From Siderastrea radians (taxonomy: Eukaryota; Cnidaria; Anthozoa; Scleractinia; Rhizangiidae), in contig OZ024897.1 in NCBI GenBank assembly GCA_964017195.1, forward strand, positions 11,521,451 through 11,585,450: a stretch of 64,000 nt of DNA. Reading direction: 5' to 3'. The notes below the pieces were generated by a model. It ran no database searches and was not told the origin of the DNA. It saw only the letters and a list, made by a program, of their open reading frames with translations. The number at the start of each line of letters is the position of its first letter. Positions within the stretch are counted from its first letter, which is position 1. Positions 1 through 64,000 of this stretch are shown here, in pieces. The position numbers were made by a program, and so were the translations under genes.

Positions 1-559
1 AGGGGCAAAAATGAAGTGTTTTATATTCACGTCTCGATATTATTGACTGTGATAATGACTTCAGGTGACATTTGATCCGCCATTTGTAAGTCTTGATTGA
101 AGTTGCTCTGATAGCCACTGCCAATCGACCAGAGCAGAGCTTTATTAAGTGGGAAATACAAGTGAATTTTTAGGAAACAGGATAAAGAAATAAAGGAGGA
201 ATTAAATTTTCGTACACACCCCTAGACAGTCCACCCCCACGCAAGAGCACATGGGGTTGTTTGTGGACTGTTTTGGTGTCCATCTATTAATTTTTAACTT
301 AACATTTTAATTTTAACTCACCTTTAATTCTTAACAATTTTCAATTTTCTTAAACTTCATCAATTCCCCTACCGTAACCCTTCTTTTTCTTTATGTTTGC
401 TTTAAAAATCGCGAAAAAATTATCTCAGAAGTGTGGAGGCTCGCACTATGATCCTATGATAGCATTTTTGGATTGAATGAAATCTCGTGGAGATAATTAA
501 TTAAGAAAACAGGCTAAACGTTGGGGGGGGGGGAAGTCATTTAGGTATGTTGCCCCTTT
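1..559. other. non-coding, nothing recognised
   Basis: AT-rich sequence with a short G run near 524. No open frame of useful length and no repeat structure that I can name. Confidence 0.6.
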
Positions 560-569
560 AAAGCCGCGG

Positions 570-690
570 ACCTAGTAACTCTAGTACCAGGGACCCTCCT
601 CTTTCTTTCGATTACCCACCGTTATGGGGCATTCAAAAACAACTTGCATCAACTAAAAACAAAGATTTCCTTTTGAATGGTGGTTATTTC
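570..690. repeat. unit-boundary flank block, degenerate copy
   Basis: A decayed copy of the block found at the start of the sulfotransferase units: a motif like GGACCCTCCTC, then 'CAACTTGCATCAACTAAAAAC' without its last base, then 'AAAGATTTCC'. Better copies are at about 11955-12130, 14125-14290, 30575-30740, 32640-32720, 36430-36555 and 63835-64000. Here it precedes a relic sulfotransferase at about 0.9-1.16 kb. Confidence 0.6.
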
Positions 691-696
691 ATCTCA

Positions 697-765
697 TAGC
701 CTGCGTGGCAGGCGGTCAGACAGGAGTCGGAAATTTTCCTCCTATGCCGTCTGTCACGCAAGCTA
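697..765. mobile_element. 69-bp foldback MITE
   Basis: The left end reads TAGCCTGCGTGGCAG. The right end, read on the other strand, is TAGCTTGCGTGACAG, so the element is essentially one hairpin. A single arm-like motif (GCCTGCCACGCAAGC) also occurs near 14402, at the equivalent position of another unit. Confidence 0.6.
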
Positions 766-879
766 AAAAATTCATAAAAAAATACAAAATGGTTTAAACA
801 TGATACATTTCATAGATCATCATATTCCTGCTTTGCCATCTATAAACGATGTGCAATGATAGTATCTAATTTGTTAGAC

Positions 880-1165
880 ATAAACATGGAAACGACATAA
901 AGATTTTCCACAGCTTTATGATTAGGAATGAGTAGGCAAGGAGAATAACTTTAGCTTCTCATTCACCACTGAAAGTGTCGCACGATGCTTGAGTCCAGGT
1001 TGACTCGTGTCAGTTGGCGATGCTTCACTCTGAGACTTCAGTATAGAAATTTAAGTCATTCACATTATGCAGGGTATCAAACAAATGTGGACTGCAGCTC
1101 CACTATAACACAATGCGATAAATACATTTATTGTACGACAATAAAGATTTGTTTTTATTGAATAA
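880..1165 (-). pseudogene. sulfotransferase-unit relic
   Basis: Strongly decayed sequence that aligns by eye with 24265-24560: shared AACATGGAAACGACA, then ACCACTGAAA, then GTTGGCGATGCTTCACTCTGA and a block ending in ATTGTATGGA or ATTGTATCAA. The GGCGAT..TTC..TCTGA stretch corresponds to the 'RKKYRQHNER' codons of the intact paralogs read on the minus strand. No frame is preserved. Confidence 0.45.
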
Positions 1166-1744
1166 AAAGTATTGTATGGATTGTTCCGACTTTTAAGTGC
1201 AAGTTCTAATTTTGAATTTCGTCCAACATCGTAACGGAGGAAATTTTTCTGGAAAAACTATTTTGCAAAGGTTTTAGAGTGTTTTTACTTCACCCGTGAA
1301 ACACTTTCCAAGAATTAATGCCAAACAGACAGAAGTAAACAAAAGAAAACAATGAATCAGTGTGAAATACTGCGTCGTCGTGTAGTAACTGCTTCACAGG
1401 TTCAGTAAAATCGCTGCCTGATTCTGACTTTTTTTCTTTTTTTTCCTTTATTTTTTTTGCAGAAAGAAGGCAAAAATGCAAAAAGTAGATCTTCCCCCAA
1501 AAATAATTATTTGCATAATAGATTTTCTATATCGGGTCCAGTGTTATGTAAGAGTGTCACCTGCAATTATATTGCATGATAGAACATCACCAGAAATAGC
1601 GTGAAAGAAATCACCTAAGACATGCATCGTGACTCTAATTAAGATCACTTACTGAATAGCGTGACCGTATCGCACGAAAATGTTGTCTAGTAGGCTGCCA
1701 ATTTGCAGTAAATCTGTGCCTGTAAATGTTGCAGCTCGAGGTGT

Positions 1745-2476
1745 CACAGTGATATGTGTTTCCTCGTGATATGTGTTCCCCCACACACATATCACTAGTG
1801 ATCTGTGTTTCCCCGCAAACATGTCGGCCAGTGTTTTTGTGTTTCCCCCACCCACCTCCCCTCCAATAAAACAGATTCCAGAAAATGCACTTGTCTCAGC
1901 TAAAAAAGGAAAGCTATATTTTCTTCAAATGTCTGCGGGAAGTTCTGAATCTCCCGAGGACATAAATGCAGCATTAAAAAAAAGTTTTTTACAGCTGGTT
2001 TAATATGTCGCCCAAGGGTAATCCCTACTTAAGGATTTGTAAGTAGTAATTCAATCTCACGAAACAGATGAACGTTCAGGTTGACTTACTTAACTTTTTA
2101 ATACGTTAGCGTTAGTAGGGATGGTGAATGGTACATTCGAGAATTAGCGAGTCTATGAGACGATCTTTTTCTTGTGCGAGCATGTTTTAAGCCCTGTGAG
2201 AAGTCAACACTGATAGAAAGCTTAGCAAAACGATTGAGACCCAGAGACGGCCTGAGCGAAAATCGAGACTCCGAGACTGGTTTGCAGAAAAGTCGCGACA
2301 CAGAGAAGTAATTGAAAAAAAAAAACCGAGACTGCGAGACGCTTATGATTCAGCCAAAATTTTGCGATACCCTTATCAGTGTTTGGATACCATTTGTGTT
2401 TCCCTACAGGGGAAACACATATCACTAGTGATATGTGTACGGGGGAACACATATCACGGGAAAACATATCAGTGTG
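1745..2476. mobile_element. 732-bp MITE-like element with self-palindromic inverted ends
   Basis: The ends 1745-1814 and 2409-2476 are inverted copies of each other, about 70 bp long with a few mismatches. Each contains the same internal palindrome, centred on ATATCACTAGTGATAT, and repeats of GATATGTGTTTCC. Termini start CACAGTGATATG and CACACTGATATG. No clear target duplication is left. Two overlapping short frames inside do not resemble a known protein. Confidence 0.7.
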
Positions 2477-2603
2477 ACGTGGGTTTTTCCATAGTTAACT
2501 GCTAACCGGAATGATCTACACAAGCCCTACCTCCGGCTTCAACTGAAGCCAGTTTGATGTCTCTGTAGTCCTTTTTAAATCTGGGATTTCTGAGTACCAC
2601 CAT

Positions 2604-3653
2604 TTCATGAACCAGTAAGTTTTATCACAAGAACAGCAACAAAAAGCAATATTCGAACATAAAGGTGTGGGCTTTTGTGGATTTAGCTTCAGCAGCATCC
2701 CCTGCAAAGGTCTTTTTCGAATCAGCGTTATCTACATTTGCTCGCGGAAACAGAGTCGACAGAGTATTGTATCCAAGAAATTCACACAGTGGTTTCCATC
2801 CTTGTTTAATACTGTAATCAAGAAGCCTTTCTGCAGGAATAACGGCCTGAACTCTCTCATTGCGTTGATAATATTTCAGCCTGAAGAGAACTGTAGCCAC
2901 ATTATGCAAGGTATCTACGAAGTACACACCGTTAATCCCGGGGGGGAGGGGTATTCCCTTAATAAGCTATATAGGTATGTGCGGAGCCAAAGGTTATGGC
3001 TTTTGAGCCTTTCTGGTCTGAAATAGGGTGTAGATTTTGAGAATTTTGGTCTGAAACAGGGTAATGTTTGTGCACTCTAATATGAAACCTGGTATGGCTC
3101 TTATAAGAAGCTACCTTTCTATTAATTTTCTTCTCCTAAGAACTGAGGTTTCATTAACGTTGGGAATTTGAAGCCCTTCTCAAATGTTTACACAAAAGAA
3201 ATAGGGTTAGGGTCTGGTCTGAAATAGGGTAGAGAAAATCAAATATTTTGGTCTGAAATAGGGTAAGGGTTTCCAGACGCGCGCTGCACACCCCCACCCA
3301 AATCTTTGGGAATACCCCCCCCCCCGGGCAGTTAATCCACCAAAGAGCGAGCATCGCAAAAAGTTCTTTCGTCAAAATTACACGGAGACGCCCTTTCCAT
3401 CTTTTAAGCCACACTTCTTCAGAGTGTCGAATGTGAGTATAACTTTCGCTGCTCGGAATGCGGCTGCAATCTCTTCGAACCAAAATACTGGCGGATTGAA
3501 GTCAGGAAGACGAACGGTCGCAAAAGTATCAAGCCATTCTTGTCCGTGACAATCGTGTTCTTGGAAGTCACAGACATTGTGTCCAAGAATCCGAAGAGCT
3601 TTAGCCAGAGTGGTGGTTTCAGTTTTCCCTAAACCTGCACAAATCACCTTCAT
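2604..3653 (-). pseudogene. sulfotransferase-like copy A, interrupted by a MITE
   Basis: The start MKVICAGLGKTETTTLAKAL (3653 downwards) matches the P-loop start of the intact copies. About 12 codons corresponding to KEMYQGVDAITD are missing after LPDFN. The frame then shifts after 'AAKVILTF', and a 392-bp MITE (2939-3330) with an 8-bp target duplication splits the middle. The C-terminal part resumes at about 2927 with ERVQAVIPAERLL, KQGWKPLCEFLG and a degraded hydrophobic tail. Deletion, frameshift and insertion together mean that no functional product is expected. Confidence 0.9.
2939..3330. mobile_element. C/G-capped MITE, copy 1, in pseudogene A
   Basis: Flanked on both sides by GTTAATCC (2931-2938 and 3331-3338). 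The ends are inverted: CGGGGGGGAGGGGTATTCCC on the left and GGGAATACCCCCC..CCCGGG on the right. Inside are several copies of GGTCTGAAATAGGGTA. The uninterrupted sequence is visible in paralogs (for example GTTGGACCACCAAAGAGCGA near 9335). An 8-bp duplication would fit the hAT superfamily, but the G/C-rich terminus is not a typical hAT end. Confidence 0.88.
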
Positions 3654-3881
3654 TTTAACAGCAGTTACATGCAGTATGTGTAACGCTAGAAGGTTTTACA
3701 TTTCAAAGGTCAATTTTTTTTATTATTTTATGCGATTTCGTCTTTGATTTAAATACATTAGAGCAGCAGTTTTCAAATCACCTGTGTAAATTGAGCTCAT
3801 TATTTTTTACGGCGATGTGACTAGGATTTTGAAGTATTTTCCTGGGAGTAGAAACTGAGGGATCAAACAACTGGAGGCGTA

Positions 3882-3945
3882 GCCTGAAATAGCGTGAGAG
3901 AAATCACCAACAATTGCGTGACACAGAAGGTCACTTAGCGTGAGT
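3882..3945. repeat. conserved block downstream of the sulfotransferases (GCGTGA..AAATCACC)
   Basis: 'GAAATAGCGTGAGAGAAATC' is followed by 'ACAATTGCGTGACACAGAAGG'-like sequence, without coding frame. Close versions lie 3' of other copies at about 1598-1640, 9788-9830, 12712-12775, 30866-30915 and 54985-55030. It is probably simply part of the duplicated unit; a regulatory role is possible but unsupported. Confidence 0.6.
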
Positions 3946-4123
3946 CATTGCAAATCATCTCTTGATCCATAGTTATTCTAAATGTTGGTGTAGGTCTTAG
4001 AATATATAAAAAAATTATTTATAAATGTCAATTAAGTAAATTGTTTAACGCAGACCCCACATCCTGCTTCAACGGAAGTTTGAGGTGGTTTTGTAGATCT
4101 GCTGATTACTGTGTACCACCATT

Positions 4124-4837
4124 TCATGATCTTATGAATTTCGCCATTAAAACAGCGACAAAAAGCAAAATTCCCAACAGACAGACGTAGGCTATTCTGG
4201 ATTTTATTTTTGCCGCATACATGGCCAAGTTCTTTTTGCTTCCAGCTTGACCTGCATTTGCTTGCGGAAATTGACTCGACGGAATATCGCATCCAAGAAA
4301 TTCACACAGTGGTTTCCATCCTTGTTTAACATTAAAAACAAGAAGCCTTTCTGCAGGGATAACGGCCTGAACTCTCTCATTGTGTTGGCAGTACTTTTTT
4401 CTGAAAAGGGCTGTAGCTTTAGGGTTGGAACCCCCGAAAATCGCAGTGCGCGAGGTACGAAGAAAACGGGTAACATTGTTCCACCAAAAAGCAATCTTCA
4501 CATATGATGGTATCTCTTTAGACAATTGGCGTTGCCTCTTGTAACTCTCAAGCCACTGTTCTTCGGAGTCTCGAACTGTGAGTATAACCTTAGCTTCTGG
4601 GAAGACTGCTGCAATCTCCTCGAACCAAAATACTGGCGGCATATCGGTGATGGCATCGACGCCTTCGTACATCTCTTTGAAGTTTGGAAGACGATCGGTC
4701 TCAAAACTATCAATCCATTCTCGCTGGTGAAAAGTTAAATGTTCCATGAAGTCGTACACATTGTATCCAAGAACCTGAAGAGCTTTAGCCAGACTGGTGG
4801 TTCCTGTTTTGGGTAAACCTGCACAAATTACCTTCAT
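4124..4837 (-). CDS. sulfotransferase-like, tail-anchored (copy B)
   Basis: 237 aa, single exon, open. The start is placed at the ATG giving MKVICAGLPKTGTTSLAKAL because every paralog shares it. The frame is open for 50 further codons upstream to 4987, but that part is not conserved. Residues about 4-20 (AGLPKTGTTSLAK) form the P-loop-like site that binds the 5'-phosphosulfate of PAPS in sulfotransferases; VILTVRDSEEQWLES near residue 90 fits the 3'-phosphate site. ERVQAVIPAERLLVFNVKQG and WKPLCEFLG are family-typical. The last ~25 residues form one hydrophobic span (CLLGILLFVAVLMAKF), which implies a tail anchor with the catalytic domain in the cytosol. The family matches the short sulfotransferases of Pfam Sulfotransfer_4; the acceptor substrate is unknown. 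Identity of the fold is likely, the function inferred. Confidence 0.85.
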   Translation of the reverse strand: MKVICAGLPKTGTTSLAKALQVLGYNVYDFMEHLTFHQREWIDSFETDRLPNFKEMYEGVDAITDMPPVFWFEEIAAVFPEAKVILTVRDSEEQWLESYKRQRQLSKEIPSYVKIAFWWNNVTRFLRTSRTAIFGGSNPKATALFRKKYCQHNERVQAVIPAERLLVFNVKQGWKPLCEFLGCDIPSSQFPQANAGQAGSKKNLAMYAAKIKSRIAYVCLLGILLFVAVLMAKFIRS

Positions 4838-5385
4838 TTTAACGGGAGTTGCTAAGTGTACAGTATCTACAAAGCCTTCTACAGTTGCGTGACGACCCAA
4901 ATATGCGTGAAGAGCAACGTAAGAGACTTTCGCCTGATTGGTCCGTTTTGAAATCATATTGCGGATGGTCACGTCTTGTTGTCCCAAAATTTAAAATGCC
5001 GCTGTTTCGAGTACTTGGACTCTTGCACAGCAAAACAATCGGCACTCGCAGTGCAGATTGGAGTAATCAACAGTTTAGCCAAATCAATACCAACAGGCGT
5101 TCGAGACCGAGAAATGCATGAAGTAAAGCTCCAAGAACCTTAAAGATTCGCCCAACTCCTCGAGCCTCCTGCCGACTCCAGCCGAAACGCCTTGTTGGTT
5201 GTTGCCTGATGTGTAGGTGTAATACTGTGATTTGATGAACTTTGCAACGTGTTCGCGGTTTTGAATAAACTTTTATAGGAAATAGAAAGTTGTGCATCTG
5301 AGGCGTTTATCTTTTGTTTTGTTTTTATTTTACATTCAAGGTTGGCTTAGCTTACATGTCTGTGGAAGATATTTGTGTAAACCAT
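4838..5385. other. 5' flank of copy B, no gene
   Basis: Contains the unit-specific 5' flank (TGATTGGTCCGTTTTG, TTGCGGATGGTCACGTCTTGTTGTCCCAAAATTTAAAATG), also present upstream of copy D near 11237-11295 as TTAATCCGTTTTG and GTCTTGTTGTCCCAAAATTC. Short frames here have no recognisable product. Confidence 0.55.
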
Positions 5386-5393
5386 GTTAAAAG

Positions 5394-5880
5394 GGCGACC
5401 CTAAAACGAGGAATGGCGGAATGACGGAACGGCGGAAAATCACCCTAAATCCTAAAACGCGGAACGGCGGAAAATCACCCCATATCCTAAAACGCGGAAC
5501 GGCGGAAAATCACCCCATATCCTAAAACGCGGAACGGCGGAAAATCACCCTAAATCCTAAAACGCGGAACGGCGGAAAATCACCCCATATCCTAAAACGC
5601 GGAACGGCGGAAAATCACCCTAAATCCTAAAACGAGGAACGGCGGAAAATCACCCCATATCCTAAAACGTGGAACGGCGGAAAATCACCCTAAATCCTAA
5701 AACAAGGAACGGCGGAAAATCACCCCATATCCTAAAACGAGGAACGGCGGAAAATCACCCTAAACTAGGAACGGCGGAAAATCACCCCATATCCTAAAAC
5801 GAGGAACGGCGGAAAATCACCCTAAATCCTAAAACAAGGAACGGCGGAAAATCACCATAAATCTTAAAACGTGGAACGTT
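5394..5880. repeat. ~35-bp satellite, left arm (right arm 7757-7988)
   Basis: About 14 units of the form CCTAAAACGCGGAACGGCGG plus AAAATCACCC, alternating between endings CATAT and TAAAT, so the true period is two units (~70 bp). Units vary at single positions (ACGCGG, ACGAGG, ACAAGG, ACGTGG). The right arm carries about 6 units on the opposite strand. Confidence 0.95.
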
Positions 5881-7988
5881 AAAAATTGGAGGAAGCTAAT
5901 AAATCCCTGAAAGTAACGAAAGTAACGATGCCCCCGATAGTAGCGACCCATTCAATGCTTATCATCCACAGATAGATGGAAAATTGGGTTGGACCCAAAG
6001 GATATAGACGGCAATGGCGTCTATATACGTTTATCAATGTAAAGACATTAATAAACAAAAATTCACGGTTTTTATGTACGGGCATTATTTTCATTATGTT
6101 GTCTGAAAAGTTGACAGTTTTGACCCCCAGTCACTTTCCGGTAAGGTAAATACCTTTTTATCTCGGATAACTGGCTTTGCTTTCGGATCGATCTGAGTAG
6201 GTTTTAATTACTTTTTGTCATAAATCACGTTAAATTTGAGTGGCCACTTCAATTTGCAAATTGTGGATGATACAAAATGTTTCTTGCTATTAGTTGCTTT
6301 TAGCTGCCGAAAAGCGCATTTTTTTGTCACGCAACAAAACAAAGGAACAAATTTGAGAACTGATGTCTGGTGACGAGATCGCAATACTGGACTCACACAT
6401 ACATACACATAACCTGCTTATACACGGTCCTGTGAAGACCCACCCTCAAGAAATAGAACATAACGCATTCTATAATACTATATGTCGTGCATGATATTGT
6501 TATTTTCCTAGGTTATCTTCGTCATCTTAATATTTGGGTAAATATATTTTGATTTATTTGCTTTAAAAGGGGGGTTCACTTTATTTTAAATTGGGGATCA
6601 CTTTAGTTTATTTGCAGAAAGCAATTTCCTTTAGTTCTTATCAATTTTAATTATTTTTATCATATTTTAGTAAACCGTCTTGTGACAGTATTTTAAAACG
6701 AAGAGAACTGGCTTTTGGGGCCAAATCGACTCTCTTAGTCTTGTAGTATACCACTCTAGGGTGGCGAATGGTAAATTCCATGACTCAACCGATGTCGGGC
6801 AAAACGTTTTGAACTCCGACGAAACGGAAAGAAACACACTAAAACGAGACCTAGCGACCCACTAAAAACACTTCCGAGTTTTGGATATCGTATGACAATT
6901 TTTTGATACCCGTTCTTACAGTACCATCCAGCACCCCTTATTGTATTCTCAGTTCTATTAGCGTATCGGTATAGGGAATGTCGATAACAAAGGCAATCCT
7001 GTTAGATTTTTATTCATTTTTTCCAAACTAAATAGTAAAGTTAGTATAAATAGTATAGTTATAGTTTTGTTACTTTTTAGCCCATCGTTCGATTCAATCA
7101 CTCGATTTTTTTTCCTTTCATATTAATTGAATTTCCAAAATTAATGCATTGCTTTTTTAGGCTTAGGTTACGAAACACAAAGCACTGCATATATGGACAG
7201 TTGCTGTAAATAGTAATTCCTGTTAAAGTTAGTGTTACGTTAATATTAGCTCAGTATGATTTTTATGACTTTTTAAACGTTTTTTATGATTTATTATTGT
7301 AGTTTGGACTTTGTTTAAGTAGACGAAGTTAGTCACGGCTAATGGAACTGTAAAAAAATATCAAAATATATTTCTGATTTTAGTATAAGGATTTAGCAAT
7401 TTAATATAAGAATAACATATCTTGATTAATGAATCGACTGATAAACGATTGAGTGACTACAGAAAAAAAAGGAAAAAACAGTCCAAATTATCGTTTTCAT
7501 TATTTTATTTTTGACTCTGTGACTTTGAAAATTAAAAGAGAATCACGAAGAGAAGTGCAAGATCCGCAGATGTCTTCTGTTGTGTTTTACGGTAGTAAAC
7601 TGCTGAAGGCGGCGGTGAGGTATGGGAATATGAAGCTAGTTACAATTCGCGCTGTACAGGTGAGGGGTCGCGGGACACCTTGCAGTTTAACATAAGCGCC
7701 ATTTGGCTAAGCGTGACTGTTTTTTCGTCACAACGAATCACGTGAATCAGTGCCATCTATTTTTGTTTTCCGCGTTTTAGGATTATGGGTGATGTTCCGC
7801 CGTTCCTCGTTTTAGGATTTGGGGTGATTTTCCGCCATTCCTCGTTTTAGGATTTAGGGTGATTTTCCACCGTTCCGCATTTTAGGATATGGGGCGATTT
7901 TCCGCCGTTCCGCGTTTTAGGATTTAGGGTGATTTTCCGCCGTTCCGCCATTCCGCCATTCCACCATTCCTCGTTTTAGGGTCGCCCT
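5394..7988. mobile_element. 2.6-kb element with satellite-built inverted ends
   Basis: GTTAAAAG occurs directly on both sides (5386-5393 and 7989-7996). The left end begins GGCGACCCTAAAACGAGG; the right end read on the other strand begins AGGGCGACCCTAAAACGAGG. Because of one shared A, the duplication could be 6 or 8 bp. The left arm (about 485 bp) and right arm (about 230 bp) consist of the same ~35-bp satellite in opposite orientations. The 1.9-kb centre has no frame above 80 codons, so the element is non-autonomous. Confidence 0.85.
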
Positions 7989-7996
7989 GTTAAAAG

Positions 7997-8465
7997 GCTT
8001 ATTAAATGGTGGTCTGCTTTAAGTATAGCCAGTTTGCATCTAGTGAAAAATTTTTTTATTCACTATCATGTTGGAAATATTCTCGATATATCAACCACAA
8101 AATGAAATACAACAGTGCCTCGTTCTTTTATCTGTTGTTTTTCTTTTGTTTTGAGTCGGCATATTCAATGTTTGTTGATCGAGAAAGCGCCCCATGAAGC
8201 TTCATCCATATAATGTTATCCTTTAATTCTCAGTACACGACTAGCAATGATAAAGGAATTTACGTACAAGAATTTCTTTAGTTGTACACTATACGTATTT
8301 ATACTTTCATACCATACTTTCTGTGATTCAGTTTACATCCTAGTCCATCAAGCAGCTGAGCCATTGCGTAGGCTATAAATGCCATTTGCGAAGTATCCTC
8401 GTAACATCAAGAGCCAAATTATTTTTATGAATGGCCGCACCACGTACGGAATCCACATTTGGCAC
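7997..8465. other. non-coding, nothing recognised
   Basis: AT-rich; a 63-codon frame at 8006-8197 has no recognisable feature. Confidence 0.5.
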
Positions 8466-8994
8466 GGGTAGAGCAAAACTACTACTACGAAGTCCATTGA
8501 AGCAATGTTAATGGCAAAATATAAAGTTAAATTTCTATCTAGCACAAACGGAGAAACAACTAAGTAGATAAATAAATAATTTTAACGATATAATATATTC
8601 AGTTACAAGAAATTGCTTGCAAGAATTAAACTCAAGTTAATATTAAATCTAGCACGATATAAAAGACAAGGCAAAAGAAAACTTTCCCACCGATAAGAGT
8701 ACAGTTCACCGTTACATTAAATTCCTTCAGAGGATAAGAATTGAATTGAAGAGCAAATTTGTTGAGACGAATATAGTTCACCGTGATTAATTTTAGTAAT
8801 TTCTTTTAAATCTTAGAACAGCTTAACAGAATCACCCAAATATTTTGTCACGTATGTTAAGTTATCGCAATAGAAAACCTAGTCTTTTAAATCGGAATGA
8901 TCTACACATGCCCTGCGAAATTTGAATATATTTGAATGAGATGATCTCTGAAGACTGGTTTCTACATCTGGCGATTTCTGCGTCACTGCCACTT

Positions 8995-9712
8995 TCAGCC
9001 AGTGAATTTCACCATAATAACAGCAGCAAAGAGCAGTACTGCTGACAGAGAGATGTAGGTTATTGCAGATTTGGCTTTTGCTGCGTATTCTTCATAGAAC
9101 GTTTTCCCCAAAGCGTGACCCACGTTTGCACGCGGAAACTGACAGGAGGGAAGTTCGCATCCAAGAAATTCACACAGTGGTTGCCATCCTTGTTTAACAT
9201 TGTAAACAAGAAGCCTTTCTGCACTAATAACGGCCTGAACTCTCTCATTGTGTTGGCGATACTTTTTTCTGAAGAGGGCTGTAGCTTCTGGGTTAGAACT
9301 CCCGAAAATCGCAGTGTGCATGGCATGAAAGTAAGGCCCATCGTTGGACCACCAAAGAGCGATCTTCACATAGAATGGCCAGTCTTTAATGAATTGGCGT
9401 TGCCTCTTCCAGCTCTCCAGCCACTCGCGCTTCGGAGTCTCCAACTGTGAGTATAACCTTAGCTTCTGGGAAGACTGCTGCAATTTCCGCGAACCAAAAT
9501 GCTGGCGGGACATCGGTAATGGCGTGGACACCTTGGTACATCTCTTTGAAATTAATAGGAAGACGATCGGTCTCGAAACTATCAAGCCATTCCTGTCGGT
9601 GAAAAGTTTTAAAAATGTTCTCTTAAGTCGTATACATTGTATCCAAGAATTTGAAGAGCTTTAGCCAGACTTTTGGTTCCTTTTTGGGTAAACCTGTACA
9701 AACCACCGTCAT
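8995..9712 (-). pseudogene. sulfotransferase-like copy C, frameshifted
   Basis: The ATG is at 9712 (MTVVCTGLPKKEPKV). The P-loop is destroyed by small indels where paralogs read LPKTGTTSLAK, and a stop follows within 30 codons. Further shifts are visible near 9611, near 9555 (extra bases in TTAATAGG) and near 9430 (one base more than in paralogs). The last two thirds read well in one frame (KREWLESWKRQRQF to a VLLFAAVIMVKFTG tail). Confidence 0.9.
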
Positions 9713-10455
9713 TTTAACAGAACTTTCTGAGCAAATAGTGTACAGTATCTACGAAGTTGTGTGTCGACCAAAGTGTGTGACGTAATATTTTGCGTGACAG
9801 ATATCACCTAAAGTAGTGTGACACAGTAAGATAACATGACAATGTTTATTCAACAACATTGAAGGAGGAAATTTACATACTGCCCTAACCGCAAATAGCA
9901 AAGGCTAATCGAGGCGGGTAGAGCAAAACTACTAGGGCTAAGTCCGTTGTAACAATGTTAATGGCAAAATATAAAGTTAAATTTCTATCTAGCGCAAAGA
10001 AAGAAAGAACTGAGTAGATAGTTATGAATAAATATTTTTTTTAACGATATGATATATTTGTTTACAAGAAATTGCTTGCAAGAATTAAACTTAAGCAGTT
10101 AAAATAAATCAAGCACGATAAAGATAAGGTAAAAGAAAACTTGTCTACCGATAAAACAGTTCACCATTACATTAAATTGTTACAGAGGATAAAATTGATT
10201 CGAACAGCAAATTTGTTTACACGAATATAGTTTTAGTGATTTATTTTAAATCCTAGAACAGCTTAACAGAATCACCCAAATATTCTGTCACGTAGGCTAA
10301 GTAGCATCGTAATAAAAAAAAACCTGGTCTTTTAAATCGGATTGATCTACACATGCCCTGCATCAAGCTTCAACTGCAGTTTGATGCATTACTTTAAAAA
10401 GACTTGAATGCTAAGATGATCTCTGAAGACTCGTTTCTACATCTGGCGAGCGATG

Positions 10456-11166
10456 TCAGCCAGTGAATTTCGCCGTAATAACAGCAGCAAAGAGCAGTAC
10501 TCCCAAAAGAAAGATGTAGGTTATTGCAGATTTGGCTTTTGCTGCATACTCTACATAGAACTTTTTCCACAAAGCTTGACCAACATTTGCACGCGGAAAC
10601 TGAATGGAGGGAAGACCGCATCCAAGAAATTCACACAGTGGTTTCCATCCTTGTTTAACATTGTAAACAAGAAGCCTTTCTGCAGGAATAACTGCCTGAA
10701 CTCTCTCATTGTGTTGGCGATATTTCTTTCTGAAGAGGGCTGTAGCTTCAGGGTTAGAACTTCCGAAAATGGCAGTGCGCATGGCATGAAAGTAAGGCCC
10801 ATCGTTGGACCACCAAAGAGCGATCTTCACATAGAATGGCCAGTCATTAATGAATTGGCGTTGCCTCTTCCAGCTCTCAAGCCACACTTCTTCGGAGTCT
10901 CGAACTGTGAGTATAACCTTAGCTTCTGGGAAGACTGCTGCAATCTCCTCGAACCAAAATGCTGGCGGGGTATCGGTAATGGCGTCGACGCCTTGGTACA
11001 TCTCTTTGAAATTAGGAAGACGATCGGTCCCGAAACTATCAAGCCATTCCTGTCGGTGGAAAGTTAAATGTTCTGTGAAGTCGTACACATTATATCCAAG
11101 AACCTGAAGAGCTTCAGCTAGACTGGTCGTTCCTGTCTTGGGAAAACCTGCACAAATCACCTTCAT
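10456..11166 (-). CDS. sulfotransferase-like, tail-anchored (copy D)
   Basis: 236 aa, single exon, intact from MKVICAGFPKTGTTSLAEAL to the C-terminal anchor FLLGVLLFAAVITAKFTG. The PAPS 5'-phosphosulfate loop (GFPKTGTTS) and the later VILTVRDSEEVWLESW segment are both complete. The region FHRQEWLDSFGTDRLPNFKEMYQGVDAIT may contribute to the acceptor site, by position only. No signal peptide; the single C-terminal membrane span with four residues after it suggests tail anchoring. It is the downstream unit of a tandem duplication, and its partner copy C is broken. Base changes against B and H are scattered and keep the frame, which suggests constraint; not tested. Confidence 0.87.
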   Translation of the reverse strand: MKVICAGFPKTGTTSLAEALQVLGYNVYDFTEHLTFHRQEWLDSFGTDRLPNFKEMYQGVDAITDTPPAFWFEEIAAVFPEAKVILTVRDSEEVWLESWKRQRQFINDWPFYVKIALWWSNDGPYFHAMRTAIFGSSNPEATALFRKKYRQHNERVQAVIPAERLLVYNVKQGWKPLCEFLGCGLPSIQFPRANVGQALWKKFYVEYAAKAKSAITYIFLLGVLLFAAVITAKFTG

Positions 11167-11230
11167 TTTTATAGTATACAGTATCTACGCAAGTTGCGTG
11201 ACGACCCAAATGTGTGACATAATATTTTGC

Positions 11231-12189
11231 GTTGATTAATCCGTTTTGGAATCATAGTGCGCATGCTCAGGTCTTGTTGTCCCAAAATTCAAAATGGCTC
11301 CCTTTTCCAGTTCCAACAGACTCGGATTCTTGCACAACTAGACCTGTAGAAATCATCTTCATTTTATCAGGAGCCGAGCTAATGAGAATTAAGTGTAGTA
11401 CGTTATACGCTTTCTGCTGGCGTTATTTAGGTCGCGTGAAGACTCAACATGTGGCATGGAGTCTTTATCTTCACGCACCGTCAGCCTGTGGTGGTTTTGC
11501 ATCTCATTGGACAACAAAAGGATAACAAAACAGCAAATTTTTTAAGGTCTCGTTATTTTAAACCCTGAATTAATTTTCCGCAATCCTGCACCTCACTCAG
11601 AAGTGGACACTACGATATCGAAAAGCTGTGAGGCCAGTATAGAGACCTAAGGTTATTTGACGTGTTTGTAGTGGCGGATCCAGGGGTTTTGATGGGGTGG
11701 GGGGGGGGGGTGACTGACCTGACAGAACGATATTGGAAATTACGTTTCTATAATCGGCTGTTGAGCGAAATTAAGCAAAAATCATATGCAGCAATAAAAT
11801 GGCACTGGTGAATCGTGATTTTATTTTTAGAGTAAACGAGGCTTTTCGAAGTTGAACGCTGACTTTATACACCATATGCCATCAAGACGACTCTGCTTGG
11901 CTTATAAAATGAATCGATGTTTGTTTTTGTTTTTAATTTTAATTTATTCAACGACCAAGCAGCCACCTCAGCCTAGATGCGTGAGCTTCTGAAGGGGCCC
12001 AAGGACCCCCTCCCTCCTTCGCCGCCTTCAAAACGCTCTGAAGGATCTCCCCTTTACTTCATTGAAGCCAATCTTCTTTCACATTACAAACAATCAATTA
12101 TTAATCTTACAATGTTGCGCGCACTTACGAGTGCGATTTGTGTAATTTCCTAAAACATTGAAGTAAGGGATCACTAGAGAATCACTGAC
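11231..12189. other. unit flank, no gene
   Basis: Starts with the B/D-type 5' flank and contains the boundary block at about 11955-12130 (AGCCACCTCAGCC, GAAGGGGCCCAAGGACCCCC). A G run lies at 11698-11710. No credible coding frame. Confidence 0.6.
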
Positions 12190-12460
12190 CGGAAGGAATA
12201 TTGCATTCAGAGTGGAACTCTTACTGTGTTGTGGCGATGCTTCACTCTGAAGAGGGTTGTAGTTTCAAGAGTGAATCCACTGAAATTTGGATTGCCATTC
12301 CACTAAAGGGCAAATAGAATGGCACAATATCTTCAAAGATATTGGTGAGTTTTTGCCATTTAGAGGTTCCCTTATTACCTTACTTAAACGACAATATTAT
12401 TGGAAACAAATGCCCTTTCAACTACTCGCACCTCGGGCTGTTTGTAAGTTCTTGACTGAG
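12190..12460 (-). pseudogene. sulfotransferase-unit relic
   Basis: Decayed copy aligning by eye with 24345-24560 and 955-1165: TGTTGTGGCGATGCTTCACT, TCTGAAGAGGGTTGTAGTTTC, then AATAGAATGGCA and CTTACTTAAACGACAAT. The order matches the minus-strand coding sequence of the intact copies, without an open frame. Confidence 0.55.
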
Positions 12461-12905
12461 AAAACGTTTAGTCCAATATCAATCATTTGACTGGGGGGAG
12501 TAATTTTCTTTCTTTTTGGGGTGGGGGGCGGGGAGGTGAAGGATAATTATTTTTGTAAAGTTTTGTTCTGCAGCAGCTTTTTGTTTTCGTGGATTAAGAG
12601 GACAAAATCACAAAAAGGAGATCCTGCAAGAATGCCATTCATACAGCAGCATTGCTATAGACTGAATCAGAAGGTCCAGTTTTATTATAATTGCATGACA
12701 GGAAGTTACCTGAAATAGCGTGTCAGAAATAACCTACAATTGCGTAACACAGAAGGTCACTTAGAAGAGTGTGAGTCATTGCTAATCTCTTCTTCAATTC
12801 CATCATGAAGCAGTGATTTTTTTATGATCCATAGTTATTCTAAACGTTGAAGTAGGTCTTCCAATACAAAAACGTAAATGCCACAGTAAATTGTTTAACG
12901 CAAAA

Positions 12906-12936
12906 AATAATAATAATAATAATAATAATAATCTAC
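12906..12936. repeat. (AAT)n microsatellite
   Basis: About ten AAT units, interrupting the sequence just 3' of copy E. Confidence 0.95.
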
Positions 12937-12986
12937 ACAGGCCCAACATCCTTTTGATCCGTAGTAGATCTGCTGATTCCAGTGTG

Positions 12987-13707
12987 CTACCATTTCATGA
13001 TCTTGTGAATTTCATCATTAACAGCAACAAAAAGCAAAAATACCAGCAGACAGATGTAGGCTATTCTGGATTTGATTATCGCAGCATACATGGCCAAGTC
13101 GTTTTTTTCTTCCAGCTTGACTCGCATTTGCTCTCGGGAACTGAGCCGACGGAATATCGCATCCAAGAAATTTACACAGTGGTTGCCATCCTTGTTTAAC
13201 ATTGAAAGCAAGAAGCCTTTCTGCAGGGATAACGGCCTGAACTCTCTCATTGTGTTGGCGATACTTCTTTCTGAAGAGGGCTGTAGCTTCAGGCTTAGAA
13301 CCCCCGAAAATCGCATTGTGCGAGGTATGGAGAAAATGAGTAACATTGTTTCACTAAAGAGCAATCTTCACGTATGATGGCAAGTCTCTAAACAACTTGC
13401 CTTGCCTTTTGCAACTATCAAGCCACTCTTCTTCTGAGTCTCGAACTGCGAGTATAGCCTTAGCTTCTGGGAACGCCACTCAAATCTCCTTAAACCAAAA
13501 TTCTGACGGGATATCGGTAATGGCGTCGACTCCTTGGTACATCTCTTTGAAGTTAGGAAGAAGATCGGTCTCAAAACTATCAAGCCATTCTTGTCGGTGA
13601 AAATCTAAGTGTTCTTGCCAGTCATAGACAATGTATCCAAGAATCTGAAGGGCTTTAGCCAGACTAGTGGTTCCTGTTTTGGATAAACCTGCACAAATCA
13701 CCTTCAT
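12987..13707 (-). pseudogene. sulfotransferase-like copy E, nonsense codons
   Basis: The N-terminal part is well kept (MKVICAGLSKTGTTSLAKAL). The frame meets TGA after FWFKEI, then TAG TGA exactly where paralogs encode WW (KIALWWNN), with no length change. Near the 3' end an extra A in an A-run shifts the frame before the hydrophobic tail. Substitution-type stops argue for genuine decay rather than read error. Confidence 0.92.
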
Positions 13708-14124
13708 TTTAGCAGCTATCATGGGAACAGTGTATCTAAGCAGCCTTGAAGTTTTGTGACGACCCCAGTGTGCAGAGCTGCAAACTTTAATCTGCATTCC
13801 ACAGGTCAAATGTTGAATATTGATGGATATGGGATTTTAGCTTTCGCTTTTAAAATTTTTTTCAAAGTCACCCACGCCGGTGTGAGCTTACCTGTGATTT
13901 TTGTTTCGATCTCACAGCGATATGATTTTGATGTTTAAATATTTTGCTAGGAGCAGAGCATATGCGATGTCAGAAAGATAAGTTAAGTTGAGGGCCACAA
14001 GAAAATTTTGATCGACGTATTTGTGTTTACGTGATGTTATTAGCTGTGTTCATATTGATTCGAAAGGTTAGTTCACGTCAGGTTTGATCATCCTATTGAA
14101 AGTCTCTATTTAGTTGCTCTGAAT

Positions 14125-14290
14125 CCCGACAAGCAGCCACAACAGCTAAGCAGTGGATTTAATGAACAGGCCTAGGGACCCCTTTGCCTTCCCCTTCTTT
14201 AGTTGTCCTCCTTTTTATCGGTTATTGAAAAATAACTCGCACCAACTGTAAACAATTAAAGATTTGCTTTTCAGTAAAGTTTATATTCCA
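14125..14290. repeat. unit-boundary flank block
   Basis: AGCAGCCAC, CAGGCCTAGGGACCCC, AAAAATAACTCGCACCAACT and AAAGATTTGCTTTTCAGTA follow in the same order as in the other copies listed at 570-690. Confidence 0.75.
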
Positions 14291-14474
14291 TCACAATGTC
14301 GAAACATTCTTAGTCTATACGAGCCAGTCACTAAAGCGAGAATGTGCTAAGAAACAAGGTAGCGCAAGACACGAGCGGAAATCCCCATTTGCCTTTCCTT
14401 TCGGCGCCTGCCACGCAAGCTTATAGAAAAAAATCAAATCATCATTTTCCTTCTTTGGCAAATATAAGCTTTAA

Positions 14475-15050
14475 GAGGCTGTCCACGAAAGAACCATGCA
14501 AAAGGTGCTACAGCCTACATCACAGATTTAGTTCATACTTTGCATACAGGCATAACTTGGTGAAGTATTGTTACATGGGGTATTGGTTTGGCTCAAACTC
14601 GTAATCTTTCTGTTTTCCAGGGGGGTCCCCTCAGAGGGCCATTTTCGCCCTCAAACAGGCATGAATTTAGTGAATATTTGAATGCCACGACTTCTTCCAG
14701 TTTATAAAGCAAATCAATTAAAACCAACTGAATGTAATCCACTAGGTATAGACTCTTTAACAATACCATTAACATAACTACAGCTGTCCTTCGTAATTTT
14801 TTTCTCAATATTTTCGGAAGGGAACTTTGTCAATAAAGGAATGTATGTAAATTTGACGTATTTTCCAAGCTCGACGAAAAAATCCTCGCAAAGCTTCACA
14901 TGAATTGTAGCACATACTGACGTACAGAGGGCCCTTATCTTTTCGCCTGGTAATTCAAATGTCTGGGTTTTTCAACATTTTTGGAGAAGTGAGCTCGTAA
15001 AGTTGATGATCTCTCGTGAAACTGCAAAGAAAACAATGGCGGTTTCCTGA
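14475..15050. repeat. left inverted terminal repeat
   Basis: Pairs with 23640-24233. Landmarks in both arms, same order: GGGGGGTCCCC, GGGCATGAATTT or AGGCATGAATTT, AATCCTCGCAAA, ATGTCTGGGTTT. Identity looks about 70 percent or better near the tip and lower inside. Confidence 0.82.
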
Positions 15051-15924
15051 CAATAGTTTGGATATATTCAAACATATTTGAAAAATCCTGCAGCCATTTC
15101 TACTGTAAATTCAATTTCTAACCTTTTCGTGTCTTCCACAAAGAATTTTACGTCGATTTCATCGGGTTTTATATGACAGGAAGTCGTCCAGGAAGTATAC
15201 ATCAACGCCGAAGATGGGAGCTAGCTTGGGGATCTGCTCCTAGCCTGACACATCCTGTTGTTTATCCAACTGCACTGGTACTGCAGACAAGGTGTCTTTT
15301 ACCTCTGTAGATATTACGGATAAATCGCTTGTTTTTACCATTTCCTTGATCTGAAGACGATCGCTTTGATCCTGGACTCGAAATCGCCATATTGATTTCT
15401 GAGCCTTCGCTATAGAAAGTGGTCTGCGGTTGTCAGAAGCTGCGTGTAACCTATCATGCCAGAAGCCGCAATGCGTCCCGTTTTCAAATAGAAAAATAAT
15501 AAAGAAAAATGCACAGACAACTTTTTCTTTCCTCTTTTTACGTGAGATATCAGACCGTGTATACGGTGCAGCTGCTCTAATTCTGCATGCAATAATTAGC
15601 GTGATTTGCTTATCTTCTATCGGTAGTTGTGTAATGGTATAGAATATCATACTTTCAATAAAAAGGGTTTATATTCCAACTTCAGAACAAAAATAAATGC
15701 TGGCTCGGAACTATTACATGTAACTTAATTTTGAATCGCACACACGTGACTGAAATCTTACCTTTCGTTTCAGTCATTCGCTTTCTCTTCTGTTTCCGTG
15801 TTTAAAGAGGAGTTATAATGGAAAACTGTTTTCATGAATATGTACTGGCACGCTTTTAGTCAAATGATTCATACGTCTGAAAAAATCAGCAACATACTTA
15901 TTACATTTTCTGGACCGTGCCAGC
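15051..15924. other. 3' non-coding part of the transposon
   Basis: Contains a minus frame 15240-15650 with no recognisable domain and weak codon signal. Probably 3' UTR or spacer of the transposase-like gene. Confidence 0.4.
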
Positions 15925-18900
15925 TTATAAATCTACGTTTTTGAGAACTTGATCGCGCACAGACTCCCACTGTCCTCTCTCAACAAGAGCGTCGACCGTG
16001 TCTTCTTCTTGCACACTTTCTTTGGTGTTCCACCTCAGCCTTCCACTCCGAGCAATGACTGCGAGGCGCGAAAAGTATGATGCCACTTGCTGTGCGCTGA
16101 GCCAATCACTGGAAGAAAACAATTTACTCCCGTCAGCCGCACGAACCGACTTCAACTTTAAGGCAACGACGGCGGGGTCGCACTTGCTTCCCGTCTGTTC
16201 CCCGTCAAGGAACAACTTCATAAGATACCCTTTAACCTGTTGTGAAAATCGAGTAGCTCTCCTGCTCTTCTTTAGGCCCCAGCCGAGTTCAACAGAGGGG
16301 TAATCTGTCACACTCAAATCCCGAGGGGATTCCTCAGAAGACACATAAGATGGACGAATACTTGTGCAAGCATAAGCCCATTTTCGCTTTATGGTGTCAT
16401 AAGGAGAGTCTTTCTGCGGGCGGAAGCAGTGCCTACCAACATCTATGTGTTTCTGCATTGCTGTACTTGTTTTAAACAGCTTTATGCAGCCCGCTTGAGG
16501 GCAACTGAATTCACAAGTTTCGTTGGTGTCGTCATCATTGCTATTTTTGGCTTTGTTGCTTTTAACTGTTTGCAAGCACCCAACTGACATCCTTGGAGAA
16601 GTGAATGGCTCAATAACCACCAAGCGTGTGTCTCCTTGACTACCTCCCTTCTTTGTCAGCTTCTGGTAATGAACAAATTTACCCTGGCCGATGTTATAGG
16701 CCTTCCACATCCTGATTCCACCTTCAGAAAACTGAAAGTTTGAAAACATCTGGACACCTGTCCAGTTGTGGCTGTGAATCTGTTGTGCTGACGTGTTTAC
16801 TTTCACAACTGACGCACGGCAACCCCTTACACCAGAGTACGAGTCTAGTGCCCTCTTCATATCAGACGCATTCTCGACGTCGTGACCCGCGTTGACATAG
16901 TGGCGAATGTGGCTCTTCATAGGGGATATGTGCCGGTCGCATATGTCCTTGCAGCTGTTTGACTCACTGAAGTCATATCGACTTGTGACGATACCTGTCC
17001 GCTGGCTAATTCCATGTATACTTAGCAGCAGAAGAGCGCAGTGATAACAGCCGGCGTTATCCGATCCGGCAAACGCTTCCACAATCTCAGGCGATTTCCT
17101 CTTTACCTCCGTCAGCGTATTCTCGTAGAGAGACGCCACAGAAAACCAGTTCTGGCTGCACTGGTCTAGCAGATGGACATATGTTCTCACCTAATTAAAG
17201 AAAGTAAGAAATGATCACAGAAAAATTCAAGAGGGAGATATCACTTTCACGCGATTGGATTCTTCAATGTACTAGGGTACAAAAGAAACAATTTTACAAG
17301 AAGTTTTCGTAGCCAGTGGGATGGCTTGGCAATGAGGTAACTGATTCCTTAGTTGTCACACAAACTATATTTGTTACATAGTAAACAAGTACACATACGT
17401 GTTTACGTTCCTTGCCGGAAGTACCTATGCTTCTTCACTCTTATCTGTCTTGCTTTTGTTACGTCAACTTCTATCTACACCTGAACTTCCTCACACGTAT
17501 CACTGACTTCAACTTCTGGTTGTCATGAGCACTATTCTACTGTAGGAATTAACAACAACTCATTAATACTTTGCAAACTCTATATGTCTGTCAAGGTATT
17601 TTTGTCGGAGTCACAGTCTCTCTCTTTTTTTTTTAATTCCCTTGTCACTCTTTACTCTCAGTAGGATATGATCTGGTAGATAAAGGGTTGGTGAAGTCTT
17701 GTGTCCAGTGCTCAAGTTTCTGGGAGCATCATTACTCTCCCATAGAGGGATGCTAGTCCATCGCAAGATTACCTCCCCCCCTGTTCCTTTTTCTTTATTT
17801 GCAAGTACATTGACCTGGGCTACGTAATGCTACACAACTCATGAAATCTCTGCGCGTATTATCTGTAATACCACAGAGTAAAGTGTTAGTGCGTTTTCTC
17901 ATTCTTATCTTGTAAAATAACGTAGAAGTGGAAAAATGTTTTTTAAAACCCACCGATTAGTTTTCGCGCGCGCTCATTACACGAAACATACCACGTGGTA
18001 CAAAATCGGACGGCAGGATTTGATATCCGTCATCCGACTTTGTTGACGAAAAAGAAAGTCACTTTTTCCAGATTTTACTTTAGAACTTTTCACAGTGCAA
18101 TAAAATGAACCAAACTAGCCAACTTGGATTTGTTTAGCCGTAAATGTGCTGTGATCCTCACTGACTGTCTTCTCCTTACTATAAATCACGAGCGTTTTAA
18201 AAAAATTACCCGAGGGTTATAAAATAAATAATCCCCTTTCTGGTTTGCTGGTGTATCGGGGGATAATGCCCGTGGCCGAAATATTGCCCTCATAATTTCA
18301 CAGTTGCCCTCGTCTCTCAGCCTTTCGCCTCGTACATTATCCTTCGAGTACCAGCCACCGGAAGGGATTAATTTACTAAATACACGCCATGCTCGCACCC
18401 AGGTATTCTCACTCTCTCGAAGAGAAAGAAGATCTGGGTAGGTTTTTATACCTCAAATTCTTCCCTCGGTTTAGTAATCACAGCTGTTACGTGCCAGGAG
18501 CGACCTTTTTTCCCAAACCATTCACCTTGGGTTTCTCTGAACTTCATAGGCAGAAACTTCATCGCCCAGTCCATGACGATGAGGGCTTGTTGTGGTGTTA
18601 TGCAGTCCAGAATGTCATCCTTGGCAACGTCTTGATGAACTGCTCTTAGAATATGCGCTTTCCATGCTTCGATCTTATCAATGGCATTGTTTACATCGTG
18701 TTGTAGCTCCTCTTTTTCTTCTTGGTATCTTAATAAAAGAACGCAGCTGTATAATTCAAAAGGATCTAGTGACGTAAAGCAATACCTAACAACTCAACCA
18801 ATGGCTTTTTTCTGATCCAAATAGAAATGTACTAATCTATGCCGACCATGCACAAATTTCCGATTTTAAACTTACCTAAATGTAACATCCTGCACAAGAC

Positions 18901-21900
18901 AGAGCCATTTCTATCTCAGCTAAAACATTTCTGAGGTCGTTGCAGCTTGCGCAAGACAGCGTATGTTCATGGAGACAGGTTCCCTTTAGATCACAGTCTG
19001 TGTCGGACAAGGCAAATACGCGGCAATGGTCTGCGCATAGACTTTCAGTGGATACATGGACCTTGAAGTCTGTTTTTAAGTAATACCTTCCAGCCTTCAA
19101 GCGACGTTTGATGTCTCGTGTCCATGAAGGTGACTTCCCCGCAAAAAGAAACGCATTGGCTAGTATCTAAATCAACTTCTTTAAATCACCATTATGTTCT
19201 TTATCGACATCCATGTTTCCATGTACGTACCGAGGTTCCCCAACTTGTTCACCACATCTTCAAGTGTATCAAAGGCTTGGGAGCCTTCAGTTGCAATGTT
19301 GTCTAACCCTGCTAGGGATTTCTTTTGAGATGCCGCACAAACCTACAGGATTATAAAATATCAGGCTTTAGCTAACTTGTGTAGAGGATCGCCCTTCTCG
19401 TTTCCCCTAGCTCTTCCCTCCCTTACCCTCTCCTCTTTGTTGAGAGCACGCTATCTAATTCATAAAATCGTCTTTGTGCTCTTTTGCTATCTCTCTTTAT
19501 CTCTCTGTCTCTCTCTACTCTTGCAGCCTACCTGTAAAATGCTAAACAGAGTTGATCGCCCAAGTGGTTCAAAGGCTGTTTCCTGGCAATAACGATGGTA
19601 TAAATCGACCAGCCTTGAGACAATCACTGTCCTCACAACATTTGGAATTTCTATCAGGTCACCGTTTGACAGCTTGAGCGTTTTTGTCCCGTATGCCACA
19701 TCTTGTAAGAAATTCGGTCTACTAATGAAGTCGAGGAAGTGATCGACCTTGTTGGGGGCTAACCGTGTGCGTGAAAGTGTCTCTGTTTGTGGTATCGGTT
19801 TTCCTAAACCCGTCTTGGTAGCATGCCTTCTTGCCTCATCGATGGCCCAAATACTCAACCCAGGGATTATCTGTTGGAGACGTGCTTTTGTGTAGTCATT
19901 AACAAAAACGGACAGGATTTGTCGCTTTGTAAACCAAGTGTTGGCTTCTTCGTATAAAGTTACCAATCTTGAAAGTTCGCTTGACTCTACGCTCTCTTTC
20001 CTTTGATTTTGGACTTTGGCATCTTCTTTTGATATGAGCTCTGCAAGTAATGTTGTAGCTTGTCCTGGTGCGAGGCAATCAAGAGCAAGCTGGACAACCT
20101 CCTGCCCCTTTTGCTTGTAGTACCTTTGTGTACTTGGTGCAGCGTCTTTCCACGGAATGCTCAACTGCCGTACCACTGGGTCCACCTTTCCACGTGAATT
20201 AGGTACTGCTCTGATGAAGTCATTTAATATTTTCAGTGCAGTCTTGAAACAAGGAGTCGCAAACCATTCTTGCAATATTTCTACCTCAGACAAGGAGTCA
20301 TTCATGTCATCGATGCTTACATCATGGTTTTGACAATCAACCTTCCAAAAACGAATTCAATCGATTAGCAAATATCGTGAGTTTAATAAACAAATAGAAG
20401 CGATTTGGCCGTTCGCATGTACTCTGATAATGCACAGGTGACGTCAAAATGTGGTAGGAACAAAGAAGTATGCCACAAGCCGCAGGCAAGTAGAACGTTT
20501 TGACGTCCTCTGTACGTAATTAGAGTACACACGCAATTAAGGCCAAATGGAATCCATTTGTTTTACACACTTATTCTTTATGCCCATTATCCTACACAAA
20601 ATTAGAAATGTTTTTTAAAAACCTTAGTAGTGATGATTTGTGCGCGCAGAACCTTAAGGCTCATTACGTCATTCGTGCGTCTGTACTTTAAGTCACAGAC
20701 TCCGCTAGACCAATGAAAAATGCGCGTTTGACTCCATTGTTTAAACGCATAAAACAAAGATAAAGTAAAACAAAATTGTTCAATATTAGTTCCTCAGACT
20801 CAGAGAAGTATCCAGTTTACCGGGAGAAAAATACAATTTTCATGTTTAGCTTAAAAATGCAGACTCCCCAGGTAAGGTAGTAATGGCATAATTCCACGAT
20901 GAACAACCATACGCAGTAGGATTCTGCAAAATTGCAAAATTCTTATATAAGAAAACAATAATACATGTATGTTTGCGTAAATAATGTTAAAACTAGTATT
21001 TATATTGTTCTAACAATTTACGCTTGTGCAACCGTTAGCAAACAAATCTTACTTCATCGCCTTTAGAATCGTAAATTTCTGAAAGGATGACTCTAGAGTC
21101 TGGTGATGGTACCTAAGAATATAACATAAATGTGATTTTAATACCACACACTGAAAGAACGGAAGGTAAAAAGTTGTTATCAATTTAAGTCCCCAACCTT
21201 TCGGAACTGCCGAAAAAAATAGCTGGGTAGTCGGCATAGGGTGGGTGAAGAGGGGCAGCGGAGGCAAAAAAGACTCAATCGCCTGGTCTACAAGAGATTC
21301 TAAGTGCTTCAAAGAGCCTGGGGATAGGGCAGGATACGAAGAAACAAGAGGAAAATGTTTCTAAAGAATTAAAAAAACAAAGGGGAAAAGGAAACCACGA
21401 CGGAAGAAGAAAGAAACAGCAAAAGAAAAAAGAAAGAGAGAGTGAGAGAGAGAGAGAAACAAAAAGAAAGAAAGTAAGATGGAAAGAAAGACAGAAAGAA
21501 AGTAAGAAATGCTAAATATTCAAATGAAAATTTACTTTTTTCATTTACCTCCGTGTTTTTTGCTTCTTCACTTGGTGCTTGTGAAGGAGGTGTGAGCTTA
21601 TTGTTAGCAGATGCAACTTGAGATAGTGCCTGGATAAAAGAAAGTCGGAAAATAAAATCAGACAGAATAGGAAGGACGAAAGGAAATAAAAACGATATTC
21701 CACTTATTTGACTGACCTTTGTCTCGTCTGTAACATCGCTTATTGCTGGAAGTGACGGTATAAGCTCATTGCTGGCAGGTACAACTGGAAGTAATACCTG
21801 AAAAGAACAGACGTATCCTTTGACAAGAGAACATCCCTCATATAATCAAATTAACGATGGTCTTTCCTTGTAATTCTTTTAAATTAAAAGCATATCAATA

Positions 21901-22427
21901 TTAACATCAATTCAAAATAAGGAACGGGTTATATTAGCATTGTTTTGTTAGTAGTACGTGTAAAAAGGTTCACTGAATTTTACATTAAAGTAATTATTAT
22001 TATGATGATGATGATGATGATGCTGATGATGATGATGATGAAATACAGTGTTAATCACCGTCTTCATTTTGAATAATCCATCCGCAGTCAGCTCTTGTGA
22101 GGTCTGGAACAGAGAAACCTCACGAGGTCTGGGGCGACTGATTAAGCTAAGATAGGAAATTCTTCGGAGCTTTCCATCGCCTGCGTGAATTTTACTTCAT
22201 CTCGTATGTTTTCCGAATTCTTCTCAGTTCAGCATCAGTTCCAAGACCCTAATTTGATGTAGCTGGGCAGACCAATATGTCGAACAAGATAAAGAGACAG
22301 ACAGACAGACAGGCAGACAGACAGACGGACAGACACACAAACAGACAGACAAACGAGGTACAGATCTTGATAGGTAACAATCGGGGCCCAGATACACATG
22401 CCTACAGATAGAGAGATAGATGAGCTA

Positions 22428-22474
<47 letters not shown>

Positions 22475-23134
22475 GGGAAGGCATACAGGCAGACCAGCAA
22501 ATAATAGACACTCAGAAAAACAAGACAAGCACAGAAGTGTAGATAAACGAATTAACATGCACTTGCCTGATCTTTATTGGTTTCTTTTCTTGTTAGTTCC
22601 TCTGAATGCAGCTTTCTACACCTTCCACATAATCCTTCAGAATTTCAGTCAAACAATTACTTACAGCTTTCAAAAAAACCATAAGCATCTGGGAATTTCC
22701 TACTATAACAACGATATTAGTGCAAAATATTTACCTGACCCAGTAGGAATAAACAGACCCCAGTGATCTAGAATGGCTTTTGAGAAAGCAGCGGAAATCC
22801 CTCTGTCAGGTTTTGCGTTACTCGCACCATGAAGCGGGTGACTACATTTTGTCGGAGGCCGACTTGAATTCCAACGCGTACCAAGAATATCCCTGTGTTG
22901 CGGACAAATAGTTAGCGTTTCACCCTGTTCTTCAAACAATCCTACTCTCAAAAGTATCAGGTGCCATTCGCCGTCGATATTCGTTTGGCTTGTTTTCACT
23001 CGCCGAAGATGGTTTGATATGTCTCTGTTGCAACTTCGCAGTGGCACATACTCTTTGTTGAGAAGGTAGTGACTGGAATTCCCACACGATGTTGAGGAAT
23101 ATTTTTCGAACGAGCAAAAGGGGCCCTCAGCCAT
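15925..23134 (-). CDS. transposase-like protein of a cnidarian-expanded family, 11 exons
   Basis: Reconstructed exons (minus): 23134-22735, 22634-22567, 22103-22059, 21797-21717, 21629-21549, 21112-21053, 20341-19532, 19342-19231, 19159-18876, 18746 or 18728-18452, 17190-15925. Nearly all have GT/AG borders and matching phases; the exon at 22567 ends CAG|GCAAGT, a GC donor. The start MAEGPFCSFEKYSS is the first ATG of the open frame. Exons 1-2 are rich in Cys/His (CNRDIS, CPQHRD, CGRCRKLH), suggesting zinc binding. Exon 7 is a helical, probably DNA-binding region; exon 9 has further Cys/His pairs. VMDWAMKF (exon 10) and SDNAGCYH with GKD-like CKDICDRH (exon 11) could supply acidic residues of an RNase H-like core. 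A C2H2-like finger (CPQAGCIKLF..H..H) follows. Exon 9 ends in TAG and its phase misfits exon 10 by one base, so one extra T is likely. The function is inferred from the surrounding transposon ends. Confidence 0.75.
21415..21510. repeat. purine-rich GAAA/GAGA tract
   Basis: Imperfect AAAGA and GAGA repeats in an intron of the transposase-like gene. Confidence 0.85.
22002..22041. repeat. (GAT)n microsatellite
   Basis: GAT units with one GCT interruption, in an intron. Confidence 0.9.
22291..22476. repeat. (CAGA)n microsatellite, two blocks
   Basis: 22291-22352 is imperfect and 22433-22476 nearly perfect. The long cysteine- and leucine-rich frame on the minus strand is a product of this repeat. 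Confidence 0.95.
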
Positions 23135-23639
23135 GAAATTATGTAAACTTTTTGGCAACCCGGATCTATTTTCACAGCTGTACTGAACTTTGGGTCACTT
23201 TTCGCGCCAAGACAGCATACGTTTCTCTTGAAAGGTCGCAGACCACCTCTCCGTTATGTCCGTGGGCTCAATAAAAGTGACAGCGTTGTAAACAAATGAT
23301 GTCGCCGACCACTTTCAATTTCAGTCGGAAGAATAGGGTACAGCATGGAAACTTTTCGTTTTAAAAGCGGGTAGAGGAAAAAGAACGAAATTGTTTTGGT
23401 AAAAAGAGGGCAATATTGTGCCGTGAGGAGAGATACTTCGATGACATACGAGTTACATTCCTCGAAACGAACACGCCGTGTCGAAAGTGCCAAGAGTGTG
23501 TTAAATGACCTAGGCCCTTGCATTGTTGAAAGCAAACGTACAAAAATTTGCCTCTAAAGTATTTCATCAGCTGCAAGGTATGTTTTAAAATATACGCTTC
23601 TTGCTAAGTACTAAGGGTTGTCATATGGTGAATTTGAAT

Positions 23640-24233
23640 TCGCTTCGTCGTGCCACAATACTGCAGAATCCGTGATCTATCTTCAACCTTAGCGAACTTA
23701 GTGAGGTCACTGTGAAGAAATGTTTACGAAACCCAGACATCTGGAAGCCCTAAACAAAACTTTAATGTACCCTTTCGATCTCACAATACTTGAATTTGTG
23801 TAAATGTTTGCGAGGATTGTTTGAGCAGTTTTTAAAAACGCAAGATTTTCGCCCTGTTTAAAAATGCAACAAAATGACCCTCCGGCAATGTAGCGTAAAA
23901 GTTAACTCGGAAACGTTATAGCTCCTTTATTTATATTTTTACAAAGTACAAGCCTAAAGTTTCCATGCTGGTCAGTTGTCTTTAAATCTGTCGAAAAATA
24001 CGAGAGAACAGTTCATCCAAACTTTATGAAAATTCATGCCCGGTGAAGAGGGAAAATGGCTCCCCGTGGGGGACCCCCCAGGAAAACCAAGGGAAAGGAG
24101 CTTGAACCTAAATAATACTATTTTTACAGTTACTGCCCCACGTTATGCCTACATGCAAAATTTAAGCCAAATCCGTGATGTAGCTTGTAGCACCTACTGC
24201 ATGGTTTTGCATGGTTTTCTCATGGACAGCCTC
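23640..24233. repeat. right inverted terminal repeat
   Basis: Counterpart of 14475-15050, opposite orientation, ending GGACAGCCTC next to TTAA. Confidence 0.82.
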
Positions 24234-24264
24234 TTAACAATGTGTGGAGATGTAATCTAATTTC

Positions 24265-24560
24265 CTGTAACATGGAAACGACAAGTAAGCAAGCTAGGGA
24301 TAATTTTGACGTCTCAAATACCACTGAAAAGCGACATATGTGCCAACCACTCTCTCGTTGTGGCGATCCTTCACTCCGAAGAGAGTTGTAGCTTTACTAT
24401 TGGTAAATCGCAAATGTTGTGCAAAGAGATGTGGATTGCCGTTACATCAAAGGGAGTCATCATCTTCAAGTAGAATGGCAGGTCTGCATTTTCCACAGAG
24501 AGGTGCCCTGACGGCCTTACTTGAACGACGATAAAGATTACATTTAATTGGACTAAAATA
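24265..24560 (-). pseudogene. sulfotransferase-unit relic, split by the TTAA transposon
   Basis: Contains TTGTGGCGATCCTTCACTCC, GAAGAGAGTTGTAGC, AAGTAGAATGGCAGGTCTGC and CTTACTTGAACGACGATAAAG. These recall TGTTGGCGATACTT, GAAGAGGGCTGTAGC and ATAGAATGGCCAGTC in the intact minus-strand copies. No frame survives. Its expected neighbouring flank lies on the other side of the transposon, at 14.1-14.47 kb. Confidence 0.6.
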
Positions 24561-27449
24561 TTGTATCAATTGCTCAGTTTTGCTCTACAGCACCTTATTT
24601 TGTGTGTGGATAGAAGGCAAAATTACGAACATTTCATTTACATAGTAGAATATCCACAGACTAAACCACTCGGTCCAGTTCCATGTGATAATGCGGCACC
24701 TACAATTCCCTGGAAGAATATTAAAAACACTAGCTCGCAATACATTTCTTTTCAGTTATGCACGGTTTCTATTTCTCCTGCTAAAGCTGTGCAGGAATTT
24801 TTTTCGCATTTGCCAACCCCCGTTCAAAAATAAAATGGCGTGTCCCTTGTCCTACGCTGCCTCCGGGTTGCTCGACGACCCAAATTTGTGAAGTAACTGG
24901 CTCTGCCAAAAAAAAAAAGACCAGCGGTTTTGCTGACACCAGGAGGCAGGTGGTTTCTGGAACACGAGTTGTCTTGGCACTGCGGTAGGGACCTGGAAAC
25001 TGCAGTAGCCTGGACGGCTCAGTCTGAGTGACTGTACCATGGGGAGTTGTTCTCAATCGATGAACCGTCTTGCTGCTTGAGACTGAAATGAAGGTTCATT
25101 TGGGAAAAACAAATCTGCAGTAGGTGAATGACAACATTCAGTGCAAGGCCAGGAGTTCTCTTTGTCCGCATCACAAAAACGATAAATTGATCGAGTTTGC
25201 TTTACTGACCCCTGAAACCTTTAACATATCTATTACTACATCCAACGAAAGAGTTATAACAAAAGTCACAATACTGTTTCCCTCTCTTCCCGCATCGTTA
25301 TGGGACCTTTAAAAGGAAATTTGTGGAATTTAACATTTAACACAGTTGAAAAAGAAATTCAATTTAATGCAACTTAGCAAACGCACATTTTTCATTGGCA
25401 GTAATATTTTCAAATGATCTTAACATTTGAAAGGTAGAAAATTGTATATAAGGAAACGTTTCCCCGAATTAACTTGCTGTTGATGCATTTCTTAAAATCA
25501 TAACTGATGGAGCTAAGGCCTGGTTTTCATCCGCGATGTAAGAACATGAGTTCATACAAACTTTGAAAAACGCAGGCATAAATGCAAGTAATCGAGATTT
25601 TATGCAGTAAGCATTACGAACATTAGAGATGTTTGGGGCAACCACGAAATGTTTTGAAAAGTTATACTACCGAAATTTTTCCTCGAGTGTCCTCATCGAA
25701 AAATAATTGACAATTATTTCACGAGCGCGCATTGGATACGAGGTGATAAACAACCGATAAGGCACGTAGCGCCGAGTTGGTGATAATCACCTCATATTCA
25801 ACAAAGTTAGAAAGTCATTCTAAAGATTTTTGCCAGAATTTTGGACAGAACTTTTCCCTCGCGGAGAAACTTTGGAACGTCGGGGCATTTGACATATCAT
25901 CCAATCTCCTTTAAACGAGGGAAAAAGCGGGGCTATTGAATAATAACCTGTGGTGAAATAGCCATAAAGATAGAAAATCAGTAATAGAGATTGGAAATTG
26001 AATAAATACTGTTATTCAGCTAGTGCAGCTAGCACCTGAGATCGCGCAACCTTGACATTTTCATTCACTAGTGTCCACATGACAGCCTTATTGTAGCCAG
26101 GGATAGTAAAAATTGGACACAAACGATTAGACACAAAATACAGCAAAATCAAGCTTATTTTATTGTTTCACTAACTAATTAGCGAAAACGTGTCAACTAT
26201 TTCAATTGCATAAACAACCCCCCTAAATTGCTTTCCGCCAGCTCCAAAAGTGAGCTTGCCTGGCTAACTCGTGGTTTTCTTTTCCATGGCCACGGTTCCA
26301 TTCAGGACAAGCAAATGTTCTTCCTCCTTAAGATTTTTACTGACCTCCAACAAAAATTTAAATAGACTATTTAATAGATGCGAACAAGAAAACATTCCAT
26401 TGATCTTGAACTGGCGCCAACCAGTTTCCAAAAAACCGGGCGGAAAGATGATCAAAATCATCTACTCAAGCCACCCACCCAGCTTCACACTTTTGGTTTA
26501 AATATCTATGGTTTTGATCTTGCTTCAGTTTTCTCACAGCAAAACCATAAATAAATAAATAAATAGAATAAAATGAAATAAAAATAAAACTCTAAAAAAA
26601 AAAAGAAAGAAATCGCCTTCTTATTTATCTGAGGTTGCATAATCTCACTATTTGAAGAAAAATGTACGATGAGGTCTAAAACAGATTAAAATATTCAATA
26701 ATGGTTTGAAAGGTTAGAAAATAAAGACCCTGAAACAATGAGGGTTCTTTGATAACCACTGTAATAGGCACTTAGGGTAATGCTCCGGATCTGCCCAATC
26801 ACAACAAACACTTAAAACGTATTCAACCAATCAGAACTCGCAGTGAAACCTTGTATCCGGCGCCAAGCGCGGGATAAAGCACCTAAGCTTAATTATGATT
26901 CGTTTCGTCTTTGCTTTTGGTTAGCTAAAAAAAATGTTGTCATTGGTTTGGGTCCTTACTTCCAGCTGTCAATCAAAAATCTACTTTCAGGCGGGAGAAG
27001 AATTACCTTTCTTGGTAAATCTTCGAACAAGCACCTTTGTAGTTTCCGATTGTATTATCCATTCTAGTGCTCCGACTTTGTCACCGGCTATAGAGTTTTC
27101 AGCAAATCTTGTAGTAGCATTCATAAAGCTTTGGATTTTTATTCTCTAATGATAAAAAAGCGCAAGCGCTTCCGTTCAGTTTCGAAAATTGTCTCGGAAA
27201 CTGCGGCATTAGGTACGTAATGCTGCTAAGCAATTGCGTTGAGTTCTCAGAGACAGAACTGCCACTGTCAAAGGTGCTTATTCCCCAGCGTGCACATGTT
27301 CTAGAGAAGTGAAACGTTAGTTATTCTCGGGTACCAGAGCTTTCCTGTTTTGGCATAACCAACGATGAGACGCGGCTAAGAAAATCGAAGGCTCAGGGTT
27401 GAGAATAGAATTTGACTGAACTAGACCATTATGACCACGTGACTTTAAA
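24561..27449. other. non-coding, no gene recognised
   Basis: AT-rich. Only short frames below about 90 codons without domain signal; an A-rich tract near 26548-26610. Confidence 0.5.
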
Positions 27450-27764
27450 CTAATGCACAAAAAGAGCAGAAAACAACATGGTCAAAAACAGGCCAGCGGT
27501 GAAAGTGACAGGAGATGAACCCACTTCATAGTCAGTTGGAGCTGTAGTTGTAGTAGTTATAGGAGAAGAAATGACACTGACAGGAGTGCTAGAAGTGGCA
27601 CCAGTAGTGTTAGAGGCAGTTGATATTGTAGGAATAGTAGTTTTATTCAGCTCAGACACCTGGAAGGCGGCCATGACGGTTCGATTGTTGAGTGGCTGTA
27701 CCGGGCAGAAATTCTTGAAGATTGGTGCTGAGTTATTCTTCTTGAGACTGCGCAGAAGGTTCAA
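27450..27764 (-). CDS. possible last exon of a Ser/Thr-rich GPI-anchored surface protein
   Basis: The frame ends in a stretch very rich in Thr and Ser (TTTIPTISTASNTTGATSS), then PTDYEVGSSP and a hydrophobic C-terminus VTFTAGLFLTMLFSALFVH. That order (mucin-like stalk, small residues, terminal hydrophobic tail) is what GPI-anchor signals look like. Upstream it reads PVQPLNNRTVMAAFQV, with splice-acceptor-like CAG or CCAG nearby (about 27740 and 27664), so the exon may be shorter than the open frame. No companion exons found. It could also be a chance repeat-rich frame. Confidence 0.3.
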   Translation of the reverse strand: MNLLRSLKKNNSAPIFKNFCPVQPLNNRTVMAAFQVSELNKTTIPTISTASNTTGATSSTPVSVISSPITTTTTAPTDYEVGSSPVTFTAGLFLTMLFSALFVH

Positions 27765-29172
27765 GAAACAATGTAAAAAAGTGACGCTAATTAAGCGACG
27801 GCTACTAACGAGGGATTCTTTCTATCCTTCCCTCAAAATATCTCGAATGCCCACTATCTCGAACAGAAGCGCGTTTCCCAGTAGGGGAAGGAGCGCGTAT
27901 TTTATCAACTGACTAGCCATCACTTCGAAACCCCGCTTTGTGAAAAAAAAGTATTTTGTTACCGTTGAGAATTCGGACAGTAGTTCGAGATGGCGAGAAT
28001 CTACTGCAGCTACATTTTCTGCGTTTAAGGCCGTGAGGATTGTACAACATTAAAAGTTTCTAAAGCACGTTGAATTTATAAGAAGGCTTAAATCACCACC
28101 AATAATCTTTTCTTAAGAGCTCACCGCTTGGCCTGGTTAGTTAAGAGTTAAGAGCGACTTTCAGTAAAAATCAAGGAAAATTTCAATTTAGCGGCAGTAA
28201 ATGAAAAATCGATTTCTTTCGTATTTTGCATATAATTAGGCATTAGTAAAGCTAGAAACCTGATGCGGTTCGTTTTCGCCAGAAGCGCTTTATTTTCGAA
28301 AAACAACGAGGAAATCGATTCTCGGGTTCCATAGGTCAAAATCACAGGAAATTAATCTTGAAAATCAGTACTATAAACTTGCGTCGCGCTGGTAAACTAA
28401 AGCGCAGAGAAAAAGATAGGCACTTTCTATCGACAGAACAAGTCTTTTTCATTAACCAGACAGTTGTGAAACAGCAGTAGCGAAATCTGCTGAACACAAA
28501 CAATTCCAACTAAAAGGCAGGTTTTGATGATCACGTAGAACGAAACTGATTTGGAACCTAACTTCTGTGAAATAATTTAACATGTGCCATAATTCTACAT
28601 GGACTCAATCCTCACTCAATAGACAGCACAAACATTGAAATAAACCATACCTTGAAACTGGCTTGGGTTACCCATGCTACTTTGTTTGGGACCAGTTCGA
28701 ACTCAGCAAAGTTTTAACAAATGGGGCTTCAGTAGTGAAGTTGAATTCTGCCGTACACAAAAACACGGGAAATTTTGCTTCTTTAACCAAACGGGCTTGC
28801 TCTACTTCATTCTTGTTAATTTCCAGCGTTAACATTCTTTTGCGTTCCAAAGAGAGGAAGAAAAAGTCCGAAATGGGCGATTTTCACGTTTCCAAACTTC
28901 TGTTCCTTCGTGTGCAAATATTCTCTGTACATTTGTTTGCATTGCGTTACCAAATTATAATTAGCTTCTGCATGGTTGATAAATTACGGCCACTTAAAGC
29001 ATCCAGCCTTTACATTCCAGAGGTCAAATTAAATGTTACATATTGGATGCGATTTTTTCAAATCCCCTGTGCAAGCTTAACCATTTTTTTCTCGTTTTCG
29101 CAGCGGTGTGAATTGAAACATTTCTCGGCACAGAGCACGGCCATATTAAAAAAAAACCTTGAGGGGCAAGAC
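27765..29172. other. non-coding, includes a decayed unit 5' flank
   Basis: Near 29010-29110, CCAGAGGTCAAA, GGATGCGATTTTTTCAAAT and CAGCGGTGTGA resemble the 5' flanks at about 3690-3830 and 13795-13925. A 170-codon plus frame (28663-29175) runs through it but looks accidental. Confidence 0.45.
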
Positions 29173-29252
29173 TAGCCTCCTACGGAGACGTTTTTTTGGC
29201 TCGTTGGGGAGGGGTGCCTGAAGAGCCAAAAGAACGTCTGCGTTGGAGGCTA
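29173..29252. mobile_element. 80-bp MITE with TAGCCTCC ends
   Basis: Left end TAGCCTCCTACGGAGACG then TTTTGGCTC; right end on the other strand TAGCCTCCAACGCAGACG then TTTTGGCTC. The two halves pair almost completely. Flanks GGGCAAGAC and GGTCAAAAT agree at 6 of 9 positions, compatible with a decayed 9-bp duplication. The terminus resembles that of the 6.2-kb element at 57476 (TAGCCTCCTCCGCAGGCG). Confidence 0.75.
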
Positions 29253-29445
29253 GGTCAAAATGAAATTTGACGTGTTTTTTTTTTCACGTGATGTCATCAC
29301 TGGTAGCTCTACGAGTTTGACCATTTGTAATGTCTACTTCAGCGTCACGTTAGAGCCTTACGGTGGCTATTTCATAATAGTGCAAATTATAAGGTTTTAT
29401 ATGGAGAAAGAAATTCAATCTATTGGAAGGGAAAATTGCACTTGG

Positions 29446-29500
29446 ACAAACTGGTGGTTCCCGCAGTTTGGCTAAACCTGCACAATTAAATCACCTTCAT
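29446..29500 (-). pseudogene. sulfotransferase-like, 5' fragment
   Basis: ATGAAGGTGAT, then GTGCAGGTTTAGCCAAACTG and GGAACCACCAG: the first ~18 codons of the family, with an early stop after MKVI caused by extra bases. Similarity ends abruptly at about 29446. The 5' flank (GTTTTGATGAGAATAGCATAG, GCGAGTATCC) matches copies F and H. Confidence 0.8.
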
Positions 29501-29553
29501 TTCAAACGAGGCATGTTTTGATGAGAATAGCATAGTACCCTAGCGAGTATCCT

Positions 29554-30229
29554 CCCCCCGGGGGGGGAGGGTACTCCCATATACACGCTATATGGGTATA
29601 TGCCGCTGTGAAGGGTATGGTTTTCAAGCTGTTTAGTCTGGGATAGGGTACGGAAATGAGAGAGTTTTGATCTAGAATAGGGTATCATTTTCAAGGAAAC
29701 TAATCAGTTGGTTGGAGAATTTAGTCTAGACTAGGTTTCCCGGCAATTGACACTAAAAAGAAATCAATTTGGCAAATTTACCGGCAACTAGCAAAGAAAG
29801 CGTTAATAGAGATGGGTTTACATACTATCAATTAAAACGCGTTTTAGTTGTTGTAAACGTAGAAGTTATTTTGAAAGTCGACGTTTTTTGCTGTTGTATC
29901 GAAAAGGCAACACTCATGACGGTTCTTTATTCACTCAGGTTAACCTGAAATTGAGGACTTGATGGAAACAAAAACTGAACAAGTATAAATAAACTTTTAT
30001 TTTGAGAGCATTATTCAAAATGTGACATAACATTTTGTTTTCGCTGGACTGTGTTAGTAATGGAGTTTCTCAAAAATAGCTAGTCTGGGATAGGGTTACG
30101 GATTTTTGGTGATTAGTCTAGTATAGGGTTGCAAAATGCACCCCAACTCGGTCTAGTTTAGGGTAAGGGTTTCAGAGTCCCAGCGGCACACCCCCGCCCA
30201 AAAATTTGCAGAGTACCCCCCCCCCCGGG
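29554..30229. mobile_element. C/G-capped MITE, copy 2
   Basis: Flanked by GTATCCT on both sides (29547-29553, 30230-30236). Inverted ends of C/G runs followed by AGGGTACTCCC and GAGTACCCCC. Internal repeats are TAGTCTGGGATAGGGTA and related. The empty target GCGAGTATCCTACGCAG is intact in the flank of copy F at about 31889. Confidence 0.9.
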
Positions 30230-30236
30230 GTATCCT

Positions 30237-30574
30237 ACGCAGCTTCGGGTTTTGTGACGACGGTGATGTCTTGCTTGCGTAGAGCTCGGGGCGTCTGCCG
30301 AAAACCAAAGTAACGGACAAGGAAATCGGACAGGAACCGGAAACCGTGCAAGACAAGCCTGTGGCACCCTGATAAACCGGCGATTTTGATGCGATTTTAG
30401 CGGTAACCACAAGGTTAGCGTGTTTTTAAATCACCAATGATTTTTGCTTCGATGTCAAAAAGCCACCTTGAGGCTAGAGACCTAAGGTTGTTTGACGTGT
30501 TTTATGTGGTTATAAGGTTAGTTTAGGTCAAGTTTAATCTCTACATTGTAAGTCTAAAATTAAAAAAAATAATA
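30237..30574. other. duplicated 5' flank of the sulfotransferase unit
   Basis: Contains GTGACGACGGTGATGTCTTG, AGTAACGGACAAGG, AAACCGTGCAAGACAAGCC and GATGCGATTTTAGCGGTAA. The same series occurs at about 31915-32460, 36115-36300 and, interrupted by transposons, from 55990 to 63780. Confidence 0.8.
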
Positions 30575-30740
30575 ACTACCGAGGAGCCACCTCAGCTCAG
30601 AGGCAGTGATCTACTCAAGGGTCCAGGGACCACCTCCCTCTCTTGCTCCCTTCAACCGTCCAAAAATAACTCACATCAACCATAAGCACAGACTTGCTTT
30701 GCAGTAGTTTAATCTTTACTGTGTCAAAAAAATTCACCAA
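30575..30740. repeat. unit-boundary flank block
   Basis: AGGAGCCACCTCAGCTCAGA, TCCAGGGACCACC, AAAATAACTCACATCAACC, TTGCTTTGCAGTAGTTTAAT. In this copy a sulfotransferase stop codon follows about 370 bp to the right. Confidence 0.85.
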
Positions 30741-31107
30741 AATCTGTTTTCGTGGATAGAGGATCAAATCACAAAGACTAGGTCGCCCAATAATGTCATT
30801 CATTCAAGTATTTCTCTTTACTAAATCCCCGAGTCCAGGTTCTTGTGATAGTGTCACCTTCAATAATTACCTAAACAAGTGTGACAATAATCACCTAACG
30901 TAGTGTGACACACCTAACAGAATAATCCAAAAACTTTGTCACGTAGCCTCAGTCATCGTATAAAACAAAACCATTTCCTCTAAATTGGAATGATTTACAC
31001 ACCCCCTGCCTCAAGCTTCAACTGTAGTTTGATGCATTACTATAAAATGACTTGAATACTGAGATGATCTCTGCGGACTCGTTTCTAGATCTGGTGATTT
31101 CTGCATA

Positions 31108-31836
31108 TCATAGCCATTTCAACCAGTGAGAGTCGCAATAGCAGTACTGCAACAAAAAGCAATATAATATTCCCGACAGAAAGATGTAGGTTATTGTGGA
31201 TTTGGTTTTGGCAGCATACTCTGCAAAGATCTTTTCTGTATCAGCTTGACCCACATTTGCTCGAGGAAACTGAGTTGACGGAATATCGAATCCAAGAAAT
31301 TCACAAAGTGGTTCCCATCGTTGTTTAACATTGAAAACAAGAAGCCTTTCTGCAGGAATAACGTTCTGAACTCTCTCATTGTGTTGGCGATACTTTTTTC
31401 GGAAGAGGGTTGTAGCCTCAGGGGTGGAACTCCCGAAAATTGCAACGCGTGATGTGTGAAGGAAATGCTCATCATTGTTCCACCAAAGAGCGATCTTCAC
31501 AAACAGTGGGAAGTCTTGAATGAAGCGGCATTGCCTTGTCTAGCTATCAAGCCACTCTTCTTCGGAGTCTCGAACCGTGTGTATAACCTTAGCTTCTCGC
31601 ACGATGGCTGCAATCTCCTCGAACCAAAATACTGGCGGGGTATCGGTAATTGCATCAACACCTTGAGACATTTCTTTGAAGTTAAGAAGGCGATCGGTCT
31701 CAAAACTATCAAGCCATTGTTGTCGATGAAAAGTGACATGTTCTTTGAAGTCGTACACATTGTATCCAGGAATCCGAAGAACTTTAGCCAGACTGGTGGT
31801 TCCCGTTTTGGCTAGACCCGCACAAATCACCTTCAT
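31108..31836 (-). pseudogene. sulfotransferase-like copy F, one premature stop
   Basis: Starts MKVICAGLAKTGTTSLAKVL. In-frame TAG at 31540-31542 replaces the Trp of LESWKRQ in paralogs (single base TGG to TAG). The remaining codons stay open in the same frame through KIALWWNNDEHFLHTSR and AERLLVFNVKQRWEPLCEFL. Near the end a small insertion changes the frame, so the tail reads GILYCFLLQYCYC rather than GILLSVAVVIV, and it remains hydrophobic. It may be a young pseudogene or a null allele. Confidence 0.85.
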
Positions 31837-31998
31837 TTTAACGGCAGGTTTTGATGAGAATCAGGATGAGAACAGTATAGTTTCTTCGCGAGTATCCTAC
31901 GCAGATTTAAGTCGCGTGACGACGGTGATGTCTTGCTAAGGGCTCGAAGTCCGCCAGGGGGTAATCCTGTGTCTTCCGAAAACCGAAGCAACGAGCAG

Positions 31999-32324
31999 CC
32001 CGGGGGGTGTAATTCCTAGTAATAGGCTAATGGGGATGTGCCGCTGGATGGGGTCGTATTTTCCCGACTGGATTGACTATAATGGGGTTGCATTTTCAAT
32101 AGGAACTAATAGAGTTACTAGAATGGGGTCGCACATTTGCGGGATTTCAGGGGTAAGTAAATTCCCGCAAGTAGGGATTTGGGGTATATTTGCCCAAAAG
32201 TGACAAAGGTGGGGTCTATAATTGGCTACAGAATAGAGTATAATGGGGTAGGGGCTCGGAGAGGCCAGCGGCACATACCCAGCAAAAATTGAACCAAGTA
32301 CCCCCCGCCCCCCCCCCCCCCGTG
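31999..32324. mobile_element. C/G-capped MITE, copy 3
   Basis: Flanked by ACGAGCAG (31991-31998, 32325-32332). Left end CCCGGGGGGTG, right end a 15-C run. Internal motif is TATAATGGGGT in several copies, with ATGTGCCGCTGG inverted near the other end as CCAGCGGCACAT. The empty site is visible in paralogs as AGTAACGAGCAAGG (36185) and AGTAACGGACAAGG (30308). Confidence 0.9.
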
Positions 32325-32639
32325 ACGAGCAGGAACTGAACAGAAACCGGAAAAACCGCGGAAGACATGACAAACCAGGGTAATTCCGAAGGTCTAGTGT
32401 TTAATGTTGATAAACCGGCGATTTTTCGTGATTTTAGCGGTGATATCAAGTGTGTTTTTAAATCAGCAATGATTTTCGCTTCGATTTCGCTTTTTGCAGC
32501 GAAGTGAAGACCTACGATGTCAAAAAACTACCTTGAGGCAGGGGACCTGAGGCTATTTCATGTGTTTTATGTTCACGTGATGTTTAAAATTCTGGTCAGT
32601 TCAGGTCATGTCTTACCTCTACATTGTAAGTCTTTATTT

Positions 32640-32720
32640 AAACATCCCCTACCGAGCAACCACCTCAGCTAGGTAGCTTGATCTACTGAAGGGGCCCAAG
32701 GACCCCTCCTTCCCTCCCTC
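32640..32720. repeat. unit-boundary flank block without a following gene
   Basis: GCAACCACCTCAGCTAGGTA and GAAGGGGCCCAAGGACCCC. The sequence after it diverges into the repeat at 32756 and no sulfotransferase follows. Confidence 0.8.
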
Positions 32721-32755
32721 CCTCCCTCACTCCCTTTTCTTGTGTGTGTGTTTTT

Positions 32756-33445
32756 TGTTTTGGTTTTAACAACTGCTCTTGAGGTAGCGACATTTATTTC
32801 TCGTGACAGCAGCAAACACAAACTGGCAAAAGATGTTTCATCTTGGCAGCCCCGCTAATAAAAGATGCGTGTCATCTTAAGAGCAGGAATGGCTGCCACC
32901 ATCTGGTTGAGTTTCAACCAGGGTTTCAACTCTTTCTTGTTTTTCTTTTTTTTTTTTCTCAAACGTCTTTGCTATGAGAAGTGAGAAGACTATGGCTCAG
33001 GTTGATCACGGATTTCGCTAAAAGCTGCTTTCCGACTAAAAGTCGCTGCTTTAAATTTTCTAAATATTTCTATGGTCATTTTGCGAGTTCGAGATATAGT
33101 TATGCAGGCCGCTCTCGTCTTTAACTCTGCTTACTATGGCCGAGTAGGCTGACAAATGGTTTCCAGAAATTATCTGAGCGCAAAGGTTTTGTAACCATAG
33201 CTTTCATTCCTTATTCACGGCCGGCGCGTCATTATTATATGTTTGTTTGTTGTTATTGTTGTTGCTTTATTGGTTTTTATCAACTGCTATTTATTTCTTG
33301 TGACAACAGCAAACACAAACTGGAAAAAGATGTGACATCTTGGCAGCCCTGCTAGAAACAAAGAAACAAATATTCTGCAATGGAGTTTCAACTCTTGCCT
33401 ATTTTTACTCAAACATTACTGCTGTGAGAGCTGAGAACACTCCTA
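32756..33445. repeat. direct repeat pair (32756-33000 and 33265-33445)
   Basis: Both copies contain TATTTATTTCT or ATTTATTTCTTGTGACA, CAGCAAACACAAACTGG, CATCTTGGCAGCCC, GTTTCAACTCTT and a CTCAAAC..CT(A/G)TGAGA segment, about 510 bp apart. No coding capacity. Confidence 0.8.
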
Positions 33446-33540
33446 ATGTTACTCGTAGGGATTGGCCTGTATTAACTAAGTTATGGACTGGCAAAACGAA
33501 CATCGCAATAACTGAAATTTTAAATATCTTTCCATGAATC

Positions 33541-34127
33541 AGAGTTAGTAAGTGGCAAAAATACTGTCAACTTAGTGGACAGTCCTTCTAACAGAAAGGG
33601 GCCTCCTCCATCGTCTGACATGTCCGAAAAAGCAAAGCTGATATCAAACATAACTGATTTCTTCTGATTCTTCCCTTAGCATCTTACTGCAGCCAGACCT
33701 TGTAAACAAATTAATGTGGATTAGCTAAAATTAATTTAAATAAATAAATTTGGTATCCAACTCGCCATACAATGCTGTTTTGCGTTTGTTTGATCCACAC
33801 AAACTCCTGCCAAAATTATAGTGCTTTTATTGAGCACTGATCGAAGCCGATCCAAAATACTGGCGATCTCGAGAAAAAACTGGCATGTAATTCACGTAAC
33901 TTCGCGTTTGTGATTAGCGATGATTTATAGTTGTAATGAGGCGACGTAATCTTAAATGCAAGCAAGGCATGTCTGAGATATGCTGTTGTAATAAATAACA
34001 ACGCTAACAACGCTGTCAGTGAATTGCAGATCGAACACGAGGCTTTGTTCAGTTCTTGTAGCCCTCTAATATTTTTCCATGCCGACAAGACTACTGAGTT
34101 ACCAGCTACAATTAAGTGTAGGTTTTT
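33541..34127. other. non-coding, nothing recognised
   Basis: No frame above 90 codons and no repeat structure seen. Confidence 0.5.
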
Positions 34128-34207
34128 GTCGAGAGTCGAGGGTCGAGCGTAATATGTCGAGGGTCGAGGGAAAAATTTCGAGGGTCGAGGGTAAAATGTC
34201 GAGAGTT
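34128..34207. repeat. GTCGAGGGTCGAGGG minisatellite
   Basis: Four to five units of GAGGGTCGAGGG with variable spacers such as TAAAAT. Confidence 0.85.
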
Positions 34208-34297
34208 CAAAAATGTCGTCTATATTCAGGCAATGAGTCTCTTGTCAAAAAGCCAGAATTCTTAAGTCGTTTCTGCATCATTGAACAGTTTATATAT

Positions 34298-34486
34298 GCC
34301 GGGCACGGTCTCGAATGGACTAAAATGCCCGGCAGTCGGAAATTTGTATCAGCATATCCACCCGCTTGAGAGTATTCGATGTTTGTTTCAATGATATATA
34401 ACTAATTGTCAGCTTTTAAGTAGAATTTCTTTTAAAATTTTCGACTGCCGGGCATTTAGTCCATTTTAGACCGTGCCCGGGGGTGG
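34298..34486. mobile_element. foldback element, GCCGGGCACGG ends
   Basis: GCCGGGCACGGTCT, ATGGACTAAAATGCCCGGCAG (last base aside) at 34299-34345 is repeated inverted at 34438-34485. A second G/C-rich hairpin cluster of TGCCCGGGCACGG type follows at 34550-34705, bordered by CAGACTTGG and AAAAGTCTG. No clear target duplication for either. Confidence 0.7.
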
Positions 34487-34705
34487 CGAGAAAATAGTAG
34501 ACGTCTGCACGCAGGCTACCTTTTTTGCTCCGTCCTCTTTGGCCTCGTTCAGACTTGGTGCCTGCACGGGCACCAGTCTGAGCATAGCCTTTTGATGGTG
34601 CCCGAGCACAAATTTGGGCACCCTGCCCGGGCACGGGCACTAGCTCCAGAGGTAGCACTCCAGCACCGTGCCCAAGCACGGGCAAAAGTCTGAACAGGTT
34701 TTCGT

Positions 34706-35396
34706 CAGTGCCCGCTGCATTTACTTTCTCACAACCTGTTCAAGCACCAACTCCAAATTAGCCGCCGATTTCTCGATTATAGTCAAGACCTTTTCCTAGC
34801 CGTTTCTGAACCTGCTAAATCCACTGTCTTGCAAACCACAATGATTTAGGTACTAAAGTGCATTTAGCAGCAGAGCGTATTTAAACTGGTGATATAAAGA
34901 AGTTGTGGATGAAAATCATATCCTGTAGTGCTTGTTCTTTTTAATCTTGTAGGACTGAGATATGGAAAGTCAATAAAAATAACGACACATAATTGTAAAA
35001 ACTCCAACGTTAAACAGCTAGTGATAATAATCTCTAAAATAGGTGCTTGTATTGTCATTATGCCAATTAGTGCGGGAATAATAAGAAAGATGCCTTATAT
35101 TGGGGTTCTAAACAACCAAACAATGAGAATTATGCTAGCAGTCACTGTGCTTTTTCAAAAATTGTGCTCGTAATAGATAACTATGCCAAAAATTGTGCTA
35201 TCACAATCTGTCGAAGCCTGCCAAACATATACAAAAAAATCAATTATTTGTCCTCAAGTGCACAAGGAAAACGCTGATCTGAAACCTGGTACTTCTGTAG
35301 CAAAAGGGCAACGGACACAGTGGAAAAAACAACGAGCGTGCAATCAGATTCGTTTTCCACTCAGGAGCAAACACTTGGAACTCTTTTCGCAACGAC
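34706..35396. other. non-coding, nothing recognised
   Basis: Low-information AT-rich sequence. An open frame starts at 35183 but most of it is the following minisatellite. Confidence 0.5.
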
Positions 35397-35414
35397 ATGA
35401 GCACTCTACGCCCA

Positions 35415-35845
35415 CTCTCTGCCGCTGTTCCTACTGTTCCTCTTATCCTACTGTTCCCATTGTTCCTCTGTTCCTTTGTTCGTCTGTGCCTCTGTTCCCC
35501 CGTTCCCCGTTCCTACTGTTTCTCTGTTCCTCTGTGCCTACTGTTCCGACGGTTCCTCTGTTCCTATTGTTCCTATGTGCCTACTTCTCCTCTGTGCCTC
35601 TGTTCCTCTGTTCCTACTGTTCCTCTGTTCCTAGATGTGCCTACTGTTCCTCTGTGCCTCGGTTCTTTTGTTCATACGTGCCTACTGTTCTCCTGTGCCT
35701 CTGTTCTTCCGTTCCTCTGTTCGTATGTGCCTACTGTTCCAATACTGCTCCTCTGTTCCAAGTGCTCCCCTGTTCCACTCTTTCTCTGTGCCACTCGGTC
35801 CACACTAATCCTCTGTACCCAACGTTCACTAAGCTTCCTGTTCCT
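35415..35845. repeat. degenerate CTGTTCCTCTGTGCCTA minisatellite
   Basis: Roughly 8-bp CTGTTCCT and CTGTGCCT words in irregular order. Its lack of stop codons on the plus strand creates long Pro/Ser/Val/Cys-rich frames (35183-35881, 35397-35858) that I regard as artefacts. Confidence 0.92.
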
Positions 35846-36101
35846 CTCTGCGTTATAATTATACTGCATGCCTTGATGTGATGATTAACTATTTCAGTTC
35901 CCGGTAAAATGACTAACAATTTCAGTTCCTGGTATATGAGAGACCACCGGGTTCTAAAGTGGACACACGATATTGAGCTATCTTTCACTGAAACAAGGAA
36001 GTTGATCACCGGTTTTTGGCTGATTGTTTTCGATCCGTAAAAATAAATTCCCGCAGAATAATCAATGCCTGTTCTGCTGCTAGAACATTAAATCAGAAAA
36101 A

Positions 36102-36560
36102 TTAGTTGGGTTGTGTGACCACGGTGATGTCTTGCTTGGGGCTCGGGATCAGCCGAAGAGTAATCCCGCGTCTTCCGAAAACCGAAGTAACGAGCAAGGG
36201 AAATCGAATCGGACAGGAACTGGAAACCGTGCAAGACAAGCCTCTGGCACCCTGATACACCGGCGAGTTTTGATGCAACTTTAGCGGTAACAACGATCGT
36301 GTTTTTAAATCACCAATGATTTTTGCGTCGACGTCAAAGAGCCACCTTGTTTTATGTCCACGTGATGATATAGGCTGTGATCATAACGACTCAAAGGGTC
36401 TGCCAGTTTACGTCAAGTTTAATCTCTACCAAGGAGCCACCCCAGCTCAAAACCGTGATCTATCGTCCATTTTTGATAACGCAACCAAAAATAACTCACA
36501 TCAACCATAAGCAAAGATTTGCTTTGCAGTAGTTTAATCTTTTCTATGTCAATAAGTTCA
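36102..36560. repeat. duplicated 5' flank plus unit-boundary block
   Basis: GTGACCACGGTGATGTCTTG, AGTAACGAGCAAGGG and TTTAGCGGTAACAACG lie in unit order, then GGAGCCACCCCAGCTCA and TTGCTTTGCAGTAGTTTAAT. A sulfotransferase fragment follows directly. Confidence 0.82.
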
Positions 36561-36654
36561 ATAAATTCACCAAAAATACAAAATGGCTTGAATTACCATA
36601 AGCACTGGCGTATAAGCTCGAAAACGAGGGTACAGCTTATATTCGAGTGCACGT

Positions 36655-36822
36655 ATGAAATTCAAGTCAGGAAGGCGACAGGTCTGAAAACTTTCGAGCC
36701 ATCCTTGTCGGTGAAAATGAAAGTGTTTCCAGAAAGTCGTACACACTATGGCCAAGAACTCAAGAGCCTTAGCCGTACTAATGGTTCCGGTTTTGGCTGA
36801 ACCTGCATAAATCGCCTTCCTT
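36655..36822 (-). pseudogene. sulfotransferase-like copy G, N-terminal fragment
   Basis: Reads AIYAGSAKTGTISTAKALEF, then FHFHRQGWLESFQTCRLPDL. The family start codon is lost (AAGGAAGGCGATTTATGC in place of ATGAAGGTGATTTGTGC). The rest of the gene after LPDL is missing. Confidence 0.85.
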
Positions 36823-37158
36823 TTAATCCACTTTGTGAGGCAAAGAGACTGGAAAGATGACGCAATAGGTTCATAGCGGAACTCCTTTGCGGTCGAAGGC
36901 CGCAAAAGTGGAGCCCCATTCTCATACTAAGAGCCATACTGGAAATTTTTTATGGTCACGGCAAGCGGAATGGCTCGCGGGCGCGTGCGCCGTACGTACA
37001 TACGTACGTCGCATTTCATGACATTCTTACATGAGACAAATTTTCACCCAGCTTATTGCCAATGGACGTTAGCTTCGCATTTTTTTCTTGATTTTTCATG
37101 TTAATAGGTCCATTTATCTTTTATTAAACTTTAATTTAAATGATATACTGAGAAAAAT

Positions 37159-37386
37159 ATGTCAGAAGAGCAGAGACGAAGGAGAAGAGAAGGAGATAGA
37201 GAACAACAACGGGAAAGGATGAGAAACGCCACTGAAGAACAGCGTCAAGCAGAACAGAAACAAAAACGAGAAAGACGAAGGAACAGTAAGCTTACAGCAG
37301 AGCGAGAAAGGCAACGAGAAGTAAGACGGACGGTACTTAAGAACAACGCCAGAGGAAAACTGAGAGACGCCGACAGAGAACTGTAA
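37159..37386 (+). CDS. Arg/Glu-rich short frame, doubtful
   Basis: 75 codons, starting MSEEQRRRRREGDREQQRER, composed almost entirely of Arg, Glu, Gln and Lys and predicted to be coiled coil. It ends next to AACTGTAAAC; a CTACAG acceptor-like site and a charged purine-rich stretch follow at 37489, so a second exon is possible, but the obvious junction gives a stop. Such RE-rich segments occur at the front of some cnidarian transposon proteins. No other evidence. Confidence 0.2.
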   Translation: MSEEQRRRRREGDREQQRERMRNATEEQRQAEQKQKRERRRNSKLTAERERQREVRRTVLKNNARGKLRDADREL

Positions 37387-37389
37387 ACA

Positions 37390-38552
37390 TGTCGGGTACA
37401 CTATTCTTGATTTTTATCAATTTGTGATTGGAAATAATTTTGTACCACTGAATAATTTACGTCTACGTTTTTGTATTTTATTCTACAGATGAACAAGGGG
37501 AAAGAAATCGTAATGGAGAGAGAGAATGGAGAAGAAATTTATGCCAAGGACAGCATGAAGTTAAAAGGTGTTCGGGTAAAATCAATTTCCCTGCTGTAGC
37601 AAAGTTTGTTTAACAAATAAAATGCACTGTTACAAAAGGGAACTTTTCGTCAAAACTTAAACCGCACCTTTTACGGTATGTCAATTAATACTACTCGTAG
37701 AAAGTGAAAAAAAGAGGAAAAAAAGCAAAACAAAACAAAACGAAAAAAGGGAACACAATTTGAGGGGGTAGTGCAAAGGTGATGGTATCATATTACAAGA
37801 TTTCACAATATGGCCGCGCGCGTGGCTGAGAACGAGAACACAATACCTTTTCAACGTTAGAAATGAAAAGATAGGCTAAAGAAACTCGACTGCCGGTCCC
37901 GAATGCCTATTAAGTGGAATATGAATGTCTTTATTGAAAGGAGAAATATGGATTGCTTTGGCCCGGTGCTTTAATTGAACCAGCGTGAAGATCTGATTGC
38001 TGAGTTTCCCGGGTGAGTTTCTCGGAATTTTTCAATCATTTCACGGAATATTACGGTATGGGAAATTCGCTTTTATTTAGAAGGATCCCACTATCTCAAC
38101 TCGCTTATTTCCAATTCCCCGTTATCTCGAACAAAGAGAAATTTGTCTTGGCTTTGGTCATAAATATAATATTTCCAGTTATTTACTTTTACGACGATAA
38201 CCCGCTTTTATCAACTTTGAAGAATACCAGTGTGTTTTGTTTTCACGGAGCAAAGTGTAGCCAGGCAAAGGAGAAAACAGCTTATGAAAGCATGCACTGA
38301 AGTAAAAGGAGAAAACAAGTACCAACGCGAATCGTCAAGATGTTAACTCATTGACTAACAAAAGAATAACAAAACAGGACATAATTGAGATATGCCTCGT
38401 TCTTTTAAACTCTGAATCCAGTCATTGTTTACAATATCCTCGGCAAACCCTACCAAAATCCATGCAAGTAACGAATCAATGAAAAAGCACATCCTCATTT
38501 ATGAATCTACTGAAGTAGGTCTTAAATATTTTTTAACCCTTATTCTGATTTC
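37390..38552. other. non-coding, nothing recognised
   Basis: A 95-codon frame at 38013-38300 has no recognisable feature. Confidence 0.45.
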
Positions 38553-38890
38553 TGAATTGTTTGCTTGAATTTCAGTAATTTTATTTGGCTTCACTTAAGC
38601 TCAAGACTTTAGTTTATGTGTGAATTAATTTTGTTTATCACTTACGAATTGTTTGCTTGAATGTTAATAATTTTATTGGGCTTCACTTAAGCTTAACACT
38701 TTAGCTTATGCGTGAATTAATTTTGTTTATCACTTAGGAATTGTTTGCTTGAATTTCAATAATTTTATTGGGCTTCACAAGCTCAAGACTTAAGCTTATG
38801 TGTGAATTAATTTTGTTTATCACTTATGAATTGTTTGCTTGAATTTCAATAATTTTATTTGGCTTCACTTAAGCTCAAGTTAAGCTTATA
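38553..38890. repeat. ~92-bp tandem repeat, about 3.7 units
   Basis: Units start at 38553, 38646, 38738 and 38828 with GAATTGTTTGCTTGAAT, and contain GGCTTCACTTAAGCT and GTGAATTAATTTTGTTTATC. Confidence 0.95.
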
Positions 38891-38896
38891 TGTGAT

Positions 38897-39790
38897 CGCC
38901 CCCCCCCCCAGGCCTACCCCCGGGGATTTGCAATTTTTTTCTCACTTGGCAGTCTATTCCCCACCCCCGGGCACACAGAAAGAGACGATTCCCCACCCCC
39001 AGGACTCATCATCAACCACAAATGCGTTGTTTTGTGTACAAAACCTAAATGACGATATCGATTTCCGTACAATAGAAAAATAAACCAGACGTTTTGACAA
39101 GAACTTAAACGCTTTTCTAGAGTTAATTGAACGAAGGACACTACATGCATAATATAATAAAAACAGGAACAGAAAACTGAAGAAAAAATTCTACCTGCAC
39201 TGGCGTACGGCTGGCAAGTAAAGAAATTTTCTTGGCCACATGTTTTATTCTAAATATAGCCCATACGCACAAGAGGCCCATGAACAAATTGATGGCAGCA
39301 TTTAAAGGAGTTTTTCTTAGCTTGTTTCATAAGAACACTGGACTGAGATCTCTGTTTAACATAAAGCTGTGCATCCGTTTTTATATAGAGTCTATCTAAG
39401 CCGTCTTATTATAAATATAAACACACTGAAGAAATATTTCTTTGTTTGTGACGACCACCATTCATTCGAGTACGCATCAAATGCACATTCGTTCAACAAT
39501 TTATAATAAACGTACCGTCGAACACAGATTTTAATTTTGAGAGATTATTCTTCTCTAAACAGTCTGCTACAAATACTAGAGATTTTCACTGGAAATAGGC
39601 AATCTTCTCCACGCTGTCCGGGGCCATCATATCAACTGAGAAGTGACGTACTTTACAAGAACAACAAGAAGTTATTTTTGATTTGCCCCACTCCCCTATC
39701 CCTGGGACAAGACCACTTCAAACAATTCCCCACCCCCGGGCTCGAAGAGCTGGACTTGTTCCCGGTGTTGCCCGGTGGGGGGATGGTAAC
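38897..39790. repeat. C-rich repeat segments of a probable MITE
   Basis: Motifs CCCCACCCCCGGG and CCCCGGGGATTTG at 38897-39010 recur at 39680-39740 as CCCCACCCCCGGGCTCG, ending GCCCGGTGGGGGGATGG. The outer ends are loosely inverted, suggesting one ~0.9-kb element. No target duplication found. Confidence 0.4.
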
Positions 39791-40344
39791 AGGTAAAATT
39801 GAACCATGCATTAGTTCAGAAGGCGACTGCAATTTGCCATTTTTTTTCGATCTCAGTTAACCTACATGTCTGAAATAAAAGCACTGCATTGTGGAAAGTG
39901 CTACTTACTATTTGTCACTCATAATGGAATGTTCATGTTTTAGAAAGTTCAAATAATTACTGCATGCATTTTTTGGTTTTCTCAAAAATCATTGTATTCC
40001 CAAGGGGGGTGGGGGGGGGGGATCCAGATGTAAGCAAAGGATTTTTTTTAGGCAATTGACATATTTGTACTGATGTGTTTTTGCTTCCTAAAGGCAATCT
40101 GGCTTGTTTAACTGACAATTGTCTGCTGGGATTAGTTAGAACATGTTTGATTAATAATGTTGTCTGGCAAGTTTAATGTTGTTTGCGTTACATAATCGAG
40201 TTTTTATTGCTTCCGTTTTAGATGTCTGCGTTGTACTGGGAATAGTGTTTGAAAGTGAGGGGACTGGGTTCCATCGTCCTTCTTCCCTTTATCACCAAAT
40301 AACTTACAGTTAAGACTGACCTTGGGGTTAACATTCACATGTAG
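39791..40344. other. non-coding, nothing recognised
   Basis: Contains a G run at 40003-40020; no gene. Confidence 0.5.
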
Positions 40345-40730
40345 TGGCAAGCTTAATTAGGGTTAAATTCGAGCTTTAGTTACGGTGTGTTAAGGGTTAA
40401 ATTTGAGCTAGGGGTTACGGATTGCTTAAGGTTAAATTTTTGCTAGGGTTACGGTCTGCTTAGGGTTAAATTTGACCTAGCGTTACGGTGCGCTTAGGGT
40501 TAAATTTTTGCTAGGGTTACGGTGTGCTTAGGGTTAAATTTGACCTAGCGTTACGGTGCGCTTAGGGTTAAATTTGACCTAGCGTTACGGTGCGCTTAGG
40601 GTTAAATTTCTCCTAGGGTTACGGTATGCTTAGGGTTAAATTTTACTTCTGGTTAATGTGTGCTTAGGGTTATTAAGTTTGCTTAGGGTTAAGGTTTGCT
40701 TAAAGATACAGATGACTTAGGGTTCAAAGT
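40345..40730. repeat. ~45-bp minisatellite with TTAGGGTTA core
   Basis: About eight units of GCTTAGGGTTAAATTTGACC or TTTTGC variants plus TAGGGTTACGGT. Each unit carries TTAGGGTTA, which resembles the animal telomere repeat, but the surrounding sequence is unrelated to telomeres. Confidence 0.93.
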
Positions 40731-43005
40731 TTCTTGGACAACTATAATAAAATAATTTGTGACAGCGAGAGTACAAACAAGGAGTAAACATGAAGAAATT
40801 TCATGGTAATGATTGCTTATATTAGCAAAAAGCCTTACAATGCTTGCTTCATTCAGGAAGTACCGGTAGTTATAACAGTTAACAACAAAAAGTGTTTCAG
40901 AAAAAAAAAAGGAATCTATGACAGGAAAGAATGTAGATCTTAAAAACAAGTTGATTCCCATTTAATATTGCTCGCTGAAATAAAGTCTAATGCATAAACT
41001 TCTTACACAATGGAATGTACAGCAGAAATTAAAACGTGTGAAAGCAAGGAAGATTAAGGTAAAATCTTTCGCGCTACAACGCGCTGACATGTCACAATGT
41101 AAACAGAGTAGAGATATCTCAGAAGACAAGGAATCAACAAATAATTGTTGTGATATAACGAAGCCCCATGAAACAAAACATTGTTCGATCACTTTTCAGA
41201 TACAAACAGCTAAAATAATAACGAATATGTTTCATAAGCAAAGTGAGATGAGTACAGTACGGCCTTTGTTTGGTTCGCACGCGACAAAACGAATCGAAAT
41301 TCTCAAACCACAGCAAAGCATGAAAGAAATATGTGAAGGTTGTACTCACGATTCTGGCGAATACAGTTTTTGTCCATCTTCCTAGTTGCATTCCCAACTC
41401 TGTAGTAGATACTTATCCGAATAATTGATTTGCTGACCGTCCGCTAGAATATTTCTCACAGAACAATGTTTATAACATGACAATGTCAATACGTGCTACA
41501 ATTCTGGTAAAGTCCCTGTGTAAACTGTTATGGAAACAACACAGATATCAGAATAGTTCATTTTTCTCGATGAGCAGCTTGCAATTCTTGTTTTCTACAA
41601 TGTTATCCCGCTTTTATCAGTCTGCAATAGCTTGTTTCTCGTGAAGAGACGTATCCAGTTCGCAGGTTGTCAAAGATTAAACTTTCTTTTCCTTGCAATG
41701 CATTCTAGGAAATTTGTAACCACTTTGTGCGGGAAAGATATACGGTCTAGCCAAAGCAACTAAGACAAAATATAAGTCTCCAGCAAGGCAAAAATCTCCG
41801 CCAAAAACTTTGTCCGCCGGTTCTTTTAATGCCGAAACTCACAGAATTGTACCTTGTTCCCTGCTGGAGACTCTTCACGATGTACAAAGCTGGGCTTTCT
41901 GTTATGCCCTAAGCTCGGTTCTTTGAGACTTAAAGCGCCCAATTGAGCCTTCCTGGGCTTCATGATGCCCCAGGCACTTTGCAAACCGTGGAAACAAACT
42001 TTCCTGCTAGACATTTGGCTCTTGCTTCGCAATTCTACTTCGCTTTTTGCAGGAGCTCCAATCGAACGTCCGTACTCGTATCGAATCATTCGAAAGAAGG
42101 ACGATGGAACCCAGTCTCCTCACTTTCAAACACTAGTCCCAGTACAACGCAGACATCTAAAACGGACGTAATAAAAACTTGATCATGTAACGCAAACAAA
42201 ATTAAACTTGCCAGACAATAAATATTGCAATTGGCTCTTTACTGAGTTAAGCAAAGGAGACTGGAGATGATTGAACATCCAGTAAACTTAAATGAGGTCC
42301 TGCCATTTTGTTGCTCATTCGATCGATTGCTATTCAAGTGCTTTACCTTACCTGTATTACCTAATGAACCGTGCAAAGGGTGGAAGACAATTACAGACAT
42401 GTAACCACTTTTTAGACAAATGGCTAAAAGAGTTTGGATAGCTGCAAATAAGGGGTTCAGGAGATGATTTATTAATTATTTGTTAGGATTCCACAAAAGC
42501 TGGAAAGAAGAACACTTTCACGGGTGGATGCAAAAATTTCCAACAATAGGCACTTGTACGTCTCATGAATCAGGTGGATCACAAAAGTAAAGCAAAGTAT
42601 AGCTTCGGCAACAACATTTCAAAGCTGGAAGTGACAATGCTAGCAAAGTGAATGACGACTCCCTTAATAATTGACACTGAGTATAATTACTATTCTGTTC
42701 ACCCATTCTTTCTGTTCATTAATGTCACATTGGTCAAAAGTTGCGTTGTGAATGCTTTTAAATAATGTATGTTACATACAATATTAGTCATTTGATGTTG
42801 TCAACAGAAAAACAATAAAGTTAATATTATTTTAAGGATGAAAGTAATTTGCCAGGCGCTCGTTCTCATGAATTTTGCACTCCAAGAACTGAAAATTTTC
42901 TTCAATTGATGAACTTAGAGTTGAGGAGGGGAAAGACAAGAAAGATGCTACAATGAAAGTCTAATTTATTTGAATTGTAACTACAGTGTATCTTTTATTT
43001 GCAGT
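40731..43005. other. no gene supported
   Basis: The longest frame is 131 codons (40990-41385, plus, Lys/Ser/Cys-rich, no recognisable domain). Overlapping frames on both strands at 41826-42182 cancel each other as evidence. Confidence 0.45.
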
Positions 43006-43009
43006 CCTC

Positions 43010-43560
43010 TATCAGGCATTTAAGCCTCGACTCTTAGTGGCCCTGGTCAGTTTTAAATGGCCACTGGGCGACTGCCAATTTTTAGCCCTGAATTTGTTGT
43101 TTTTTTTTTCACTGATCCTTTTTTTCTGTTCTAGGTATATATGCCAGCAGTGATCAGTGATGCAGCATTTTTTACAGTGAAGTTAAGGTACGTGGAAGAT
43201 ATCAGTTATTTAATTAGCCTAGCTTACGTATCTAACTGTTTAGTAAATTGAACTGGATTGAATGCAGTGATTGGGTTAATTTGGGTTCGGTAATTGAACA
43301 CAATAATTATTAACCAAAAATATGCCTATATATACAGCTGTTTTTGATTCCATTCAATTTGTGACCCCAGTCAAACATAATTAAACAGTTTTAAAATCAT
43401 TCAAATATATAGATTTAGCCAAGCCTAAAAGTGGAGCTCCAATTTTTATTTGGCAATCCTGTTATTCACAATGGAAAATAAAAATTGAACCAACCATAAA
43501 ATTAAACCACAACATTTACATGCGTGTGCCATCAAGACTTCCATTTGGGTGGCAATGAAA
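43010..43560. repeat. dispersed direct repeat, copy 1 (copy 2 at 48660-49330)
   Basis: Shared: GTGGCCCTGGTCAGTTTTAAA, CAATTTTTAGCCCTGAA, GCAGTGATCAGTGATGCAGC, ATCATTCAAATATA and CATCAAGACTTCCATT in the same order. Copy 1 has ATATATAGATTTAGCCAAGC and CTAAAAGTGGAGCTCC where copy 2 has a longer unrelated segment. Confidence 0.88.
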
Positions 43561-43941
43561 GCCTTTACATCTGGACTTAAGGGAGGAGACTCTTAATCAC
43601 CATATTGTTGCTGTGGGAAGTTCCTCAGAATCATCATATCTTGGAAACTCTCTTACTTCCACAGATAAGCTGCTTGGCCACGTTTGTTTTATGGGAAAGG
43701 TTTTCAAGATTTTCAAGTCACAACCATATTCAGCATGTCACTTGACCTGAACAGAAAAAATGCTAAAACTCAAACAGCATTAAGTTCTCGCTATTGTAAA
43801 CATTACGAACATTTAAAGATTATCAGGATGCAAAATTTGAAGCAACAGTTTCTAGAAATTTGCTTTATGATGAGTATAAAAGTTATGATGGCACAAGCAC
43901 ATATCTTTATACATTTTTGTGCTGTAGTTCTTCTATTGAAA

Positions 43942-44175
43942 TTATGAATATATGAAATTCATATATTTGAACTGCGGAATGAAGAAATAAATGTAAAGAA
44001 GATCCTCGCAGTTATTAACGCAACTTATGCAGTTGCTAAAAGAAAGCCTGAAAAAATCAGGCTTGCCGGGATTCGAACCCTGACCTCTGCGATACCGGTG
44101 CAGTGCACCGGTGTGGTGCATTTCATGACCAGCTCCCACTTGGCTTGTTAGCTCAATTGGTTTATAGAGCGCTGC
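43942..44175 (-). mobile_element. tRNA-derived SINE, rearranged 5' part
   Basis: On the minus strand: ACCGGTATCGCAGAGGTC, AGGGTTCGAATCCCGGC (a pol III B box), then a GCCTGATTTTTTCAGGC hairpin, CTGCATAAGTTGC, GAGGATCTTCTTTAC, and a tail GCAGTTCAAATATATGAATT. I know this tail from coral SINEs. The A-box half (TTAGCTCAATTGGTTTATAG) is present, but on the plus strand at 44151-44170, so the head has been inverted. Confidence 0.8.
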
Positions 44176-44179
44176 ACCG

Positions 44180-45090
44180 GTTTCCACTATAGCATCAGTT
44201 TATCATATGAGGAGAAAACACATACATGAGAGTATGAGAGTGTATTGCACTGTAGAAAGCGTATTGCACTGTAGTGTCCCGGTTTCAAATCACTCATTGA
44301 ATAAATCATTTAAAATGATAGACAAATATTGTAGTGGAATAATAAATATCATTCAGTGGTTTTACAGATAATGGTCAAGGACATTTTACCGGTACTCATT
44401 GCTCGCATTTTTCCTCGCTCTATACCACACAACTTATCTGTCAAACCATTGAAAAAGGTGGAGGTATTTTTCAATTAGTACCTTGTCTATACAATTTCAC
44501 AACCGTAGACTTGTGGCAGAGAAAAGGCCGAGGTAAGGTGAACAAAAATAATTATTGTGGCCAATATTTAAGTTTACAACCCAAAACTGGGGCTTATTTA
44601 GAATTTTGTAAAACAGGTTCATACCTGCCATCCGTCCCCATTTAATAGGAATTGTCCTGATTTTTGAGTTTTAAAACCTAAAAAAATCGGGACATTCCGA
44701 TTTTCAAGAAAAAAAAAAGACAATTTGGAACTGGATTGTTAAAGATTGGTCTTCAATGACTTTTCTACATCCTATTGTTTTGTGCAATACATGTGGTGCT
44801 TGAGACCATTAAACAACACCTGAGAATTCTAATGCTAAGACAGTACAGTACAGGCAAATGTTTGAAAATTAATGCAAAAACCCTAGATCATCCTAGACCC
44901 TGCGCAGTGTAGGGGGGCAGGGCACTACCCCAGGACTAGGGTGAGCATGGGGGGGGGGGGTGGTCCCTATTTCTTATTTTATAAGGTTGGCAGGTATGCA
45001 GATTCTAATTTCATGAGAGGTGTATTTACTAATAATTACCTAAAATATAATATTGCTGTCCGGTACCACTTGAAATAATAATAATAATTA
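44180..45090. repeat. dispersed repeat (related to 53360-53690)
   Basis: Shared with 53360-53690: ATAAGGAGAAAA-like start, GAGAGTG or GAGAGCG, GTATTGCACT, TCCCGGTTTCAAATCACT, GGCTTATTTA and GATGAGAGGTGTAT or CATGAGAGGTGTAT, followed by AATAAT runs. No coding capacity. Confidence 0.8.
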
Positions 45091-46380
45091 ACAACAATAT
45101 TACAATTATAATAAGAACGTCCCCAGAATGCTTTGCACCAGAAAAATGTAAATGCAAAATAACTTGGTTAATTTGTGGTCGAAGAGAATGCTGTGCCATG
45201 TGTTATTTACAACTTCGTGAAAGTTATCCCTCATATTAACGTTAAGGTGATGACGTCATTATTCACGTGACTATGGAAAAAATATGTTTTTGCTCACTGC
45301 AAGAACAGACCTCCATCAATTCAAAAGCAGATAACGTGCCCTGATAGTCATTGGAATGGGCAATATGGAAATTGCCAGTTGACATCTGGCATTTGAAAGT
45401 TAAGGTGGCTCTGTACAGGAGCATTTCCCAGGGGACTGGTAAGGAGTCAGTAGCTATGGTAGTTTAAGGGGGAGAGAAACAAAGCTTAGCTAGTTAATAG
45501 AACTTCGCATGATAGTAACGACCATGATATGCTCACTGTTGTGACGTCATTGGTCACGTGACCAGAGCGCACTGAAAATTCAAATCACTTTAAAACTGCT
45601 TTAAGCTCAATAAATTCGTAATTTCACACAGTAATATTGCAGAAAAAATTGCAGGTTATTCAAAAACGTCCATTATTATTTTTCCTTTTGAAAAAAGCAC
45701 GATGAAAAATGAACCTTAAACTTTTGATAATCCCCTGTTTTGTGAGGTTTTAATATAAATGTACAAACGAATCAGCGTATTTGGTTTCAAACTATGCTCT
45801 TTCTAACTACGTTAACAGTTTTTTAAAAAAATTCGTTTTCATATAGCTTAGGGATGTGAATTTGCAGGCACGCGGAGTACTGGGCACCAATGTCACGGAT
45901 TGCTCAGGAAGACTGGTGCACATCTTTTAGGCGCGGCGGCAAAGCTAGCGACAAAAGCTGAAAAATGGGGTGAAAAGGTGTCTTAACTTTCTGTGGTCCA
46001 TTTCTGCTAAAGAATTGTTAATGGTTTCTCGGAAAGAGGACAGCACTTCATTTTTCGCTGCATTGCTCATGCCAGGTACGTGTAATTATAGCTTTTTATT
46101 GTCTTCGGTAAACAGCGTAATATATTAGCAGGGCTTTACCGATCGATCATCGACTAACTTATCGTTAGTCCAGTGCTTAAATAATTTGTCATTTTCGTTC
46201 CGGTAGCAAAAAGCCGAAAGATAGACACTTAGATTGGTAACTAAAGTTTATTAAGTTTCGTAAGCCTTTAAATAAACGTTATATGTAGTGATGTAGTTTT
46301 TGTACACTCGTCTGTGAATCGTAGGTTATTTGTTGGCCAAGTAAAAGTGTAGCATCGCATCCTTTATGTTTTCAGTAACT
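45091..46380. other. no gene; two CRE/E-box palindrome pairs
   Basis: GTGATGACGTCATTATTCAC with GTGACT (45247-45272) and GTGACGTCATTGGTCACGTG (45540-45560) hold TGACGTCA plus a CACGTG-type site. Both are probably repeat-derived. Confidence 0.5.
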
Positions 46381-46384
46381 TTAA

Positions 46385-47856
46385 GTAATGGTCCGCGTAA
46401 AAACTAGGCAAAAGAACAATAGGCCACTGCAATAGCGGCAGTTATTTTTCAGGCGCTAATTGCTCTAATCAAATTAAATCTGAATGATCTGATTGGCCAA
46501 TACGGCGAAAAGCGCGAAATTTGAATTTCAAATTTCAAATAAGATAGTTTGTAATCCATTCAAACAACGTTTTATTTCGGCTACGCATTCAATACATTCA
46601 AAAATGTAACATATCTAAATTTTGGAAAATTCCTATGCGCCAAAAGCGAGGAAGTTAAACTTGTATAAAATTACATCAGGATTAGTACAGTGATACATCA
46701 GTCAGCGACCGCGTGAAAATTATTTAGCTCGGCTTTCACAAAGGAACTGTCAAATTGGTGATCGAAAACAGCAAGAAAACGCGCTCACGTACGTAAAATG
46801 CGCTTGAGTCACGAATGATTAACCATCTCTCTGTGCTGCGCTATGAAAACTGCAACAGAACAAATAAATAAAATACCTCGCTGTAATTGTCAGAGAATAT
46901 TACTTGCATCTACCTTACATTACCTCTTACGTGCGACGGGTAGGTATTTTCAATAATATGAAGTACTGAAATATCCACTGCATCAAAATACTAAATAATC
47001 GCTGTCCACTGTCTCTACGCTGTGATCGTGGGAAGGTCTCTCAAAAAATACAATCTCTTCAGAATATTAGTCACCTGTTATTGCAAAAGACTGTTCAGTG
47101 AACAGAAACAAGCGATACCGAAGAGGCTAAACTCTTCGTTAGGCGTAATGTTTATATGTCTACTAATGCTCCTGAACGACGATTTAGCTTCGCGCGAACA
47201 TGTCCTTCGCGAAATTACTCCTTACAACCTGGTATCTTCGACATCTGCAGTCGCTTGGCAGAGGAAAGTAGTCATAAAATTCATTCCTCTGAAGCAGCTA
47301 GAAGAAATGCACGTTGCAGACGAGTCGATTTTGTATAGCCTCTTAGCGGGCCTTTCTGATAAACAAGTCTTCCCGACGGTGTCTCCTACGTGTCAGCCAA
47401 GGTGAGATGATTCTTTCACACTAAAAGTGTTTGTGCAGTCAGTTTCCTTCCATCAAATACAAATCGCTTGAATGTTAGGCAAACTGCAGCCACAATCGCA
47501 AGATCTTACGGGCCAAGATACTCAAATACGAGTCCATTAAAGGTCATTTAGCTCAACTCTTGGATCGCAGATCCAACATGGCGTCGCATGAAGATCGCGC
47601 GTGTGGCACGTTTTCCGTTCTACCTCTTGATTGGCGCATAGAACAATGCTGAAGTTTGGCCGTGAGGAACAACACAGGGGAATGGGGAAAACTAAGCCAT
47701 AAAATGCTGTTTTTGTCACGTTTTTCTTGTATTTTTCGGCGATTTTTTGATATCGACCAATCAGATTCACGGATTTAATTGAATTTAATAATTAAAAGCT
47801 AACACCTTTTAATCGATTTTGCAATCTGCCTGCCTAGTTTTTATGCGGACCACTAC
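46385..47856. mobile_element. 1.47-kb TTAA-flanked MITE-like element
   Basis: TTAA at 46381-46384 and 47857-47860. Ends GTAATGGTCCGCGTAAAAAC and, on the other strand, GTAGTGGTCCGCATAAAAAC, both followed by TAGGCA. Inverted similarity extends about 150 bp (AATCTGAATGATCTGATTGG against AATCTGATTGGTCGATATC). A 127-codon plus frame (47022-47405) has no recognisable domain. Confidence 0.82.
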
Positions 47857-47860
47857 TTAA

Positions 47861-48655
47861 TTACAGCGTTGCTGTTAAAATTGATGTTTCAAACAGCTTT
47901 TGCTTAAAGCAAGAAGGTCAGGCTATTCTCCTGGTGTTGATACTGGCAGATAAGCTTAAATTATTTTGTGTAGCATCATTTAAGCTTACGTGTTGTAAAC
48001 ATCTCATAACAACATAACATAATACATAAGATACTTTATTTTATCTCCAACTCCATTTGTTTATTAGCTGGGCTTTTCTTCACTGCTTGCAAATTATTTA
48101 TATACATCTAATGTCTCACGAATGTTTCTTAGATCAAGTAAGGTTCAAAGCTATAGTTGGCATGATTTGATGACAAACAACAAATTTAAATTTCGAATTA
48201 GGTACATGTACATGTAAAACTTTTATTAAAAGTTATGTGTTGATCACTTTTGGGAAAATGTGCTTAAGAAAATCGAGTTCAAAGCAGGTGGTTGTAATTT
48301 TTTTGTACATCTTATTCTCCGCTTTTACTGATTAAGTTATTCCATTATTTGCAGGGTAAAAAATTAACTTCAGTGCTTGAATCATTGAATTGCAACTCGG
48401 GCCAGCATCCTTGAGTTCCAACCTCGTCCCCAGGGTCTTCTCACTTGCTCGCTTAGTATAGTGGACCAGGCCATTTAGATAAAGTGGCTTTCAAAATCCT
48501 CTAGTCTAAATCAAAAAATTTAAAACCATATTTACTTGAATAGACCCCTCCCAACCCGGGTGAGAAGTAAGTCTTTTATCCAGTGATTTCGCCAATAATC
48601 ATGTGGAAAAAGTACCACATACTGTAGAACTCTAAGTAAGACTGGAGTCACATGT
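47861..48655. other. non-coding, nothing recognised
   Basis: AT-rich sequence without frames of note. Confidence 0.5.
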
Positions 48656-48659
48656 CAAT

Positions 48660-49330
48660 AAAAACAAACCCCAACTTTTAGTGGCCCTGGTCAGTTTTAA
48701 ATTGCTACTGGCAACCAGGAGACTGTCAATTTTTAGCCCTGAAGTTGTTGTTTTCACTGATCCTTTTTTATCTATACTAGGCATGTATATGTCAGCAGTG
48801 ATCAGTGATGCAGCTTTTCTTACAGTGAAGGTATGCACATGGAAGATATCAATCATATAATTATCCCAGCTTAAGTTCTATCTTACTGTTCAATAAAATG
48901 AACTGGGTCAAATGCAATGATCGATTTAATTTGGGTTCGGTAGTTGAACACAATTAAACCAATAATATGCATACAGCAGTGTTTGATTCCAATTTCTGAA
49001 CCCAGTCAAACATAATTAAGCACAGTTAAACAGTTTTAAAATCATTCAAATATACCAGATATTTAAACCATCTGCCTTAAAGTGTGTGAGAACAAGCACA
49101 AATTTCTGTAGTGTGGAATTTGAGCATGATCTGTTTTATATTGTCATGTAAACACATAGAAGACTGGGTGGCTAAAACAGCCTTTTCAGAAAAAGAAAAT
49201 TTGGCAATCCTAATACTCACAAAGGAAAATAAAAATTGAACCAAGGATAAAAATTAAATCACAACTTTTACATGAGTGTTCCATCAAGACTTCCATTGGG
49301 GTAGGTGATGAAAACCTTATACCCACTTAA
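48660..49330. repeat. dispersed direct repeat, copy 2
   Basis: See 43010-43560. This copy is about 120 bp longer because of a segment around 49065-49200 that copy 1 lacks. Confidence 0.88.
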
Positions 49331-49589
49331 GTTACAAACTCCATTTTTCACGGTGATGTAAGATTTATTCTTGATGGTTAAAGGGTTAAAACTTAATGCA
49401 GAATGAATCAAATAGTTATACCATGTATGGGTTTCTGTACCACAGTGATTATTGTGACCCAGTACTACTACTGGGGCAAGCTCACACAGGTATGACTTGA
49501 ACAGTTATGAGATTTTGTGCTGTAATCATTAAACAAATACAGAGAAACAAGAGGAAATCGGGAGGAACTTGTACCAGAATGAAAATCAT

Positions 49590-50005
49590 GCTGGTATTAT
49601 GTAAACACCCCCTTAGCCTAAAGTTGAGCAGCTCTCAAAAATGTTTAACAACATCCTCAGAGACCCAAGGGCTGATTTCATGAGACTGGTGCAAACTCAG
49701 ACTGGTACGATTTTGTTTACATGAGACTGGTCTGAAAGTCAGACTGGCATGAAGTGTTTACCTGAGACCAATCTAAACTCTGTTTGTGTTAATATGGTCC
49801 GCAACCATCCCATCCTTAAAAATCCAGTTTATCTATTATCCAACAGCTTGGAATGTTCCAACGCCACTTATTAAATGTGCATACCCAAAACAAATATCTC
49901 AGACCAACTGGAACCCTGTTCATGCTTAAGTGGCTCCCCAGTCTGATTTCAAACCGTTCTGAGTCATTCATATTGGTTCAGCAGCAGTGATGAGTTAAAC
50001 CAGCC
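49590..50005. repeat. imperfect GTTTACATGAGACTGGT repeats
   Basis: CATGAGACTGG, CAGACTGG and GTTTAC words recur in both orientations, followed inward by the MITE at 50009. They look like the remains of one or more related foldback elements. Confidence 0.5.
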
Positions 50006-50008
50006 TAA

Positions 50009-50288
50009 GGCCCTGTTTACATGAGTGACTTTATCCCGGGATGACTTTTATCTCATCCCGGGGTGACTTTCGTCGCGGTGTCTGTTCATTTACCTGTAAA
50101 TGTTTACATGATTTGGAGCTGAAATGTGTTCACCCTGGGACGATTTCATCCCGGTCTTCAGCACTGGGATGAAATCGTCCCGGGGTAAACACCATTTAGG
50201 CTCCAAACCATGTAAGAACTTAAAGGTAAATGACCAGACACCAATATGAAAGTCATCTTGGGATGAAATTACTCGTGTAAACACAGCC
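50009..50288. mobile_element. 280-bp PIF/Harbinger-like MITE
   Basis: TAA on both sides (50006-50008, 50289-50291), matching the TWA target of PIF/Harbinger. Ends GGCCCTGTTTACATGAGT and GGCTGTGTTTACACGAGT on the other strand; the inner halves pair through ATCCCGGG and GATGAAATCGTCCCGGG. No coding capacity, as expected. Confidence 0.82.
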
Positions 50289-50617
50289 TAAGATGATAAT
50301 TATTTTATACTAGCTTCATGTTTTGTGTGTTTCGTGTAAACAGAGGTAAGCATTTGGAGTCGATCTAAAGTCGTACCGTCCCAAGTTGGTACCATTCTCA
50401 TAGACTACGAGCAGTCTCTCGTTTTTCTTTGGCGCGTGCACACCGACTGTCCTACTATTGGTAATTGCGATAATTAAAATCTGCTTTGTTTTTCTTACAG
50501 GTTTTTATTCCATCAACTTGATGTCAGGAAAATATGGCAGTTTATTATGAGGGTTTGGTTAAGAAATTTGTACTTTTAGCTATATTCCCAGACACACTTT
50601 ATCAATTCAAATAATAT

Positions 50618-52200
50618 ATAGATTTAGCCATGCCTAAAAGCGGAGCCTCCAAGGAATAAACTGCTGCTCGTTTCTCAAAAATAGTCCTGAAACTTTTCGC
50701 TCTGAAATATATTTCGGGGCTTTCTTTGGCTCGTTCCCTTTCGAAAAGTGTTTCTCAAAAAGCCCGAAAGTGTTCCGAATTGTCCTCCAAGATTTTGAGG
50801 ATCTGTTCTGTAAAACCAAGCTCGAAAGGTCATTCTAGAGGCTGAGCACAGCTTAATTTTTTTTTCGGGCATCAAACTGAACACATATTTTACTCAGGAA
50901 CAGTCTTGCTTGGTTTTTAAATGTTTCCATATCCTGTCATTAACTGTCAAGGCTTGTCAAATCTCCTTGGATTATTGACTGTTGGCTTGAATGAGCTTGA
51001 AACGGCGCTCATGTACAACAACAAAATAAAACTTATTCTGAAGTAAATGGGTTATCTTCATCGCGTTCGGATGTTCAGTTAACAAATAACATGAACTGCC
51101 CCTATGAGTCTGGTCAAAATTTATACCATCAAGATTGAAAACGAGCAAACACCAAACACGCTTTAAATTATGGCATAAGTTTTGCGGATGTGAAGTAAGC
51201 CCATTTAAAGTTAGGCGCTTTGAGGAACGCAAAAAAACTTGTTTTTCGGAAGCTTTTCGGATAAAATAGTCTTAAACCGACAACTGCTTCGCTTACTATT
51301 GAAAAGTTCTAGGACAAGAAAATCGACAATTGCACAAACCGATCCGACAGTTAAAATTGAAAGCAATTATTCGCCGTAAGTGATGCTTGCGCAGTTGCCT
51401 TGCGACTGTGCTTTGACCTACTGTTATGTATAAACAAACAAAATAATAAACAGAGAAATCATTTTTGAAAAAGTTTATTTGAAAACCCGTAAGTTTATAC
51501 TTAAATGCAATTCGCATTACACTTCCAGCATGGCAAAGACTACATCTGTCACAAATCTGAGCTCGTTTTCTAATAATTTTTTGAAGTCAAAAGTAAATGA
51601 CACATTTCTAATGACATAAATTCAATTTCAAAATGTAATTTGTTTGACCGTAATACTCAAAATCATGCACCTTAAACCCTTTAAAAACTCCACTTACTCG
51701 GTTGTGTTTCAGAACAAGGCAAGCTCTCCGCCGTGAAGAAAACAAAGCGATGAGGTCCTTTGAAGGCAGCTTTCGTAACTTGAAGTTTTCGCCTACTACC
51801 AGTATTCTTTTGAACTTTTTCTTTCCATTTATAGGTATTAAATGTTTTTTTCTCAAGTTTAAAACTACAGTACCGTCGAACAATGGTTTTGCTAAATAAA
51901 CTTAAGCTTTTTAAAGAGACCTCTTTTTCAAAAGCGACGATGGTCATGCGATTTCCCGCCAAGAAAAACGCCGGTTGCCCAAAAGCACCGGGCGATTTCC
52001 CGCCAAGAAAAGATGGCATTCTCCACTACCGGTCGGGTTGCCTTGGGACTTCCCTCCCCCTCCCCCAGAGTCTGTACGGACGGACGGACGGACGGACGGA
52101 CGCTGACGTCACAACCAAAATTTTTCGCATCGATACATTACCAAATTTCCTTAGCAATGGAGCTCCGCTGGCGGGCTTTGCCCGCAGGCTCCGCTAAAAA
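50618..52200. mobile_element. putative repeat element with AGCGGAGCCT ends
   Basis: Starts ATATATAGATTTAGCCATGC and CTAAAAGCGGAGCCTCC; ends GCAGGCTCCGCTAAAAAA, which is the inverted counterpart. Contains GATTTCCCGCCAAGAAAA twice (51951 and 51991), a GGAC repeat and CTGACGTCACAACCAAAATT. Short frames only. The borders are uncertain. Confidence 0.4.
52077..52102. repeat. (GGAC)n microsatellite
   Basis: Six consecutive GGAC units before CTGACGTCA. Confidence 0.95.
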
Positions 52201-52790
52201 ATTTGAAGAGCAGTTTTGAAATAAGGTTATATATTTTTTTGTCTTTTTCTGCTTAATATTTTGATGTCATTGATTACTTTGACTGACCCCTCAGTACTAC
52301 TAAGTGGATGATGTATGAAAATGGAATGAATCCTGGAGTACACCTTTTAGGGCTCTGCTTCAAAATATCTGATGAGCACACCCTGCCCCATATCTTTATT
52401 TGGGGGAGTATCCCCCCACCCCACTACTATCCCAGGAATGAAGAGTCAGACTTATTTGATTGAATTCTCTTTACGGGGAAAACTATATCGATTGACTGAT
52501 TCACCACAGTCTGATCCCTTTTTGTCAGTTCATTGCCTGTTAGGTTTCAGACTATTCTGAAACGATTTAGGAAGAGGCTATTCCTTTTGTTTTTCTTTGG
52601 TACCAGATTATGGCAATCAGTAACAATGCTTATTAGTGACAAATTATCAAACCAAAAGGAACTAAAGTCTCAAGATCTACTGCCATCATGGTCTGGGGAA
52701 ATAAAAGAGTGATTCATAATCTGTGTATCAAATAAAGTCACTAGTCATTACTGGACCCTTATTTGTTATTCGCATTGGCAACACTGAAGT
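52201..52790. other. non-coding, nothing recognised
   Basis: No supported feature. Confidence 0.5.
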
Positions 52791-52794
52791 CACA

Positions 52795-52795
<1 letters not shown>

Positions 52796-52846
<51 letters not shown>
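52796..52846. repeat. (TTGA)n microsatellite
   Basis: About 12 TTGA units, followed by degenerate TTGATTGACTGA words to 52920. Confidence 0.95.
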
Positions 52847-53321
52847 GATTTATTTTTTAATTGGCTGATTGACTGATTTATCAGCCGGTTGGATGAGTGG
52901 TTGATTGATTGACTGATTGGTACTTAAAACAGATGAATGAATTGATTCACCTGAATTACATGTAAGTAATTACATGCATAATGCTGCACTTCTTCGCATC
53001 TTCCTCTGGCAGTAGAATAATACCCGGCATCAGTCGAAACGTAAAATATTTTTCAAGTCCCAATGTCATGACATAATTGTAAGCAAATAATTTATTGTAA
53101 TTAGCAAGTAGTAGGTAAGAAGGCGTATTAGAGACAGGACTATTAGAGCTTTTAAAGTAATTTAAATTATATTTCATATCAACTCCAGTAAGCTACTCCT
53201 TCTGAGTAACTACCACTATTGGATAGTCAAGAAAGAAAGCAATGCCCTGGGATGTTTTAGGATTCACTACTTCCTACTATTAATTAAATGTCCGGGGGAA
53301 TTAATACAAGTAAATAAGGTA

Positions 53322-53322
<1 letters not shown>

Positions 53323-53357
<35 letters not shown>

Positions 53358-53358
53358 T
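53323..53358. repeat. (CAT)n microsatellite
   Basis: Eleven CAT units, then the dispersed repeat begins. Confidence 0.95.
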
Positions 53359-53359
53359 A

Positions 53360-53612
53360 TTATTCAACTATAGCGTCATTTTGCCATATAAGGAGAAAAA
53401 TATGAGTACGAGAGCGTCTTACACTGTAGAAAACGTATTGCACTATAGTATCCCGGTTTCAAATCACTTATTGAATAAAGCATTTATTGCATATTCAAGT
53501 TTATATTACCTACAACCAGAGGCTTATTTAAAATTTGTGAAACACTGGTTCTAATTTGATGAGAGGTGTATTACTAATAATTATAATATTGTTTTCCGGT
53601 CTCGCTTGTAAA

Positions 53613-53646
<34 letters not shown>

Positions 53647-53725
53647 ATAATAATAAATAAAATAAATAATAATAAATAAATAAAAATTGGAGTTCAGCTT
53701 TTAGGCTTGGCTAAATCTATATATT
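53360..53725. repeat. dispersed repeat with AATA tract and tail motif
   Basis: Related to 44180-45090. After an AATA/AAT tract (53612-53687) it ends with AAAAATTGGAGTTCAGC, TTTTAGGCTTGGCTAAATC and TATATATT: the inverse of the motif at 43405-43450 and 50618. Confidence 0.82.
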
Positions 53726-53751
53726 AACTTTTCAAAGTTTGTGAATATAGG

Positions 53752-53897
53752 AGTCTCGGATCATTCCACGTTTCTAGGACCCCCCCTCCATCTACCCCTC
53801 CCCTATCCCAACATTTTTTTACTAATTATCACTTAGAGCAAAATGCTGGGTTAAGGGAGGGATAGGTGGGCGTTTCCCAGAAACGTGGGAGTCTCCT
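53752..53897. mobile_element. 146-bp foldback MITE (GGAGTCTC ends)
   Basis: GGAGTCTCGGATCATTCCACG, TTTCTAGG, CCCCTCCCCTATCCCAACAT on the left pairs with AATGCTGGGTTAAGGGAGGG, TAGGTGGG, GAAACGTGGGAGTCTCC on the right. Confidence 0.78.
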
Positions 53898-55231
53898 CTA
53901 GTAAAAGGTGGGGCGAAAAGCGGAAAGGTTTGGAGGGGAGGAAAGAGGGGGAGAAGGAGGAAAGAAATGAGACCTGCCTGGCAGGTTAATTTCATTGATC
54001 AAGACTCTCACTGGTACAGCAGTAGGGAAAATACTACTGAAGCGGACCACTAAGGAAACAACTTCTTCTGAAACAATGAGGATGGAGATTAGCCCACCTA
54101 TTCGTAATACGAATGGTGACATCTGACAGCTTGATCTTATAGCGTATTGCCAGACTATACGACTAGCAGTCAGCAGTGGAAACTTCGCGGTGTACATTTC
54201 AAGGGGGGGGGGGTTTAAACCTGTCCAATATTTGTTGATTCCCGCCTTTCGATCGCGTTATATTGCACAATGTTGCTTAATTTTTCCCATTTCTCCCGCC
54301 CCCTTTCTCCCGGTCTCCGGCCACCTGTCCCCCTCCACTTTCAAGTGGAAGGGGGCAAGACAAATGGTAACGCACTTCACTATCTGTAACAAAGTTAATG
54401 ATTGTGTGGGTCAAGTTTCATGGGTTGTTTACCAGAATCATGATACCAACTGGAAGACATAGTACTCAATGCTCCTTGGATAAAATTCTGCGCAACTCTA
54501 AGTATAAAGAGACACGAAATGAAAGGAATGAAAATTTATGTGGAAATTTCCGACGCTCCTTTACCACTGGGAAAAAAGGAGAAGTTCTGATAGTTCTTTA
54601 CGGTTTCCTAAAAGCAATTTTCAGAAAAATTTGTAATCAGCCGATTTCGAACTGAGTCTTCCGAATCTTTTTCACAAAAGGTGTAAGTAGCCATGGTCTC
54701 CTACAAGGTCGAACACCACTCAAAGGAAAGGAAAAGATATATGAAAAAGTAACTCTAGGACAAAGATTTGCTTTTCAATTAAGTTTATTTCGTTTCCTCA
54801 AAAGCGTAGAAAAGTTGTTTTCAAATACTTTATTTGCATAACAAAAAACATTAAAATTAGCTCTATTTCATTAACAACAACCAATACCTGGCAATAATCT
54901 TATACACTTTATATCACTAGAAGAACTTGGTTCGCCTTTAATCGTTGGGTCCAGTTTCTCATGATAGCGTTACAAGTGCATGACAAAAATTAGTGTGACA
55001 GAAATCACCTAACGTAGCATGACACATAAGATCAAATAGCCCAACATAACAACCCCGAATAACCCATTAAACAAATCTTTTCCTCTCTAAATTGGAATGA
55101 GTTACACACCCCCTACATCAAGCTTCTTCAACTTCAGTTTGATGCGTTACTATAAAATTACTTGAACACACTTAAGATGATCTCTGCGGACTCGTTTCGA
55201 GATCTGATGATTTCTGCATAACACAGCCACT
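53898..55231. other. no gene; 3' flank of copy H at the right end
   Basis: Short frames without domains. From about 54985 the conserved 3' flank appears (GTGTGACAGAAATCACCTAA, ACCCCCTACATCAAGCTTC, AAAATTACTTGAACACAC), matching 30890-31060 beside copy F. Confidence 0.6.
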
Positions 55232-55942
55232 TCAACCAGTGAGTTTCACAATAACAACTGCGACGGAAAGCAATATTCCCAACAGAAAGATGTAGATTAT
55301 TGTGGATTTGGTTCTGGCAGCATGCTCTTCAAAGATTTTTTTCGTTTCAGCTTGACCCACATTTTCTCGAGGAAACTGAGTTGACGGAATATCGAATCCA
55401 AGGAATTCACCAAGTGGTTTCCATCCTTGTTTGACATTGTAAACAAGAAGCCTTTCTGCACTTATAACGGCCTGAACTCTCTCATTGTGTTGGCGATACT
55501 TCTTTCTGAAGAGGGCTGTAGCTTCAGGGTTGGAACTCCCGAAAATCGCAACGCGGTTGGTTCGAAGGAAATGTTCGTCACTGTTCCACCAAAGGGCGAT
55601 CTTCACAAGGAATGGCCTGTTTTTAATGAATTGGCATTGCCTCTTCCAGCTCTCAAGCCACTGTTCTTCGGAGTCTCGAACCGTGAGTATAACCTTAGCT
55701 TCTGGAAAGACTGCTGCAATCTCCTCAAACCAAAATGCTGCAGGGACATCGGTAATGGCGTCGACGCCTTGGTACATCTCTTTGAAGTTAGGAAGACGGT
55801 CGGTCTCAAAACTATCAAGCCATTCCTGTCGATGAAAAGTGAAATGTTCTTTGAAGTCGTACACGTTGTATCCAAGAATCCGAAGAGCTTTAGCCAAACT
55901 GGTGGTCCCCGTTTTGGCTAAACCTACACAAATCACCTTCAT
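55232..55942 (-). CDS. sulfotransferase-like, tail-anchored (copy H)
   Basis: 236 aa, single exon, intact. The start is the family ATG (MKVICVGLAKTGTTSLAKAL); 17 upstream codons are also open but unconserved. The PAPS loop (GLAKTGTTS), VILTVRDSEEQWLESW and RVAIFGSSNPEATALFRKKY are complete. The C-terminal anchor is FLLGILLSVAVVIVKLTG. It is closest by eye to copy F (shared DEHFLRTNRVAIFGSS against DEHFLHTSRVAIFGSS, and VGQAETKKIFEEHAARTKST). Its 5' flank has been split by two transposons, starting 164 and 1533 bp upstream, so any promoter beyond the first 164 bp has been displaced. Whether it is still expressed is open. Confidence 0.87.
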   Translation of the reverse strand: MKVICVGLAKTGTTSLAKALRILGYNVYDFKEHFTFHRQEWLDSFETDRLPNFKEMYQGVDAITDVPAAFWFEEIAAVFPEAKVILTVRDSEEQWLESWKRQCQFIKNRPFLVKIALWWNSDEHFLRTNRVAIFGSSNPEATALFRKKYRQHNERVQAVISAERLLVYNVKQGWKPLGEFLGFDIPSTQFPRENVGQAETKKIFEEHAARTKSTIIYIFLLGILLSVAVVIVKLTG

Positions 55943-56106
55943 TTTGACGGCAGGTTTGATGAGAATAGCATCCTCGCGAGTGGAGTATCCCACGTAGCTT
56001 CATGTTGTGTGACGACAGTGACGTATCGGACTCGGGATCAGCGGGAGGTTACTTCCGTGTCTGCCGAAAAGTGAAGCAACAAGCAGACAAGCTCTGGCAC
56101 TTACTG

Positions 56107-57402
56107 CGGTCATGCTAAAACACAGACTGCAGACTGCAGACTGTGCAGACTACGCAGACTATGCAGACTAGTGTTTTTTTTCTTAAGTAAACTTTGATTT
56201 GTTGTACTTTTTAGGACTCTTCACTTTTTGTCGCGTTAAGATGACATGGCCAGCAGCTTGGCACCGAGTTCTCCAAAAAATGCCCCGCGGTAAGAAATTC
56301 TCGAACAATTTCGACGGAAAGATTCGCACCTTCTGGGAGTATTTCACATTCATTTGCCAGACGATTCAAAAGGACATTTTGGTTTTGCAGTTTACGAAGT
56401 TTCCGAGCTTCAGCGTACCATGAACTCGCTATGTTACTGTGTGGCGTGTCGATTTGCCAATCAGGGAGAGCAAAATTGGCGTGATGTGTACGGCTCCTTG
56501 CAAAGGTTTCCTTGTCACAACCCTATAGTTACATTTTCACACTTTGATGGAGCCGCAAAATTTACAGATCCCCACTTTGCTTATTATTTGGCGTTAGAGA
56601 AGAATAAAGGAGCCTTGGAAAGGAAGATGAACCATTCACTGCCTTTCCGAACGTTATGAATTTTTTAATTTCCAGTATTGGTTGTTGTCATGAAACTCGC
56701 ATTCGCCAATAAATCCATTCGCTAGCGTATTTCGCCATTGTTGCTCCTTGGCATTTATATCGGGAAAAGTCTATTCGCCTTTACATTCGCTAACAAAAAT
56801 CGATTCGAAATAGTTTATCAGTAATGTGAATGCAAGCTTTACATGGGAGATAGCGACTGAGCCATCCCAAATGAATTTAGACCGATGCAAGTGAAATGTT
56901 TACACAATGTTGACATCAACATGATTATTTTTGTCTAACAATTTTGTGGTTAAGCGACACCGTACGGCAAAACAAACCAGAGATAGCGTTCTTTTTGTAC
57001 AAAATTACAAATCCATATCACTTCAGTCAGTGAGAATGGAGGAAAAGCTACCGCTAGAACAGTGGAAATGTACATCTACATGTAAATTTGAGGAAAGCAT
57101 TGCAAAAAATTGTGCGTCTTTGTCACGTTGTTTTGAATTCTCCAAGCTAGCAGACCCTAGAAATTCTTCTAGCAAATTTCTGACTGCTAGGACATTGATT
57201 ATACATTTTTCCAGAACCATACCTGGCTTCCAGGAATCTATGGGCATAGCAAAAAGTAAAAAGTATATGTAAACACACCTTCAGAAAACCAAGGTAGAAG
57301 AAACTGAAAAATAACAAGTTAATTAAAAAAAATTCCCAGTCTGCACAGTCTGCGTGGTCTGCACAGTCTGCATGGTCTGCAGTCTGCGTTTTAACATGAC
57401 CG
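56107..57402. mobile_element. 1.3-kb element with 9-10-bp target duplication
   Basis: CACTTACTG flanks both ends (56098-56106, 57403-57411); one further G also matches. Ends CGGTCATGCTAAAACACAG and CGGTCATGTTAAAACGCAG, each continuing with several CAGACT or GCAGAC words (about 65 bp). The duplication length fits Mutator-like elements. The internal frames 56354-56659 and 56931-57272 are unrecognised, so it is probably non-autonomous. Confidence 0.88.
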
Positions 57403-57475
57403 CACTTACTGGGTATTTTCAAAGGTCCAATGTTTAATACTGATGTCAGGAGATTTTTGATGCGATCTTAACGGT

Positions 57476-57641
57476 TAGCCTCCTCCGCAGGCGTCTTTGT
57501 GGCTGGCTCCTTTACCTATTTTCGAGTCAAATTCGGAATTGGATCCCTGTGGTATCATTTTTTTCACCGAGCGGGGCCTAGGGAGAAGAGAAGGAAAAAA
57601 CGAGGAGGGGGGGGGGGGGGCGGAGAGACGCCTGCCTAAAC
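57476..57641. repeat. left terminal region with nested inverted repeat
   Basis: Tip at 57476-57492; inner inverted copy GACGCCTGC at 57627. A G run lies at 57607-57620. Confidence 0.85.
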
Positions 57642-57763
57642 CCAAGCCTTGTGGACTTCTAGTGTCACCCAGTGGACATGTAATGGGACCCGGGGTACGG
57701 TGGGGCGATTTTGCGGCGCGTAAATCCCTAAGGGGACCTAGGCGTGGTTTAGATGCAAAAAAC

Positions 57764-60385
57764 ATGGCCGCTTCTTCAAGTGATGGCTCTGTGCAACCAA
57801 GCCCGTTTGAACTCTTCCAAGTATTGTAAAACAAAAATCCCAATCCTAAGCAAAGATTACAAAAGTGTAGTGAGTCACGTGAAGTCCAAGAAGCTCGAAG
57901 TCGAGGAGAAGGAGGCCGAAATATCACGGCTAAAGGCCGACTTTCAAAATCTCGGCATCAACAAAAAAGACGAGGAGTTGCCATCGTTGGTGTTGGGAAC
58001 AACATCTTCTGCTTCTAGTGTCTCTACAGCCACACCAACACTCAGAGATCACTCTTCCGGACGCATAAGGACAGTCATTCGAACGCCCGGGGGATCCAAG
58101 CGAAAAGGTATTAATTTGAGAACACTTTTCATGTTCGGTTTTCATTTGAGAAGAGAAGTGAGCTTGCAGACTTGATAAAATTTAAACGACGAAAATTTTT
58201 GCCTTTCTATCGACAGTTAAGCCATCACATGTAAAGTTTCGGTTTGAACTGGAGACAGCTCTTCAATCCGTCATTGAAGCAGCGAGCGAATCTCAGAGCA
58301 TCAAGGCAGACGAGCTCATCAGCGTGCTAAACAAGAATTATCCCGCCTCGCGTTACATAGACAGAAAGCGAATTTTGAAAACAGTTTCAGAGATTTATGG
58401 CAAGTCGTTGCAACGGAAGGGAAAACAAAAAGAGTAAGTTTAATGTAAGGTTTAGCGGCTCTCTTCATGCGAGGTAGTTTCTACTTCAAGTCATCGACGA
58501 GATAACAATAACATGTCTCACCTTTGATACATCTGTTGTGTTCTAGAGGCTATTACTTTGGTCTTACCCTAAACGCTACAGAAGAACGTACTCCAGATCT
58601 CTCAGGTACTTACTTATTTTTACTTATTTTTTAACTTATTTTTTTACTTATTGTGTGTGCCTCCGTCTGGGTTTTCAACCCTTTCTCTGCAAGCCTTGCG
58701 TTAAAAAACTGCCCTGGAACAGGCAGTCTTTTTTCATTACATTTAACTAATAGTTTTAATGTGTCGAAAAATAAAATTACAAACACACAGTGATTATTAT
58801 AATTATGTAATGCCAATTTTAATTCAACGCTAATCATTTTTACAGGATCAGATGAAACAGTTCTGTTAAATTGGCTGCATATGAGGGGTACACCAGTCTT
58901 GTAAAATGTCTTGTGTATTCGGGAGCACTCATAAACGAGAAAGACGGAAGTGGTCAAACAGCGCTTACTCTTGCCTTGCACAGAGGATTTACCGTGATAG
59001 CAAAGTTTCTCATTGAAAATGGAGCTTCTGTTAACGGAAAAGACTATAAAACAACCCCTTCTCCCGCAGAAATTTCTGAAGCTTGTAAACTCGGGGGAAA
59101 TCACTGCAATTATTGAATCTAAAATTCAAGAAGAAGAATTTGCAACCAAAGAACTTTCCAAATCTTTAGGGACTAAATTGCCAGAGCTGGAAAATATGGA
59201 CATCGATCAATTGCCTCCAAACGAATTACCTGGTGCAGAGGTGGTAAAAGAAAACCTAGCACTTGTGCTTAACATAAATGTAGGCGATCAAAAGAATACG
59301 GCTAACATTCACGGATGCATAAATCGATGCCCCGATACATATTCCTGTCACTCGCCGGGGGGCGGCGATTTCCACAACAGAGGATATCTCAATGAGTCCA
59401 TTGCCAGGGTGGCAGGACATGGCGGCTTCTGGCACGTGACACAAGATGTAATGAAACGACCTACTGTTAACAAATCTTCTTTCGACCAGAAATTTAAAGA
59501 CAACAATTACAACAACAATGAAGAAGCACTTTTAGACTATGACGATGGGGTTTCCATTGCAATGATTAGAAAATTCCAGGAATCGAAATACTTCCCCTCC
59601 AACGCTGAGCTGTCAGCTTCAGTTGCTTTGAAGAGAATGCCAGTCATAACAAAGCATTGCTAGACGGCTTTGCTAAGTTCGAGTCTGAGGAATCCAAAAA
59701 AGATGAACAGTTTGCTTACCAGTCAAACATTGTCAATAACTTAATGCCAATTACAAGGTGGTACAAAGAGTCTGTGAGATATGGGAATGGAGTTGCATTA
59801 GAGGGCGTTTGGATGTTGTGTCCTTCCTTATACTGTGCTTTAGGGAAAATCAATTACAGGGACGAAAGTTTCACAATGATAGTGAACAGCATTGCCAAAT
59901 GGCCACTGGCCTACAGAAAAATGTACCAAAGGAACAGAACTGTCAGCCTTGACGGAAAACGAGGGAGAAACCTTGCAGGAGACGAATGGGTTGAGGGGCA
60001 TCTTGTTCGCCCAGTTAAGCAATACGCTTCATCACAAACGAACTTCACAATGCTTGAGCTGATGTCTTGTAACACAGGATTACTTGAATGCAATCGAGCA
60101 ATGTACAAGAGCCTAGAAGCATTTGATGTTCACAATACTCGGAAACATTGTAGGCCAAGTTCACTATACGATCAACTTAGGGTCAGTCAGTTCGCCTTAC
60201 GAGAAGAATGGTTTGTCAATAAGAATAGAAAGGATGCCAAGGCATATCCATGGACAGGACACAGTTGTAAAGAGAGCGAAAGTGTCCCCCAGAAGTATAT
60301 TAATGTTTTGGAAAAGGGAAAGACAAAAGCTGAAGAGGAATTCAAAGGTTTCTTACAGAGAAAGTTCCCTAATGATATGTTATGA
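57764..60385 (+). CDS. ankyrin and DUF6589-like transposon protein, frameshifted
   Basis: Exons 57764-58107, 58217-58433, 58547-58605 and 58846-60385, with GT/AG borders and matching phases at the three introns. It starts MAASSSDGSVQPSPFELF. Exon 1 contains a charged helix (VSHVKSKKLEVEEKEAEISR); exon 2 reads VKFRFELETALQSVIEAASE. Exon 4 begins with two ankyrin repeats (AAYEGYTSLVKCLVYSGA, DGSGQTALTLALHRG). Its last ~240 codons resemble DUF6589 (GKRGRNLAGDEWVEGHLVRP, MYQRNRTVSL). The frame breaks near 57830, 58866, 59094 (GGGGG where four G keep the frame) and 59662. It converges with the helicase gene and shares its transposon. A role in transposition is inferred from position only; DUF6589 has no known activity to me. 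Confidence 0.72.
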
Positions 60386-61419
60386 TTATTCTCGGAACAA
60401 ACTGAAACCTTGTGTCTATTTTAAAAAAATCTGCCACAGGAAGCCCAAAAACTAACAGGAAGTACCCCCCCCCCAAAAAAAAAACAACAAACAAACAAAC
60501 AAAAAAAAAACAAAAAAGAAACAAACAAACACAAAGCAAAATCGAAACCAAAAAAAAGAAACAACCCAAAACTTGATTCCCCTAGAGGCATAAAGGGTGG
60601 ATTAAAAAAAGAACAGAAATACAAAATGTCCCACCTTGATCCTTATTGCCTTTATGATTTTTGTATGGAAAATTAGGGGAATGTGTGTACTAGTGTGTGA
60701 TGTACAAAACAAAAGGAAACAAAAGATGATTTGGAATTTTTACTTTTATGTTAGCCACTAACTGTTTCACAGGTTAAACAGCTCTAACAGAGAAACGTGT
60801 TTTACTGCTTTTTCTGGAACAATTTAGCTCCATGATTAGGTAACAAATAAAGAAAAGACAACAAATTACGTCACTTGATTTATTTATTTATTACTGTACT
60901 TTTCTATAACAAAACTCTTAACCAATTATGAAAGGTCTAGAGGCAAGTTAAAATTACTGAATAAATTGTCATTGGATTCAATAATTAATGGTAATTGCCA
61001 TGCAAACAGAGTGTTTCGCCGTTATAGCATTTTCACTGAGACTTTTTCTCTTTTTTCTGTCTTTTCTCAGAATAGCAAAATATATTGTTTCCACCACTTT
61101 ATATTTAAAAAATAAGAATATTAAAAATAATTTGAATTTGAAGCTAATTTTTATTTTTTTTTCTTGTTTTAGTTCTGCATGCTCATGATCTGGTTGGAGT
61201 ACAGTATACATTAGCAGTCTAATAAGGCTGCTTAGAGTTGTTTCATGTAACCTGTGAAACAGTTAGTGGTTTACTATATGCTGACACATACAAAATTCCA
61301 AATAATCTTTTGTTTCCCCTATTTTTGGATATCACTCACTAGTAAACACTACTAACTAACGGTTTCACAGGTTAAATGAAACAGCTCCAAGAATTAGGGG
61401 AAGTTCTTATAAATACTAA
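60386..61419. other. spacer between the convergent genes
   Basis: A-rich tract 60466-60560. CACTAACTGTTTCACAGGTT at 60754 recurs inverted at about 61248-61272 and again forward at 61353-61376 (ACTAACGGTTTCACAGGTTA). Probably contains both 3' ends; AATAAA occurs at 60845. Confidence 0.6.
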
Positions 61420-63368
61420 TTATGATGGCACAAACTTTGGACATGTATACTGTCCTCCAAGCAGACCATGAGCTTTGGGACCTAAAGCTACATTGATCAC
61501 AAAAGAATTCCGTGAAACTGTTATTATCTCTGACAAGATCTGCTGATGGATGAGCATATGTACAAATTTATCGAGTAAAATAGAAGGCATTTTCTTTGAC
61601 AAGCACCCAAAATTAGATAGTTCGTCACATCCTGCATCTTGCACTTTCTTCTGTTTACTTCCAATCAAGATCAGTTTTAACATGTTTGCATTGACCTTCC
61701 TATTTCCCAGTTCGACAACTGTCTGCACAACCTTTGAAGCTTCACTGGTACCATCAGCCAAGCAAAATGATCCCCTGGACAAACAGTTGTCACACTTTGT
61801 TAGAAAGGAAAAGTCTTGTCGTTCCTCTCCAAAATATTCCATGATGATCTTGTGCCTGCAGTGAACAACATTCTCCAAACAGGAAATCAGTTCATTAAGT
61901 GTGTAATGTTGTCTAGTTATCAGTCCTTCACGGTTGAATAGTTTATACAACATGCTTTTGTCGCTGTAGCTGTAGAATAGCAGGCAGTCGGCACGTAAGC
62001 CATCCCGGCCAGCTCGACTGCATTGCTGAAAGTACTCAGTAGAGGTTGGCAGCTTGATGTGTACAACATACCGAACATCTGTCTCGTCTATTCCCATTCC
62101 AAATGACGAATTTGCTACAATCACTTTGCATTCCCCAGACATCCATTTCTGAAAACTTGCTTGTTTCACTGCCTCTGACAGTTGTCCATGATATTTGACA
62201 CACTTTATATCTTTCTTATGCAGCTCAGCATGAATCTTGGAGACATCATTTTGAGACACCCAGTAAACAATTCCAGTGTCCTCACCTCTCTCCCTTATGT
62301 ATGCTATCAGTTCTTCCATATATTTACTGTCTCTGTCCTTACCTCTTAATGTTAAGTTCTCTCGATGAACAGTATGTGCTACCACCTTCCATGACTCCCC
62401 CCCTAAAAGCTGCTTCAAATCGGCTTGGATTTCCCAGGAATAGTGGCACTTAGAAGCAATTTGGGGGCGTCCAGTCTTGCTAACTTCTCGCTAACCTCTC
62501 TATATTTTGGTCGAAATGTTGAGCCCCAGGTATTAATAGTGTGGGCTTCATCGAACACCACCCTTTCCACGGATAAATCGCCCTCGGTTAGGCCTTCAAG
62601 AAGATGTTGTTCCAAAGCTTCTGGGGTCGCATACACCAGATTATATTGTTTAAAAGTTTGTTTCTCGTGCTGCAAAACGTCTGTGTCCATCCCACCAAGA
62701 AACATGCATGACTTGATTCCGTTATTTTCGGAGCGTGAGAGCAAGTCCTCTATAAAAGACCTTGTAGGCGAGACTACAAGTGTCGGTTTGGTAGCAAGAA
62801 CAGCTGGGAGCATAAACGTCAGACTTTTACCACCACCAGTTCCTATTATGGCCAGAACATTCTTCCCTGACATAGTCGCAGAAATTGTTTCCCTTTGTTT
62901 AGGCTTTAAGGTAGAGTGACCGAAGAATTTCTCGAGTGTAACCTGTAAGAGATCGCTGCTGCCGTTGGCGTTGGTTTCCTCCGAAACACGTTGTTCTCTG
63001 TGCTCGCTAAGCGATTCTCTCGCTTCCATGGTGTCTTCTCCTATCGCAGGAGAAAGTCTTGGAGCTTTTGTGGTACTTCTCAGGATAACTCTTGGCACGT
63101 TTTCATCGATTTCGACCTGGTAAATCCATTCTGTTCCTTCAAACTTGCATGTCAACTGTTCGTCGTTGTCTAAAAGTGCGAGATTCGAGAGCACGAAACT
63201 TGTCTTCAATGCTGCCTCAAAACTTGATCCTGCTTTAACATTTAGTTTTGACTCCCGAGTCTGGGTCTCAAAGGAAAAAAATTCTGACCCAGGTTTCAGA
63301 ATAACGGTTTGTTGGAGTTTTTCAGACGCGTCAAGATAGAGCAAATCGGAATCAGATGCTTCCGCCAT
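61420..63368 (-). CDS. RecQ-like DNA helicase in a transposon, one frameshift
   Basis: It starts MAEASDSDLLYLDASEKLQQ. About 150 N-terminal residues are unlike other RecQ proteins. The helicase core follows: LKPKQRETISATMSGKNVLA, Walker A GTGGGKS, VVSPTRSFIEDL, DEAH, LLLSATIP, then after the break GIVYWVSQ, NSSFGMGIDETDVRYVVH and QQCSRAGRDG (arginine finger motif VI). The cysteines in SCLENVVHCRH and KCDNC form a RecQ-type zinc site, with a winged-helix-like region behind. The frame shifts by one base at about 62436, after SATIP; one additional T would join the two parts into about 650 aa. No intron signal explains it. 3'-5' unwinding is expected for the family; its role in moving this element is inferred. 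Confidence 0.85.
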
Positions 63369-63520
63369 CTTGCTTGCACGACTTGTCAAATTTGGAAGTC
63401 AAAAATACCCGAGTAGGGAAGGTTGCGAAAAAAATGTATCTACAAAATAATTCCCTCCCCTGGTCAGTGTATTTTGCGCCCTGCGCAATGCAGATGCGCA
63501 GACCCACTCAAGTGTGTCGA

Positions 63521-63678
63521 GTTTAGGCAGGCATCTTATTTCTTTTGCGCCCCTCCTCCGAATTCTCTTCCGGTTCCGGTCTAGTCGCCTCAGTCTTCTC
63601 TCTCCCGTTGCGATAACAGCGGAGTTCATTCACCGGATTCGTGCTTTCCCTTATAAGAGATGCCTGCGGAGGAGGCTA
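63521..63678. repeat. right terminal region with nested inverted repeat
   Basis: Tip on the other strand TAGCCTCCTCCGCAGGCATC; the inner copy GTTTAGGCAGGCATC at 63521 pairs with it, as on the left side. Confidence 0.85.
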
Positions 63679-63834
63679 CTTAACGGTATTATTAATTAAG
63701 TTTGTTTTCAAATCTCCGACGATTTTTGCTTGTCTTGCTAGGATTTCGCCGCTTGGAATAGAAGTGACTGAAAAGGTCAGTTCAGTTCAAGGTTAATCTT
63801 CATACTTCAAGTCTTTACTTAAGGGAAAAATCCC

Positions 63835-64000
63835 ACGAAGCAGCCACCTCAGCTCGGTAGCGTGATCTATTGAAGGGGCCCAAGGACCCCCTCCCTTTCT
63901 CCCTTCAATCTTCCATTCTGATAGGGCAGTCCATAATAACTTGCATCAACCACAAGCAAAGACTTGCTTTGAAATAGTTTAATCTTTTTAATGTCGAAGT
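63835..64000. repeat. unit-boundary flank block at the window edge
   Basis: AGCAGCCACCTCAGCTCGGT, GAAGGGGCCCAAGGACCCCC, AATAACTTGCATCAACCAC, AAGACTTGCTTTGAAATAG, in the order seen before copy F. The sequence stops about where that unit still has some 370 bp to go to its sulfotransferase stop codon. Confidence 0.85.

Follow-up and report, generated by a model that had tools for sequence, protein, structure and literature searches.

A putative DDE-type transposase split into two polypeptides in a helicase-bearing, AcademH-like transposon of Siderastrea radians

The window, a 64,000-nucleotide stretch of Siderastrea radians DNA, includes a 6.2-kb segment with the look of a DNA transposon. Which of its genes encodes the transposase, and is that enzyme made as one chain? 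A sequence-only reading described a complete transposon filled by two convergent genes. The convergent layout is confirmed, with ankyrin and DUF6589 signatures on the plus strand and RecQ signatures on the minus strand, both genes being remnants. Completeness is not: relative to the long copy at C1:10703422-10714555 (11.1 kb; the C1 copy), about 5,025 bp are absent, the genes are broken, and only the 5′ exons of gene 1 are kept (Table 1). The window copy is probably a non-autonomous, internally deleted derivative of an 11.1-kb AcademH-like cut-and-paste DNA transposon, a judgement made jointly with the split-transposase explanation developed below.

Table 1. Features of the element copy in the window, numbered from the first nucleotide of the stretch
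Feature	Position	Strand	Remarks
Target-site duplication, left copy, CTTAACGGT	57467..57475		exact 9 bp
Left terminal inverted repeat, TAGCCTCCTCCGCAGGC	57476..57496	+	17 exact, 21 nt at 95%
Left subterminal motif, an inverted occurrence of GCAGGCGTCT from the tip	57626..57641	+	inverted-repeat pair I13
Gene 1 exon 1 remnant	57798..58106	+	98% identity to C1 copy, query residues 12-114
Gene 1 exon 2 remnant	58216..58434	+	putative exon borders
Gene 1 exon 3 remnant	58548..58607	+	putative exon borders
Internal-deletion junction	58866..58873		~5,025 bp of C1 copy absent: rest of gene 1, spacer, gene 2 start
Remnant of gene 2, with ankyrin repeats, the motifs GDQ and GDEWVE, and DUF6589 at the C-terminal end	58871..60385	+	start lacking, two frameshifts
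RecQ-type helicase gene: DEAD, Helicase_C, RecQ zinc-binding, RQC	61420..63398	-	frameshift between 62415 and 62490
Right subterminal motif, pairing in inverted orientation with 57626-57641	63521..63536	+	pair I13
Right terminal inverted repeat, TAGCCTCCTCCGCAGGC	63658..63678	-	17 exact, 21 nt at 95%
Target-site duplication, right copy, CTTAACGGT	63679..63687		exact 9 bp

The longer copies have a three-gene layout. Gene 1 has several exons; gene 2, which encodes ankyrin repeats followed by the C-terminal part of DUF6589, is one exon with its own ATG; and a RecQ-type helicase gene lies on the opposite strand, inside the element ends. Sequences of all three genes are present in five long copies, none of which has its genes free of damage, be it a frameshift, a stop, a loss or a rearrangement: in copy C10, which is rearranged, part of the helicase is gone, and in the copy at C2:62.6 Mb gene 1 exons 2 to 6 are missing in part. 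The gene 1 stop and the gene 2 ATG are kept in all five, spaced 1,092-1,118 bp apart, and every copy has an in-frame stop upstream of that ATG.

A second family in the same genome, family B, is about 50% diverged and has the same layout, tip and 9-bp duplication. One family B copy has gene 1 with its stop, gene 2 and a 652-aa helicase frame, and another has the same tip and an exact 9-bp duplication, AGCTCTGAA. The helicase adjoins gene 2 and the right tip. The family B ends were taken from a family B copy on C1, as the one on C2 has a broken left end.

The sequence-only reading took the ankyrin/DUF6589-like protein to be the transposase. Both signatures and the DUF6589 homology stand; what has to be revised is the extent of the protein, as gene 2 corresponds to no more than the latter part of a DUF6589 protein, the preceding part being found in the separate, upstream gene 1. 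Profile comparison places gene 1 and gene 2 outside its ankyrin repeats on consecutive, non-overlapping segments of DUF6589 (PF20231) proteins from cnidarians and molluscs, which are homologous to both genes but consist of a single chain. With a single-chain profile of 32 diverse sequences, hhalign aligns the gene 1 homologs to residues 67-305 of the single-chain protein P0178 (E 2.4e-5, probability 75.7%), and gene 2 without its ankyrin part to residues 381-762, starting at GDQ (E 2.1e-6, probability 89.3%). The scores are 50.2 and 57.6; of the 200 column shuffles run for each, the best reached 26.0 and 30.4. The ankyrin part of gene 2 gave no alignment to P0178 (E 0.21). When four other templates serve as master, the alignment of gene 2 begins after GDQ; template P0204 gives weak matches for both genes (E 0.0025 and 0.021), and a narrower canonical profile, built from six nearly identical sequences, gave no match. 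Five single-chain DUF6589 proteins that were scanned are 667-793 aa long, are covered by DUF6589 over at least 376 of its 410 positions, and lack any ankyrin match. Scans of viral contigs with the two protein alignments produced 31 and 72 pattern matches, none of them a relative.

Pfam searches give a similar division. A DUF6589 match at E <= 0.1 occurs in 29 of 29 gene 2 homologs among the matches listed (of 80); the first of these, as a whole protein, scores 23.3 bits, below the cut-off of 27, and the window piece passes with 31.5. Gene 1 stays below the cut-off: the C1 copy's last exon reaches E 0.05 and P0081 reaches 0.0083; P0082-P0084 have no Pfam match, two of them ending short of the region. 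The region is reached by two of the four gene 1 homologs, P0081 and P0082 of Actinostola, and both stop soon after the same conserved block.

Across the gene 2 homologs GDQ, GDFH and GDEWVE are invariant or nearly so. DUF6589 is presumably a DDE enzyme, with GDQ and GDEWVE, motifs picked by eye, holding the candidate second Asp and the candidate Glu. The candidate first catalytic Asp, in the gene 1 motif TYQDN, was placed by eye; hhalign leaves TYQDN in a gap and sets the canonical GDN opposite a stretch near it.

Could the two genes be spliced into one polypeptide, the ankyrin repeats being an insertion in an ordinary DUF6589 transposase of an AcademH-like element? Gene 1 and gene 2 are neighbours on the same strand in both families, and a pyrimidine-rich stretch ending in AG, a possible splice acceptor, lies ahead of the gene 2 ATG. 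In contrast, the gene 1 stop is in frame in each of the five long copies, and P0081, P0082 and family B gene 1 end at a corresponding place with acidic tails. In most full-length gene 2 homologs a Met stands a few residues ahead of the first conserved Trp, and no joined protein is among the matches found, the gene 1 search having scored its 7994 best candidates and a joined form of about 1270 aa falling beyond the length range used. We infer that no splicing joins gene 1 to gene 2, and regard a single spliced chain as unlikely.

Alternatively, gene 2 might be the whole transposase, with GDQ, GDFH and GDEWVE as its active site and gene 1 as an accessory DNA-binding protein. The near invariance of all three motifs fits this proposal. 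However, single-chain relatives have a stretch before GDQ that is missing from gene 2 and matched by gene 1, and where gene 2 has DFHN most aligned single-chain relatives have, by eye, WH and then T, N or a similar residue. Nor does structure prediction give a confident core for gene 2 alone: in the AlphaFold model the ankyrin and helical parts are confident, and the surroundings of GDQ and GDEWVE fall below 50. Such low confidence is expected if the core misses a partner protein, although a shallow alignment may be all that lies behind the low pLDDT. Gene 1, with four sequences, gave a poor model (pLDDT 41.8). Fold searches with the gene 2 model returned ankyrin-containing chains among the best 50 matches each, and so bear on the ankyrin part. 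A self-sufficient gene 2 is quite improbable.

We lean slightly towards the proposal of a eukaryotic DDE transposase with a permanent break in its catalytic domain: two proteins, translated separately, would each hold a part of it, the second also carrying an ankyrin domain, and a RecQ helicase would be the third partner. On this view two or more families of the genome share the arrangement, and other cnidarians retain each part separately.

RecQ helicases are normally cellular enzymes. The identification of a RecQ-like helicase holds: DEAD, Helicase_C, RecQ zinc-binding and RQC all score over cut-off, and Walker A and a DEAH box accompany the RecQ zinc-binding and RQC hallmarks. The closest solved relatives of the N-terminal 418 aa of the C1-copy helicase are RecQ and WRN. 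The two window pieces each score under the whole-protein NCBIfam RecQ cut-off, as expected for a broken helicase gene.

The exact 9-bp duplication and the exact 17-bp inverted tip reported earlier are both present (Table 1). The genome search that the earlier reading proposed, for further copies with fresh 9-bp duplications, found both ends together at 18 loci or more in the same genome, the count being a minimum because scoring is limited to the best candidates. Among 17 assessable loci the duplication is exact in 11, has one mismatch in four, and is not clear in two; its sequence differs between loci. Since both ends recur jointly, mostly with 9-bp duplications, their co-occurrence is not due to chance, and the family is a real, mobile transposon family. 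Short copies of 132-1555 bp exist, the 132-bp copy comprising little beyond the ends.

The AcademH lineage of the Academ superfamily was reportedly described by Kojima in 2020, and the nuclease of its relative AcademX is of the XPG type. Kolobok elements, another group considered here, duplicate TTAA. According to PMC10045372, AcademH has a 9- or 10-bp target duplication and an element-encoded helicase, both found here. The earlier suggestion of an AcademH member or relative is upheld to the extent that this is the closest known lineage by those two traits; the putative transposase distributed over two genes, the second with ankyrin repeats, would set the element apart from AcademH as described. 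AcademX would belong to the same superfamily if AcademH applies, but is described in the same source as having 3/4-bp duplications and a nuclease, in contrast to 9 bp and a helicase here. No nuclease match was found in the frames scanned with Pfam, some short exons lying outside the scan. DEAD plus Helicase_C is ascribed jointly to AcademH, KolobokH or Helitron in PMC10799480.

A RecQ-bearing, KolobokH-like element would also be a DNA transposon with such a helicase: a RecQ helicase is encoded in KolobokH and in Kolobok-1_CCri, and in Kolobok-1_CCri it lies on the complementary strand (PMC9587614). This assignment is rejected as highly improbable, as the duplications are 9 bp and of varied sequence rather than TTAA, and the protein matches DUF6589, a different transposase. 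Host genes in a segmental duplication, looking like a transposon by chance, would suit the usual cellular role of RecQ helicases but are rejected as barely credible given the same ends at so many loci, with differing duplications and a copy of little more than ends.

An uninterrupted site had been proposed at about 30388 and 36270. The joined flanks do align across the insertion point, to 30369-30728 (score 246) and 36252-36557 (score 163); the left flank contributes only 36 nt and alone scores 44 and 43, under shuffle maxima of 60 and 58, so support for an empty site is moderate.

The following mechanism is proposed from sequence comparisons. Gene 1 would supply the N-terminal part of the DUF6589 transposase, ending before GDQ, and gene 2 an N-terminal ankyrin domain followed by the C-terminal part, in which the candidate second Asp and Glu lie. 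The two proteins would assemble into one RNase H-like DDE catalytic domain, perhaps with the ankyrin domain aiding assembly or regulation. Once assembled, the transposase would bind the subterminal motifs and the TAGCC... tips, cut the element out and reinsert it through a 9-bp staggered cut. The helicase may assist transposition, as earlier suggested, perhaps by unwinding the ends or by processing DNA of the donor or the target. Proteins supplied in trans would mobilise the short copies and the window copy.

To our knowledge, DDE transposases otherwise have the catalytic triad on one chain, and a literature search of titles and abstract openings gave nothing on point for DDE transposases split over two proteins or for transposons with ankyrin repeats. 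If true, the division would be unusual for such an enzyme, would constitute a ready-made two-component switch, and would reveal a point at which the RNase H-like fold can be interrupted. The element would also be a tractable one in which to study the reason for helicase genes in some transposons. The findings suggest that cnidarian genes labelled 'ankyrin' or 'DUF6589' may need reading in pairs. A further family, C, on C7, on C11 and at C2:55.4 Mb, has a 707-aa frame around the gene 1 C-terminal region and could be an unsplit relative.

The sequence-only reading had described an element at 57476..63678 with 17-bp inverted tips, a 9-bp target-site duplication and two convergent genes; the duplication, the tips and the convergent gene remnants are found there in the window. 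When the assembly that contains the window (805 Mb, 439 contigs) was searched for the ends, there were at least 19 left-end and at least 18 right-end matches; the 19th left-end match arises because one copy has its left tip twice. Pairing them gave at least 18 loci with both ends. One of the 18 reaches a contig end. Among the remaining 17, an exact 9-bp duplication is present at 11 (10 by script, 1 by eye), a duplication with one mismatch at four (3 by script, 1 by eye), and no clear duplication at two. The one-mismatch case scored by eye is the rearranged copy on contig C10, after one side was reversed. Twelve loci are 132–1555 bp long, the window copy is 6203 bp, and five copies exceed 11 kb. 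In the long copy at G000:C10:1279205-1291193, the right end and its duplication are inverted relative to the rest. At C2:62625718-62626518, the left tip, flank and duplication are tandemly duplicated (266-bp match, 99.6%).

The window copy had been taken for a complete transposon; it is not. It lacks ~5,025 bp relative to the 11.1-kb copy at C1:10703422-10714555, with a deletion junction at about 58866-58873. The missing stretch comprises the 3′ exons of gene 1, the gene 2 start and the spacer between them. The retained DNA is 95.9–97.2% identical to the five long copies. Because of the deletion, two frameshifts in gene 2 and a broken helicase frame, we infer that the window copy is non-autonomous. 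Between the convergent genes, window 60683-61391 contains inverted repeats of 58 nt at 84%, 37 nt at 89% and 27 nt at 93%, which may represent an independent insertion or a structure resembling a terminator. A tip 10-mer, GCAGGC(G/A)TCT, is repeated in inverted orientation about 120–140 bp inside each end (57626-57641 and 63521-63536), a candidate second transposase-binding site.

The layout of the full element is read from the C1 copy; all five long copies carry damage of some kind. The gene 1 stop position is shared by all five (TAA in four, TAG in one), as is the gene 2 ATG, which has an in-frame stop upstream; the two lie 1,092–1,118 bp apart. As copies of one family, the five are not independent.

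Gene layout and condition of the five long copies (positions within the C1 copy; gene 1 exon model predicted from open frames and splice-like borders)
Copy	Feature	Position	Strand	Condition
C1	gene 1 exons	about 485 to 5254	+	predicted exons
C1	gene 2	from ATG at 6356	+	stop and frameshift
C1	helicase	about 11070 to 9091	-	stop
C2 (23.99 Mb)	several genes			frameshifts and stops
C2 (62.6 Mb)	gene 1			several exons missing
C2 (62.6 Mb)	helicase			stops
C10	helicase			partly missing; copy rearranged
C4	gene 1			stop in exon 1
C4	gene 2			frameshift; large insertions in copy
C4	helicase			one uninterrupted 737-aa frame

A search for gene 2 homologs gave 80 matches, about 59 of which extend beyond the ankyrin part, the limit being set by the E-value drop after protein P0059. 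Fourteen of the first 26 are 560–567 aa long. Across 29 aligned homologs, INVGDQKNT, GGGDFHNRGY and GDEWVE show little or no variation, and every one of the 29 has a DUF6589 match with E no higher than 0.1. Gene 1 has four homologs, 50–54% identical, among the best 7994 candidates scored: three are Actinostola proteins, of which the source marks two as partial, and the fourth comes from Paramuricea. Two of the four reach the C-terminal block and terminate just past it in an acidic tail; the remaining two break off before it.

Single-chain DUF6589 proteins, 120 matches to an own-genome query locus, were aligned in sets of 18 and 32. In hhalign comparisons with one of them, P0178, the gene 1 homologs match residues 67–305 (E 2.4e-5, probability 75.7%), and gene 2 without ankyrin matches residues 381–762, starting at GDQ (E 2.1e-6, 89.3%). 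The scores, 50.2 and 57.6, compare with column-shuffle maxima of 26.0 and 30.4 (200 shuffles each). The ankyrin part does not match the single-chain alignment (E 0.21), nor does gene 1 match gene 2 (E 0.46). When four other sequences served as master, gene 1 still matched (E 1.3e-5 to 0.0025), as did gene 2 (E 6.9e-6 to 0.021), but the gene 2 match then begins after GDQ; thus, the GDQ correspondence is based on one master and inspection by eye. These profile comparisons place gene 1 and the non-ankyrin part of gene 2 as the putative two parts of one DUF6589 protein. The gene 1 motif TYQDN, an uncertain candidate for the first catalytic Asp, looks by eye like the single-chain DN(I/L)D, but hhalign leaves it in a gap. 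We infer that the DUF6589 family is a DDE transposase, because it sits in transposons with clean duplications and because of the order of its conserved acidic motifs.

AlphaFold gave no usable model for gene 1. For gene 2 (53 sequences), it is confident for the ankyrin part and helices at about 284–372 and 380–410, and not confident at residues 174–236 and 433–495, which hold GDQ and GDEWVE. The low confidence there would fit a core modelled without its partner, or it could reflect a shallow alignment.

PMC10045372 ascribes 9/10-bp duplications and a helicase to AcademH, and 3/4-bp duplications and a nuclease to AcademX. The element has both AcademH features, a 9-bp duplication and an encoded helicase, and is called AcademH-like on these two grounds. 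A RecQ helicase in a DNA transposon is already known from KolobokH, according to PMC9587614. Literature searches at the level of titles and abstracts, mostly of open-access papers and without the original AcademH description, turned up no mention of a transposase that is divided and has an ankyrin part.

Related families were revealed by the Actinostola gene 1 homolog P0081, which has 58 matches in the genome. Family B is described here from two copies, one (C2:25.43 Mb) giving the gene layout and the other (C1:51501357-51513202) both ends and the duplication. In the former, exons 5 to 7 of gene 1 have uninterrupted frames, ending in DADENVDD and a stop; gene 2, 99.5% identical to protein P0018 with one internal stop, lies about 1.7 kb downstream; and a 652-aa helicase frame follows on the opposite strand. 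Its right tip differs from that of the window family at 1 of 20 bases. The second copy, within which gene 1 matches fall, carries the exact tip at each end, together with an exact 9-bp duplication, AGCTCTGAA. Identity between the families is 58.6% for gene 2 and 48.6% for the helicase; therefore, layout, tip and duplication length have been kept over large protein divergence.

DUF6589 is abundant in this genome, with at least 103 matches listed and 102 of 430 first-look candidates scored, and the matches include several single chains without interruption, for example of 639 and 666 aa. At G000:C6:31728854-31750180, four equal-score matches lie on one strand about 6.77 kb apart, resembling a tandem array. 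Distant gene 1 relatives (30–33%) occur at G000:C7:25713537-25716377, C11:1710924-1713773 and C2:55401324-55404162; in these, a 707-aa open frame encloses the C-terminal region, and they are possibly an unsplit relative.
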